The position numbers and the translations under genes were made by a program. Shown in pieces: positions 1 to 64,000 of a stretch of DNA of 64,000 nucleotides. The stretch lies in assembly GCA_025449115.1 (NCBI GenBank), contig JAHLKC010000029.1, positions 248,001-312,000 of the forward strand, written 5' to 3'. The stretch comes from Chytridium lagenaria (Eukaryota; Chytridiomycota; Chytridiomycetes; Chytridiales; Chytridiaceae). A model generated the notes under the pieces. That model made no database searches. It was not told where the DNA came from and worked only from the letters and a program-made list of their open reading frames with translations. The stretch's first letter is position 1, and each line of letters begins with the position of its first letter.

Positions 1-647
1 AGGAGTGGTTGTGTCCATGATGATGGAGGAGGATCAAGTCAGCGGAGGATGTGGAGGCTGAGACAGCAGCAGTCGTAGTGCTGGTGGTGACTCCTGCGTT
101 ATCTACTTAAGTATTGTTTTTTAAGACACCAAGTCATCCATCCAAGCACGATAAGAGGCACAAGGACAGGTGATGTTGCCGTGAAACTTGTGACAATTGC
201 ATGAATACTAAAAATAAATAAAATTAAATTAAAAAAAACACAAGAGAAATTATTAAATACCTGGAAAGACGCGTTAATTCAACTTTAGTCCCTATTATTT
301 CATTTATTTTAATGCAGCATGATCGTTGTGCTGCTGATAAAAGAATCTGTTTTTTTCAAGCAAAGAACAAAATATGCATACAGTTATATTGATTGAATAA
401 AATACTTTAAAAACGATTTTTGCGTCCAAAATGCAATAGTAAGAAAACAGTCATAAAAAACTCCAAATACAGAAAAGTGCAATATAAAACACACGCAACG
501 AGACTAATGAATTAACAAAGAAATGATGAACAGAGAAAAGGATTGAATTGACGCTTCCTTGACGTCGTCCAGACCACAAAATCGAGTCTTTCTATTACAG
601 TCTTAAAAAAAGACTAAACCGCGTGTGAAAAAGGTTTGATCCATGTA
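1..647. other. gene-free left edge
   Basis: No convincing coding region. The stretch is A/T-rich from about 170 onward and holds the region downstream of the GH114 gene that ends at 648. The first 100 bases are richer in G and C and could be the end of a gene lying further left, but no frame shows recognisable protein. Confidence 0.4.
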
Positions 648-2018
648 TCAGATATGTAACCACGCAGTGATGAGGCACCCAAGGTACGCAGAGAACACAG
701 CCAGCCCTTTCGACTTGAACGCAGAGGAGACCGGAGAACCGTTGAATGTCGCAAAAGTGGATCTAGTCGCGGTAGTGGTTGCTTCCGCAGCAGCTGAAGT
801 GCTGACAGAAGTGGGGGCGAAAGCAGTCGACGAAACTGAAGTTTCAATGGAGGTTGAAGATTCTACTGCAGTTGTCTCTATGACCACAGTTTCACTCGGT
901 GTACCTTCTGAGCCCGTCTCACTTGTCACCGGGCTACCACCGCCCCCCACCACCGGCACCACCTCTCACGCCTCCCTCATAAACTTGACAGAACCTCACA
1001 TCCAAACTGAGGCCACAGTCCGTGATGAACCCTTCCATATTCAGCCCATTCAATTTGGCACAGGCTTCTTGGATTCTCCCCTCTCCAATAGCATCACACC
1101 CACCCTCCCCCACATCGAGATACTCTGCCTCAAACACGGGTTTACCAGCATCGATAAATCCCTTGTAACCCTCACAGTTGTTTCAATGCAACACAGCTCT
1201 CCACCAGTGCAAAATCCACCGCGTCAATCAATTCACCATGCTCAGCAACCAATGACACCCCATTCTTTAACGCAACACCCATCCCCAGTCCATGCGCTTC
1301 CCCAGCAATCCACTTGATGTAGTCCAATGCATCAAGAGAAGTGAGTGGGAACCCTGTTTGCTCAGTATAAGTGTCGGTGTTGTCAGGTTCAACGGCATCG
1401 CACCCGGCTTGGGCAGCTCGTTGGAGACGGGCAAGGATCAGAGAACGGGCGGTGGCTGAACGAATATCGATGAAGCGTTCGTCCCAGCCAGGATATTTCT
1501 CACCGAGAATTGATGAGGGGAAGGAGCTAAAGTCAGGGCGAAAGTTGGGATCGTCTTCAAGGGAGCCGACTGTATATAGATTTATGACAGAATAGAGTTG
1601 TTTGTTAGAATATATGTCCGTTGTAATCGTTGTAATTGAAGGTTAGGAGAGTACAAAAAAATGACGGGTAATTGAATCCTTACCATTAATGTAGCAAACA
1701 GCCTTTCGACCTGCTGCGTGCACCTGCGATACGTCGAATCCATTGTCCAGATCGCTGTCATATATCGCAGCTTCAAAGGTGTAAGAGAGTGTACCAGCGA
1801 GTTTCCACTGTAGTTGTTTTATTTGGTAAAAGCATAAAAGTTAGAATGGCGCATGTAGAGTCGTAAGTATGAGAATATATGATTACTTGTAAGCTTTGAC
1901 CTATTTCAGGCTTCCACCAACTAGTGGACTGAGCAGAGACGACATTGATGTTGACTGTGATAGCTATGATGAGGAGTTGGAGTAGCAGCTCCATGGAGGT
2001 TGACGTGACCTTAGACAT
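648..2018 (-). CDS. GPI-anchored GH114 endo-alpha-1,4-polygalactosaminidase
   Basis: Secreted glycosidase expected to cut alpha-1,4-linked galactosamine polymers. Exon 1 (1887-2018) encodes a signal peptide (hydrophobic LLLQLLIIAITVNINVVSA) and the start of the mature chain. Exon 2 (1684-1807) carries the strand with IYDSDLDN and the motif HAAGRKAVCYIN. Exon 3 begins at 1569 with GSLEDDPNFRPDF and continues through GWDERFIDIRS, CDAVEPDNTDTY and GFIDAGKPVFEAEYLD, all hallmarks of GH114. A Ser/Thr-rich stalk and a terminal hydrophobic run (GLAVFSAYLGCLITAWLHI) directly before the stop look like a GPI-attachment signal, so the enzyme is probably held at the plasma membrane or wall. Both introns are GT-AG and keep phase. 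Two one-base frame breaks, near 1180 and in a G run near 948, interrupt exon 3 and are probably sequencing errors. The family is clear; substrate is by family analogy. Confidence 0.85.
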
Positions 2019-2507
2019 GATCTATTTTGGATGTATTTGAAGTGAGGAGAGAGGACGGGGAGTAGAGTGAGATTCCCTATTTATTTATTCACTCACTGTT
2101 GTTGTCGCCTACATACTACTAAACACTGACTTGTTGTTGTCGTTGTTTGATTTGATTGAGTGAACGGCATCCATCATCATTATTATTATCCCAATAATTG
2201 GTGAAAGGAAATTTCAACCAATGGACAACTTGCTTACATACAACTCCCCCATATCTGTGTAACATACATCAAAAGTGAAACCAAGTATTTATTTATTTAT
2301 TTATTTATTCATTTTACATATTTATTTTATTATAGTGTTTAAGATCTTACGTCTAATAGAATCTCTTATAATTAATAGTAAGTTTAGCCTATACTTTGAC
2401 TTCACTCACAAAGCCATCGTCGCACGAAAAAAAGAAAGATTATCAATCGTCAGAATCAATAATACGGACAATTACCAATCTTCTTCTACTAAGAAAATTT
2501 TCAATTT

Positions 2508-2598
2508 GTCACGCTGCCAAGGCGTTGGACAGCACTCTTCAAGAAACCCATTATCATGGATTGTTTTGGAGACGCAGGTTCGAACCCTCCAATGTGCA
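2508..2598 (+). pseudogene. tRNA-like relic (Leu/Ser-type)
   Basis: The stretch ends with a near-canonical T arm: loop TTCGAAC with flanking GCAGG and CCTCC, four of five stem pairs. It begins with GTCACGCTG and has AAGGCGTTGGAC where a class II tRNA (Leu or Ser) has its D-arm end and anticodon stem. About nine bases of the D arm seem to be missing, the acceptor strands do not pair, and no clean anticodon stem forms. It is best read as a decayed tRNA or a tRNA-derived SINE head, not a working gene. Confidence 0.3.
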
Positions 2599-2837
2599 TG
2601 AAACAAAGTGATTAGCAGGTGTGTTAAAGATGGTTAGCAAAATCGCATAAAGCCGTGCTATACCATAACCATCGGGCCCTTTTTGCATGTTTTAATTGAT
2701 TTCAAAATATCTTTTTGCTCCAACCAATTTACGAAGATAGTTAGGTAGATGGAAATATATTTCAAAAATATACATATTTACATGGTCTACATAACGAGTT
2801 GGCATCATTAAACTACATACACTATCAATATTATAGC

Positions 2838-2893
2838 TCAAGTGAATCAAACATACGTCAGATTCTAGTTCAAGTGAATCAAAAATACGTCAG
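2838..2893. repeat. 24-bp direct repeat pair with ACGTCA core
   Basis: Two copies of TCAAGTGAATCAAACATACG plus TCAG (2838-2861 and 2870-2893) differ at one base and start 32 bases apart. Each ends in ACGTCA, the half-site bound by ATF/CREB-type bZIP factors. The pair lies between two divergent genes, so a regulatory role is possible but unproven. Confidence 0.45.
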
Positions 2894-3455
2894 TAGGAAT
2901 ATTTTCTGGCAGTGGCCTGCCATGTGGTGCCGCGCATCGCATTGATTTTATCGCTTTGAATACTTTTCTGTTGTAATTTCCATGTCGCGTCGAGTCTCTT
3001 TTGTCAAAAATCGTTTCTTTTGGGGGGAATGATCTTTGAAAATTGTGGGGAGAAAACCGGCGCGCGCCTGCTCCATTGAGGGGGTGGTCGGACTACCTCA
3101 AGGTGGAGACATGTCTTTTTTATTTTATTTTCGGCTTTACTTCTTAAAACAGTTGATAGTTTGCGGTCTTGACACTCTTTCTAGCTCCTTCCCTTAAACA
3201 AAATACCGTGACTATCTGTTGCATTGGTAAAAATAAGTTAAATCAAAAAGTGCTCTTTACAAAAAAATAAAATGAAGAAAGACCGTGAGAAAAAACTAAA
3301 CAAAAAATTAAAACAAAATGCACATCTTCCAACCCAACATTTATTTCTTTAATTTGTTCATCTCTATCGATACCTCCTCTTCTTCCATCAGCACAGTCTT
3401 GTCCGCTCACGTCACCCCATCCTTAACCTCCTCACCCCTAAGCACCTACTCACCC

Positions 3456-4729
3456 ATGGAGAATAAGGATGAGACTGAAGATGACGGAGGTGAGATAGGC
3501 ATGCACGTAGCGCTATTCTCCATCCCTATCGCTCTTCTCTTTCCTCTTTACTATATACAATCAATTCATAGACTTTCTTTGAGAAAGCAGCCCATCTTGG
3601 AGCAACTGTAGAGGCAGAAAATCTTCCTCAAATGAGTGCCTCAACGACAGGTCCGACTACTAGTGGTGGAGGGGTGGTGAGTGTTCACGAGATTTCCGAC
3701 TCTTGTGTCTGAATCTGCTTTCAGTTGGGACGGGAGGCCGTCGGTACGGTTTGACGTTACCGCCCAACACGAAGCAGGTCCCTCCCGGACCTGTTTCAAT
3801 GTCGAGCTTGAAGGTAAGTGTACTTTTTTTTTAATTTGCTGACGTTATATGTCATATGTAGCGAGAATGCATTCAGGATCAAGTTTATCCTGCTGCCATT
3901 GCAAGCTCTCAAAATGAATCCAACGACGCCGGGGCGCCTTATAGATTGTGCACATCTGACCCCGAAAGCGACCAACACCCCACGGAAACCTCCGCTTCTT
4001 CAAACTCCGTGAACAACGCCCCTGGCCCACTCCCTGTAGATGCTAAGCCTGTTGTCGCGCAGGCCACAGTAGTGAGCGATGATGAAGCTCCTGCTGCGAT
4101 CCAAGCAGGTAGCACCGTCCCTGCTGTCGCCGTGGAGGCTCCAGAATTCATTGATCATGACACTCAAATCAACCCACCTTTCCAAGACGAAGCGGCACTC
4201 CCATCAGCTGCCGAAGTTACTACCGCCATCAAACACGTGGATGAATCCGCGGGCCCTGTTGGTGGAGTTGATCATGGCGATCAAGATCTCGATAAAGGGG
4301 ACGCGTCGCTAGTACATCCATCATCCCCAGCCACCGTTAAAGAGAGTACTGACGTGGAGAATATTAGCCTTAAGGAGTATGAGGAAGGTGAAGGAATGGC
4401 TTTCAAGAATCCCCGTGTCGAGAAGAAGTTTCAGGACTGGAGAACTGAACTACAGAAGGACATTATAGTAAAGGGTCGGACAATGGCTATATTGTTAGCT
4501 ATGCCCGTAAACCTGGAGGAAAATTCTCTTTAGAGGAAGCGATCCCTCCACCTCAGGTGCTCTTTTTTCTTGCATTATTAACAATAATTATTTACCCATC
4601 CTATGTTGATAGGACTTTGTTGGGCCTGCACCTGCAGAAGTGACGAAAGTCATTCCTGGTTTGGATCTCTCTGAGGTCTTTCTTCCAATAATCGTTGATG
4701 ATGGTGAAGATAACGAGACGCTTGTCTGA
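3456..4729 (+). CDS. acidic, largely disordered hypothetical protein
   Basis: I do not recognise this protein. A run of exons can be followed: an acidic start (MENKDETEDDG), an exon with FFEKAAHLGATVEAENLPQM, one with RYGLTLPPNTKQVPPGPVSM, a long exon from 3862 rich in Ala, Pro, Glu and Asp, and a last exon after the intron ending at 4611 that reads GPAPAEVTKVIPGLDLSEVF and stops at 4727-4729. GT-AG introns at about 3669-3723, 3814-3861 and 4556-4611 support the model. A frame slip near 4470 separates the long exon from a region reading SDNGYIVSYARKPGGKFSLE. Little predicted structure is seen apart from two short amphipathic stretches. The start could also be upstream at 3318. Function unknown. 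Confidence 0.55.
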
Positions 4730-5249
4730 GAGTATATTCTTTTTCTTCTTCTTCTTCTCTCTCTTCATTTCCTTTCCTTTTGTTATGTGCCTTTGAAAAG
4801 TCGAAAACAGATGATGTCCTTTTTCAATAAAAACACCGAGTTATGCATATGTCCATAAACGTTTAGAATACAGAGTCTCAAAGATGTGTGTACAAATGTA
4901 GATAGTTGCATGGATTTAATGATGCTTTAAAATGTAGTTATAGGAGAAGAAAGGAAAGAGAGACTGCGTCTTCAAAAATGCTACAGCACACATGTGTTGA
5001 GTGAAGAATGATGGAAACAAAAAGAGGACGCGTAGTCCCGCTGCAGTGAATGTGACCTAATCAGCCCCAGCATTACGGCCCAAACCCGAAATGTCAGGAG
5101 GCAGGCAGGATTCATGACAAAATTGCAACGCATTCATTGCTTTTGTCTGTCCCATTTTTGCTGGCTGCACAGAACCCAAACCTCCGTCCGCCACTAACTG
5201 CATCCCCCTCCTCGTTGTGTTCACCCCTTCATCTCCCCCAACATTCAAC
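4730..5249. other. intergenic region
   Basis: Between two plus-strand genes. A pyrimidine-rich tract (TTCTT repeats, about 4739-4780) follows the upstream stop and probably belongs to its 3' UTR, with an AATAAA-like hexamer near 4826. CT-rich sequence before 5250 may be the leader of the next gene. No gene seen. Confidence 0.4.
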
Positions 5250-7109
5250 ATGCCCTTCTTCCCAGAGTTCTCCAAGAACGAATATCAATCTATCCAGGAT
5301 GATACATCTACCACAAGCTCCACCTTCCAGCCGCTACCCATCCCATCTCACTCAACCTCCGCGTTCCCATCAACCTACGGCACTAACGATGCGGGAGGAT
5401 GGGCTGTATCAATGCCACCAACGTCGCCCGAGGATTACAATTACATGATGCCGGATAAATATTCGTCAATGAAGAAAGATTCCGATAGGATTAGTATTGT
5501 GCCGACACTTGGGGCTTCGGAGGAGCGAAAAAGACGTCGGGGTTCTGGAGTTTGATATTCCCGTAAGTTCACCTGTACCCTTCTTGTTGCTTTTAGATTC
5601 CATCTCGCCTTCTATTGGTTTGCAAGTCTTTTTATGTAGTTTACTCATTATGCATGACAGACATGCAAATCAAGATAGCGTAAAGTATTCTCAAAGAACA
5701 CTCATTGTGCTGGTGGTCTACAGTTTAGTGACGGTATGCCTAGATATTCAAAATAACCTAATCTTTGTAAAAAGATATTACTCGAAGCATATCTTATAGT
5801 ATTGCTTATTCGAGGCTTCTCTAAAGTGGAGGATGAATTGAAGCAGAAGGTGTCAGAGACAGATGACGAATCCAAGTGGGAAAGCTACGATCGGTATCTC
5901 TTGGAAAGTATTAGGGCTGGAAATCTGTGAGTTGCATTGGATATCCATTATACGAAAGTTTCGCCTTATTATTCATTCTTAAAGGTACCGGGCTTCCTTT
6001 ATGGCTTCAATCGTGTTTGGAGTGTATATCTGCTGGGACGCTATTATGTGGGTATTTTCAACTTAATCCTCTCGAAACAAGCAATCGAGCATTTCGAAAA
6101 CGTGTTCTTACTTTGGGTTTGCATATTTAGTCAAAAGAACATTATCCAGATTATTGGAGTCATTCTCTACAGTCTCGGACTATGCGTCTTTTCCATCGTC
6201 CAAGTCGCCCAAGCCAATCAAACCATCGATTTTCTTCTCACCATCGTCACAGAGAGTGACTCTGCGCCGGTTGTCCGTCTTCAAACGATCCTTTACTGAG
6301 ATTATGCCAGGTAACCTCTCGTCTCTGTATGCCTAGTGTCTAACACGTCATTTCATCTGCAGTATGTGATTATTGGGTTGTCGTTTATTTGGCTTATTTT
6401 CATTGCTGCAACGTCATTTGAGCTTTGGAAAGAGTTTGGTTGGGGCATTTATCGAAGGATTGGGGGTGATATTAGTTTGGAGAAAAGTAGGGGGGCTTTT
6501 TTTTGTCAAGTTTTTTTATTGCCAATTTCTTTAAAAATATGCTGACGAGTTTTTGGTTTTGTTTGGAAAGTGTACCGCAATTACCATATTATGCAGCTCT
6601 GCAATCGGTACGCCGTTTTCAGTGTCTCCATTTTTGAGATTATGGTGTTGGTAAGTAATGATGAAATTTAATTAACATTTACTGTCAATGGTATCATCTA
6701 ACTCACAACCTATATATCAGGTCATGGCGGATCCAAGATGAACACCAAACTCATCAGTCTAACCCTCGGTCTCTTCTTCCTCCTCCTCCTCCCCATTCTC
6801 GGCTACTACAGTGCCCGCAAAGAGAACACATTCCTCCTCTTCCTCAACATTTTCCTCGCCGTCATGTTCTCGTCCTACGTCATCTGGAGGATTTTTGCGA
6901 GAGTGTATTCGGGGTCGAAAGAGGTTTCTGAGGATTACGATAAGGTGAAGTTGCCGGTAACGCTGTTTGGTATGTCGGCTGTGGCGTTGCTTGTAGGGGT
7001 TATTGGGATGGGGTTGATTTGTTGGGGGGCGTTTGGGAAGGGGTTGAAGGAGGTGTTGAAGCATGCAGGGAAATATCAGGAGGCGAAAGTAGTGGATTTG
7101 GATAGTTGA
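5250..7109 (+). CDS. UPF0658-type Golgi apparatus multispanning membrane protein
   Basis: A polytopic membrane protein that resembles the fungal UPF0658 family, annotated as Golgi-located, biochemical role unknown. An acidic Ser/Thr-rich cytosolic N terminus (MPFFPEFSKNEYQSIQDD) is followed by membrane segments in successive short exons: TLIVLVVYSLVT, FMASIVFGVYICWDAIM, FLLWVCIFSQKNIIQIIGVI, YVIIGLSFIWLIFIAATSF, and two in the last exon. Family-like signatures are SQKNIIQIIG, EFGWGIYRRIGGD followed across an intron by MYRNY, and the C-terminal FGKGLKEV. The phase-1 intron between GDISLEK and MYRNY joins cleanly. Frame slips occur near 5530 (A run) and 6738 (CCAAGATG, one A short). It converges on the minus-strand gene at 7322. 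Family assignment is by remembered motif resemblance. Confidence 0.6.
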
Positions 7110-7321
7110 AAGAGTGTGGGAATGATCGATTTTAAGCGCTTTTATAAAAACCTTTTTTTTGCCATTTTTTTTTTAGTTCTGTTTTACCCATTTCGTTTTT
7201 TCGTTTCTGATGTGTTCTGGTTTTGTGTCGTGCCCTTTTTTTCATTCAATGTTTTCCCTTTTTGTCAACGCTTGTATATACATGACTGGATGCTTTTATT
7301 CAAAAACAAGAAAAGAGCCTT

Positions 7322-8586
7322 TCAGATATCATTTGCGGTTGTTTTTTTCGGTTGCAAATACTTTTGTTTACTGTGATACCAATGCCGGGCCGTTATAATA
7401 AACTGCGCGAGTGACGGAGGAAGCAAATGTTGCTTGTTTGTGAACAAGGCTTCGGTCACAATATCCGAGGTTAATGAGGATAGCCTGTGAAGAAATCAAC
7501 ACAAGGTTAGATAAAGAATAGATTTCAAAAGAAAAAGATACAAGTTTAGATAAAAAATAGATTTCAAAAGAAAAAGATAAACTATGAGTAAAGACGGTAC
7601 CATGCTTTCTGCTCTGCATTCAACTGTGGTTCCTCCACAGAAGGATCACTCGTCAAAGCCTTGATGCTCTCAAACTGGGCTTGAATTCTTGTATGAAATT
7701 TCGTAAAGTTCCCACCGACCAAGTTAATGGATTGCTGTGTAAAGTACCGAAAAAAAAAAAAGACGTGGGGGGTCAAAAGACAAAAAAAAAACATGAGGTT
7801 TTTTTTTTTGACTCACGTAAAGCAAGGCAAGTTGATGAGCCATGTACTTGTGGTTTGATAATTTCAGGTCATTTCGGAGTTGTAACGCCATAGCTGTCAG
7901 TTGATTCAAACTCGTGATTCTTGGAAATGGTCTATGGAATGATCATGTCTTTTGTAAGTGGGGGGGTGTTTAAGTGAAAATGTGGGTGTGTACCTCGTGG
8001 AACGCTTATGTTGGATTGACCGGCGTAGTATTGGAGGTTGAGGTGCTGCGCTACACGAGGGAAGGAGGAGATGACGCCAGTTGAGACAAGGAATTCCTGT
8101 GGTGGTTTATGTTTAGGTGAAGGATTTTAAAAGGGGAGGGGTTTTTTTCACCTGTGGACTTTGATGGATGGAAGATTGGGTGAGAAGGGAAGCGAATTTG
8201 CGAAAGATGGAGTCGAGTTCAGTGGCAATGTCGATGGTGGACTAAAGGGAAATAAATAGTTCAGCCATGTAATCCTTTTACAAACACCCCAATGAAAGAG
8301 TACAAAGAGGGGAAGTTGGAGGGCGTACCGTCGCGTTGGGATTTCGGGAGAGGAGTGCTTCGGCGGTGCTGAGAAGGGAGAGGGTGTTGACGACGACTCT
8401 CCCAATGTTAGCTTGGCCATTGACAAAAGGTTCATCCAGACGTATTTCGACTGTAAAGGCAAAAGAAATGTTAGACTTGTTCATTTCGTTACTTTGATGC
8501 TGAAATGATGCGAGGGGGGTGAAGGGCTAACCTGGGAACCCGCCAAAGCTGCGGTCAAGAGTGACGAGAGGCAATGTGTTGAACAT
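7322..8586 (-). CDS. unrecognised globular protein, about 310 residues
   Basis: Seven small exons can be chained on the minus strand. It starts MFNTLPLVTLDRSFGGFP (8586), has a phase-1 intron, then VEIRLDEPFVNGQANIGRVV and NTLSLLSTAEALLSRNP. Later exons read STIDIATELDSIFRKFASLL, EFLVSTGVISSFPRVAQHLN, LNQLTAMALQLRNDLKLSNH, and FTKFHTRIQAQFESIKAL. The last exon joins in phase to read LTSDIVTEALFTNKQHLLPP and ends at 7322. The composition is alpha-helical and soluble, with no signal peptide or membrane segment. One junction (exon 4 to 5, near 7925) does not keep frame and may hold a sequencing error. I cannot assign a family. It shares a short 3' gap with the UPF0658 gene, tail to tail. Confidence 0.6.
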
Positions 8587-8681
8587 TTTGGTTGGGATGA
8601 TGTGATTGTCACGCTTGCAAGAGAATTTTATTGATATCTACATTTTATATACAGGTAGAGCAAACAACAACAACAACGAGC

Positions 8682-11600
8682 TCATTTATACGAATGGATG
8701 ATATTCTTGAATCGACTTCCAGTACCCACAAGCACAACCCTATCAAGTTTATCACAAAGCGAATCCAAAGCTCCTATTGGAAAAAAAAGGCCACATAAAT
8801 CCACCGTTCCCATAAACGCTTAAAAGTAACAAAACTCACGAAACAACAACTGCCCCATCGTTCTCTCAAAACTATCCACAATCCAGTCATCCGAGCACGG
8901 GAGATCTACCATGATGAGATCCGTTACGGGACCTTTAGAGTAGAGATACATCTCCTCTTTGAGGGATGTGAAGAAGGGGCTTGGATGGAGAATGTCGGTG
9001 TTGTCGTCAGTGGAGGTGGCAAGAAGGTCCATAAGTGTTTGTTCCTGCAAATCATTAGATGTTGATGTAAAAGGATAGAGGTACATTTTCTTCGCCGTAG
9101 GGGAGGTTTATGGAGGTTGTTAAAGGACGTTCCTATAATAAAGTTAAGAGGGAAGAGTAACGTGGGGGGGGGGGGGGGGAAACCTGAACGGTGACGACTT
9201 GGAGACTATGGACCTACATAAACAAATTGGAGTTAGGTAAGAAAACAGTAAAGGAATAATGAAGTAACCTTGATTCTCAGAAGCTTGAGTTTAGCCGATA
9301 TCTCGGATCGAAGTAACGGCGCTTCTTCAAGACTTCGACTGATGATAAACAACCTCAACGTTGCCGACTTCCATGCTAAAAAAAACGTAGCACGTAAGTC
9401 GTTCACATCCCCGTTTCCACTTACTTGAACTCTGTTGCATCAAATACGCAATAAGCAGCATAATCTCTCCATGTTTAAAAATCCACCAAATATCAATGCT
9501 AACATTACAAAAAAACAAAAACGTCCATTAAAAACCAGTCATCCACAAACCATCCCTTTTACCTTCCACCACAAGATTGATTCGCGGACGGAAATTCACT
9601 GGATTCAGCTACTTTGAGAAACACAGAATTCTGACCCATCACGAGACTCGTCCACCGAATATTGATAAACTGTTGATCCGCACCTTCCGTATCGGAACCA
9701 GTGTCGGATGGCCATAAAGCGCAGACCGTGTTGGGCGTGAAATCACCAAGCCCACTTGCTTGCATGAGCAAACTCTCACCATCTTCATCGTAGGGCTAAC
9801 ATATCTAACGTCAACACCCTTCGATACCTCCGAAAAAAAAATGTACCTTCGAACAACTACGAAAATTGTTAACGATAAAGAGAAATGAATCGTCTTACTT
9901 TTAGCAAACCCAAACACAAATTCATCTTCAAGCATATACCTCAACAACATCTTTCGTCGAAACAACAACTCTTGAATCACAACTTCTTTCGGTGTAGGCA
10001 ACAAAACTCGGTCCCTCCTCTCCACCCCTCTCCTCCCTCTCCCCCTAGAAAACATCCTCATCGCAACCTCCTCATCAAAAGGCGTGATGACGCTCGCTAA
10101 AATACACAAATCCCCACCCCTAAACGATCCAGATCTCATCTGTCCAATAAAAGCCACAAGCGCACTCCCCCGCCGTTCCGGTCTCAACGTCCCATCCTCG
10201 CCCTCTTCAAACGTGATAAACCCAATCACCTGTGGTCGCCATATCCCTTCAACGAGGAGGTTGGAACGTCGTGATGTCTCAATCTCAAAGGCTACCGGCT
10301 CGCTTTGGAGGTCGGCGGAGAATAGGAGGGTGCGTGCGTTTGAGAGGCTTGAGGGCGGGATCAGGTGGGAGGATACACAGTGAGAGATGAGAGCTCGCGT
10401 GTTTTTTTTGGTGATCTTCTTCTTCGCGCATGTGGAGATGGTTGATGGCCATGTAGTAGAGGAGTGATTGGATGCCCGCGCCAAGGGTGGTATGGTCGGA
10501 GCGGGTTTGGATGATGTAGCTAAGTGGTGAACATTATGTTAGTTATGAAACGGAAAAGCACGTCGTGATATAAAGAAGCTTGCCTTAAAAGCACTGATCC
10601 CACAAGTGCACTCAACGCCGCAATCCAATTCAACGTCACCATGAAAAATACACACATCACAAACCCCATCAACGGAAACACCCAATGAGCCCTGAAATGC
10701 GGTCTCCAACTTGGCGGTCGAAACACGGACAACAGGAAACAAGCAAAACACGTGCTAGCATAACAGATCAGAAAACACATTGTCACGAGGATCGCGAGGA
10801 ACTCGAAATCGGGGATCAGGACAAGAGGAACCGCTATAAACCAGGTGATGAGAATCGCGGTGAGCGTGGAGAGGCCCTTTGTGCCGTTAGATTTCTGGAA
10901 ACGGTGGAAAAAGGGCAGTTTGGGGAGGACGTCCATGTCGCTTATGGAGACGAGAGTGCGGCTTGCGATCATGAGACATTGCATGCTGGATCTGTAAAAG
11001 GGTTATGGCTAAAATATTTTTTATAAAGAAACGCACCCAACCCCAACAAGAATGATCCCAAACACGCTCAATATCGTACTCGGCCACGCCAACTTTGTCA
11101 AAATGAGCGTATCATGTACAAGTCCTCCCGAGTTGCCACACTTCCAATCAACAAGAACAACACGCAGTAAAGACCCGTTGACAGCGCTATCGCCGTAAAC
11201 CCTCCAATAGGGATGGCGCGGAGTGGGTCCCTCAATTCAGCGGCCCTTATTCGTTCCAACGTAAATACCGGACAAAGCATGGGACGAGATAGCTGAGCGG
11301 CTCTTTTAATTGAAATTTGGCGGTTGGGTAGAGGTTGGATTTAAGGGTGGCGAGACTTATACCGGTAATTAGACCGTTGTCAGCGTCGTTGGGGCGATGG
11401 TGATTCTGGACGTGCGACAATCATACCGATCAAGACGGATGCAAAGGCGACTCCGAGACATGCCATGAATATAGCGGAAATTCTAAGGAGGTGGAATTAG
11501 GGGAGTTTAGGCAAAACAAACCTGTGAACAAATCTGGGGCCGAGAAGGACTGGGATAAGGGTGAGGATGAGGAGAGCGCATGACACGACGGCACGGTCTA

Positions 11601-12723
11601 ATAAAGTGCTGGAAAAGAGTGACGCGGAAAAGGTTTTGAGAAAGCCTTCAGCGGAACCATAGATTTCAATTGTCTGAAAGGATGAAACGCCGAGGTACTA
11701 TTTTTTGAGTAGATTTGTATGTTAGGCTGTGCTCAAGTTATGGAAAGTGAAAATAAAAAGGACTGTACATAAAGCACTGTGATGGCGCCACCAATACCGG
11801 AACCAAGGGATCGCGTGAGGACAGAGGTCACGCCTCCTCGTGGCATCTCATTCGTGGCTGCGGCAGAGATGGCGCTATGAGTGAGAGCGACGGTTGCAGC
11901 TGTGGCAAAGATGAGGGCGAGTCCAACAAGGACTCCGGCTTCACCGACAATGACACCAAATCGGATGCTAAGCATATGAGGTTAGCCAAAAAAAAGAGTT
12001 TTAAAGGTAAAGTGGATATTGATATCGACACTTACAACTAGAAAAAATAGAAAAAACGCGCAAAAGACGGTTAGCGATATAGATGGCGAGAAAAGGCGGT
12101 GTAAGGAGAATAATTATAGAGAATGCGATACCGACAATGATCACGGACCACGCAAATTCAACTGTAGGCACAATGACACCGTAAAACACGCCACGTTTTG
12201 CCTCTGCAGTGTCTGGCGAAATGGGAAGAATTAGGGTTTGCCAGGAGCAAGTTTTGAGCTCTTTCTCTATTCAAAGCCAAAAACAAGGGGGTGATCAGTT
12301 TTTAGTGTTGAAATAGGCGCGAGGTTCCAAGATATTATAATTACTCTTGCTGTATCGGAGGATGGAAAGGAGTATCGCTGATGGAAGGATTTCGAGTGAC
12401 GTGGCTCTGTCTTGAGTGTGTTCCATCATTGGAGAGGAGGAAGTGGTTGAAGGTGGACAGGAAGAACTCTTGTCATCTGAGAAGAGGGATGGAGGAGTAG
12501 AAGAGGCATGATGGTGAATATGGTGAATGGATGACGATGACGATGATGATGAAGGATTCTTTTGTAGTGCTGCTGCTGCTGAAGAAGAAGAAGAAGAAGA
12601 AGTAGATGATCCTTGGAGCACTAAAAGTGAATCAGAATGCATCATTGGTTCTTCCATACTACTATTGGAAGTGGTAGCAGTAGTCATAGTCATATGACTA
12701 GAAGAAGAAGGATGAATAACCAA
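8682..12723 (-). CDS. SLC12-family cation-chloride cotransporter (Vhc1-like)
   Basis: Twelve-span electroneutral K+/Na+-Cl- cotransporter; the fungal member Vhc1 sits in the vacuole membrane. The N terminus (from 12723) is a long Ser-rich, low-complexity cytosolic tail. TM1-2 read IRFGVIVGEAGVLVGLALIF followed by THSAISAAATNEMPRGG. Further on come the family pattern ELRDPLRAIPIGGFTAIALS and TM regions with ILSVFGIILVGVG, the loop SMQCLMIASRTL, then FLICYASTCFACFLLSVFR and PSWRPHFRAHWVFPLMGFVM. The cytosolic C-terminal domain has GIWRPQVIGF, LVAFIGQMRSGSFRGGDL, KSATLRLFIISRSLEEAP and the closing RVVLVGTGSRFKNIIHSYK. Many short introns; one contains a G16 run at 9164-9179. Frame slips lie in A8 (about 10403) and T runs (about 12040). 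Divergent from the Nvj2-like gene. Vacuolar location is by analogy. Confidence 0.88.
9164..9179 (+). repeat. poly-G run inside an SLC12 intron
   Basis: About sixteen consecutive G bases (poly-C on the coding strand) between two exons of the cotransporter gene. Its exact length is unlikely to be reliable. Confidence 0.7.
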
Positions 12724-13419
12724 TGAATGAATGAATGAATGTAAGAGAAGATAAAAAGGAAATGTTACTGTGAGTAAGAGTATATATATATATATATATA
12801 TATATATAAGAGTGAGTTATTGTGAGTGAATAAGTGAATGAATGAGTGGAGGATAATATCACTAATAATATTAATTTTATCCATATACATATTTATATAT
12901 TCATATTCATTTACTTTGCCTCCCATCCTGTCTATGTATATTATATAGATGTATGTATTATGTGTATACGTACTTGTTATGTAGTTATTTATATTTGTTT
13001 ATTTACATCCTTTATCTCAATAGGTAATAAGATTAGAAGAGTGCCTGTCTGCCTTGTCAGTCAATTCAAAACCCTTATTAATTATTCCTTTTTTATTTAT
13101 ATATTATTCAATTCTTCTTTATGTATATTATGACGTCATATTCAACATGTAGGTAATATATAATAAATAAATAACACTGTGTTGTTTACTCTTATACATA
13201 TTAATTTATTACATTTTAAAATTAAGAGGCCTGTCGATACCACCCACCAAACCTCATCCGCAATCATCACCTATCCTCAAGGAGAAGGGGAAAGAAAGAA
13301 AGAAGGAAAAATACTTTCTCAACTTTGAGCATACACACACACGTCAGCGTTACTGCTGCTGCTTCAAACTGCCATTGCGAATGGAGTTGTAACAGAGGAA
13401 ATACAGCAATCAACACATC
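12724..13419. other. divergent promoter region with microsatellites
   Basis: Shared upstream region of the SLC12 (-) and Nvj2-like (+) genes. It holds a GAAT microsatellite (about 12721-12741), a TA-dinucleotide run (12781-12808), and an A/T-rich core to about 13230, then an AGAA-rich tract (about 13280-13315) before the Nvj2-like start. Two TGACGTCA/CACGTCAGC-like CRE half-sites occur at about 13131-13138 and 13340-13348. No gene seen. Confidence 0.45.
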
Positions 13420-16400
13420 ATGGGCTCATTCACCTCCCATCTCATCGCCTTCATCCTGGGCGGTCTCTTTGTTTCCTTGCTCTCATACTGGGTGCTGTCC
13501 TTGTCCTGAGATCACTACCAGAACGAGTTCGTGGTCTCAAAGGAGGCAGCAAGGGCCGATTAAAACGGCGGGCGATCGTGTCCCGCCACCCTTCTTGCAC
13601 CCTGTCAATAATGTCAGATCACTCAAAAAGGGTGAGGTGGCGGACCCTGGGTACGTCGAGTGAATGGAGACGAGGCATTGGAGAGGTCCTCGTATGATCC
13701 GCAATTAACCAAAGTGGGGTGGATGCGCATTGCTACAAGACCTCTTACAACAGATGAACTTTACATGGATGGGTAAGATATAAAAGGAATATGGGCTTAT
13801 CTCTTCTATTTCTTTCATCATTACTAATACACTGGCTAATGATGCATTTTAAAATAGCTTTGGAAACCCTGGCGAATGGTTTCTGGATGGACTCGCGGTT
13901 CGCCCTACCACTCAAGACTCGCTTCCCGGCGAATCCCTCTCCTCCCTCCCCAACGCCGTCAAACGCAAGCAAAACATTGTCTCCAACATTGCTTCAATGT
14001 CAGGCACAGCAGTCTCTATCGTCGAAGCAAGTCTCCAAACCACATCCTACCTCCTCTCTCGGTTCATGGGTGAATCCCCTCCACTCCCCGCCATAGCCGT
14101 TGCCTCCAAGGCCGTCGAAAATACTTACAACTCACGACCACCTTGGAGAAACGTTTTTGCAGTGTTGAAGCACAAGACCCTGTTTGTGTATTCCTCAGAT
14201 GAACGGCTAGAATGTCTGGATATCATCCTCTTGACCGAATTCAAAGTGGACCTCTTTCCAGAGAACCTTCGTGACAGCGAACTGTACCTCCGCGAAACCC
14301 CAATCCGTCTTCGTCTCAAAGGATCGTCTTCAAAGAACGGCGAAACCGTTTCTGGACTTTACCTGTACACCGCCAGTGGTTCCGATAAAGAAGACTGGCT
14401 CTTTATGCTCCGTCGCGCCTCACATCTACCCCCACACGCCGACGTTGGTGCCCTCTCTGTCCACTTTCAAGATACCGAACCCATGCGTCATTTCACCGAT
14501 GCCATGGTCAAGCTCAAGACCACTGTGGAAGGATTGGAAGGCGCGCAGGGTCACGCCACGGCGTGGCTTAATGCTTTGGTAGGGCGTGCGTTTGTGGGAT
14601 TGCATGCGAGCCCTAAAATCAAGGATTGGGTGATTAGAAAGTTGAGCAGAAAGTATACGAGGGCGAGAGGGACGTCGATATTGGGGGATATTGTCATTCA
14701 GGACTTGTTTGTGGGTGATTCGATACCTATTCTTTCGAATCCAAAGCTTTTGGGATTCTCAACCGATGGCGATGTGAATGTGGAAGTTGACATTGATTAC
14801 ACTGGTGGGACTTTATTACTTTGACATGAAGTTTTTTTCGTTGTATATTGTTTACGTTTTCCCGTTTGCCTGTTCCTTTTTTTAGAGCTGAACGAAGTTT
14901 TTTTTAATTCAAAGGCGGTGTCATGGTCGAAGCCGCCACCCTCGCCACCATCTCCGTCTCTGCCTTTGAACCCTACGTCAAACCTCTTCAAATCCCTCTC
15001 GTTGTCTCCATCAAAGTAAAACGATTCTCAGCCCGCGTTCTCATCAAAATCAAACCCAACGTTGAAACTTCCCGTGTCTGGGTCGGATTCTACCGTGAAC
15101 CAGGTTTGAAACTCGAGCTTGACGTTGAACCCATCATCTGGAACAAACTTATCCGTCTTCAAGTCGTCAATCAGATTATTGAGCGACGCATCAAAGAAGC
15201 GTTGGAGGAACTCGTGGTCTTACCGAATATGGATGATTTTGGGTTTTGGCCGAGTGATGGGAAGGGAGGGTTTTGAGAGCGATGAGGAGGATGAGGAGGA
15301 CGACGAAGAGGAGGAGGATTATGAAGATGCGGAAGATGGATATGGGGAGGATGAGAATATTGTTGGACAGGAGATGATGATGATGATGGCATCTCCACCG
15401 CGCGTTTTGGAGGATCGACCTCAATCCAAGACATCGCATCGCGCGAGTACGCTCTTAGAGGCAGTGGAGGAGGACCAGGAAACGGATTCAGATCCTGAAA
15501 TGTTTTACCGAAAGCTCCAAGATAAATACATGGAGGAAGCTCTTAAAGCGCAACAGGCAGAAGCATTGTGGTTTGCGGAAAACGCAGGCATAAGTGATGA
15601 TGAAATTCACCAAGAGGAACCATTTGTGGAGGATCAACCTCAAAGTGAACCTGGAGAAACTGATGAAGCAAAGTCTGTCGCTTCTTCTTACCCTCGAGAT
15701 TCTGCTGCCGCACCACCTGTGGGTGAAGAAGACCAATCCTCTACTTTTGATGGCTCAGAAGACCGTGATTCCTTAACCGCCACCCGTCAACGTCTCAGTA
15801 TCACAACTCACCCCGAGCCCACCGACCCTAGTACCACCGACTCCCAAACCACAACCCCAACCTCTGTCCCTGACGCTCATCTCCGTCCTCCCAGTTCCCT
15901 TGATAAACCCAAAACCCCGACCATGGCTGTGTTTGAGTATCTTGGAGAAACGGCCGAATATGCGGGTCGCAAATCGAGAGAGTATGGATTGGATGAGATG
16001 GCGAGGAGCGTGGCGGAGACGGCGACCGTGTATGGGAGTACGTTGAAGATGAGGACGGCGGTGTTGAGTGATAGGACGTTGGCGTATTTGGGTATACGAG
16101 GACGGGGAGGGGTTTGTTGGAGGCGCCGGTTGAGGAAGTGGAGGAGGGGAATCGAATGGAAAGCGGGAATGCAATGTAGTTTTTTTTTTTCTTTTTGCTT
16201 TGCTGTGATTTCGCAACATGATTGCTTCTACTCCCCACATAATAATTAACTGGTTTCCTTAGACCCGAGGATATTCCACTGCCCCCACCGAGATCTCGAA
16301 CGGCTTACAGAAGCAGACCACCATCCATCATCGAAGACTCTACCGACACACCTCCCCTCTCCCATCGCACATCAAACCAAAACCTCCGCTCACGACCTCA

Positions 16401-17101
16401 AACACCCGACAACTCGACCCAAACATCCCCAACAAATCAACAAAACCACGTCCCCCATCCATCCTTGAAATGCTGGTAAAGTTCCCTTTGTTTTTCACAA
16501 CATGAACCGTTTTCTCACCTTTTTTCCTTTTTTTGTGTTTTTGCTCTCAGGGCGTCAACATCACCACCGCCGCACCTGAACAAAAACCTCCACGTCGTCC
16601 CCAAAAACGTCGCTCCATGATCCTCCCCTCCACAACCCCCATCCTCGACGACGACCCCCCACGAGACCCCCGCCTCCGTCCCCCACCCCGTCGTCCCAAA
16701 CAAAACCTCACCCGTCGTTCCATGGACGACCTCCGTCCCTCCACCTCGGATCTCCATCTCTCCCGTCGAAGCCTCACATCGCATTACGCGTCCAACCCAT
16801 CGTTGGGGAGCAGTCGAGCGACGGTGGGGAGTGTGGAGAAGGAGGAGGGGTGAGTGATGAAGAGGGACGGATGTGGACGCCGAGAACGAGGTTGGCGAGT
16901 ATCTCTGTGGAGGAGTTGGATGGAGGGAGACGGGGGATGGATGTGGGGAGTTTTGAGGAGGTTGGGGAGGATGCGGGTGAGAGTTCTGGAAGGTTGAGGA
17001 GACGGTGGTTTTCGGGGAGTAGGTTGGTGAGGGCTGCACAGCGGAGAGAGAGGGAGGAAGAAGATAAGGAACAGTATTATGATGGGAATGGGAATGGATG
17101 A
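13420..17101 (+). CDS. Nvj2/TEX2-like PH-SMP lipid-transfer protein
   Basis: ER-anchored lipid-transfer protein of the SMP (synaptotagmin-like, mitochondrial, lipid-binding) class that works at membrane contact sites. An N-terminal membrane segment (LIAFILGGLFVSLLSYWVL) is followed by a basic stretch, then a PH domain split around an insertion: KVGWMRIATRPLTTDELYMD, and later VFAVLKHKTLFVYSSDE to DKEDWLFMLRRASHLPP. The SMP domain starts at AWLNALVGRAFVGLHASP and includes IVIQDLFVGDSIPILSNPKL, then across an intron (about 14818-14917) SVSAFEPYVKPLQIPLVVSI and the closing IIERRIKEALEELVVLPNMD. A long acidic and Pro/Ser-rich tail follows, with about four further exons to 17101. Frame slips sit near 13510 (GGTGCTG) and 15276 (GGGAGGGTTTTG). 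The SMP call is secure; the tail is disordered and its end less so. Confidence 0.88.
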
Positions 17102-17685
17102 GAATTTGGCAGGGTGGTTCGTGTTTAAAGCCTTTGAAGAAGGGTTTTTGTTTCTCGTTATACAGTTTTACAAGCGTTTTTTTTTATTTTATTTTAATTT
17201 TGTAGGGAAGAGTGTGTTGTTTGCTCTTTTTTGCCACGTTGCTTTTTTTTTTTTTAAACTCTACCCAGATTTGGTTCATCTTTGTCATTTTATTTTGGAT
17301 GACGATGATTCAAATAGGATCCCGCGCTAAACAACGTCTTTGTACAAGAATACAGTAATTACATCCTCCCTTTTATCTCTTTCTTTTCCATTTTTGTCTC
17401 GTGGTTGTCGCATTATTATCACTGAAAGCAAGAACAACATCATCACGTTACGATTTTGTTTTTATTTATGAGTTTTTCAAAGAGGTACACCATTTGTTCC
17501 CTATCATCGCAATGATATATACTCCACACAATCTCTTCACCACATACACAATCACACTATCTTCGCAAAACCAACAAAAAAGGAGGAAGGAAAATTAGAT
17601 ATTAGAAGAATCTTGTTTTTTTTGGATGTAGTGTTTTTTTCGTTGTTTTTTTTTTTTCGTTTGAGGTTGTTTTTTTGGTTCTTTC
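17102..17685. other. intergenic region between convergent genes
   Basis: T-rich 3' flanks of the Nvj2-like (+) and arrestin-like (-) genes, with several T runs of 7-11. No coding or RNA signal seen. Confidence 0.45.
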
Positions 17686-19775
17686 TCACTTGGCCGGTGG
17701 AGCACCGTGCACCACAAACACAGGGATTTCAATGGTCGCCAATTTCTTCTGCCCAGTTCCTAGTATGGATTTCTTGTCACTCTCATAAAACAACATTCAA
17801 CATGAGGTAATGCGCAATCTAACCATTCGTTAACACAACATTATCGCCAACCAAAAAGTAAAATAAAAGTAACGATTCTTCACCTTTAAATTCTGTTGAA
17901 TCACCGACGCCTGAACACTCGCCCCCAACATCACTTCAACCCCCACAAAACACTCTCCACCTCCCTCCCCATCCCCAACCTCAATCACATACCTCGTTCC
18001 GTCACCCCCCAAACCCCGCCGCCGTCGCCACCATCTTATTCACATTCCCCACCCCCTCTGCAATGACCGCCAACGAATTCCGTCGACTCCGATCCCCAGC
18101 CATCAACGGCGGCGACGCAACCCTGTTCCCCCCGATCCCATTCACATGACGCGACCCAACACCACGACCAACAGGGACTTTGAGGAACTTGTATTCGCCT
18201 GGTCGCGTGGACACGGTTTGGCCGGCTGTGTGGAGGTTGCGGGAGGCCTTGGAGGGGAGGGGGGTGGAGGGAGCGGAGGGCGCGGTTGGAGAAGGGTGGG
18301 GGTTGGATTGGACGTGGGGAGGGGGGCTGTGAGTGCTGTTTTGAAGGTGTCGGCGGTTGTGTCGGGGGAGAGGGGGAGGGGGTCTGAGTGGGGAGGGGGG
18401 GTAGGAGTCTCCCATGTAGATGGAGGGCATGGCGATGGGAGTTGTGGCGTTATCTTCCCACATGCCTAAAGTCCCGTGGGAGAGGCTCGTAGGGTGTGGT
18501 GGTCGAAATCTATCGAGGGTACTGAAAATCACGTAAGTTTACAATAAAATGGGGGGGGGGTCGGGGACTTACTTGATGTGACATCGTTGTCCGAGGGTCA
18601 TGGAGATGGAGTGGACGGAAGAGACTGTTTGGGTAACCGTTTCGGATGCAGATTTGGATGGGGATGCCTTCTGGACCGAGGAGCTCGTCGTCGGGACGAC
18701 CGGTGCTGCGATGGCGTTCTTTGGTTTTTGTGCGGCGACGACGGTTCACGGGAGGTGGAGAGGAGGGGCGGTTGAACTTGAAGAGAGGTTCAAACTTGGC
18801 GGGGGATGCGGATAGGGTCTGGGAACTTTTTTGAAGTGAAGGTTTAGTACGGGGACGGATGTAAGCAGAGATAGATATAAGCAAGAGCATGAATGTAGAT
18901 GATAAGGATTCTAAAGATAAGCAAAGAAAAAATCAATATATAAATCTTACTTGGATCTCAAAGAAGAACTCGCCGTGAAGCGTGAATCCACTGACAGTCT
19001 GCTTTCTCGGCGGTGGACCCCGTTACAGGTTCGTCGCGGAGTAGGCGGAACAGTCCTGCGGGACCTCATCCCTCACAATCCTCCTCACCGTCACCTCCTT
19101 CCTCTGCACAACCGGCCAATGCCGTCCAGCCTGCACAAGCGTCGCCTCCAGCATCCACACAATCTTCCCCTGCCTCCGACTTTGCGCTCACGGGAGCGTC
19201 GATGGGGATAGGGAAGTTAAATGGGTACGGTGTTCCGAATGCGAGGTGAGTGTGGGAGGAAGGGGTTGGGAATTGGTAGGTGGAGGTTGAGGCGTGTGGA
19301 GGTTCGTCGGGGAGTGTGGCGGAGAAACTGGGACCGTACCAGAGGGTTTGTTCGTGGAGGTAGAAGACGCCTTTGCTGACGGAAAAAGTTGCCGAGATCC
19401 ACGGGGTCTTTTGTCTTTCAATCGCATAGACGTTGGTGAGAGCCACATCTTCATGATTTATCAGCAAAAACCATCAACTCCTTATAACTTAAACTTACCG
19501 ATTTCATATTTCCCAAAATCGAACCGTCAACGAGCCCGACACAACGTCACCCCCAGACTCGGGTTTAGCCAGGAACACTGGCGAGATTTCCTTCAAGAAG
19601 GTACGGTGGGAATGCAGAGCCTTCAAGGGTGCTGAAATCGCTAACGTCAATGTCAAATGTTTCAAAGGGAAGTTGGAAACGGAGTTGGGTAGGGAGGGGG
19701 TGCGAGTGTTTCGGGGATGGGAGGGACCTCTGGGGGTTTAAAGAAGCGCTTGATGGGTTTGAGGTCTGGTTTCAT
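17686..19775 (-). CDS. probable arrestin-domain (ART-like) trafficking adaptor
   Basis: Fungal arrestin-related proteins recruit ubiquitin ligases to plasma-membrane cargo. The call rests on both ends of the gene. Near the N terminus lie LPFETFDIDVSDFSTLEG, ESGGDVVSGSLTV, FDFGKYEI, and the beta-strand-rich exon TPWISATFSVSKGVFYLHEQ, and PYPFNFPIP, which resembles the FPFSFPIP signature of arrestins. The last exons read VGVEVMLGASVQASVIQQNL then IAHYLMLNVV and KKLATIEIPVFVVHGAPP, the usual end of an arrestin C domain. The middle (18000-18900) is Pro/Ser/Arg-rich and its reading frame is uncertain. A frame slip near 17785 (GTTTTATG) precedes the last segment. An upstream stretch to about 20149 (LSLKLESTGFQ, GDIEINLATPAG) could be a true first exon. 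No clear PPxY motif was found. Could instead be another beta-sandwich protein. Confidence 0.5.
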
Positions 19776-20254
19776 TGTAGTGATGTGGTTTCAGAGTAAT
19801 AGGTACTAGAACGGATATATTGGGTGGAGATGGGTATTGGGCAAAGGGTATATCTCTGCTGCAATGGGATCAGTTATCACTGGTGGACGACAGCTGCTGG
19901 AGGTAGGAGGGTGGAATGACAATGATGTATTTACAAGAACGGGCACCAGGGAGTCCAGCGTAAGTTTTTTTTGAGAGAGCGAAAGATGTTGGTTCCAGCA
20001 GGAGTAGCCAGATTTATTTCGATATCTCCGCAGCATGGGATTCCGTTTTGCGCGTGACGTTGGGAGCTATCAACTGCCTCGTCGGAGTTCGAACAAGTGG
20101 TCTGGAATCCCGTCGATTCCAGTTTCAGTGACAAACTTGTGTCTGACAATTCACATGTAGTACCTTTTTTTTTTTTTTTTTTTTTTTTTGTTCAAACCAT
20201 CTCGAAAAGTCAATCATTTGCTATTTTTTTTTTTGTTGCAAAAAACACCTAAAA
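19776..20254. other. upstream region, possible arrestin-like first exon, poly-T
   Basis: On the minus strand 19931-20149 is open and reads MSDTSLSLKLESTG at its start, which could be the N-terminal arrestin strand pair of the neighbouring gene, with frame loss in an A8 run near 19968. A T25 run lies at 20165-20189 and a second T12 run near 20223, just upstream of the PWP1 start. Confidence 0.35.
20165..20189 (+). repeat. poly-T run
   Basis: Twenty-five consecutive T bases about 65 bases upstream of the PWP1 start. It may act as a nucleosome-excluding promoter tract, as poly(dA:dT) does in fungi; its length is unlikely to be exact. Confidence 0.7.
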
Positions 20255-22052
20255 ATGATCTCGTCATTGGCATGGGTGCGTAAAGGCGCGCAAAGAGACT
20301 CCCATCAAGTTCTCCATGACAGACGATGAATATCAGCGCATTCAGGAGAACATTGCCCAGCGTCTGGAAGAGTCAAAGGGAGGAGTTGGCTGAGGCTCAG
20401 GCTGCAGAGGCTGCTGCCATGAATGGAACAACTTCGGAGGGCATCACCTGTGGCAAAGACGGGCAAGGGCAAAGGGAAAGGCACAGAAGGCTGTCACTCC
20501 AAGCCTCGATGGATGCGGATGCGGCTTTGATCAAAGAGTTCAATTTGGACAATTATGATGATGAGGATGAGGATGAGCAGATGATGGATGATGAGGAATG
20601 ATGCTGGTATGCAATCTCTTTTTCTTGAAAGATGGGCCTGGATGAATGACGTTACAGTGATGCCTGAATTCTTGGTTAAATTTCAGATGTCGCCTTGTTT
20701 GGAAACCTCAAGGGCTTGACACACTATGGCTCCAACGCCGAAGACCCGAACATTGTGGGTAAAGGACGAGGTTGACGATCAGGAAGAAATGGAGGAGATG
20801 ATGATTGCCGCTTCCGACAACCTCATTCTGGCAGCAAAGACTGAGGATGACGTCTCTCACATTGAAGTGTACCTTTATGAGGAAGCCGAGGACAACCTTT
20901 TCGTGCACCACGACATTATGCTACCCTCCTTCCCCCTCTGCATTGAATGGCTGGATTTCCACGTCGGTCGCAAGGCGGGAACCGAGGGAACCGGAAACTA
21001 TGTTGCAGTCGGCACGTTTGACCCTGAAATTGAAATATGGGATCTGGATCTCGTGGATGCTCCTTACCCAGAGGTTATTCTTGGAGGTGGACCCCCAGGA
21101 GAGGCGCTTGGAAAGGGCAAAAAGAAGAGGAAGGCAAAGAAGCCCACCGCGGATCACCACGTTGACGCTGTCATGTGTTTGTCATGGAACAAGAACCACA
21201 ACTCTATTCTTGCTTCTGGATCCGCTGATACCACTATCAAGATTTGGGATTTGAACAGCCCTGCCAAAGCGCTTCGAAGCTTCAACACCCATAAGTCAAA
21301 GGTTCAGGCTCTTCAGTGGAACCCTTCTGAGCCCACGGTTTTGTTGAGTGGAGGTTACGATAAACGAGCTTGCGTGTTTGACAGTCGTGCGCCTGATAAG
21401 GTTGCCAGCTTCGCACTTACAGCAGACGTTGAAGCCATCAAGTGGGATCCTTTCCACCCGAAAGATTTTTGGTGAGTTGAACATAAATTTTTTAAAGATG
21501 CTGGGTTTATTTGACTGCATTACTTACTCTATGATCTTTACAGGTTTCAACTGAAGACGGTCTCGTCAAGTGCTTTGACGGAAGGAACCCCTCTCAACCC
21601 CCCATTTTCACCATCCACGCACACGACTCTGCCGTCTCTGCCCTCGATGTCTCCTCCAAAGTCGAAGGTCTCATCGCGACTGGCTCCACCGATTCCATCG
21701 TGAAAGTCTGGTCCACCCGCAACAACAATCTTCGCTGCCTTACCACCCGCAACGTTGGCGTCGGTCGTGTCTTTGCCACCAATTTCAGCCCTGACAGTGA
21801 CTATGCGTTGGCTACAGCTGGAGACAATGGCAAGGTTGTTGTTTGGAATTTGAAAAGGAATGAGGCTGTCAAGGAGGCGTTTGGCGGTGGTGCTGATGAC
21901 GATGTTGTTGTTGGAGAGGATGGAGTGCCAGTGCCCAAGAAGGAGTTTACTACTGTTGAGGAGTTGGAGGAGGAGGAGGAGGATGAAGAGCTTGAGCTTG
22001 TTGGAGATGATGTTGAGATGGATGAGGATGATGAAGATGAGATTGAAGAGTA
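20255..22052 (+). CDS. PWP1: PWP1-type WD40 protein (ribosome biogenesis)
   Basis: Nucleolar WD-repeat protein needed for pre-60S / rRNA processing. The start MISSLAWVRKGA matches the family opening, followed by a short helix (DDEYQRIQENIAQRLEESK) and the acidic segment FNLDNYDDEDEDEQMMDDEE. The next exon reads DVALFGNLKGL with HYGSNAEDPNI after a frame correction. Then come DNLILAAKTEDDVSHIEVYL, LGKGKKKRKAKKP and WD repeats: DAVMCLSWNKNHNSILASGS, TTIKIWDLN, VQALQWNPSEPTVLLSGGYD, KVWSTRNNNLRCLTTRN, NGKVVVWNLKRN. It ends in an acidic tail. The last intron (about 21473-21543) has its donor at TTTTTGGTGAG, where one G seems missing. Other slips occur at 20305, 20385 and 20755. Strong overall match. 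Confidence 0.9.
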
Positions 22053-22752
22053 AACTCTTTCATCTTGCGATTTCTCTCCTTTTACTGTATGTTTACTTTA
22101 TTTACCTTATGCGCCTTACCTCTATTTCGACAAGCCGCCATCCACTACGCACCTCTCAACCATCATCAGCAATCAATCAATCCGTCCGTCAGTCACCCTG
22201 TCACGTACCCTCTCTACTATACTTCTATCCTGCCAGTCATTCGCTATTTCTCCATCACGTTTCTTACACTCATCTTTATTCACCTTTCTTGACTTTTGAC
22301 AGGAGGAAAGTTTGTTGTTTTATTTTCTATCTGTTTCCCCTTCTTTTTTGGCCAAGTTGCGCCTAGCAGGAATTTTTTTTTGTCTTAAAAATAAAAAATA
22401 AATATTTTAAGAATTGTCAGACGAGTCAAGACACATTTGAGAATACCCTGTTTCCTGAAAGTGAATATCTGGTACTCTCCTTTCAAACACCTAATTACAG
22501 CCATCCATCCATCTATTCTGGAAAGTCAACCAAAAAAACGACGGCTGAGGGCGTCTTTGTTTTCTTTCTTCATCAACCCAACCGCTATCATCCCACACAT
22601 CCCCTTCCCCTCTCTACCTTTCGACTTGTCCCATTCTCCTCCTGCGACCTCCGTCTCCATCTCTCTCTCTTCTCTCCCCACCCATCCATCCATCCGTCCT
22701 TGTCCCGTCCTCCGTTTGATCCTCCGTCTCCTATCGAACAAACCGAGTCCAT
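22053..22752. other. intergenic region
   Basis: 3' flank of PWP1 and leader of the M13 peptidase gene, both plus strand. The first half is T/C-rich with an AATAAA-like signal near 22395; 22500-22740 is strongly CT-rich (CCATCCATC repeats), as in fungal promoters. ORFs here are low complexity. No gene supported. Confidence 0.45.
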
Positions 22753-25380
22753 ATGCCGTCAACAACGTCGACTAGAAGGTTACGGCACCACACTTCAGCA
22801 GCATCCCAAGCATCTTCATCCGCAACTCGAATCGCCCTGAAACTCTCCTCAATGTCTCTCCTTTCCTTACTCCCTCTCTGCATCTGTCTCCTCTTCCTCG
22901 CAACATCTGCATCTTCCTCACCAGGTAACAATCCAATATCCGCATTCCACCTATTTCATTTATTCTTATCGATTCTACAGACGATGGCCCACAATTGGGT
23001 AGGAGAAACGAGGAGTATCAACCCATGATTGCAAGGGAATTCCCTCATCTCTTGGGTCCCAAGAGACTCATCGGATGGATGGATAGAGCCGTGGACCCTT
23101 GCGACGATTTCTATAGATATGCCTGCGGTGGATTCCAGGAAAAGTACAAAGAAGTGCGGCATGCGGATACATTAGAGCTTATGTCTCAAGCCAATGCGGT
23201 AAGTAGTTTTTTACTAGGGTGGTTGCCTGTCATGTTTTTAATCTTACCATGTCTCAACCAGCTTCTCATGGAACAAATCCTCAGTCAACCCATTGACAGC
23301 CTCGCTAAAACTGAAGCCGAGCGCAACGTTTTTAAGAAAAACTCTCGCCTACTACAACTCCTGCCTCGACAGTGATGCCATTGATTCTCGTGGATTTGAA
23401 CCCATCATCCCCATGGCTGAACGTATCATCGACTATTGCGATAAAGAGTTGGATCTTCCCACCTTATTCTCCAACCTTCATCGGATGCCGTTTATTATTC
23501 TTCCCAAAACGGCCTACACTAAAGTCGAAAATTCGGACCCTAATGATCTGAGGTTACAATTTTACCCAGCTGCGGCCTTAAATGCGACCAAGGCGACAGT
23601 GATCAAGACGTTGAGGCATTTTATTGATAACAGGGTTTTGAAAACACCCTACCGAACATTCGCTTGATGAAATAGCAGAGTGGATTGTAAATGTTGAGAA
23701 GATGAGTGTTGCGTTTGTGCAAAAGTTGAAGTAAGTCTCTAATTTCCTGTTAATACTTTACATTTGAAACATTCCTTGGTTCTGGTCTATCGCCTTTTAA
23801 CTTCTTCTTCAGCAAAAAGAATGACGAGAACGACGGCAAAGAGCCAACCAAATCAATTCATGTCCATGGATGATTTTAGCGAAAGAACCGGCATGCCCTG
23901 GAAGCACTACCTGAAAAACCTGAACCTCACTGGCATCAACGACGTCTATCTCTGGGGCAACGATTCCCCTGGATCGATGCCTTCAAAGCCATGAACAAGT
24001 ACAAGAAGAAGGACATCAAATATCTTCTTCTCTGGCGATTGGCTGGTGCCCACTTCTCCAAGCTTGGAAGGAAGTACTATAACCTTTGGAAGCAAGGATA
24101 TTTGGGCCGACGGGGATTAAAGCGGATTTTGATGAGACTCCGGATGATAAGAGGTGAAATTTTCCAAGCGGAATTGTGTGCAGGAAACGGGTATTCACTT
24201 TAACTACCTTACGGGACATTTGTTTATCAAGTATGCTTCAATGGTAAGTTTCTTTTCAATTACTTCACACTTTATTTCTCTTTTCTTTTATTTTTATAGT
24301 TCTAACTGTACTTTACACTATAGCAACCCAAAAAGCTGCCGCCGGTCAAATGATCGATACCCTCTTTGACTCCTACAAAGAAACCCTTGGCCACCTCTAC
24401 TGGATGGATGAAGATACTCGCACCGCCGCTCTGAAAAAACTCTCTAAGATGATTAAAATCGTCGGCTACCCCGATTGGATTGCCGACGCCAAAGCTGTCG
24501 ATGAATACCATTCCTTCCTCGAATTTCACGAAAAAACGTATTTCGAAAACGCCGTCATCGCTCAAGTCTTTGCAGAACTCTACCCATCGATTCATCAAAA
24601 GGGTCGCCGTCTTGAGAAAAAGACGTTACTATTTGGATTCCCATGGCAACTCAACGCCTTCCATTTAACCGATTACGTGCAGATTCAAATCAATTCAGGA
24701 ATTCTCCAACGCCCGCTCTTCAGTACCCTCAATCCACAACCCATGAATTTCGGAAGTCTAGGTGTCGTCATTGGCCATGAAATTACTCATGCTTTTGACG
24801 CATCCGGTTACAAGCTCGACCATAACGGTGTTCTCCGTCCCTGGTGGTCCGATAAGTCCACCCAGAATTTCGTCAAGGGCCAAAAGTGTTTTGAAGAGCA
24901 ATACGGGAATTTCTCGGTCCTTGCTTACCCCAATGGAACACGTCTGCCAATTAATGGGAAGCTGACAGTGTCTGAGAATATTGCGGATAACGGAGGGTTT
25001 GATGTGGCGTTGAGGGCCTGGAGGTCGTTGCCTAAAGTGAATGAGACGCAGAATAAACCTCTGGAAGGGTTTAAGGGGTTGACATCGTTGCAGGTGTTTT
25101 ATTTGGCGTTTGCGCAGACTTGGTGCTCGGTTAGAGATGACGCACAAGTCCGCTTTTTGGTAAGGGCTTCTTCAACCTTTTCTTTCCCAAATTTCTAAAT
25201 GCTTTGTTTTCATTTACTTACAACTATTCATTTTTATAGATTCAAGGTGACGCTCATGCGCCTAATGAAGCTCGTATCTGGGGTGTGGTTGCGAACTCTA
25301 AAGATTTTGGAAACGCTTTCAGTTGTCCAGTGGGGTCTAGATACAATCCCCCGCAATCCAAGAGGTGCCATCTCTACTAG
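22753..25380 (+). CDS. M13 (neprilysin-type) zinc metallopeptidase
   Basis: Type II membrane or secreted endopeptidase of the neprilysin/ECE family. A short cytosolic N terminus precedes a single hydrophobic segment (LLSLLPLCICLLFLATSASS). The ectodomain opens with MDRAVDPCDDFYRYACGGF, the family's cysteine-containing start. Catalytic motifs are intact: HEITH (zinc ligands and base, near 24777) in VVIGHEITHAFDASG, and ENIADNGG with the third zinc ligand E and the conserved D (near 24974). The C terminus reads FSCPVGSRYNPPQ then KRCHLY, the usual penultimate cysteine region. At least six introns; slips near 23340, 23975 and 24165. The expected size is about 730 residues, normal for the family. 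No neighbouring gene suggests its substrate. Confidence 0.92.
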
Positions 25381-26145
25381 AATACAGAATTTTCCTTCCC
25401 CCTCCCTAAACCGTGTAATATTTAAACCACAAAAAGAGGCGAATAAAGATAAAATGCATTTGTTAGATTCTTTCTTGTGGGTGACCAAGTTGCCATGGGC
25501 TTCATCTTTCCGCTCTTAAGATTCACAACCCTAAACCAAACCGCGTCACTGGTCTTGATGACCTAAACCAACCCGTCATATATATCCTTTACCGTTTTTT
25601 GGACATGGGACACTGAATCCCATCGAGCACGGCGTTGTGATGTTGGCATCTTTATGGACAAGTTGTGAAGCTCTTCGCAAGCATAAAGTATCGAATTTGA
25701 AAATACATCAGTCTCTCTTGTTGTCTTTCTCATTTCTTGGCAGAATCTGATGGGGGCCTGATCATTCTACTTTCTGCAGCTCTACCACTCATGTTGCTTG
25801 CGCAACGTAGCATGCAACAATCCATGATTACGAAACTGCAAAAACCTTTTTTTTTTACGGCTCTAATCATGATTCATTATCATAACTATTTTACTTTCTT
25901 CTGCAATTATGCCTTAGTGTCCTCTTGGGATCTTCCAAAAGCTGTTGCTCTTGGCGTCGTCTTTGTTTTCTTGCGTCAACACTTCTTGAAACTCTTGGCA
26001 ATGTTGAAAATAATTGATGTGCTCATCTTCATGTTGAGGCGGCAGGTTGGTCTCACAAATGGCTTGTTTCCAAGAAATATGATACCATACAGTACCAGTA
26101 GTAAATAAATACTAAAGTTTAAAAGTTTATCGGTCAAAGACAACA
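25381..26145. other. intergenic region
   Basis: An open frame at 25737-26108 would encode 123 residues of mixed hydrophobic sequence, but it has no recognisable domain, no good codon pattern and no support on either side. A small perfect hairpin GTTGC-TTGC-GCAAC lies at about 25794-25807. I see no supported gene. Confidence 0.4.
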
Positions 26146-29100
26146 ATGGCTGACGACTTTGAAGTGAGCTTTCTCAAGCTGCACACTATCGGAGTCTCTG
26201 AAACGGCTGCTCCCGCCCTGAAGCAAGTCGACGTCGACGTATGTGCCACTGTATATAAGGTATTTGATGATCAATGCATTTTTACTGTCAACTAGCATCT
26301 ATCACACATGTTCCCCATCGATTTATACACTGATGTTCTTACTATTGCTCTAGTCGAGCAGTGATGATTTTCCACTTCATGGCATCTCTCTGAAGTACCT
26401 GCACCAGTTTGCGGAAGCATGTGGTGGCCATGCTGCGCTGGAAGGCCTCTCCACGCAGGACGTCTGTACAAAGTTCATTATCCCGGCAACACAGAAAACC
26501 GGAACATCCGCCTGCGACATCCTGCTTTCCTTTGATCGACAAGACGCAGTGTCAAAGGCAACCTGGTTCGTCAGCCACGTCTGGAGATATCACTTCCTTG
26601 ATGTCCTTGATGCACTTGACTCATTCTTTTCGGATCAAGAACCCGAGTCCACCTTTGTCTGGTTCGACCTTTTCACTAACTCTCAACATAACACTAGTAA
26701 ACGACCAGTGGAATGGTGGAAGACAACATTCATGAACGCCGTAAAAAACCATCCGAAATTTCGTTGTTATTCTTCAACCATGGGACAACCCCGATCCTCT
26801 CACTCGCGCATGGTGCGTCTTTGAGTTATACGCATGCCGCATGACCAACAGCAATTTTAATGTCGCAATGACTCGAGCAGAGGAGCAGAGGTTTGTCGAA
26901 AACGTCTCAAACGATGCCGCGGCCTTTTACAAGATGTTGGCGACCATTCAATCCAGTAAGGCGACCGCAATGAGCCTTTCGGACAGAGACGATATATTCA
27001 GAGTCATTGAAGAGAATACGGGGTTCACTGAGCTGGATCGACTGCTACTCAGTGTTCTTTGGCGAGTGGATGCAGGGAAAAGTTGCTGGGACGAATTGAG
27101 AGCGCTGAAGGAGACATAAACATCGCCATGTGGGAATCAACGTTGGGAACACTTTACCAAGAACAAGGCCTTTATGACAAGGCCGAGCCTTTGCTCCTCG
27201 ACTGTATTGAGAGAACGACACGCGTTTGGGTGAGAACCATGGCGGACTCCTTACTTGTCTCAATAATCTCGGTCAGCTATACGCCCAGCAAGGCCTGTAC
27301 GATAAAGCTGAGCTTTTATTTGTCGACGGCCTTGAGAGGACGAAGAACATTTTGGGAGAGGACCATCCGGATACCCTTACTTCACTCCACAACCTGGCAG
27401 CTCTTTACAATAGCTTAACGCATTATGACAAAGCTGTGCCTTTGTATGTTGACTGTTATGAAAGGAAAAAACGAGTTCAAGGGGAGGACTACCCAGATAC
27501 CCTCACAACTCTTAACAACCTCGCTTTGGTCTACTTCAATCAAGGGATTTATGATAAGGCTGAACCTTTGTTTCTCGAATGTGTCAATAGGAGGAAAAGT
27601 ACTTTAGGGGAAAATCATCCGGACACCCTCAACACCCTTCACAACTTCGCACTGCTTTACAACAATCAAGGTCTTTTTGATAAAGCTGCACTTTTATTGG
27701 TCAACTGCGTCAAGGGAAAAACCCGTGTTTTGGGGCCGGACCATCCAGATACCTTAGATTCTCTTGGTTCCCTCGCTCACCTGTATGCCATCAAGGTCTT
27801 TACGAAAAAGCCGAATTTCTGTTTGTAGACTGTCTCGAAAGAAAAAAAACGGGTTCTCGGGGAGGACCATCCGAACACCTTTTCTTTTTCTCAGTAGCCT
27901 CGTTCAAGTGTACGCCAGCCAGGGTTTCTACGACAAGGCCGAACGTTTGAATGTGGACTACCTCGATAGGACGACACGGATTCTTGGGGAGGACCATCCA
28001 GAAACCCTTACTTCTCTTCGAAGCCTTTCTCTGTTGTACGCCAATCAAGGTCTATATGAAAAGGCTGAACCTTTGCATCTAGACTGTCTCGAGAGGACAA
28101 AACGTATCGCGGGGAGGACCATGCGGACACTTTTTGTTTCTCTCAATAACCTCGCTCTGCTTTACGCCAACCAAGGTTTCTTTGATAAGGCCAGAACCCT
28201 TGTACGTTGATTGCCTCGAGAGGACAAAGCGTGTTCTTGGGGACAGCCATCCGTCCGTCATCAATCCTATAAACAACCTCGCTATGCTTTACAGCAACCA
28301 AGGTCATTACGCCAAGGCAGAGCCTTTATATGTCGATTGCTTTGAGAAGGCGAAAGGTACTTTGGGGGAGGATCATCCAAACACCCTCAAAAATTATGAA
28401 ACAACCTGGCTGTTCTGTACACCAATCTAGGTTTAGCTGATAAGGCCAAAACTTTGCATGCTGACTGCCAAGAGAGAATGAATCGTGTTTTAGGGAAAGA
28501 CCATTTAGACACCATAAACTCTCTCGATAGCATCGCTTCCTTATATGTCAAACAAGGTCTTTACGAGAAGGCTGAAAAGATATATGCCGACTGCCTTGAG
28601 AGGAGGAAACGTTCGCAGGGGAAGATCATGTGGACACGATCACTGCTCTTAATACTCTCGCCCTGCTGTACTCAAACCAAGGATATTTCGATAAAGCTGA
28701 ACGTCTTAACATTGACTGCATTCAGCGTGCGAAGTGCAGTCTTGGGGAAAACCATCCAACCACCCTGACTTTCCTCGCTAACCTCGCACTTCTATACGTA
28801 CGCCAAGGACTCTTTGACAAGGCTGAACCTCTTTATGTCGACTGCCTTGAGAGGACAACACTTAATCAAGGGGAGGATCATCCTGATGCCTTCACTGCCC
28901 TTGACAGCCTAGCGAATCTCTACAATTCTCAAAGTCTCTATAAAAAGGCTGAACTCTTATACGTCGACTGCCTTGAGAGGAAGAAACGCGTCTTGGGAAA
29001 GACCATTTTGACACTCTCATCTCTTTGGACAACCTAGCACATTTTTACAATAACCAAAGTCTTCACGACATGGCTGAGCCATTATACATTGATTGCCTTA

Positions 29101-29621
29101 CCCGGAAAAGGAGTGTTTTAGGGGAGGATCATCCGTCCACCCTCCTCTCGATCAGCAACCTGGCAGCTTTTTACTTCCACCAGGGTCTCTTAGTCAAAGC
29201 GGAGCCTTTGCAGGTTGAAGTTCTTGAGAGGACGAAGCGTGTATTAGGAGAGGAACATCCAGACGCTCTCTTACTTGTCAATAATCTCGCAAAGCTGTAC
29301 GCTAAACAGGGTCACTATGATAGGGCTGAACCTATGCTTGTCGATTGCCTCGAAAAGAAGAAACTCACTTTGGGAGAGGACCATTGGAGTACCCTCGCTT
29401 CTCTCAACAGTTTGGCAGATTTTTATCATGGCCAAGGCCTTTATGACAAGGCTAAGGCTTTATATGCTGATTGTCTTGAGAGGAGGAAACGGGTTTTGGG
29501 GGAGGATCATCCGGATACCTTAATGTCCTGTAAAAACCTCGCCAAGCTCCATGAGAGTAAAGCGAGCACCGATGGAGCTGTACAAGATGAGACATATTCA
29601 AAGTGGTGCGTAATTATGTAA
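26146..29621 (+). CDS. TIR-like / 19xTPR protein with C-terminal CaaX box
   Basis: NLR-like sensor candidate. A short exon 1 (MADDFEVSFLKLHTIGVSET) leads to FPLHGISLKYLHQFAEACGG and STQDVCTKFI. Next is an alpha/beta module: ATWFVSHVWRYHFLDVLDAL, STFVWFDLFTNSQ, EWWKTTFMNAV, and after a frame slip FVVILQPWDNPDPLTRAWCV followed by FELYAC. Its order (FVSH strand, WFD, hydrophobic strand, WCxxE) resembles a TIR domain, including the Glu at the NADase position; this is inference. From 27140 come 19 kinesin-light-chain-type TPR units (LGEDHPDTL, DKAEPLYVDCLER). The chain ends CVIM, a farnesylation CaaX box. There is no NACHT or NB-ARC domain between. At least eight single-base slips (e.g. 26745, 27230, 28108, 28616, 28997) lie in homopolymers. 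Confidence 0.8.
27140..29560 (+). repeat. 19 tandem TPR units, 126-bp period
   Basis: The DKAEP-coding core recurs at about 27171, 27297, 27421, 27549, 27675, 27801, 27928, 28054, 28180, 28306, 28437, 28561, 28687, 28813, 28939, 29065, 29190, 29318 and 29445: 42 codons per unit. Units are diverged at the DNA level, so the array is old rather than freshly amplified. The near-constant spacing shows that frame breaks are one-base events, not unit losses. Confidence 0.85.
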
Positions 29622-29874
29622 AACTACTTTTGTGATATTTGAAGGCTGAGGAAAGCATCATCGGTTTTTTCGACTTGTATTTTAAAATATTTTCAATCCC
29701 CCTTTCACATTCCATTCATAAAATAATATTCTGCATATTTACCGGCAAATATGCTTTTTGTTACATTAACTCGGAGAAAGTTCCATCATGCCTGCCCTTT
29801 TCCCCACGTACTATTACTTAGCCAGTCTCAAAACAAAAATAGTACAAGTGGGTTTATAGTAATATTAGGTAATA

Positions 29875-32800
29875 TTGGTCAACTTGACAAACTTCATTTG
29901 GAAAAGCATGTTGCAAACTTTCAGATTAGTGAGATGCCAGGCCATGATGGCGTTGCGATGCACTCGCCTAGCGTCATCGTCCGCCATAAATGTGAATGTT
30001 AGGGATCCTGCATACCTAAAGAAGCCCTTACGGAAGACAAAATCAAAGGAATCGCGTGAACTCTCCATGTCCGACGACATGAATGTCCAGACGGTGGCTT
30101 CCACAAAACCAAAACGGTCTCCACCAACCGATGCAAGCGATGGGTATGATATTCGCCAATGCATCAATTAATAGTGATAGTTCTGATAGCAGCCCACCTC
30201 CGAAATCTTTAAAACAAGAGATCCTTCGCATCCAATCCCGCTACCCCAACCACATACTCCTCGTTCAAGTTGGCGGCTTCTACGAAATTTACGAATACGC
30301 TCCTTACATGGAAGAAATCGCACACCTTCTTGGTCTCACTATTGGCGGAAAAGATGTTCGATTTATAGGGTTTCCCATCGCGTCCCTCTCAAAATACGTT
30401 GAGAAACTCCTCGCCGCAGACCGTACAGTTGCTATCGTCGATCAAGTCCATCGGGACACCATGTCTCTCAGTAAGACATTCTCTCGAGATGTTGTGCGCA
30501 TCGTTACGCCTGGGACTGCGTTAAATGAGGACGTGGAGGCGAAAGAAAATACTTTTCTGTTGAGCATACATGCTGGGAAGGAGATGTGTGGATTGGCGTG
30601 GTTGGATGTATGTACTGGAGAGTTTCTGGTATCGAGATGCCATGCTTCCGAACTTATTACGAAGCTAGGCAGAATTGCGCCACGAGAAGTGTTGGTGTCT
30701 GAGAAACTCGATCCCATTCTTGCAGACTCTTTAAAGGCAAAATCAAAGACTTTGGGATTTTATCTTACCACTATACCCGCATCCTTGTTTGCTTTACCGT
30801 TCTCAGGTTCGGCAGTCAAGAAGTCGGCATTTGGGAGATCTTTGGACCCGAATATCCCTAACGAGGCTTTAAGAGCTGTCGAGGCTACGATGGCTTACGT
30901 AAAAGAAACTTTTGTGGCCCAAGATCTTCATATGCAGCCTTTGGAACCTCTGAATGAAGATGACGTTATGCAAAATTGATTCGGCGGCATTGATGTCATT
31001 GGAGATTGTACGAACCATACGGGAGAACGCGAAACGAGGATCCCTGCTTCATAATCTTGATCATACGAAGACGGCTGCAGGAGGGCGTCTCCTTTCCCGA
31101 AGATTAAGTATGAAGCCTGCGTAAAAAGGATAAGCGTTTGACATATTTACAGAAAACCCATCCACAAATTTTGATGAAATCACCCGCCAACTTGATATTG
31201 TGGAAGTGTTTCACACAAACTCCTCCTTCCTCCAAGAAATTCGTCATGTCCTCCCGAAGTTCCGGGACGTTGAGCGATACCTTCAACGTATGCGCTTGCG
31301 CGCCACTAAACCGTCTGATTTCGTGGCTGTCATGGAAGCCTTTCGAGCAGTTTCGACCGTTCGTGACCTCATTCATGATTACGTCAGCGCCATGCCACTA
31401 GTACCTCCTTTACCGAATTTTGTGCAATTAACATCATCCCTCCACGACTTCACCGACCTTATGACTCGTTTCGATAATCTTTTCGCATCGGAAAAGGTCC
31501 CTGCGAAATTTTCTGGACCTGGATTGATTTCGAGGGGATTGTATAGCGAGCTGGATGCTGTACAGGATGAGCTTGAAAAATTAATGCGAAATTCAAGAAA
31601 ACTTGTAAATTCTTTATCGGAGAAGTATGGTGCGTTTGTGTGTTTTCTGAATCAACACCATTTAATAATTTAGGTGTACCCGTCGAGGTGCAGGAAGATC
31701 CTAAGGAGGGGCCGTGCATTACACTGGCGAGTGGGAAAAATGGGATAAGAGCAGACGTGGCGAGATTGATAGATGAGGATGACGAGGTAGAGCCATTAAG
31801 GAGGCAATCACTGATATCGAGGAAGAAGTTCCGACACTCGGTAATTATAAATTTTTAAAAGGGATCTTTTTGACTTATTTTTTACAATGCAGGAATGGAC
31901 GAAGTTGTTTTACGAAATCAAAGCGTGTGAAGAACGGCATATTGCACTTGAAGAGTCTTTGTTTTTAAAAGCATGTGAAGAGGTTGTTTTTTTAAAATCA
32001 TTTTGCTAAAGGTTTAGGTCACAGCGAGGGCTGATGAGATTCTCGAAACCTCCGCTGCGATTGCACATTTAGACGTTGCGTCGGCCCTTGCCCATGTTGC
32101 GCGAGATCGAAAGTATGTAAGGCCTGTGATCACGGAGGAACGTGGGACAGAGATCGTGGAAGGACGACATCCTGTTGTTGAGATGGCGCAGCTTGGAAGG
32201 GATCAAGCGGTGTGTAGACGGGGCAGTTGAAGCGGTGTAACTAATATACCTAGTTTATTCCTAACACGCTTAAATTAAATGACAAGGATAATATTTGGTT
32301 GGTGACAGGGGTAAAATTGTGTAGTGCTGAGGTGATAATTTAACCTTTTTTCCTATTTATTGTCTTTATAAATAGCCTAACATGGGAGGAAAAAGTACGT
32401 TCCTTCGTCAATGGTAAGACGAATATGAATTTTTGTACTCTTTTACTCAATGTTTCTATACAGCGCCATCATATCCGTCATGGCTCAGGCCGGCTGCTTC
32501 GTTCCTGCCTCCTACGCTCGCCTCGGTATAGTCGACCGCATTTTTTCCCGTGTAGGATCCAGCGACGACCTTGGCTCAAACCAATCGACATTTATGGTAC
32601 TTGCGATTCGCTATCAAATCCTCATGTATTGTATTGTATAGGTTGAAATGGCTGAAACTGCCAATATTCTCAAAAACGCAACTCCGCGTAGTCTCGTTAT
32701 CATGGATGAAGTGGGGAGAGGCACGTCCACGCATGATGGTGTATCACTTGCCCTTGCCATTATAAAGCATTTGATGCATGTGAACAAGGCTAGGACGATT

Positions 32801-33171
32801 TTCGCGACACATTATCATGAACTACCGGAATTGTTGGGTGCATTTTTGGATGAGAACGCAAGGGGCGTGAAGTTTGTGAAGACTCTGATCCATGTGGAGA
32901 AGGTGAATTGCGATAAAAGTTAGGGGTGTTAACTTCCTTTCTTTCTCTTTTTTTATCTTTTTGAAAGGATGGAAGATTTAGCTTTTTGTATGAGATTAAG
33001 GAGGGATAGCTAATGCATCTTATGGCATTGAGGTGGCAAAACTGGCAGGTTCGCAATTTAGAAGCAGATTCTCGACTTACTATGTTTAAAGGTTTACCGC
33101 AGGAAGTGATTGATATGTCGTTTTCCATTCGCCAACACCTCGATGAGCAGAGTCGACAGCGAAATACATGA
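29875..33171 (+). CDS. MSH1: mitochondrial MutS homologue MSH1
   Basis: Mismatch-binding ATPase that maintains mitochondrial DNA. The N terminus (start at 29875 or 29908) is Arg/Ser-rich and free of acids ([23 protein letters not shown]), fitting a mitochondrial presequence. Domain I has [18 protein letters not shown], with the F-x-E mismatch-reading motif (FYE). The connector has [20 protein letters not shown]. Lever and clamp regions follow (31200-32200). The ATPase domain has Walker [13 protein letters not shown] (about 32383, just after an intron), the [13 protein letters not shown] loop (32559), Walker [13 protein letters not shown] (32697) and the ATHYHEL switch. The C terminus reads IEVAKLAG then [16 protein letters not shown]. 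About ten short introns; one near 30140 would be only 31 nt. A slip near 32997 (GAGGGATAGC, one G short) breaks the YEIKEG region. Confidence 0.9.
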
Positions 33172-33466
33172 CATGACTCTCACTTCGTCATATTACTCCT
33201 TTTCCTATTCAGTTTTTATATTTCGCGTTATGAATCGTAAACGCGCTGTTTTTTTGTCTTTTTATTGTTTGGTTTGTTGCTGAATCAAGGATGAAACAAA
33301 TAAAGGGGGTGGATTTAATTCGTCTTATGCCTGTACAAAGGTAGGTAGTAAGGCTACAGAAAATAAGTTGAAGGAAATAGAGGAAAAATGCGGAAACAAG
33401 AAAAAAGAACAACAAGCCATCACCAACAACCCTTCTCCTTATCCATTCATTTTTATTTTAAGTTGT

Positions 33467-35982
33467 TTAAATACTCAATCCCTTAACCCTTCCTTCGCTG
33501 TTACCACAGGCAATTACCTCCTTCATCAGATCCCAGTTAATCTCTTCCGACACTACAGAGTCCTTCTTGTACTCTGGGTGAGCATCAACAAAGTTCCGGA
33601 TCCAGCGAGCAGTCGTTGGAAGAGCTCCGGAGGCTCTTCGAGAAATAAGGTCAAGGTAAGAGTTGAGGGCGGAGAAAGTGGCGTGAGGAATTGCTGCAGA
33701 TGTAAGGTATGCCCCGGATAAGCGGGGATTAAGCCTTGGAAAGATTGCTTTTCCAAAATTTTAGAAACAACTTCGAAGTAAGGTGTCTCACATTTCCGTT
33801 TATAATATGGTCGAGGGAGACATAATCGCATGCGTCATCGTCTTCGTTTATCTTATCAGCAGAAACAGCATTGATGTTTCTTCGGAACCAAAATTTCTCC
33901 TTCAACACGGCATCTCTCTTCATAGCCGTCTTCATATTCTCATCCACCTGACGCAATGACGTGAATATTCAAATACGAGCACGAGCAAATAAGTCCAATG
34001 TAAATACCTTGCTTAACGGAATAAACAGGTTCAGATCGGAAGCTTAGAATAGTGCGTGTAAGAAGGACGACAAAAATAGAAAATGCTGCGTTTTCAAAAT
34101 CCGTCATTTGAATCTCCATGCTCCGAAACTCGACTCGCCACCCCAATATTCGAAGCGGGCGGCGGGGGTTGAATCGCATGGTCTGCCAATTTGTAGACTG
34201 GATGTTTTCAAAGTGATCTGAGGATGTTTCATCGTCGACGTTTAGCAGTTTCCCGAAAAAATGACGAGTGGATCACGGATGAATAAATGTGCATAGTGCT
34301 TGGCAAGCTCATCATCAACACCTAACGCAAAGTGTGCGTCAACAAACAACAAAAATGAAAGCAAAAAAGAAGAAAAGCGTATCGCCATACCATTTTCAAG
34401 AAGCTCCGCATAAATATCTTTATCATGCACGAGGGGTATGTCATTATACTTCGGCTTGTAGTAACTCTGAATATCCTCTCCTTCTTTAACGCTGCAACAT
34501 CCGCCGGAATAGTTTGGTCCTGTGGAAAGATATCTCGAGATGGATGCGTATCTTGACTTAGGGATAGCAAATCTAGAGTCCTTTAGCGGCTTAGAAGCAA
34601 ATAATGTTAGCCAACACTCATCAGAACCCAGTGATAATAAAAGAATTCCTAAACAAAGAGACAAAGGACCAACCGATTCTCCGCGTTCCTCCTTAGTCCT
34701 ATCGTCAACACTGCCAGAAATCACATCCCACCGGCAATCGACATCCGCGAGGTATCCTCTAAATATAGGAGAAGCTGCTGATAATGCCATCTTTCAAGTG
34801 TCAGCTGAGTCAGGGCATGTGTTCAATAATATACCATGATAGGGGTAACCACCGCAAGGTGATCGTAAAGGCGACGTGCTTCCTCCACGGAGCAAGCTTG
34901 GAAGGTGACCTGTAGGCAGCAACACCCCATTCCAAAACACATACAGTCCATATATATATGATCTGGCTTGGCATCGGGAGCAATCTCTGGGAGCGGCGGC
35001 AACGAACTGTGGTCCAGAGACGCTGCTTTGTCCTCAGGCAGGCCGCCTGGAGTCAAAGCGGCCTTCAAATCCATTGACTGGTTTCTCAGAATACTCGGCG
35101 CGGGTTCCAAGAAAGGCGAGGGGGTTTTGACATCCTTGTAGACTGGCATGTTGATGGCTACCTTTGATCCACGGCGTTGCCGAATGTTGGCTGTAAGGGT
35201 CCTGAAAAGGTCTAATCAGACCCGAGAAAAGGAACGAATCACCAAACCTAAAGCGCGGGTGGGGATTGATGGCTTCATCCGAGACGAAGAGACTCCGGCT
35301 CGAGCCTTCAGCAGCGTCTGGGGTGGGAGCATGCGAGGGGAATACGAAGTCGACACAGCCAAGCCGCGGGAAGTTGGTTACAGTAATGAGGGCCTCATTT
35401 TCTCCTAGAACGGATTGCGCAAGCTTTCGTCTGTTCAACGATTACATCAGAACGCAGATCCATGACGTTAGGCTACCTCTGTATCATGTTTGGCTCCACT
35501 GTTAAGAGGTCTTGCAAAGTAGATCCGTATGGTGCACCCGGAGTTCCCTCAAGCATATACCTTCCGTACTCTGGCTTCCAAGAGCTCTCAAAGCTTCCAC
35601 TTTACATAGTTAGTGTGATCTTTGTACTATGAAGCATGCCGCTCACTTTGCGTCGATCGCAGCCCTTTCCATATTCTCGAGCTTCTGCAGAGCTTCGTAA
35701 GCACCAAGCGACACCCGCGCCGTTTTCGTGCTGTCATCGAGGTGCACTACAATGTATTCGACCTGTAAAAACCCAAATAGCCCGAAGGTTTTCAGCATTA
35801 TGGAGCCAACTTTAGCCGGGAGCAAAAGTCACCTCGTCACCCCAGTATAGATGATCATTCCTCCTGGTCTTGATGCGCCTCCAGATGTTTGAAAACTGAG
35901 TGATGCCGTGCTTCCGGACGTGACCCGCATGTTGCCTTGCTTCCTCCCATTTCATAGGAGTGCCGAGGGAGAGAAGCCCCAT
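33467..35982 (-). CDS. GSH1: glutamate-cysteine ligase, catalytic subunit
   Basis: Cytosolic ATP-dependent enzyme joining Glu and Cys, the rate-limiting step of glutathione synthesis. The protein starts [20 protein letters not shown], the family's exact opening, and continues HLYWGDE then [10 protein letters not shown] (metal-binding acidic motif), [18 protein letters not shown] and [19 protein letters not shown]. Next come [40 protein letters not shown] and [20 protein letters not shown], then [10 protein letters not shown] near the C terminus. It ends [20 protein letters not shown] and a stop at 33467. At least eight short introns. The gene is tail to tail with MSH1, 295 bases apart. A DNA transposon is inserted about 610 bases upstream of its start. 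Length and motifs are normal for eukaryotic GCL. Confidence 0.95.
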
Positions 35983-36590
35983 CTTTGCAAGCTACTTTTT
36001 TTTTTTCGTGAGAAATGTCTTACAATTATTAATACTGACGCTTAGAAATCCGGGTTTGAAATACGGAATAAAGAGCGTGTACTGCCGCTGATGCGAAATG
36101 CTCATTTGAGATCGAGTTTTTCCTTGGTGAGTGTTTGGCTAATGTTATTTTACAAGTGCCAATTCGATGATGAGATGATGAAGTGGCCGAGAGGCTGTAA
36201 GACTCGCTGATTCCAAACTTACAAGAAATCGGACTAGTATTATGCTTTGTGATGGGATGAGGACGAGATGGAATAACAAAGGTCCCCTTCCTCCATTAAA
36301 AACAGCGATTCGCTGCCTACGCTGCCTAATTCACTATTTTCGCAGCGTATACAGTTCAAAACGTAATTGATTATTATCTGGTCCGTTTATTAGTACATAG
36401 GCGAAAACGATGCACTGCACCCCCACCAGGCGTGTTGTGATGTGATGCTTTCTAATAGTCATAGTGCATTTTTTTTTTTATGCATCATCTATCGGTGTCT
36501 TATAAGTTATCTTAGTTATCCTAGTATGTACGTACGTACTCTTAAGTTTAGGTTATTTGTAGTTTAGGTTATTTGTAGTAGACGTATCTA
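35983..36590. other. GSH1 upstream region
   Basis: Promoter side of GSH1, bounded on the right by the transposon at 36591. It is A/T-rich with T runs at 35997-36005 and 36471-36479, and carries a perfect 16-bp tandem duplication at 36545-36576 just before the insertion site. No gene seen. Confidence 0.5.
36545..36576. repeat. 16-bp tandem duplication
   Basis: AGTTTAGGTTATTTGT occurs twice without a gap, 14 bases before the left end of the transposon. Confidence 0.85.
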
Positions 36591-36615
36591 CAGTGCGTGA
36601 CACTAAGAGTCATCC
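36591..36615 (+). repeat. left terminal inverted repeat
   Basis: 25 bases starting CAGTGCGTGA, exact reverse complement of 41854-41878. Confidence 0.97.
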
Positions 36616-37061
36616 ATTAATTTTCCCCAAAATTTCCGGGGATATCTCCTCGTTGGGGTGGAGACTAATTTGAAAAAACTCTCTGTTATTCGATAGAACT
36701 CGTCGAGAGCTTTCGAATGACAGAGAGATATTTGAAATCCGACGGCAGAATAAAAAGTTATGGGCGGTTAAAATTTTATTAATTATTACTTAGTGGGGCT
36801 CAAAAATTTGGCGCCTCAAAAAATGAGATATGGGTATCAATGTGCTTGCATTGATGGAGGGAATCGACTGGGGGCCTTTTTAAGAGTGGTTGAATAAGGC
36901 GATGGGCTAGATAAATCCCAAAAAGAAGTTTGTGTGACCATCATTTTATGACAATTTCTTTGACAAGCTCAACGCTTTGCCGTTCAAGTGGAGATGGTTC
37001 AATCCCTCACCCACTTGCTCCAGCCCTGCCCACCATTTATTAATATCAGAACAACCGACAC

Positions 37062-40000
37062 ATGCCTCCTCCACAGAGGCAGAAGAGACAGACCCAGAAA
37101 GCGAGGACTAGTCGACATTCTCTTTTGATCAGCGACGCAGTGAAGAGGTAAGGCGCGTGCGCACAGTTCCAATCTAAGTCATACTCAGTGCAGAACAGCC
37201 GGATGACGACAGTGATTGCTCTTCCGAGTCAGATTTAACTTCGAGTTACTCATACAAGAGCTTATCATGCTCTTCGGAAAGCGACCTGGAAGACTCTGAT
37301 GAGGATGAGATACGAAGTGCTCATGAGAAGGCTATTATGGGCACCAAAACCACTTTGAATGGCCCTATTACGACGCATCGAAGCGCTGGAACGATGGCTG
37401 CTTGGATTTTGGCTACAGAGTCAAACGCAAACGGACTTCACCTTTTAAAGAAAAACGCGCTAGAGAAGCATACAGGCTTTGGCTCGACCAGTCTCACGTC
37501 ATCAGATATCGTTCGCCAAACTACGTTAACCAAAGTTGTTTCTTCAACACGACAACCCAAAAACGAAATTAAGGAGACTCGTGAAAACCGACAAGGCCTT
37601 CGCTATACAGGATTGACTCAAAGAACGGACCAACGACATCGTCAGGCAATCAAAAGGGGGCTGAAGGAAACTGGTGGAGGGATCCTACAATACATGAAAC
37701 GATTGAAAAGAAGTGAAAACACCGTTAAGGAGGCTGTGGATCCAAAGGATTCGCGCATTGAGTTCGAGTTCGATGAAAATGCAACAATTCCGAACAACGT
37801 GCCAGATGGAGATGGAAATGCAATTGTGGGGACGGAGTCGTTGGATGTTGATAACAAGACGATTTTTGATGCTATGAATTTCGACGTTAACATGGACTAT
37901 GAGCCTGGATTGGTTCAAAATAACCACCTGCATCACCTAACGAAGGAGGGTAGCGCGGCTATTGACTCCATGAATGGCGAAACAAGCTGGTACAACGATT
38001 CCGCCATCAATGCTCCCCTCGAATACGTTTGCAAGAAGCAAAATATCGCTTTTATTAATTCGCTGAGTGTTTCCCATCCCGTTCCAAAAAGTAAGCTGTT
38101 TCATTTTAAAGCTCAAGCTGATAATACTCTTTAGTATCGTTGAACCGCCCACAAAACCGTACCGCTGGATTTAAAAAGTTCCTAACCCCAATTAATCGAG
38201 AAAGTCACTGGATTATTCTTTCGGGGGTTCTTGACGAAGAAAACCAGCGTTGGGACGTTGAAATATGGAATTCCTGTGATAGTACCCATCTTCTGTCTGG
38301 ATTCTATCGTCGCCATTGTTTCGAACATATACAAGCATGGGTCAACTTTAGAACGATGTCGTCATATACATTTACGGAGCCAAAAGTTGCTTTTATGCCG
38401 CGACAGTTGGACTCTAGTAGTTGCGGAGCCTTTGCATTAGAGAGTGGTCTGCTTTTTGCTCATGGTCTTCAGTGGAGCTTTACTCCAATAATTCCATGGG
38501 GGGCTATGAATCTTCGAACGCATCAAATACGTATTGTTTATTCCCTTTTACACGCTCGTCTCGAAAATTTCAATGAGGCCACCCAAGGGTTTGAAATCAC
38601 GCCTCTGACATCACAAGTGCAATTGCCGACATTTTCGAACGATGGCGAGGCTGGGGTAGACGCTAAAAACCCCTCTATGGCTGCAGAAGATGAAAACGTG
38701 ATGAACAACAAAATTTCGGCGCTTCTGCAAGCATCCCCTCGCGGCTCACGTTGCCTGGAGGATGCTCTTATGCAAACTTCACAAGATATAGAGACGTTAA
38801 AGAAGGAAAATGAGGAGGGGAGGACTATTTGGATTATTTATGCAGTCAAAACTGCATTAACCCTTATTTTGGGTGATCCACAAACATCTCGAGATGAAGT
38901 ATATAAGTGAGTGATATTCAACATGTTTATTTTCGTCACCTTTAATTAATCTTAAACAGATATGTTGCTCAAATATTCATTCCTGACGCTGGACCCTGGA
39001 GTGCTCGCCGCATTCGCCGAATGGTCCTTTATTATCTCGTCAATCGGAGGGCTCTTCCTGATAAGCGTGGCAAGCACGGAAACCGAATGTCTATCTTAAA
39101 CATACCTGAGGTGTCAAAGCCGTTGGACGCGTGGTTAGAGACTCGCCACAAATTTACGATTGAAGATGCGACAAAGTGGGTGAACATCTACCTGCGAGAG
39201 TGTAGATTGTTGAGTGACAAGGAGTCTGTAACTCAACAAACCGTACGGCGCAAACTCAAAGGTCTCGGCTACATGAAAATGATGAAGAAGAAGGGGATTT
39301 ATATTGATGGTCACGAGAGACCTGATGTTGTGAGAGCTCGCGGCCACTACCTAGACCGAATGGCAGCGATGGAGCCCCAGAAGGCGCTGTTTTCCTCATC
39401 ATCATCTTCCGATCAACTTGATTTGGCCGCGCTCCCTCAGAACGGGCCACGAATCATAGATGTTTATCAAGATGAAACCGTGTGCTACTTTAATGACAGC
39501 GGGAAGTTCTTTTGGGGAAAGAAGGGCGACACAATTCTGGAACCAAAGACCCCCGGTGTTGGCGTCATGATATCAGACTTTATTTGTGAAGACGTTGGAT
39601 TATTGCAATATACAAGCCATGACGGCATCGGTGAATCTGCGAGGGTGGCCATGGTTATTGGAAATGGCCAAGATGGTTATTTCAAAGGCGATGACGTGTG
39701 CCAGCAGCTACAGCATGCGATCACTATCTTCAAGAAGGCTTTTCCTGGATGCATCGGGAATTTTATTTACGATAACAGCACCAATCACTGTTCCGTTCCA
39801 AGTGATGCTTTGGTGGTGTCGAGAGTGGCTTGGAGGTCGGGGGTCAACAGAGTGTGATGCGCGCCACAGAGTATGTTCATGCTAGCCAGCGAGAGCTACC
39901 AGTAGCCCTGCAAGTGAAGATTAAACAAGACCTCGTGTTCACAGAAGGTGTATTGAAGGGACAGCCAAAAGGATGCCAGGTGATATTGGGAGAAAGAGGA

Positions 40001-40958
40001 CTGCTAAGAGATGGCTTAAGGTTTCAATGCGAACGTAAGTTTATGATATATCGTTGCCGATGCTCAATCGTTTGCCCTATTGACTTATTTCTTTTGGTCT
40101 AAATACAGAATGCAGAACTGCGTCCCATCTCCGACCACGCAATCATGCCGTTTCCAACAACTGTTGTGGATATCGTATTCTCGAGCTCGAACCCGACTTT
40201 GCAAGAGTACCTATGGTTACCATTGAAGAAATCGCGACCTTCAACGGCCAAATGTTGACGATACTCCCAAAGTATCACTGTGAGTTAAATCCTATTGAAT
40301 TTACGTGGGCAGAATTAAAACGACGGCTACGTAACCGACGATTTCTAAACGTTGATCCGGAGGGTTTCATTAAAGAAATTCAGGATAAGCTTGCTGATAT
40401 TCCACTTCATTACTTTAGAAGGTAACCCAATGCCAGACGCGTATTTTATTAAACACATCTTATAGGTGCTTTCGGCATGTGCATCGGTGGATGGATGGCT
40501 ACAAATTGGGGTTGACAGGAAAAATGCTGCAATCAACGGTTAAGAAATACCATTCCCACCGAAAAATCCCTGCAACTGAGGTGTATAGCGCGGCTGCACC
40601 AGTGGTTCCGAACGGCCAAGATTTTACGAATATTGTCAGCAAGCGTCGGAAAACGAAGGCGGATGTGGTGATCAAAAACCGCCGTGGAATGGACATGGCC
40701 ATGGAACTGTTGGGAAGCATTGATTATGCTTCAGCAGCCTCAGTGGCGGAGAGAGAAGCGGATGTGGACACAAAAGAGGCTGCCATCCGACGGAGGATCC
40801 GAAAAGTTAATACTTCAAACGAGGCTGGGACAAAACGTATTTATAGATGTAAGATATGCAACGCTGTTGGTCACAACAAACAGAAATGCCCAAGCAAGAA
40901 CCGTGATACAGGAGAGGCAACAGGAAAGAAGGAGACAAGGAATCGTCTGGCTCATTGA
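37062..40958 (+). CDS. transposase with N-terminal Ulp1-like peptidase and CCHC knuckle
   Basis: About 1,210 residues in six exons; introns near 37153-37190, 38089-38132, 38908-38959, 40035-40108 and 40422-40465 keep phase. The N terminus is basic (MPPPQRQKRQTQKARTS), then Ser/Asp/Glu-rich. Around residues 350-430 lies a C48 (Ulp1/SENP) peptidase with RESHWIILSG (His), VEIWNSCDS (acidic partner replaced by Asn or adjacent) and RQLDSSSCGAFALESG (Gln and nucleophile Cys). A helix-turn-helix-like stretch (TQQTVRRKLKGLGYM) precedes the DDE core: DVYQDETVCYF (D1, about 758), GNFIYDNSTNH (D2, about 857) and CELNPIEFTWAELKRRLRN (E, about 1008). A CCHC zinc knuckle (CKICNAVGHNKQKC) ends the protein. 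One frame slip near 39830 interrupts VGGQQSVMRATEY. Ulp1 may process the protein or remove SUMO from host factors; that is inference. Confidence 0.88.
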
Positions 40959-40993
40959 ATGTTTTTATTCCAATCAATAAAGAAAACATCTCG

Positions 40994-41458
40994 TTAAAAA
41001 AAAAACATCACTGGTTTAGATATGTCCAGAGGTAATCCACTAATCAACAATAAATCAATACAAGTTGCATGTAAATGGTGAAGCTTACATTGTGTAAAGG
41101 TATCAACTGACCAGCTTGAGTGCTCCAAAGGGGTTCCCTCAAGCACAAATACCGTTGCGGTCGAGTATTTCTGATACTGTGAAGCATATTAGAAATTGCA
41201 TGGAAGTCACTCACTCACGGATGCTCGTCTAACTGACTTCAACTGATCTTGCTTATTAATAAACCTGACCACCCCAACCCGGTTATGAAGACCTCCTTCG
41301 AGCCCCAAATCAAGTGCTGCAACCATTCCGACAATACATGTTGACCTCCCGTTTATCAGCTTGCAGCACTTGAAACATGGCTTAGGATTGTAGTCCACAT
41401 CCAGGTATGTTCCCTTCTCAATGATAACTTGGTCCCCTGGTCTAGACTCTTTCCGCAT
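40994..41458 (-). CDS. small convergent ORF of the transposon, unknown function
   Basis: Two exons on the minus strand inside the element: exon 1 (from 41458) reads MRKESRPGDQVIIEKGTYLD with NPKPCFKCCKLING and then RVGVVRFINKQDQLKSVRRA. A GT-AG intron (about 41165-41218) joins it to KYSTATVFVLEGTPLEHSSW. I do not recognise the protein. Its C-x-x-C-C cluster might bind metal. It may be an accessory transposition factor or a captured host fragment. The 3' end lies in an A10 run and is unreliable. Confidence 0.4.
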
Positions 41459-41853
41459 CCTTCTTGATGTTTAGCGCAAATGCGGCCCGCATTTGTTTGC
41501 GTCAAGGCCAACTATAGTGATCTTCGAAAAATTCCAGCTCCATAGTGTCCAGTTAATTTTTTTTGAAAATTTTTTTGTCCGAAATCTCATGAAAGCATTT
41601 GACCTCTATTTCTCTTTTATTGCATTTATTAAAGGCCCGTTACACTCACTCGAAGAAAATTCGGCAACATCGCAGCGATCTGAATGAACCATCAACCAAC
41701 CCTGTAGGCCAATGTTACACAAGAATACCCAAAAAATTGGCGCCTTACAAATATCTTCGTTTTTCTATGCTGCATCGATTGGTCTTAGTAACTTGGGGGG
41801 GGTCTGTTAATAATTTCCTGGGATTTTGACCCTCAAAGATTTTTTTTTTTTTG

Positions 41854-41878
41854 GGATGACTCTTAGTGTCACGCACTG
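41854..41878 (-). repeat. right terminal inverted repeat
   Basis: 25 bases ending CACGCACTG, exact reverse complement of 36591-36615, followed by TA. Confidence 0.97.
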
Positions 41879-42303
41879 TACGTAAGAAAAAAGTCGAAAT
41901 GATAATACACGAAATATTACATAAAATCGTAGAGAAAAAAAATGAAGGGAAAAGAAAACAAAAAAAAAATACGAAAGAAAATGTCCTGTATATTTTGTAC
42001 GCTCTCTTACACGGAAACAAATTCAGCCGTATAAAACTAACGCAAGGCTTGCATCAGAAGCTATAAGTATTTAAGAACCAAATATACCATTTAGAACTGC
42101 AATCTCATCTTGTACGAGCCCGGTTGGTGTGGAAAAGCTATAAGCACGGCTGTCTTTCCCTTGGAACTGTCATGACTTGAAAGCGATAGAAGGAAGCGTA
42201 GCGCACGTCTATGCGTCTCCGGGTTTGATAGGGGCGGTACTGGGGGCATGCATGGCCGGGGCGTCCTGCTTTCACAGTTAGTATAGGATCCCATCCACAC
42301 AAA

Positions 42304-42634
42304 TTAAACAAAGAAGGTGACAGAATTCTTACGACTTCTGTAGCTCCAACCGATGGAATTTTGGGATACTCTGGCTCGCCTAGGTTCACGCCACAGTGCA
42401 CCTTTCTTGATCGCTCTGTTTAGTTTTATCCTGCCCGCAGGAGCCTTGCCCTTAGGAACTTTCGTAGGAGCCTTGCGCTTAAGAGCCGTCGTCACGGTCC
42501 GCCCAATAGCCGCACTTCCGCTCGAAGATGTCGTCGCCCCAGTGTTCGCAGCAGCCGCACTTGGGCTCGAAGGCGCCTTGGGGTCGACTGTCAGGGCAAC
42601 GACGTCTGAATTCGATGCCATCGGTGCCATCTAA
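42304..42634 (-). CDS. Ala/Ser/Lys-rich ORF, possible 3' exons of the neighbouring secreted protein
   Basis: Open frame starting MAPMASNSDVVALTVDPKAP, rich in Ala and Ser, then basic (TALKRKAPTKVPKGKAPAGR), ending near a GT donor after SIGWSYRS. A following exon (about 42091-42270) would add a short tail ending GSYKMRLQF. It lies 65 bases downstream of the secreted protein at 42699-43445 in the same direction and may be its 3' part across an unresolved intron or frame slip, or a separate small gene. Confidence 0.35.
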
Positions 42635-42698
42635 GACCGTACAAAATTTCGCACTTAATGCTCCCCTTTTACTAAATATTCTCTATCTCTTTTTGGAG

Positions 42699-43445
42699 TT
42701 ATAGTGCCCACGCCGAATCGTATTTTTGAGCGTCGAAGCTTCGGCCTTTTTTAGTGGGGTCCCTAATGTCCCCCTCATACTCAAAAAGATGGTCGGGGTC
42801 TTTGCCTTTGACCAACTCGTCTTTTTCATCGATGGCCCCAAGATGTTTGTCTCGACCGGCTTTAGAAGTCAAGTCCAAGGCTTCATTGCTAATCTTATCC
42901 ACCTTGATCTACATGTGGAGAGAACATATAGAACATAAAGGGATTAGGATAAATTAAAAAAGAAAAGAAACTGTAAGGCTTACAGCAATAACTCCGCGTT
43001 TACTGTCGGCGTATCTGAGTGCCGCCGCGGGGTCGTCGGTGAAGGAAGTGAACGGAGACGGCTTTTTTGTTATTTGCAACGTGCAGAAGTGGATCGGCAA
43101 AGGTCCCCGTTGTAACTCCGGTTCGGTAAGTAGGGTGTAACAGACCATCGACCTTCAAAGACTCATGGTTATTCGCCGTTATGGCTCGAAATATGACTCT
43201 ACTGCCACTGGAGGAACTTGAGGGTCCGCCAGTCCTCCCTGAATTAACAATCTTTTGAGCTGCCTTCATGATATTGATGCCCTGTCTGGACTGGAAACAC
43301 CAGAATGGAAGAGATGAGAATGGGTGAAGGACGACACCTTGAAGGAAGAGCAATGTAAGCCTACCAAGGGGTTGATGACGGGGACGGCAGCCACCAGACA
43401 ACAGTGTGCCAGAAGGACGATAAGCAGCCTATAGATGAGAGACAT
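42699..43445 (-). CDS. small secreted protein with ADP-ribosyltransferase-like motifs
   Basis: Starts at 43445 with a signal peptide (MSLIYRLLIVLLAHCCLVAA). A phase-0 intron (about 43286-43369) follows, then INIMKAAQKIVNSG and a Ser-rich linker. The globular part carries, in order, SRVIFRAI, a Gly-rich segment, SPFTSFTDDPAAALRYA, RGVIAV, then across an intron ALDLTSKAG and HLFEYEGDIR. This R ... S/T-x-S/T ... ExE order matches the R-S-E signature of ADP-ribosyltransferase-fold proteins, many of which are secreted effectors; the similarity is motif-level only. A one-base slip in an A6 run near 43070 separates the Arg and S/T parts, so the frame is inferred. It lies about 800 bases beyond the transposon end. 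Alternative: an unrelated secreted hydrolase. Activity and target unknown. Confidence 0.45.
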
Positions 43446-44713
43446 TGCAGATGAGCGAAGGGCTCCTCTCCATGCTTATATTTATAAACATAAATATGTG
43501 TATTTAAATATAATAAATTTATAAACTATTAATGCAAGCCTAAGCATCAAGAGTAATAAGACACGATCGATTAATATTATGCTTTGAGGTGGGTGCAAAA
43601 CTTCAAGTCGCTGCCACGCGACACACCTGGTTGACCAAAGTCCAAAAGTATTAATCTCCCAACCATTCAAGAGACTCTGCTGGTGCTGCCCAGAACCACA
43701 GACACAATAAAAACCTTCCGAAAATTAATTATTGAAAATTTAGTGGCCATGCAGGTGTCTCATACAGATTACAGCAACCTGCGCCATCTGTTTTTATGAC
43801 AGACAGGACGAATAAATGATCGGAGTGAATTAAATCATGATAAATCTTATTAATATTATTAGTTCAGGTGATATTTAATTGTATGGTTGTAAATATTTAT
43901 TTATTTACACTAATAGATGTAAAAGTGCAATCTTTTTCCCTGCCGCTGTCCTTGCTCGTAAACACCAGAAATGCCTGAAACATCAGGATGCCTGTTCCGC
44001 GTGGTTATGTTTTCATCCCCTTTATTTTTTGATTCCTTTGATCATTTGGGACCAAAGCGGTTTCTTTGTTGCAGCACCTCCAGCGTGTTTATCAACAACA
44101 TGCGCTTCCTTGTGAAGCTGTTGCCGAGCGCTTTCTATATATTTCGCCGCATTTGTTTTTCTATTAAACGTAGTGTTTCTGTCAGCTGTTAGCGCGTTAT
44201 GGTTCTCTTGCATTTGTTTAATTCTTTTTTTTCTTGTAATATTTACAACAGGGTGGATTTTTGAATTTAAAAATAAAAAAAAAGTGTAATTTAAGTATAG
44301 TGTGTAGTAAGATATTGAAGGTCATGGACTCAATTAGGATATGAAGAAAAAGTTGATCACTAGCGTATGTAAAAAACAAAATCAAAAAGTCGCGCGCATA
44401 TTAACATTTCCCTGTAAAGCGACATGAAGACAGAAAGGAAGTTAACGTTGCGGGAGAGGTCGGCGTCAAAGACTTCGCCAAAGCGTTCGACTTCGCATTA
44501 AAACGAAAGCAGCTTTTCCTAATCTTCAGCACCCTGCACAAACGCCTCTAATCATTTAGATAACAATGTGGGTCAAATATGAGGGATATTGAGCATATAA
44601 TTGGCATATAGTCAATGTAAAGCAGAGTGCGGAGGGAGAAAGATATAACAAGCAAATGCATAATTGCTAAATAAAAACAGAATGAAGAGGATAAAAATAT
44701 AAGACAAAAAAAT
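43446..44713. other. A/T-rich intergenic region with one possible micro-ORF
   Basis: Upstream of the secreted protein and downstream of the M14-like gene. 43480-43910 is rich in AATATT/TTTATTTA words. On the minus strand 44022-44213 is an open frame of 63 residues (MQENHNALTADRNTTFNRKT ... KGIKK), hydrophilic and helix-prone, with no known family. No RNA gene or transposon end recognised. Confidence 0.4.
44022..44213 (-). CDS. possible 63-residue hydrophilic micro-protein
   Basis: ATG-to-stop frame with a non-repetitive, charged composition (AKYIESARQQLHKEAHVVD) unlike the surrounding A/T-rich noise. No signal peptide, domain or neighbour link. Listed because its composition looks protein-like; it may be chance. 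Confidence 0.22.
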   Translation of the reverse strand: MQENHNALTADRNTTFNRKTNAAKYIESARQQLHKEAHVVDKHAGGAATKKPLWSQMIKGIKK

Positions 44714-46463
44714 TCATCTTCGGTATGAGAACCCTGTACCCTCATCATCTTCTTCCTCCACCATATTCCCTTCAAGCTCAACGTCATCAAAATTGACATC
44801 TAGCTCGTCCTCCTCTTTTACACGACTCGATAAATTCGTGTAGTTAGAATAGAGGTACATACGCTCCAACCTCGAAATCACTGTTTTAAATCTTCCCAGA
44901 ATGTTATCATAGCCAAGGTATCGTGCGACCACGAATCCCACAAGCAGAGCAAGCGCCAGTGTCAAGCCGAGGAAGACGGGGAACATGGAGAGGTGGTAAG
45001 CGTATGACGTCTTTGGGGTCGTTTTCTTTGGCAATTCTACAACAAGTTTCGCCAAGCTTACAAGAGGTTGTATATGCTAAAAAGTTGAAGTCAACAGCCA
45101 CGTTCGCGAGTGAAGCAGCGAGACATTTTAAAAACCAATACATACACGTTCTAGTAGTGGCAAAACATGCTCCTTCTTTGGAAAATACGATTTATCTTTA
45201 GTGCCGATTTGAACGATCAGAGAAAAAACACCGGCTTCATCAAAAGTCCAGTCAATCTCTGATCCAGATATGGTCTTATTTAAAATCTCGTATGCAGTTC
45301 CGTAATCATATTTTCTCTCCGAAGACTTCAGGGCTTCCTGCATCGTCTCGGTTATCATATCATATACTTTTAAGTCGTTCTTGTGCATCAGCCAACTCTT
45401 CTTATCCTCTCTGTGCGTTTTCAAGAATGACTTATGATACATGTAGGGCACAATAAGTCTCGAATGCTTAACAGGTATTAATTACAGTTAATGTAAATCA
45501 AAGTACCTCAAATTCTGACCTGGCATGGAAAAAAACAGCCGCCTTAAACTGATGGCGTAGGATTAAATCACGAAGAGCCTTGGTCTCTGGCTCCGAGAAA
45601 GGCTCCGGACCGCGATAAAGATCACTACAAGAGTCGGTATAACCATCATCAGTCGTCTTTGCGTCCCATTTCATTCCCAATTATGCCCCAAGTTCACACC
45701 CATATGGCTGATGTTATGGCAAGATCTGGCAGTGTTTTTTGCAACTTTTTCCTTATCTTTAAACAGTAAGAGCAAGATCGGTAAGCGGACTTTGTATACC
45801 TTCATGATCTTGTAGAATACGGACTCGCTCCAAACCGTCCGGATTAAGTACCGGCACCATTACAAATCTAAAATGCTTTTAGAAATATATATATTCAGGT
45901 AAATACCTTGTGGTATTTAAAAGACTTGAAATGGGCTGCTCCATATAATTTGTCAACAAATGTCGAAGGAAATACATGACTTCCATCATCCCGAGAACCT
46001 TCAAAAAGTAATGTCAGCCAGGTCCATTAAATTCATAACAAAGTGATGTTCTCACCTCTCTCGGTTGTGTAAGGCCACTCATTAAAATTGAAGGCCGAAG
46101 GTCGACCCCAATATGCCCCTCCTTCGTCCGAGGCCTGTGGGCAACAGTGACGCACGGTATCTCGCTAGAATGCACGCAAGAATATTTCGTCAGAGTAGTC
46201 CCATCAAATTCGCATCGATGAAAGAGATTTCTCCAGCATCTCTTCTTACTTTCCATCCGTTGACGTTCCCAAGCTTTCGTAATCGACAAGGTCGGGGAAT
46301 CTTCAGCCACATCCTTCAATTTCGCCACCACTTCAGAATAGGTAAAAAAAGTATTCAGCAAAGAGCCTTTTAAGAAGTCTCCTTTCATCCATTCATCCAC
46401 AGCTTCGCCAGTGTTAGCAGTTGCATGCAGAGCAAGAGCTGAGATCAGCCAATACCACCACAT
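44714..46463 (-). CDS. transmembrane M14-like pseudo-carboxypeptidase
   Basis: Type I membrane protein: signal peptide MWWYWLISALALHATA, an M14 zinc-carboxypeptidase-fold ectodomain, one membrane span (FPVFLGLTLALALLVGFVVA) and an acidic cytosolic tail ending TGFSYRR. M14 landmarks are present but altered, using bovine CPA numbering. The HxxE zinc motif reads QPRE in SGLTQPRE (H69 to Q). The NR pair of the substrate site reads GH in GVNLGHNW (N144, R145). FFHARSE keeps H196. SGSEIDW is kept. The general base Glu270 is Gln in FSLIVQIG. NPDGLERVRI and CSDLYRGPEPFSEPETKALR match the fold. These changes are substitutions, not indels, so they are unlikely to be assembly errors. The protein probably binds rather than cuts ligands. 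A frame slip near 45675 (GGGAATGAAA) is homopolymer-type. Confidence 0.78.
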
Positions 46464-46540
46464 TCTATCAAATTAACTTTTGTTCCAAAAAAATTTATTT
46501 TTGGACTTCAAAAGACAACGAGACTCTACAAACAAAATAT

Positions 46541-47920
46541 CTAGTTTCCCTTTCCTGCAGCCAACTCCTTCTGCTTTTGCTTGATAAAGTCCTGCTTGCT
46601 CATGACAACTCCAGAAGCAGACCGAATCATTCCAGGACCAAGTGCCTTCTTCTTTTTTTCTCCACAACCTTATCCTCAACCTCCTCCTCCTCCTCATCGC
46701 CATCACGGCGCTTCTTGTCCTTCTTCAAACGGTTCTGCCTGAGTTTCTCGGATGGGCGAGAACCAGTCTTTTTCTCCCAATTTGGGGTGGCAGGAACCGG
46801 GGAGCCCTTATTGGTAAAAGTGACCTCCTCCTCAAGACCATCGTAATCCTCTTCCTCGTAGTCGTAGTCCGGAATGAATTCTTCGCGAACAATCTTTTCC
46901 TTCTTGGTAAAAGCCTTTCCGGTCACCAAACTGTAGCCGAATTTCACAATGGAGATGGGGAGCTGGAAGACCAAAGTGTCTAGAATCTTGGGACGCTCAA
47001 GCTTGGGCGGTGCATATCCGGTATTGGCAGACTCTGTTTCTTCAGTCTCCTTGCCCTTGGAAAGATCAGAAATCATTTTGAGAATTTCTGCCGGAGGAAC
47101 ATTGCTCTTAATGGCCTTCTTAATCGCTGGTGTTTCGGCAATGCCAGCGCGCTTAAGCTTTTTACGGATCTGCGAGTAGGTGATCTGGCTACCGTCAACG
47201 TCTTCATCTTCCTCAGTGGCAGTATTCTTTTTTTGGAAGAACAATACCCATGAGGTGAGGTACTGTGCGAAGCTTATCATTCCAATCATGAAAGTGACGA
47301 TAAATCCTACACCAGGCTTGTAACTGTAGAAGAGTAAGGCATTTGTCTGAAGAATATATTTTACCGAGTTAAGAAGTATCCAGTGCCTCTCCACCGTGGG
47401 ATACCACGGTTGCGGTGACGGTCGTATCGCTCCCGCATGCCCTCATCCTTAAGGATTGTGTTAATAGAGGTAAGAAGCGCATATCTATTTTATCACCAAA
47501 GCAAGAAGTATTAGTAAAAGAAAAGGAAGTCCACAAGTCCTTGGGAGCAAATTCAAAACCAAAGCGATGCTAGAAGAAAGCCTGAAAAAGCAACTAACAA
47601 TTCCCCAGCCTTTGGGTCGGGATTCTTGTCGGGGTGAAGGGTGAGGGAGAGCTTGCGGTAGGCCTTGGTGAGCTCCGAAGGTGTAGCCGAGGGCGAAATC
47701 TCCAAAATAGTGTAAAAGTCGACCTTGTTCCCCTTTTCATCTTTCTCGCCCTTAATCTTGACCAACCTGTCGTACTATTGAACCATCATTCAAAGTCAAT
47801 ACCGCAAATCGCTCACTCCAACCCTACCAAGTCAAAGATCTCAAAGTCTTCCTGATCCCATGCAAAGACTGTGCAGGCCAGCGCGAGCAGCACAACCAGG
47901 AAGGATGTTCCGATCCTCAT
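46541..47920 (-). CDS. ER membrane J-protein, Erj5/DNAJC1-like
   Basis: Hsp40 co-chaperone that stimulates the ER Hsp70 (Kar2/BiP). A signal peptide ([20 protein letters not shown]) is followed by a J domain: [20 protein letters not shown] and [20 protein letters not shown], with the essential HPD intact (about 47629). After an intron come [20 protein letters not shown] and [16 protein letters not shown], a family-typical stretch, then a membrane span ([20 protein letters not shown]). The C-terminal cytosolic part has a helical [18 protein letters not shown] segment and acidic and Lys-rich patches, ending AAGKGN at 46541. A frame slip near 46655 (T-run/TTTTTC) separates the Lys-rich patch from the last segment. 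It sits 78 bases downstream of nothing coding and 77 bases upstream of the M14-like gene, same strand. Confidence 0.85.
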
Positions 47921-48041
47921 CTTTCCAAACTGCTAATCGGAGCTTTGGAAAAAAAAAAAGAATTCCAGGTTCGCTTTTTTCACCTTGATTTCAAGTAATA
48001 ATTTATTATAGACACATGAGGCCAACACGTTTTAAAGTCTT

Positions 48042-48997
48042 TCAAAAGGGTGACCACCACGGCTCCGTTCTCTTAGAAGCAGAAGCAGCACCAGTCGTAG
48101 ATTGGGCCGATGAAGTTGATGCTTGTAAGCCCAAATCTTCAATTCTAAGTGATAGCTCCTCCAAAAACCTTTCAAAGACCTTTCCTAGGCTTCCCTCCAG
48201 TGTCTCCATGACCTGTTCTAGACCCCAGAACCGCCGTCTTAGCTCTGGGACATCCGCGTAAGTGCGAAGCTCAAGGAGTTCGTCCACATCAACCTGGCTC
48301 TGATCTCGGATAGCCTGACGCAGCGTCTTCAGCAGCCCCTTTATGTGACCTGGGGTGACGCGGCTGTGGTTTGGGCCACCTTTTGCCTTCGCGGGTGAAG
48401 AGTTTCGTCGCTCTGCAGAAGTGTTTGATCTGTCTTGGAAGTCAAAGTATTCCACGGTCTGTGAACTGTTTGTTAGTAAGAGATGGGCAACTGCCACCCA
48501 ACCTGGTCTAAAACTTGAAGTGCAGAATCTCTGGCACCGTGAGGCAAAGATGCCCACGATAAAGTCTCATATGAGGTTAACTGCGAGATAACAGCGGCGT
48601 ATGGAGCAACCGTAAGAGAGGCTCCCGCTTTTCTCAGAGAGTCGAGGTCGCGAACCATGATATACGGTGTAGTGCTTCTGATACCCGCCACAACGTCTGC
48701 CATTAAAGTCAACGCATCGTCATCAAGAAAGTCCTCGTCATCTCTTGATAAGTTATGCCTTAGTCCGTCAATTGTGTAAATGGCTCTGTCGAAAATGGCA
48801 ATATTTGGGTTTGGGGACATAGGTTCTGGCTCTTCGCTGCTGGTGTTGTTGGATTCAGCGGCGACCGGTGGCAACACTGATTTTGAAAAGAACCCGAAGG
48901 TAGAAACATTCCAAAACGAGCGATGAGGTTGAGGTGGTGAGGGTGTTGATGAACCTGTACAGATGCCAAACATGCTGAGAGCTCTTGGTGAAATCAT
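48042..48997 (-). CDS. hypothetical helical protein
   Basis: I do not recognise this gene. Exon 1 (48997 to about 48505) starts MISPRALSMFGICTGSSTPS and includes AIYTIDGLRHNLSRDDEDFL, ALTLMADVVAGIRS and YAAVISQLTSYETLSWASL. A short intron (donor after LQVLDQ) joins to TVEYFDFQDRSNTSAERRNS and a long helical stretch with TPGHIKGLLKTLRQAIRDQS, LLELRTYADVPELRRRFWGL and KVFERFLEELSLRIEDLGL. About 300 residues, soluble, no signal peptide or zinc motif. Reading frames are clean across both exons, which supports a real gene. Confidence 0.65.
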
Positions 48998-49374
48998 GCG
49001 CCCCTTAAATTCTTCAGTAGTCCGAAGAACATATAAGGGCTGGATGAGGCTGATGGCAAGGTTCTAAGCTCACCGAAGTCATGACATATTTATGTCAACA
49101 GAAAAAGAAGGCGTGTAGATGCGAGACTGAACTGAACTGAAGTAGAAGAGGCGGTTCGAGTTTACATATTTAAAACATCATTTAAAAAAACAAATATAAA
49201 AGGAGATCTTATGTCGAGCAGTGAAAAAACAACGAAAACAAAACAAGACTAAAAATATAATAGAGAAAAAAAATGTGGTTATCAGTAAAAAAACAAGGAA
49301 AGAATTAAGGTATATCCGGAATGGACAGATCTATGCAAGTCTAATACAGAGTAATTCACGGGTGAAGTTGATGT
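48998..49374. other. intergenic region
   Basis: Upstream of the hypothetical gene and 3' flank of the RhoGAP gene. A-rich between 49180 and 49300. No coding or RNA signal seen. Confidence 0.45.
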
Positions 49375-52300
49375 CTATCCAAAAAGCTCCGCTTCATACT
49401 CTTCTTCGCCCTGCTGGGCCCTAGCGAAAACCCCATCAGTCGGCTTCACTCCAGCATCATCGTATGCATTAAAGTACTCGCTAATTCTATAGCTAGCATT
49501 TGGCTGGTCAACATACACTTCCCCTTCTCCATCGATAATAACCTCTTCATCATAAATCTCCACCTCGTTGTCAACGTCAGCCTTGACCTGGTGCATTCCA
49601 TTTCTGAAAATGCCATCAGAATGCACGTTTGATGGAACTTCACCATCAGATGAGCCATCTCCTCGTGACAAGGACCTTGAAGTGTACATGTCGAGCATGT
49701 GTCCTTCCTCATCACTCCCCCTGTCTCGTCCGTGAGTGAGGCGCTCCCATCTCGTGGAGGAAGAGTATTACTATAATGAAGCTAGTAAGTTTATAATACA
49801 TGCAAGAGCAAACGACGCTTAACAATGACAGCGAGCAACATACCTGTCGTCGATCATGATAAAGCTGTTGCGATTGGTTCGCCTATCTTCCACCCCCGCT
49901 TTATTTTGGTTCCTCGCCATCAACAGACCTGGAGCAATACTCATGCGCGCTTGCTCTCTTCGAGCTTTTTTGGCTGCAATGTTTCGACTCCGCTCATCCA
50001 TACCCTCAGCATCCTCATAATGCGGCTGCATAATAACGACAGAGGGCCCTTCCCCACTAGCCTCCCAAGCTTGCTTCTCCTCCCTCCGAGACTCGGTGCT
50101 ATCCGAATACGCCATTGGGGAAATGTTTATACGCTGTTGCGTGTGGTGATGATGCTGCTGAGGCGTTGGTGGTTGCTGCTGCTGCTGCTGCTGTCTTTCC
50201 TTCTCCGCCTTCTCAACATCAGCCTCAAATTGAGCCTGTCTTCGAAGACTTAACTCACGTTCTTTCCCAAGTCGATCAGCCATCTCCCTCTCACGATCCC
50301 TCATCAATTGCGACTTTTGAGGGTCTTCCCAGCAGAACACGTGATCATACTCTGCCATCATCAGCGTCAAGACAACGACTGGGATGCCGAGGGTTGGAGA
50401 GAAAACAATGCCGACGTTACGGACAGTCATCTTGTTGATGTCAGAGGCTTGCACAACGCGGACGAGATGGGCGATCATGATTCGGAGAAGAGTGTAATTG
50501 GTTAAAGGTAGTTTGGAGACGAGGCGCGAAAGCTCTGTTATCCTGTCAGTACGATCTTGAATCTCAGTGATGCGGATGAAATCTTTTTGCAGGTGCTTCG
50601 TTAGGACTGGAGTAAGATTCTGCAGCTCACGAAGATAGAGCTTCAAAAGTCCAGCGATGGCATGAACGTCGTAACGCTCTCCAGACCCTAAGAGATCAAC
50701 ATCACCTTCGTTGTTGAATCGGTCCTTCAACATCTGGATGATGGATGACAGGCCGGAAAGACGATATATACCCTCTTCCTCAAAAGCGTGCATCGCATCG
50801 AGATACTCGATGCAACGGTAAACAACAGAGGGAAGTTCATACATGTCGTTTACGCGAGAAACTGCAACGCTTTGGTCAAGAGGTACACCGAAAACCACGC
50901 GTGCAGGATCAGGCGAACGAACACCTGATCCTGCTCCACCGGCCATACCAGCTGCGATAGCAAGATCAGAGGTCGCCTTCTTCTTTGCCCAGTTAAATGC
51001 CGTGGTGATCCTCTTGCTCGCATTTCCACGCTTATCATCTATACGAGGTGACGCCGTTAAATTGGAAGTGCCACTGGACACTCCACGACCCGCCCTGGAT
51101 GTGGCGTCTTCAACGGCCAACGAAGGTGGGGACTGCTGCATGATGCGAGCGCTCTCATCGACGAAACCTCTTCCATGGCGCGCTGCACTGTCTTGAGCAA
51201 TTCCTTGGCTCCCTGCGAAACCAGCCGCAGGATGAGGTGCTGTGGGAAGGCCGCCTGCGCGATTAGTTGCCGGGCGTGGGTGGCGAGGAATTGGAGTGCC
51301 GCAGCCTGGGCCTGCCCAGGAGCGTACTGTGTGTTGGGGCTTCTTGATTGGAAGGACTGGTGGCCACCTCCATGAGGCATTTGAGTATGACTGGGGTGAT
51401 GATGGGATTGGTGTAGGCCGTTTTGCAAGGCGTTCGAGGGGGCATTGACAGAAAGACTGCTAGAAGGATTGTGAGACAATGGGATCCACTGAGATCTCCG
51501 GCGTTCCCTCGAGCATGGAACGAAGGAGGCGGGCCCTGTTCATTGGATCCATCAATACCATTGACGCTACCGCTAATTGCATCATTGCTGAATGAGAGAG
51601 CCTCTCCGCTTCCATTGAAGTGCTCCATACGTGCTCCAGGGCGAACTTCCATTATTTGTTTTGATATGATGCGAACCCATTCGTCTCTTTCGGTGTCACT
51701 TTCCGCGCAGAGCGTGTGTCTTGCAACTACTCGTGATTCTGGAGGCATGGCATCGACGCTTGCGGTTACAGAGAAGGTGCCCGACTTGTACTCGATGAGA
51801 GTAAATGAATGGTATGACTTAACGTCATTACCTTTTCACTCATAGCAAGACAATGACGAAGTTTAATCGTAGAAATGATCTCGCGTCCCTATATACAGCA
51901 GATTTTTATGTCATTATCGATAAATGCAGAGCCACGAAGAGAAACATCTCGTTGAAAGGACATACCGATGCATCATAGTACTCCAAAGCAGTTTGCTTAA
52001 GCTTGAAGTACCTAGTCTTCCATCCTCCAAAACTCTTGCCTTTTTTCACGAGAACGCCTTCCTTCAAAACTTTTGAGCTGGATCCAGTTGGTTTACCCTC
52101 AATTTCCAAGGTCATCGAGTCGCTCCGGCCAATGACCCCATTGACGTTCGTTGTCAAAAACTCGATTACATCTCTTGAATCAGTAACTACGTCAACCACA
52201 CGTTGAAGGTACATCTCCAGGGCGACCTTATGAAAGAAGTCAATACATATTTTTAAAAAAAAGAGAGGAAGAAAGAAATAAGAGTCCAATAATGGATATT

Positions 52301-54456
52301 CAAATACCAAAATTAAAACAATCATTAACCCACCTTGCGTTGATCACTTTTTGCAGGGTTAAGCGTGGAATAGAGAGATTTCTCAGGAGGCTTTCCAACC
52401 TTACTCAATATAGTTTTCGGTAAAGTGCTCCTCAACTGTATAGTTATATGTGACATTGTTAAATCATGTTTTAAAGGGAATTAGATATGAACAGATAACT
52501 TACCTTTGCATCGAGCGACACAACATCCGAATACACCTTCTCAATTCGCCAGCACTCTGTCGAACCGGGAGCTTGCTGCTGCCCCTGACCCGCCAAATTC
52601 CTCCGTACCTGGAATTGAAAGCTCACCACCTCCTTATTCTTCGCGTCACCCGTTAAGATAGCAGATGAGAGGACCTGGACTTGAAGGCCTTCCGTCGTAG
52701 CAATCATAGGGACTACAGATCCCCCAGAAGGCGTGGTGCCAGAAGATGTGATTTGCGAAGATAGAAGCGTAAGGTCACCAGGCGGAATAGAAGGCAATGT
52801 AGGGGATGTTGGGGAACTAGGAGACCCAGGCACACCACGAAGAGACATTTGACGCTGTATACTTGTTGGCGAAGCGGAGCGGGGTTGAGTTGGCTGCTGT
52901 TGCTGAGGTTGATGAGATGCAAAACCGTGGGGATGAGGGTGAGAAGCAGGGGGAAATGGAAGGTGCTGATTGGAAACGCTCTGTCCAATGTAACCACCAG
53001 GGTAAGGCTGCTGAGCGTGATTTGGATTGTGTGGCGGGTTCATGGCATTTGAACCGGGTGGCGGCGGTGAAGACGAAGTCAGCGATGGGACTGGGTGATT
53101 ATGAGGATAAGACGGCGGCGGAGGGGTTCCACCTGGCCCCCTTTGCGGCTCCACACCAACATGCGGGACATGAGATCGATGCAGTTGTTGGGGCGGAGTG
53201 GGTAGAGCGTGTTCAACATAATTAGAATGCGAAACGGTCTGCGGCGACTTCGTCGGAGTGACCGAGCCAGCGGCCACCCCTTGAGGATTGGCGTCAGCGC
53301 CGTTCAACGTTGGACTCGATAATGACATATTACGATTAGTGTGAGAGAGCGGTAAAGGTGTTTCCGCGTTGTTTCTGGATGAGTTGATCATCTTTATCGG
53401 AGGAGTTGGTGGTGCAGGGCTTGGAAGATCCGGCATGTCAGGTTCTGCGCCGCCCAAAGGAGCCTCGGGAAGAGTAGAGACGATACCCACGTTGGCCGGA
53501 GCTGCGGCATGTAGCTCAGTGATGGATGTGGATCGCGTGGTGATGACAATGTCTGGAGGAAGCGGATTGTGTGCATCTTGCGAAGCCGAGCGTTTGTGGC
53601 GTGTCAAGCTTCCAGATGAATGAGGCTGTCCAGCAGCCCCGCCCGCCATTCCAGGCTTAGGCTCAGTATATCCAAGTGAACTTGATCGTGAGTGTGCAGA
53701 GACCGTCTTCTGGGAACCAGCGGCGGCTGACTTTGAAAGCAAGACAGAAGCTGGAGGATTACCAATGGCTTCAAACTTTTGTGAAGAGGTTTCGGCCTCG
53801 CGCTTCCTAGCCAGAAGTATATCACGCTCCTTAGATCGCTTGTCTTCCTCCTTCAACTTTCGCCGTTGTGCCTCCCGTCGTCTCACGGCACGAGTGGGAC
53901 CAGCCGCACTGTCTTCACCGTCTGAGGTAGGGACTTCAGCTTCGTCTTCCAAATCCGCGTCTGCGTTTGCGACCTGATCTTCAATCGGTGTAGCGCTCCC
54001 TCTGATACCCAATGGCGATGCTTCAATGGCCGATAGTGAGCTTTCAGGATGCGAGAGACTCGATGAACCCGTCTGTGCGGAGCCAGTAAAATCCGTGACA
54101 CTTAGAGTGGAAAAGTCCAACGATATTCTAGGTGTAGCGGCAGCTGGGATCTGCAAGGGAACGAACGAGGAAACGGAGGGGATAGAGACACCCGGCGATA
54201 CAGATTTAGGATCTTCAGAAGGTGTCGGCAACTCCAAAGTGCCTGCTACGGTTTGCTCTGAGACAGATGCAAGCTGGAGCTTTAACTCATGAATGATAGC
54301 CCTCTGTCTTTCGATGATCTGCCACAACCGATCGTTGTCTTGCCTCAATTGGTTCCGTTCTGCCACAATGTCTTCGTAAGCATCACCGTCTTCATGATCA
54401 GAGTCTACGGGCTCAAAGCCGTCCACCGGATGAAGAATGTGATCCACCTCCATCAA
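49375..54456 (-). CDS. Bem3-like PX-PH-RhoGAP (Cdc42/Rho GTPase-activating protein)
   Basis: Polarity regulator that switches off Rho-type GTPases. The N terminus (54456) has a coiled coil (ERNQLRQDNDRLWQIIERQR). A long Pro/Ser/Gln-rich linker follows. Then come a PX domain (EVVSFQFQVRRNLAG, CWRIEKVYSDVVSLDAK, LPKTILSKVGKPPEK), a PH domain (VLKEGVLVKKGKSFGGWKTR, YFKLKQTALEYYDAS, ESDTERDEWVRIISKQI) and RhoGAP (FGVPLDQSVAVSRVNDMYEL, EEEGIYRLSG with the catalytic Arg finger, LLKLYLRELQ, NVGIVFSPTLGIP). A poly-Gln/His stretch (about 50145-50195) and an acidic tail to 49375 follow an intron at about 49782-49840. PX and PH place it on phosphoinositide membranes. Domain order equals Saccharomyces Bem3. 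A slip near 51480 breaks the PH-GAP linker. Confidence 0.9.
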
Positions 54457-55225
54457 CCCACGAGCTTTTTAACAACTTGCTTTAGTTACAGACAGCCGAT
54501 ACTTTGTGATCCAACGAGTCGAACGAGCTCGCTGATTTTAATCAGAAAAGGATCCTTTCCCGCTCTGTAGCGATGAATGGATTTTCAAGACATTAATAAG
54601 TGGAGCAAGAATGAGGGATCACAACGACTCACCTTTATGGAGGGTGGTGGTGATCACTATTTGAAAGCGTGTGCGTGGTGAAGCGTATACTCAGTATTGA
54701 AAAGGATGAGGTTGAGTGAAGTCGATAGGAGCGATCGCCTCTTGCGAGACGAAAGAGGGAGTAATGTTCAGAATTCTTTTTTTTAGATTATTCACTTGCA
54801 TGCATGTGGTTGATTCGAGGCAGTGGGCGTTGTTGCACATTTCTGGAAGGTTTCCTATTTTAATAATTTATTATTAATGATTTTATTAAAAAATTAGCAG
54901 AATTCGCCTCGAGTGAGTCCAATAGGAGGAATCATGACGGCGAATAATGGAGTGGCGAGGGTGAGTGAGTGAGTGAGTGAGTACCCGGAGTAAGGTATGT
55001 GGAGAACATTTCGCCACAGCCTTTCCTCACATTTATGTTCCTTTTTTTTAGCCGGCATTAGTTATATGCAAAGAGATATTTTGATTAATCATATCTTGCA
55101 GATTAATGCAAAATGGCGTATAACAATTTAGCTTTTCCATTGAGACCGACAAACAAACAGCGACGTCACATCACTTGCATCCCAACATCTTACACAGACA
55201 CCTGTAGCCAGTCAGCAGTTCCGCC
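54457..55225. other. RhoGAP upstream region up to the KDZ element
   Basis: Contains the RhoGAP leader, a GTGA microsatellite (54961-54982) and A/T-rich sequence up to the inferred left end of the KDZ-type element at 55226. No gene seen. Confidence 0.4.
54961..54982 (+). repeat. GTGA microsatellite
   Basis: About five and a half perfect copies of a four-base unit. Confidence 0.85.
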
Positions 55226-55249
55226 GTCTAGTAGGACCTGACTATTGGA
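55226..55249 (+). repeat. left inverted end of KDZ element (provisional)
   Basis: Pairs with 62347-62370 with three mismatches, all transitions. Confidence 0.55.
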
Positions 55250-55771
55250 AAACTATTAGAACAGCCAAAAGAGGTCTGATAGACCGTTACTATACTCAAG
55301 TATGTATGCAATAGAATTAAAATTGATGTATAATTACAAGTCCATTGGAACTTCTAGAAGACACTTATTTGAGGTTAATAATAGTGCTTTAAATTTTTCG
55401 AATCCACTAGACAAATCTTCTCCACTATACCACTTCACCTCTAATAGCACTATCTAATAAATGTCTACTGGAACTGGAGACATCTCGAATAAAGTCAAAA
55501 CAAATTTGCCTCTTACTCAAATACCATGATGCCTGAGTCGTTGATGAGATGGGATTACTTTTAATATTCCTATCATGGAAAGAGAAGCCATTACACCTCA
55601 GGACACTGCTCACCGTAAAGCCACGATCAACAGCAAAAGCTGAGGAGGGGTTGCCAGGGATGACCAAGGAATTCAGTTATTCTTCTCGCTTGATGTTGCC
55701 CGGCTCCCCGCAGTAGAAATGCATAAGTTGCCATTTGTGAGTTCCTCCGACAAAAAAGCTTCTCCTACATC

Positions 55772-58265
55772 ATGAAATCTCTTCATATTGGATCTTTATT
55801 CTTCAAGAAGGAATATGAAGAGGAGGGTAAAGCAAAAGGAGGACCTGACGTTCAAACCAAAAAGAACATATGGTGGCCACGATGTCAAGGAGTCATAAGG
55901 TTATAGATACAGCAATGTATTTTGTTTTCTAAAAGTATTTAAGATATCTGAATTCCAAAGGAAAGAGTAGCGTACCCAGTGATCATTCAAAACTCTATGT
56001 TAAGTTTGACGGAGATTCAGAAAGCAACTGTGTGGAGCTGCCTGTCTACGTTAACCTGACAAGTGTTGAGAATGCATTAAAGTCCTTATCTGTGTTGGAC
56101 ATGATAGAGATTCGTGCTATGGAGGATCTCTTGATGGTTGGTTTTAAGGACGAACATGGAGAGAGATGGGAAGTAAAGGACGAGTGCATACAGCATTTAG
56201 CAAATGCCTTGATGAGTGGGTTACATAGGAAAGCGTGTATAATGCCTTACATTCTTATTAAGGGTTCAAGAAGAAAAACAACAAGTACCGTGTTGGTTTG
56301 AAGCAGAAAGCTGGAGCAAATGAGCAACTGAGGGCAGCATTGACGTGTAAGTGTGAAATCAATCATGCATAATTGATCATTTTGTTTACACTCATTGTTA
56401 TCATAGCTACAAAACCAGCCAATGATGATGAAGGTCAATCCCAACCAAGCGCCACTTCATTGAGTGTGGAAGGCATATTGTCAGCATCAAATCGTTGGAC
56501 GGCAACAGATTCCAGCAGCCAAGATCTACTTTCAAAATCCAGCACAGGGTTAGTACTCTGTTTCATTGATGATTGCATCAGCACTAACGCATAAGCAACA
56601 AAAGAGCTGTAGCCAGTGAAGAGTGTTTCAACATAATGGACTACATTCACCTCCCACCAGATTCATCTCCCTCCAGGCAGCCTGATATGACAGCTTTAGG
56701 AAGGACTGTAAAAACGATGTTGACCAATCCTGCAAATGGAGATGAATCTCCTGTGGCCCACCAGGATGATGATGGGATTCTTTCACCTGTCAACAATCGG
56801 CCTCTTGATCCACCTCAAGCACCATCGGCACCATTGGCCAAAGACCAAACTTTCAGTAATCAGCCAAGAGTTCCCAACATACTGCATCATGGCGATGCTG
56901 TCATGAAAAGTAGTAACAACAATTGCCTCACCCCTAAGGAAACACGTGTCAAAGTTAAGGTGGTCTTTCAAGTGTATGGTGAAGCACAGTCCATTCGTGC
57001 TCCCGTTATCTCAAAAGATGGAATATTAGGTAAGAATTGTGTATCTTAATGCCTTAAATGCCATTCAATAATATTTCTGCCAGTTCAAATAGAAGATGCT
57101 GTTATTGTAGCGCAACGACTATTGGACTCTGTTGGCTCGGTGCTATTCGATCGGACACGACAACCTCCATTTCAAGTAAAAGATATTGTTTTTGTTGACA
57201 ATGAGAGTGGGCAAATGGATTTCGATGCACTGGAGTGGTGCCGACGGATGGCACTGCACTTTTGAAGGCATACATTATATTAAAGGAGCCAACAAAAGAA
57301 TCAAAGCAGTAAGTTGGGTTTCTACTTTAGTAATGTTTATTTAATCATTAATATAACACAATTCTTTTGTAATAGAAAACCTTCTGCAGATGATGGCATG
57401 ATGACAGCTGTTTTTTCGAAATCTTATAATGAGCTGAAGTTTCCAACTGCTGGCAAGTCAAGGGAGTCAAGTCGTTCTTCTAGTATGAGTTCCTCAAGGC
57501 ATCAACACGAAAACACACAAAAAGACGATTGCAGTGAAATGACTGATTGTGATATGGAAGATGCTGATGTGGTTTACAAGTCAAATGACTGCTATGTCAT
57601 CAGCTCGTCGGATGAGGAGTCTGCACTGGAAGATGATACAGCCACAAGTGAATCAGAGACAGATGATGACTTTGTTACTGTTAAGGCTGAATCAGGAAAG
57701 AGGAAAAAGTTTATAGTGAAGCGTAAGGGATAGACATCCAAACGGCATTGCTCTGTCAACTTGCGTGACGAGAGGATGCCATCACAATCCCAAAAAAATG
57801 CGCCTAAGCAGACAATCGATCAGATGAGAAGGCTTGGGTTAGCTTTCTGGAAGTTGACGGATGACACAGGAACACACGGCAAAAGTAGAGATGCACGATT
57901 AGCTGATGACAAAGCTATGAGACTATTGCGTAAAGAAAAACCTGGGCGACCTGTTACTGTTGACACTTACAAATATTGCAAGGAATTGTAGCCCTGGATT
58001 ACTTCTTTCAACGGGATCCTATTATACGAAAGTTTATGTTCCTCTTAATCAGCGTTCAGCAGAATGGAGGCGTTTGGTTGGTGGTTGTGGAAATTTGACG
58101 GAACACTTCCGTACTGCCTTTGCACTGATTGAGATGCCTCATAGTATGCAACTGCCATCAACCATTAACCATTTTGATTTCATTCACCGACATCTTCTCT
58201 ACAACAAGATCAAGAGAGATCGATTTGAACTGAAAGCCCCTCCTTTCTTTCGTTACAAAAAATAA
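55772..58265 (+). CDS. KDZ-element accessory gene, unknown function
   Basis: Chain of exons with protein-like composition but no family I recognise. It starts MKSLHIGSLFFKKEYEEE. The next exon has YVKFDGDSESNCVELPVYVN, SVENALKSLSVLDMIEIRAM and DEHGERWEVKDECIQHLANA, then a disordered Pro/Ser region (56630-56940), KVKVVFQVYGEAQSIRAPVI, VQIEDAVIVAQRLLDSVGSV and QMDFDALEWCRRMALHF. Then comes a Ser/Asp/Glu-rich linker (57400-57720), a basic segment (QKNAPKQTIDQMRRLGLAFW) and a final exon ending KAPPFFRYKK. GT-AG introns at about 56346-56404, 57029-57081 and 57308-57375. It converges with the transposase gene and probably belongs to the same element, perhaps as a DNA-binding partner. Several stops and slips remain, so it may be partly decayed. 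Confidence 0.45.
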
Positions 58266-58359
58266 AGACTTTTTTTGGTTATTAAATCGTTCATTATCCG
58301 GCCCAAGAAATCACATAGTACAGTTTAAAGAAAAAAAGGCAGAAACCTTTGAGGGTACA

Positions 58360-60497
58360 TTAATGAATACAATCGTTACGTGAATCAACAAAGGAATACA
58401 GGTAAAAGTCATGAAGCAAAGGATCAGTACTCCTTAAGACATTGGAGATTCGTTGCAGCCAGACATTGGCTTGCTCAGCAGCTTGAGTATTCCAAGGGGG
58501 CAATTCAGAAAAGGCTTTGTCTGCGAGGGCCGGGTCAAAATATTCCCTGCAATTATCGTCATTGTGAGCTTTAAAATGAAACTTATCAACCAGCCAAACG
58601 ACCACATCAACTACGCGCCGATATGTGCGGGCCACTGCTGGGTCTTCAATAGAATCAATTACATTCTTCACTGAAGGAAGAAATCGGCAAGCCTTGTCAA
58701 AGAATGTGAAGGTTGGGTATCTTCCTATAAAGACATAATGGATCAAATAAGAATTGTGCAATAAGCTTTGATGTCATGTACCTATTGATTCATATGTGTT
58801 TGAGATCCCAGGAAGTAGTTCTGCTGTTTGCTCAAAGGTAAACATTTTGAAGACATTCAGAAATCGACCGCATGACCAGACGTTAACAAATATGCCAGGA
58901 AGAAATCTTCTTTTGGCTCTGTACTTCAGAAACCCTTTCTCCAACGTGTCATTATCAATCAGAGAATCGTCCACAGTTGAAACTTGCTTTTTTCGTTTCG
59001 CAGGCGGCAAAATAATATTCCCAACATTATCAAGTGGTGTTTCAGTGAAATCTGCTACTCCCAAAGACTGTCGCTTCCCACTTCCATCAGTGTGTAGTGA
59101 CATTTGATAGGTTAGACGATGCGCTGGATTGGAGCAAGTCCTTCCATCCATATGTTCACGATTAACTCTTTTAGAACATCCAACGATGATGCAAACAGTC
59201 CCGTATTCGTCAAAATGATGTTGACAGAAGCCATCCAATGGTGTAGTTATTGCCATATCACAGGCTGAAATCCTACACACTTGATGACCTATCAAAATTA
59301 TTATCTAGTCTGTCATATAAACAAATTTTCCCATTGCTTTTCCATCAACAACTGATGCAGATACTATAACGCCATTGCTAAGAGTTCTGTGACAAGTACT
59401 ACATCTATGATCCCATTTTCTAGCACTGTTTTCCTTAAAGTAAGAGACAAAATCTTCCATTGCCCGTGCATATTCACGTAACGGGGATTGGGACACGTTT
59501 GGTGCTAAGGAGGAATCAAAATGCTCTAGCAGTAATGGCGGCAAAAGAGGTTCTTGTGGGAGTCGGTGTTTGTGCAATTTGATTATGTTCATGAGTACGT
59601 ACGCTTTTTTGAAGAGGGGATTGGATTTTGGTGAAGCAATTGGATTTGTACGGGAGCCAAGTGGTAGGCCCTGGTAAGTGAGTTGAGAATTCCAGTGCTT
59701 TGAACTAGTGCATTACAAGGGTGAATATCAGCATAAAGGAGAATGGAAAAACATCAGCATTGATGTTATGTACATACGCAAGCATGACGGGGATTCGGAC
59801 TGCCCAAATATCTGCTGCATCCATACACATGTAATTGTTGTGGTCCAACCGAATCATTCCAGTATGCATCAATGTTTCGTAATCGTACATTATCCTGCTC
59901 TTGCGGTATGGATGTATTGCTGTGGCTTTTGTTAGGTAGGAGTCCACAAAGTACAGAGAGTTGTTGCATGAGACAGCACGGCCACGACAATCTGCCTTCA
60001 AGAGATGTCCAGTCATAACTCCTTTGATGGTTAATACATTGACCCCTCCATCTGCCATCTGAAATCGCAAAGGTTGCTGACAACCAAAGCATTTAGAGAT
60101 TGGTGGAGCCACAAACACAACTGGATCATCAAGAGTCCAAGACGGAGGGTTTTGACTTTGGTACATTTCATCAATAACCTTCAAAACATGCATAACGTCC
60201 ATGTCCAACTTGCATGCGACTATAGAAATAAAGAATCGAAGCTGTTCAAGGGTTAGATGTGGGAATGGAAAGTGTGGAAACCTTAGACATGTTGTTGTAA
60301 GCTTCATAAGAAGATGAAAACCCCTTTAAGCAATCAAGTATTGTTGGTAGATTGCGGCAGACAGTCATTGTGATGTAAGCTACATTAAAAACGTTGAAGG
60401 TTTGGCTGTCTATCTGTATCATTTTGGCACTTAAGTTTTTATGTAGCACGTTTCCATGACAAACCTCTCTAACATGTCTATCTAATAACGATTCCAA
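58360..60497 (-). CDS. KDZ-type transposase with CxC5/CxC6-like cysteine clusters
   Basis: Transposase of the Kyakuja-Dileera-Zisupton group. From the N terminus: an exon starting MESLLDRHVREVCHGNVLHK, then LTLEQLRFFISIVACKLDMD. Next is a CxC5-like cluster (PPISKCFGCQQPLRFQM, a Cys pair and later Cys near YFVDSYLTKATAIHPYRKSR). Then come HRCSTCHRTLSNGVIVSASV and the CxC6-like cluster (HQVCRISACDMAI, FCQHHFDEYGTVCIIVGCSK, GRTCSNPAHR). The RNase-H-like core ends with TFFDKACRFLP, VVWLVDKFHFKAHN, CREYF and WNTQAAEQANVWLQRI, the DKxC, DxFHxxxH and NTxxxEQ pattern of KDZ. Short introns separate the exons. No signal of active-site loss, but a slip near 59700 (MLIFTLVMH end) is possible. Confidence 0.72.
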
Positions 60498-62346
60498 TAG
60501 TTGTTTTAATATACATCAAATGGATATCTAATGTATATTTGATCTAGCCTATTATAGGTGTAATAGACCCATAGTGAGTCATCGAACAGTGGTGCATTGC
60601 ACCAATAATGAGTTGTCCGATAGTTGTCTAATAATCACGTCACACTCAATGGCGCACCATCTGGACAATCTGGAATTGATAGGGATATTGATAGGGTGGG
60701 AGGAGAATCCCAATATTGCGATTACAACTAGCTGTATATTCATCAATTTAATCATGTATCGTATTAAAACCATAAAGCAAGCGAAACCTATGAGACCAGT
60801 GAGTAAGTTTGACCAGTGACCGCACCCGTCAATGGTAGAGAGAGATAGGGCGTCCCCTAAACTCCCAACCTTGACGGCTTCTATATGCAAGGATACCTAA
60901 GATAGGACGATTATTGTCGATTAGTGTAAGTTAGACCAACGTAATCCAGTGTGATATAGGATGTATTTATATAAATCCAAAGATGCAGAAAGACTTGAGA
61001 GAAAACTCACCATAGCACGTTCCGCCCAAGAAAGATAACCTGTCCTCATGGCAGAGATTGTGAGCAAACACTATATCAATTAACGTACCCTTCTCCTACA
61101 ACAAACTACACCCTGGCATCCTACACTAACACAACCATCATAACTTCTAGCACTAACGCCATCACTATCACAATCACCAAATCCACTCAACTCATTAATA
61201 CTGTAACAGTTCTGATGCCACACCAAGGTGGTCAAGAACATGTTGGGCATGGGGACCAGTCCAGAAGAGCATCTTGCGTGAGATTGATCATAAGCCAAGG
61301 TACTGATGCAGCATGCATCATAGGTGAAAGTATAAAGCCGACATCTTTCCGTGACATAACAAAAAAAAATAACCTGCAAAGAAAGTTGATACCATGTAAA
61401 GGAATATATGGAAGGATATATGGAAGGAGAACTCACCTCATCACACTCTGCACATGCCGCACGTTACAGTAACAAAACAAGAAGCTCACATCTCAAGCCC
61501 TCAAGTCATCTGCCAGCTTTATACCCTCAGTAACACTATCCATGAGTAAAAGGAAGTATTGCAGAACAGTGGAAACTTGCAATTACATCATTGACTTAAC
61601 ACACACTCAGCAGATGAAAGGGGTGTTGGTAGCGGAAGGGGGCCTAATCCTTCACAAGACCTAATCCCAGTCATAGCCTTCACAAGTGAGGTCTCATCTC
61701 CGTGCACATACCCTTATCTCAAATGGACATGCTCTGCAGAAGAATTGAACTTCATCAGAGCAATTAAAAATGGTGGATATGAACAATGACAGTGCATAGT
61801 GGCAGAAAAAAATCCGACAATGAATGTTATAAAGGAATTCAAGAAGCCTGCAGGATGACTACAGTATGAAGTTGTGATGAGATTAGGGGCAATGGTGTTG
61901 GAGATGGTAATAGATGAAGGTTAGGTTGAGTGGATAGGGTGGGATGGATGGGATGGGATGAGATGGGATGGGATGGGATGGGATGGATGGGATGGATGGG
62001 ATGGATGGATGGTGGAGTGAAGGAGGTATTAGTGACGAGTTGTTGAAGGGAATGAAAAAAAAATATTGAATAAATGAAAAAATCACTTACAGAAAATCCC
62101 TTGCGCCACACAAAAAAATGTGTTGTGAAACATCTGTACGACCTGTGACACGTCTGTACGACCCAAGTGTTTGGTCTGTTAGATATCTAATAAAAACCTA
62201 TTGGAACAATAATAATCCATTAGACCAAATTGTCTAGCACAACCCGCTCGACACAAACTCACTAGACATAGAGTGACAATGTATATTAAAGCCATAGTAG
62301 CAATATAATAGACATGTATTAGAAAGGGAATTTAATCTAATACATG
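60498..62346. other. non-coding right arm of the KDZ element
   Basis: No convincing coding region. Contains scattered short CTATTA/TAATAG and GTCTAA words, a paired ATATACAT/ATGTATAT inverted motif near 60510-60535, and a GGGAT-rich tandem array at 61931-62013. Open frames at 60579-60890 and 61080-61436 are compositionally odd and unsupported. Confidence 0.4.
61931..62013 (+). repeat. GGGAT/GGAT minisatellite
   Basis: Tandem array of irregular four- and five-base units (GGAT, GGGAT) over about 80 bases, G-rich on the plus strand, inside the non-coding arm of the KDZ element. Confidence 0.85.
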
Positions 62347-62370
62347 TCCAATAGTTGGGTCCCACTAGAC
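62347..62370 (-). repeat. right inverted end of KDZ element (provisional)
   Basis: Reverse complement matches 55226-55249 at 21 of 24 positions. Confidence 0.55.
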
Positions 62371-63396
62371 AGACAAACTCCAGGTCAGTTACGTTGGCAC
62401 CAACGCATATTTATAATTGATTGATTGGGTCTGATGTGTTTGGAATGCGAGGTATTAACGTAGGTTGAAAGACGCGGTGGGAATATCTATCAGATCATCA
62501 TATGAATACATGAATTTTGTATTCTGGTAAAAATCATGTGATGGATGGGCATAAGATATGTTTTAATATGAAGAAGTAATAAAGCTAACATATTCATGTG
62601 AAACTCATGCAGAATAAGAATCTGAAGGTTCTACCAACTGAGTACGGTGTCGGATTTACTCTTAAGCTTTATAGAATATAGGCGGTAACCTTGTTTCGGT
62701 ACAACTGGGTGATCAAACCAAGCATGAAGCATGACGAATGGTAACGGCTCCATTGGTGATGAGACACGAGTCAAAAGCAGCATGACGACAAGAGCGCAAC
62801 GAAGACCAATAATATTGATGAGGACAACATGGGGAATTAGCTTCCTTGCTTGGAAGGAGGAAGCCACCATCAAAGTTAACGGCACAGGTGTCAGAGTGGG
62901 AACATGTGCAGTAAATGAGGAGAGAGGAATAAAATATCGTGAGAAATCTTGGATTCAACAAGAGATTCACATGGCCAAATTTATAGGAAATAATGTACTG
63001 TTTGTGCTTAAGCAGGAAGTCTCAGCGAAGGTATAACTGTGCTAGTTTCTTTCCTTCGAAAGTTATGTTACCTCCTTTGTGTTGAAGGGAATGTCGGAAT
63101 CCACACTCAGAAGACCTCAGACACAACATGTCCAAACACCAAAGTGACGGTACCTCGAGTGTTAATCATTCGAGGAGTCTGTAGCAATGGCTGGGAAAAT
63201 GAGGCTGATGGGATTTACGAAGTCGGGACGCGTCAGGATGCGTCAGCCTCTGATCATGATCCTGTCAGCCTGCACATCACTCACCGTGTATAAGGCACAC
63301 TGTTTTGCCTTTTTCCATATGTACAATCTTGACACAATACATTACAATAAACACACTGGTCTCCATCTAGACCGTTACCCTTTATTGAATTGATGT
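62371..63396. other. region between KDZ element and Copia remnant
   Basis: Two overlapping opposite frames at 62631-62970 (-) and 62731-63036 (+) are present. The minus-strand one begins with a hydrophobic, signal-like start (MNLLLNPRFLTIFYSSLLIY) and is Cys-rich, so a small secreted protein is possible, but its frame shifts near 62713 and nothing confirms it. The rest shows no recognisable gene. Confidence 0.35.
62713..62970 (-). CDS. possible small Cys-rich secreted protein
   Basis: 85 residues with a hydrophobic N terminus and about nine Cys (for example SPCCPHQYYWSSLRSCRH). A one-base shift near its end would extend it into WFDHPVVPKQGYRLYSIKL in another frame down to 62631. No family recognised; it lies between two transposon remnants and could be chance. 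Confidence 0.22.
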   Translation of the reverse strand: MNLLLNPRFLTIFYSSLLIYCTCSHSDTCAVNFDGGFLLPSKEANSPCCPHQYYWSSLRSCRHAAFDSCLITNGAVTIRHASCLV

Positions 63397-64000
63397 TTAG
63401 AGCATGGGATTCAACTCACCTTCATCATGCCGTACACACCGCAACAGAACGGTGTTGCCGAACGGATGAACAGGACCTTGAACGAGAGGTCTAAAAGCAT
63501 GTTAAGCTCATCAAAACTCGAAACGCGTTTTTGGGGTGAAGCTGTGATGGCTGCAGCTTACCTCATTAACCGATCACCAACCCGAACGAACGAACAAGAT
63601 GCAACACCGCTTGAGAGATTCGCTGGAGCGAAACCTGACTTGTCAAGACTTCGTGGATAGGGTTGCCTGGCGCTCGTCTTGATACCCAAGCAGCAACAAA
63701 AGAAGGGAGATTTTAACGCACGACAGTGTGCTCTTGTTGGGTATGAGCCGCTGGGCTATCGCCTTTGGGATTTGCAAACGAATAAGTTGGTTAGAAGCAA
63801 GTCAGTGATTTTTAACGAGGGAGTAATGGCGGCGGAAGTAGAGAAGGGAGAATCAAAGTTTGAAGGGGAGATTCAAGAATGGAAAAACGACCTAGACTTA
63901 CCGGATTACTCCACAGACTCGTCAAGCTCTGGTGGAAGTGAAGTAGATACGGCGGTAAACGACGAAGAGTCTGAAGATGACGAAGATGATAATGTTAGTT
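63397..64000 (+). mobile_element. Ty1/Copia retrotransposon fragment (integrase part of pol), runs off the window
   Basis: From 63397 the sequence reads EHGIQLTFIMPYTPQQNGVA followed by ERMNRTLNERSKSML, the C-terminal end of a Copia integrase catalytic core, then FWGEAVMAAAYLINRSPTRT and TPLERFAGAKPDLSRLRG. After a frame slip at about 63658 it continues VLIPKQQQKKGDFNARQCAL with VGYEPLGYRLWDLQTNKLVR, the usual FVGY / GYRLWD segment downstream of the core, and an acidic Ser-rich linker before the reverse transcriptase, which would lie beyond 64000. Nothing upstream of 63397 codes for gag, protease or the integrase zinc finger, and no LTR is seen, so the copy is truncated on its left side. Confidence 0.85.

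What the first reader, a model, noticed from the sequence alone, without database searches (positions are those of the whole stretch)
26146..29621. TIR-like / TPR sensor with a C-terminal CVIM farnesylation box
Seen: an N-terminal alpha/beta module with FVSHVW, WFDLFTNSQ and WCVFEL, then 19 TPR units, then a stop right after CVIM. Known: CaaX boxes ending in Met are farnesylated, and TPR arrays of the LGEDHPDTL type serve as the ligand-sensing arm of many fungal NLR-like proteins. Inference: a membrane-tethered sensor with a TIR-like effector and no NTPase domain. From memory, similar N-terminal modules precede repeats in algae and other early eukaryotes, but I do not recall one with a CaaX box. 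This is the best candidate in the window for an undescribed system.
Basis: partly seen in the sequence, partly recalled or inferred. Interest (0 to 1): 0.82.

Follow-up and report, generated by a model that had tools for sequence, protein, structure and literature searches.

The report
Membrane-anchored TIR/HET-like TPR receptor family
A gene in a chytrid fungus belongs to a large, little-described family of probable sensor proteins of microbial eukaryotes, which join an immunity-type domain to a repeat sensor and, in many members, apparently to a membrane by one of several interchangeable anchors.

Summary

The larger finding is the anchor. Among 246 relatives (chytrids, an oomycete, a chrysophyte, a diatom, a choanoflagellate, many unnamed), MGxxxS/T starts and CaaX ends are far above chance, again in a third search. 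In Salpingoeca rosetta 25 of 28 listed members carry one membrane device (7 CaaX, 14 PH, 3 hydrophobic, 1 Cys-Cys tail); paralogues with modules 91-94% identical differ in anchor. Best reading: NTPase-less, membrane-tethered TIR/HET-like TPR sensors. Lipidation, NAD cleavage and defence are inferred. The terminal Cys itself is not conserved, and 164 of 246 show no device by simple tests.

The parts
26146..26259 (+). exon 1 of the gene, start codon and 38 codons (MADDFEVSF...ATVYK)
   Evidence: direct reading; same start in public model P0003
26260..26353 (+). 94-base intron, GT...AG
   Evidence: direct reading; the public model P0003 joins VYK to SSSDDF at this point
26354..27130 (+). N-terminal TIR/HET-like module, read in more than one frame
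   Evidence: the first 139 residues are 79-86% identical to two pieces of paralogue C70 and 47% to C152; 245 other relatives from three protein searches
26567..26584 (+). FVSHVW, first conserved block (S-H-x-W)
   Evidence: S, H and W invariant in 133 of 133 rows without a gap
26660..26686 (+). WFDLFTNSQ, second conserved block
   Evidence: conservation
26811..26828 (+). WCVFEL, third block with the candidate catalytic Glu (codon 26823-26825)
   Evidence: R-x-W-C-x-x-E in 244 of 246 relatives
27131..29561 (+). array of 19 TPR units of about 42 residues plus a capping helix, read in three frames
   Evidence: units counted by eye
29607..29621 (+). codons for the C-terminal CaaX box CVIM, then stop TAA
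   Evidence: public model P0003 also ends CVIM; intact paralogue C70 ends CIIF

Best explanation
The locus encodes one of three Chytridium lagenaria members found here of an old eukaryotic family: an N-terminal TIR/HET-like effector module, a kinesin-light-chain-type TPR array as the sensor arm, and a membrane anchor. In this member and in paralogue C70 the anchor is a C-terminal prenylation box; in C152 it is probably an N-terminal myristoyl (plus palmitoyl) group. Likely mechanism: the anchor holds the protein on a membrane; ligand binding to the TPR array, or loss of a bound guard, lets neighbouring modules meet on the membrane surface; the module then acts through the conserved glutamate, most likely on NAD or a related nucleotide, and triggers a defence or cell-death response. 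Concentration in two dimensions would do the job that an NB-ARC or NACHT domain does in NLRs. Shown here: domain order, conservation of the motif, TIR-like predicted fold (modest scores), excess of membrane-targeting ends, different anchors on close paralogues, low dN against high dS in the module. Inferred: lipid attachment, membrane location, oligomerisation, enzyme activity, role in defence. The frame changes in the window copy are more likely assembly errors in a repeat-rich gene than decay, but this is not settled.
Confidence: 0.6

Rival explanations
1. The window copy is a decaying pseudogene of this family; the CaaX box is a leftover and C70 is the working gene.
For: At least 10 frame changes in about 3.2 kb, while C70 and C152 are open for 630 and 661 codons, so one uniform error rate does not explain the difference.
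Against: 0 stops inside any of the 11 segments; low dN against high dS to C70 in the module pieces; C70 and C152 each also seem to change frame once within the module (by eye; an intron is not excluded); repeat arrays are where polishing fails most easily (general knowledge).
Confidence: 0.35
2. It is a kinesin light chain relative or another cargo adaptor, as the databases name it.
For: TPR units are of the KLC type; the best PDB matches of the P0007 model are KLC TPR domains; many public names are 'Kinesin light chain 3'.
Against: The N-terminal half is a conserved alpha/beta module; KLC has a coiled coil there (recalled).
Confidence: 0.08
3. The module is a TIR-like scaffold without enzyme activity; the protein is a membrane-bound adaptor.
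For: Many animal TIRs signal by contact only (recalled); a shared fold shows no activity.
Against: R, W, C and E of the third block are present in 244 of 246 relatives from chytrids to a choanoflagellate; the searches favour shared words, so this is somewhat inflated.
Confidence: 0.3
4. The CVIM box is a chance end.
For: Near relatives P0001 and P0002 lack it; a Cys at -4 is expected by chance in about 3 of 135 proteins, 8 seen.
Against: C70 ends CIIF in a clean frame; strict CaaX is 17 of 246 against 1.0 expected.
Confidence: 0.07

Closest known systems
TIR domains (plant TIR-NLRs, SARM1, bacterial TIRs)
   Same: Predicted fold and order of strands and helices; W-x-x-x-E motif in the helix after the third core strand
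   Different: No match over a curated Pfam cut-off seen; extra N-terminal helical part; N-x-Q after the second strand, which I do not recall in TIRs; no NB-ARC, LRR or SAM partner seen
HET domain (PF06985) of fungal incompatibility proteins
   Same: Three blocks look alike: S-[HY]-x-W, W-x-D-x-x-x-N-x-Q, R-x-W-x-x-x-E (HET side recalled; partly seen in this genome's HET protein); PdTIR, the one PDB sequence hit of the core profile, is also among the two best HHpred hits reported for HET (PMC4986451, section 16 read)
   Different: No HET hit among the families listed for 21 module-only members; hhalign with the own-genome HET not significant
Fungal NLR-like receptors, some with TPR sensors or TIR/HET effectors (PMC10197012 and PMC9815663, passages)
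   Same: N-terminal effector-type module and C-terminal repeat array
   Different: No NTPase seen; membrane device instead
Kinesin light chain
   Same: TPR unit type; database name
   Different: Alpha/beta module in place of the N-terminal coiled coil (recalled for KLC); membrane device

Membership tests
TIR domain | TIR fold | tested here: met
TIR domain | Pfam TIR/TIR_2 above curated cut-off | tested here: not met
   TIR_2 in 16 of 80 and 9 of 21 members, best E 0.0053; bit scores of those members are not shown, but such an E is far from the 28-bit cut-off (my inference)
TIR domain | conserved Glu in the helix after the third core strand (W-x-x-x-E) | tested here: met
   RxWCxxE in 244 of 246; E166 of P0101 in helix 161-172 after strand 144-148. 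Residue-level superposition not seen
TIR domain | NAD cleavage or TIR-TIR assembly | not testable with these tools
   needs protein
HET domain | Pfam PF06985 match | tested here: not met
   no HET among the 21 families listed, up to E 10, for 21 members, nor for C70 and the C152 module
HET domain | three conserved blocks | tested here: inconclusive
   blocks look alike by eye, HET consensus recalled; hhalign not significant
HET domain | induces cell death | not testable with these tools
   needs cells
NLR | NB-ARC or NACHT NTPase | tested here: not met
   none in Pfam scans of five pieces of the gene (28211-28976 not scanned), of C70 and C152, or among the 25 of 166 families shown for 80 relatives
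Kinesin light chain | KLC-type TPR array | tested here: met
   (relative P0007)
Kinesin light chain | N-terminal coiled coil that binds kinesin heavy chain | tested here: not met
   that place holds an alpha/beta module in the models of P0007 and P0101; no coiled-coil program was run
Prenylated CaaX proteins | CaaX at the very C terminus | tested here: met
   CVIM then stop, CIIF then stop in C70
Prenylated CaaX proteins | prenyl group attached | not testable with these tools
   prenyltransferase-repeat genes exist in the genome, no more

The most novel reading that the evidence does not exclude
A single family of NTPase-less TIR/HET-like TPR immune receptors spans chytrid fungi, stramenopiles and choanoflagellates; membrane tethering is its defining requirement, and the anchor (myristoyl start, prenyl tail, PH domain, hydrophobic hairpin) is an exchangeable cassette. 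Tethering in two dimensions replaces NTPase-driven assembly, and the module is a NAD-consuming effector that sits between TIR and HET in evolution.
Probability: 0.35. Interest if true: 0.88.

Novelty: new variant of a known kind. Interest (0 to 1): 0.74.

Why it matters
If true, it would give early-branching fungi and a close relative of animals a common class of intracellular receptor that works without the switch domain thought central to NLRs. The S. rosetta set, with near-identical modules on different anchors, makes a direct test possible: same effector, different membrane device, what changes. It may also help to settle how HET and TIR domains are related.

Tried and rejected
Kinesin light chain as function: set aside, the N-terminal half is something else. 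Viral origin: one scan of viral contigs gave no relative; the best BFVD fold match is a TIR/WD40 protein of Tetraselmis virus 1, E 3.6e-4. Bacterial origin: one scan of prokaryote genomes gave one locus, in a Verrucomicrobiaceae MAG; its neighbouring frames look eukaryotic to me, so I treat it as probable contamination. PADLOC and NCBIfam: no match for the modules of C70 and C152. PDB by sequence with the C70 module: four weak hits, best E 0.0042, none a TIR; with profile A3 nine hits, three protein A entries first, 3h16 TIR sixth at E 0.048. HET or TIR_2 single proteins of this genome against the module profile: not significant. No PDB sequence matches the own-genome HET up to E 1. No HET structure appeared in the VIA list; that excludes nothing.

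Papers: PMC4986451 (section 16 read whole, passages elsewhere); PMC10197012, PMC9815663 and PMC6040629 (passages only); all other papers seen as search listings only (two searches found no paper).

Choices that bear on the counts: the CaaX pattern was written, after I had seen P0001-P0025; P0024 was taken as third query knowing its CCRLM end; CRLM itself does not fit the strict pattern. The alignments for the models hold 80 of the 135 proteins then at hand, chosen by me. P0003 and P0221 lack the motif and are not in the tree, which holds 244 relatives plus C70 and C152.

Full report
What is there. The window is C29:248001-312000 of a 42 Mb genome. The protein search returned P0003, 'hypothetical protein BC829DRAFT_389529 [Chytridium lagenaria]', on a contig of 337472 bases, the length of C29, and its first two exons are those of the window. 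So the organism is the chytrid fungus C. lagenaria (lineage). The gene starts at 26146, has a 94-base intron, then a module of about 260 residues, 19 TPR units and a capping helix by eye, and stops directly after CVIM.

State of the gene. A tblastn comparison with 8 relatives gives 11 segments, at least 10 frame changes, and no stop inside any segment. A protein search of the genome with the first 139 residues of exon 2 found two paralogues: C70, with an open frame of 630 codons, and C152, with 661. Each paralogue also seems to change frame once in the module (by eye), so indel errors in the assembly are likely, but the window copy is much worse. Against C70, three module pieces show dN 0.13, 0.08 and 0.07 and dS 1.97, 1.76 and 1.91; the six TPR pieces scored show dN 0.24-0.40 and dS from 1.0 to saturated, where units may be wrongly paired. 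The module was thus kept by selection for much of its history. Error or recent decay cannot be told apart here.

HET or TIR. The three blocks read S-H-x-W, W-F-D-x-x-x-N-x-Q and R-x-W-C-x-x-E. As I recall the HET domain, its blocks are S-[YH]-x-W, W-x-D-x-x-x-N-x-Q and R-x-W-x-x-x-E; the one HET protein found in this genome shows S-Y-C-W, W-M-D-V-L-C-T-H-Q and R-V-W. Dyrka et al. 2014 found HET homologues in stramenopiles, haptophytes, choanoflagellates and others, with PdTIR among the two best HHpred hits (PMC4986451, section 16). So the module may be a HET-like branch. Formal tests do not show it: no HET among the families listed for 21 members and no significant profile match to one HET protein.

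The anchor. CVIM is matched by CIIF at the end of C70. C152 begins MGCGASK in an exon followed by a short GT..AG intron (my reading); an in-frame ATG lies further upstream, so this start is likely, not proven. I then counted ends. Of the proteins of the first two searches, 31 of 128 with a starting Met begin MGxxxS/T, against 0.6 expected from internal Met in the same proteins; 6 of 135 end in a strict CaaX pattern against 0.64 expected from other tetrapeptides of the last 120 residues. Among the 111 new proteins of the third search the counts are 10 of 108 against 0.58 and 11 of 111 against 0.375. Related sequences are not independent and the third query itself ends CCRLM, which I knew, so the P values printed there overstate the case. 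On a FastTree tree of 246 rows (244 relatives, C70, C152), starred branches force at least 8 changes for prenyl ends and 7 for myristoyl starts among anchored rows; 88 of 243 inner branches are weak, and a change may be a gain, a loss or a missing end. A profile built from five PH tails finds a PH end in 15 of 246, those five included; Pfam PH matches four of four tails tested, E 6e-5 to 2e-7, one of them below the cut-off. Of the 28 proteins named S. rosetta in the listing, 7 have CaaX, 14 PH, 3 a strongly hydrophobic stretch, 1 a Cys-Cys tail and 3 nothing; none has two by these tests, though P0182 has a PH domain and also ends CCVK, which my pattern does not count. Paralogues with modules 91-94% identical carry different devices. 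P0130 (ends CIVS) and P0067 (begins MGGIIT), 74% identical, differ in the same way. In all, 164 of 246 show no device, partly because many are fragments; and P0001 and P0002, the nearest relatives, show none.

How it likely works. A tethered TIR/HET-like effector with a TPR sensor and no NTPase. Tethering would concentrate the modules and let binding at the TPR array decide whether they meet; the conserved Glu suggests catalysis, probably on NAD. The genome has genes matching NMT and prenyltransferase repeats, as a fungus should. Domain order, motif conservation and the excess of anchors are results; activity, lipidation, place in the cell and role in defence are inference.

TIR-like and the Glu hold. 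Conservation of the terminal Cys fails, but in a way that points to something larger: many members keep a membrane device and change its kind.

Noticed in passing
window 49819-51835 (-): RhoGAP gene (Pfam E 1.4e-40) whose frames overlap in a way that suggests frame changes here too.
   Followed up: no
window 30083-31673 (+): MutS-type mismatch repair gene, MutS_I and MutS_II domains in the first piece, directly downstream.
   Followed up: no
window 37178-39857 (+): Adjacent frames that look like a Ulp1-type protease and a DDE transposase (from the letters, recalled motifs); Pfam gave only a chance-level hit for 38946-39857.
   Followed up: no
L018 (C89:61873-65142) and L019-L021 (C36): The same genome has one match to the HET domain and several to TIR_2, the three best of them on contig C36.
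   Followed up: partly
L027:3764-6274 (+): A family member (starts MGCRMAK) in a contig filed as a Verrucomicrobiaceae MAG; neighbouring frames look eukaryotic, so probably contamination of that MAG.
   Followed up: partly
P0001, P0002, P0004, P0008-P0010 and others: Public records name many of these proteins 'Kinesin light chain 3', which the N-terminal module does not support.
   Followed up: partly
P0115, P0017, P0207: Further relatives with long hydrophobic or Cys-rich C-terminal ends, possibly more kinds of membrane device.
   Followed up: no
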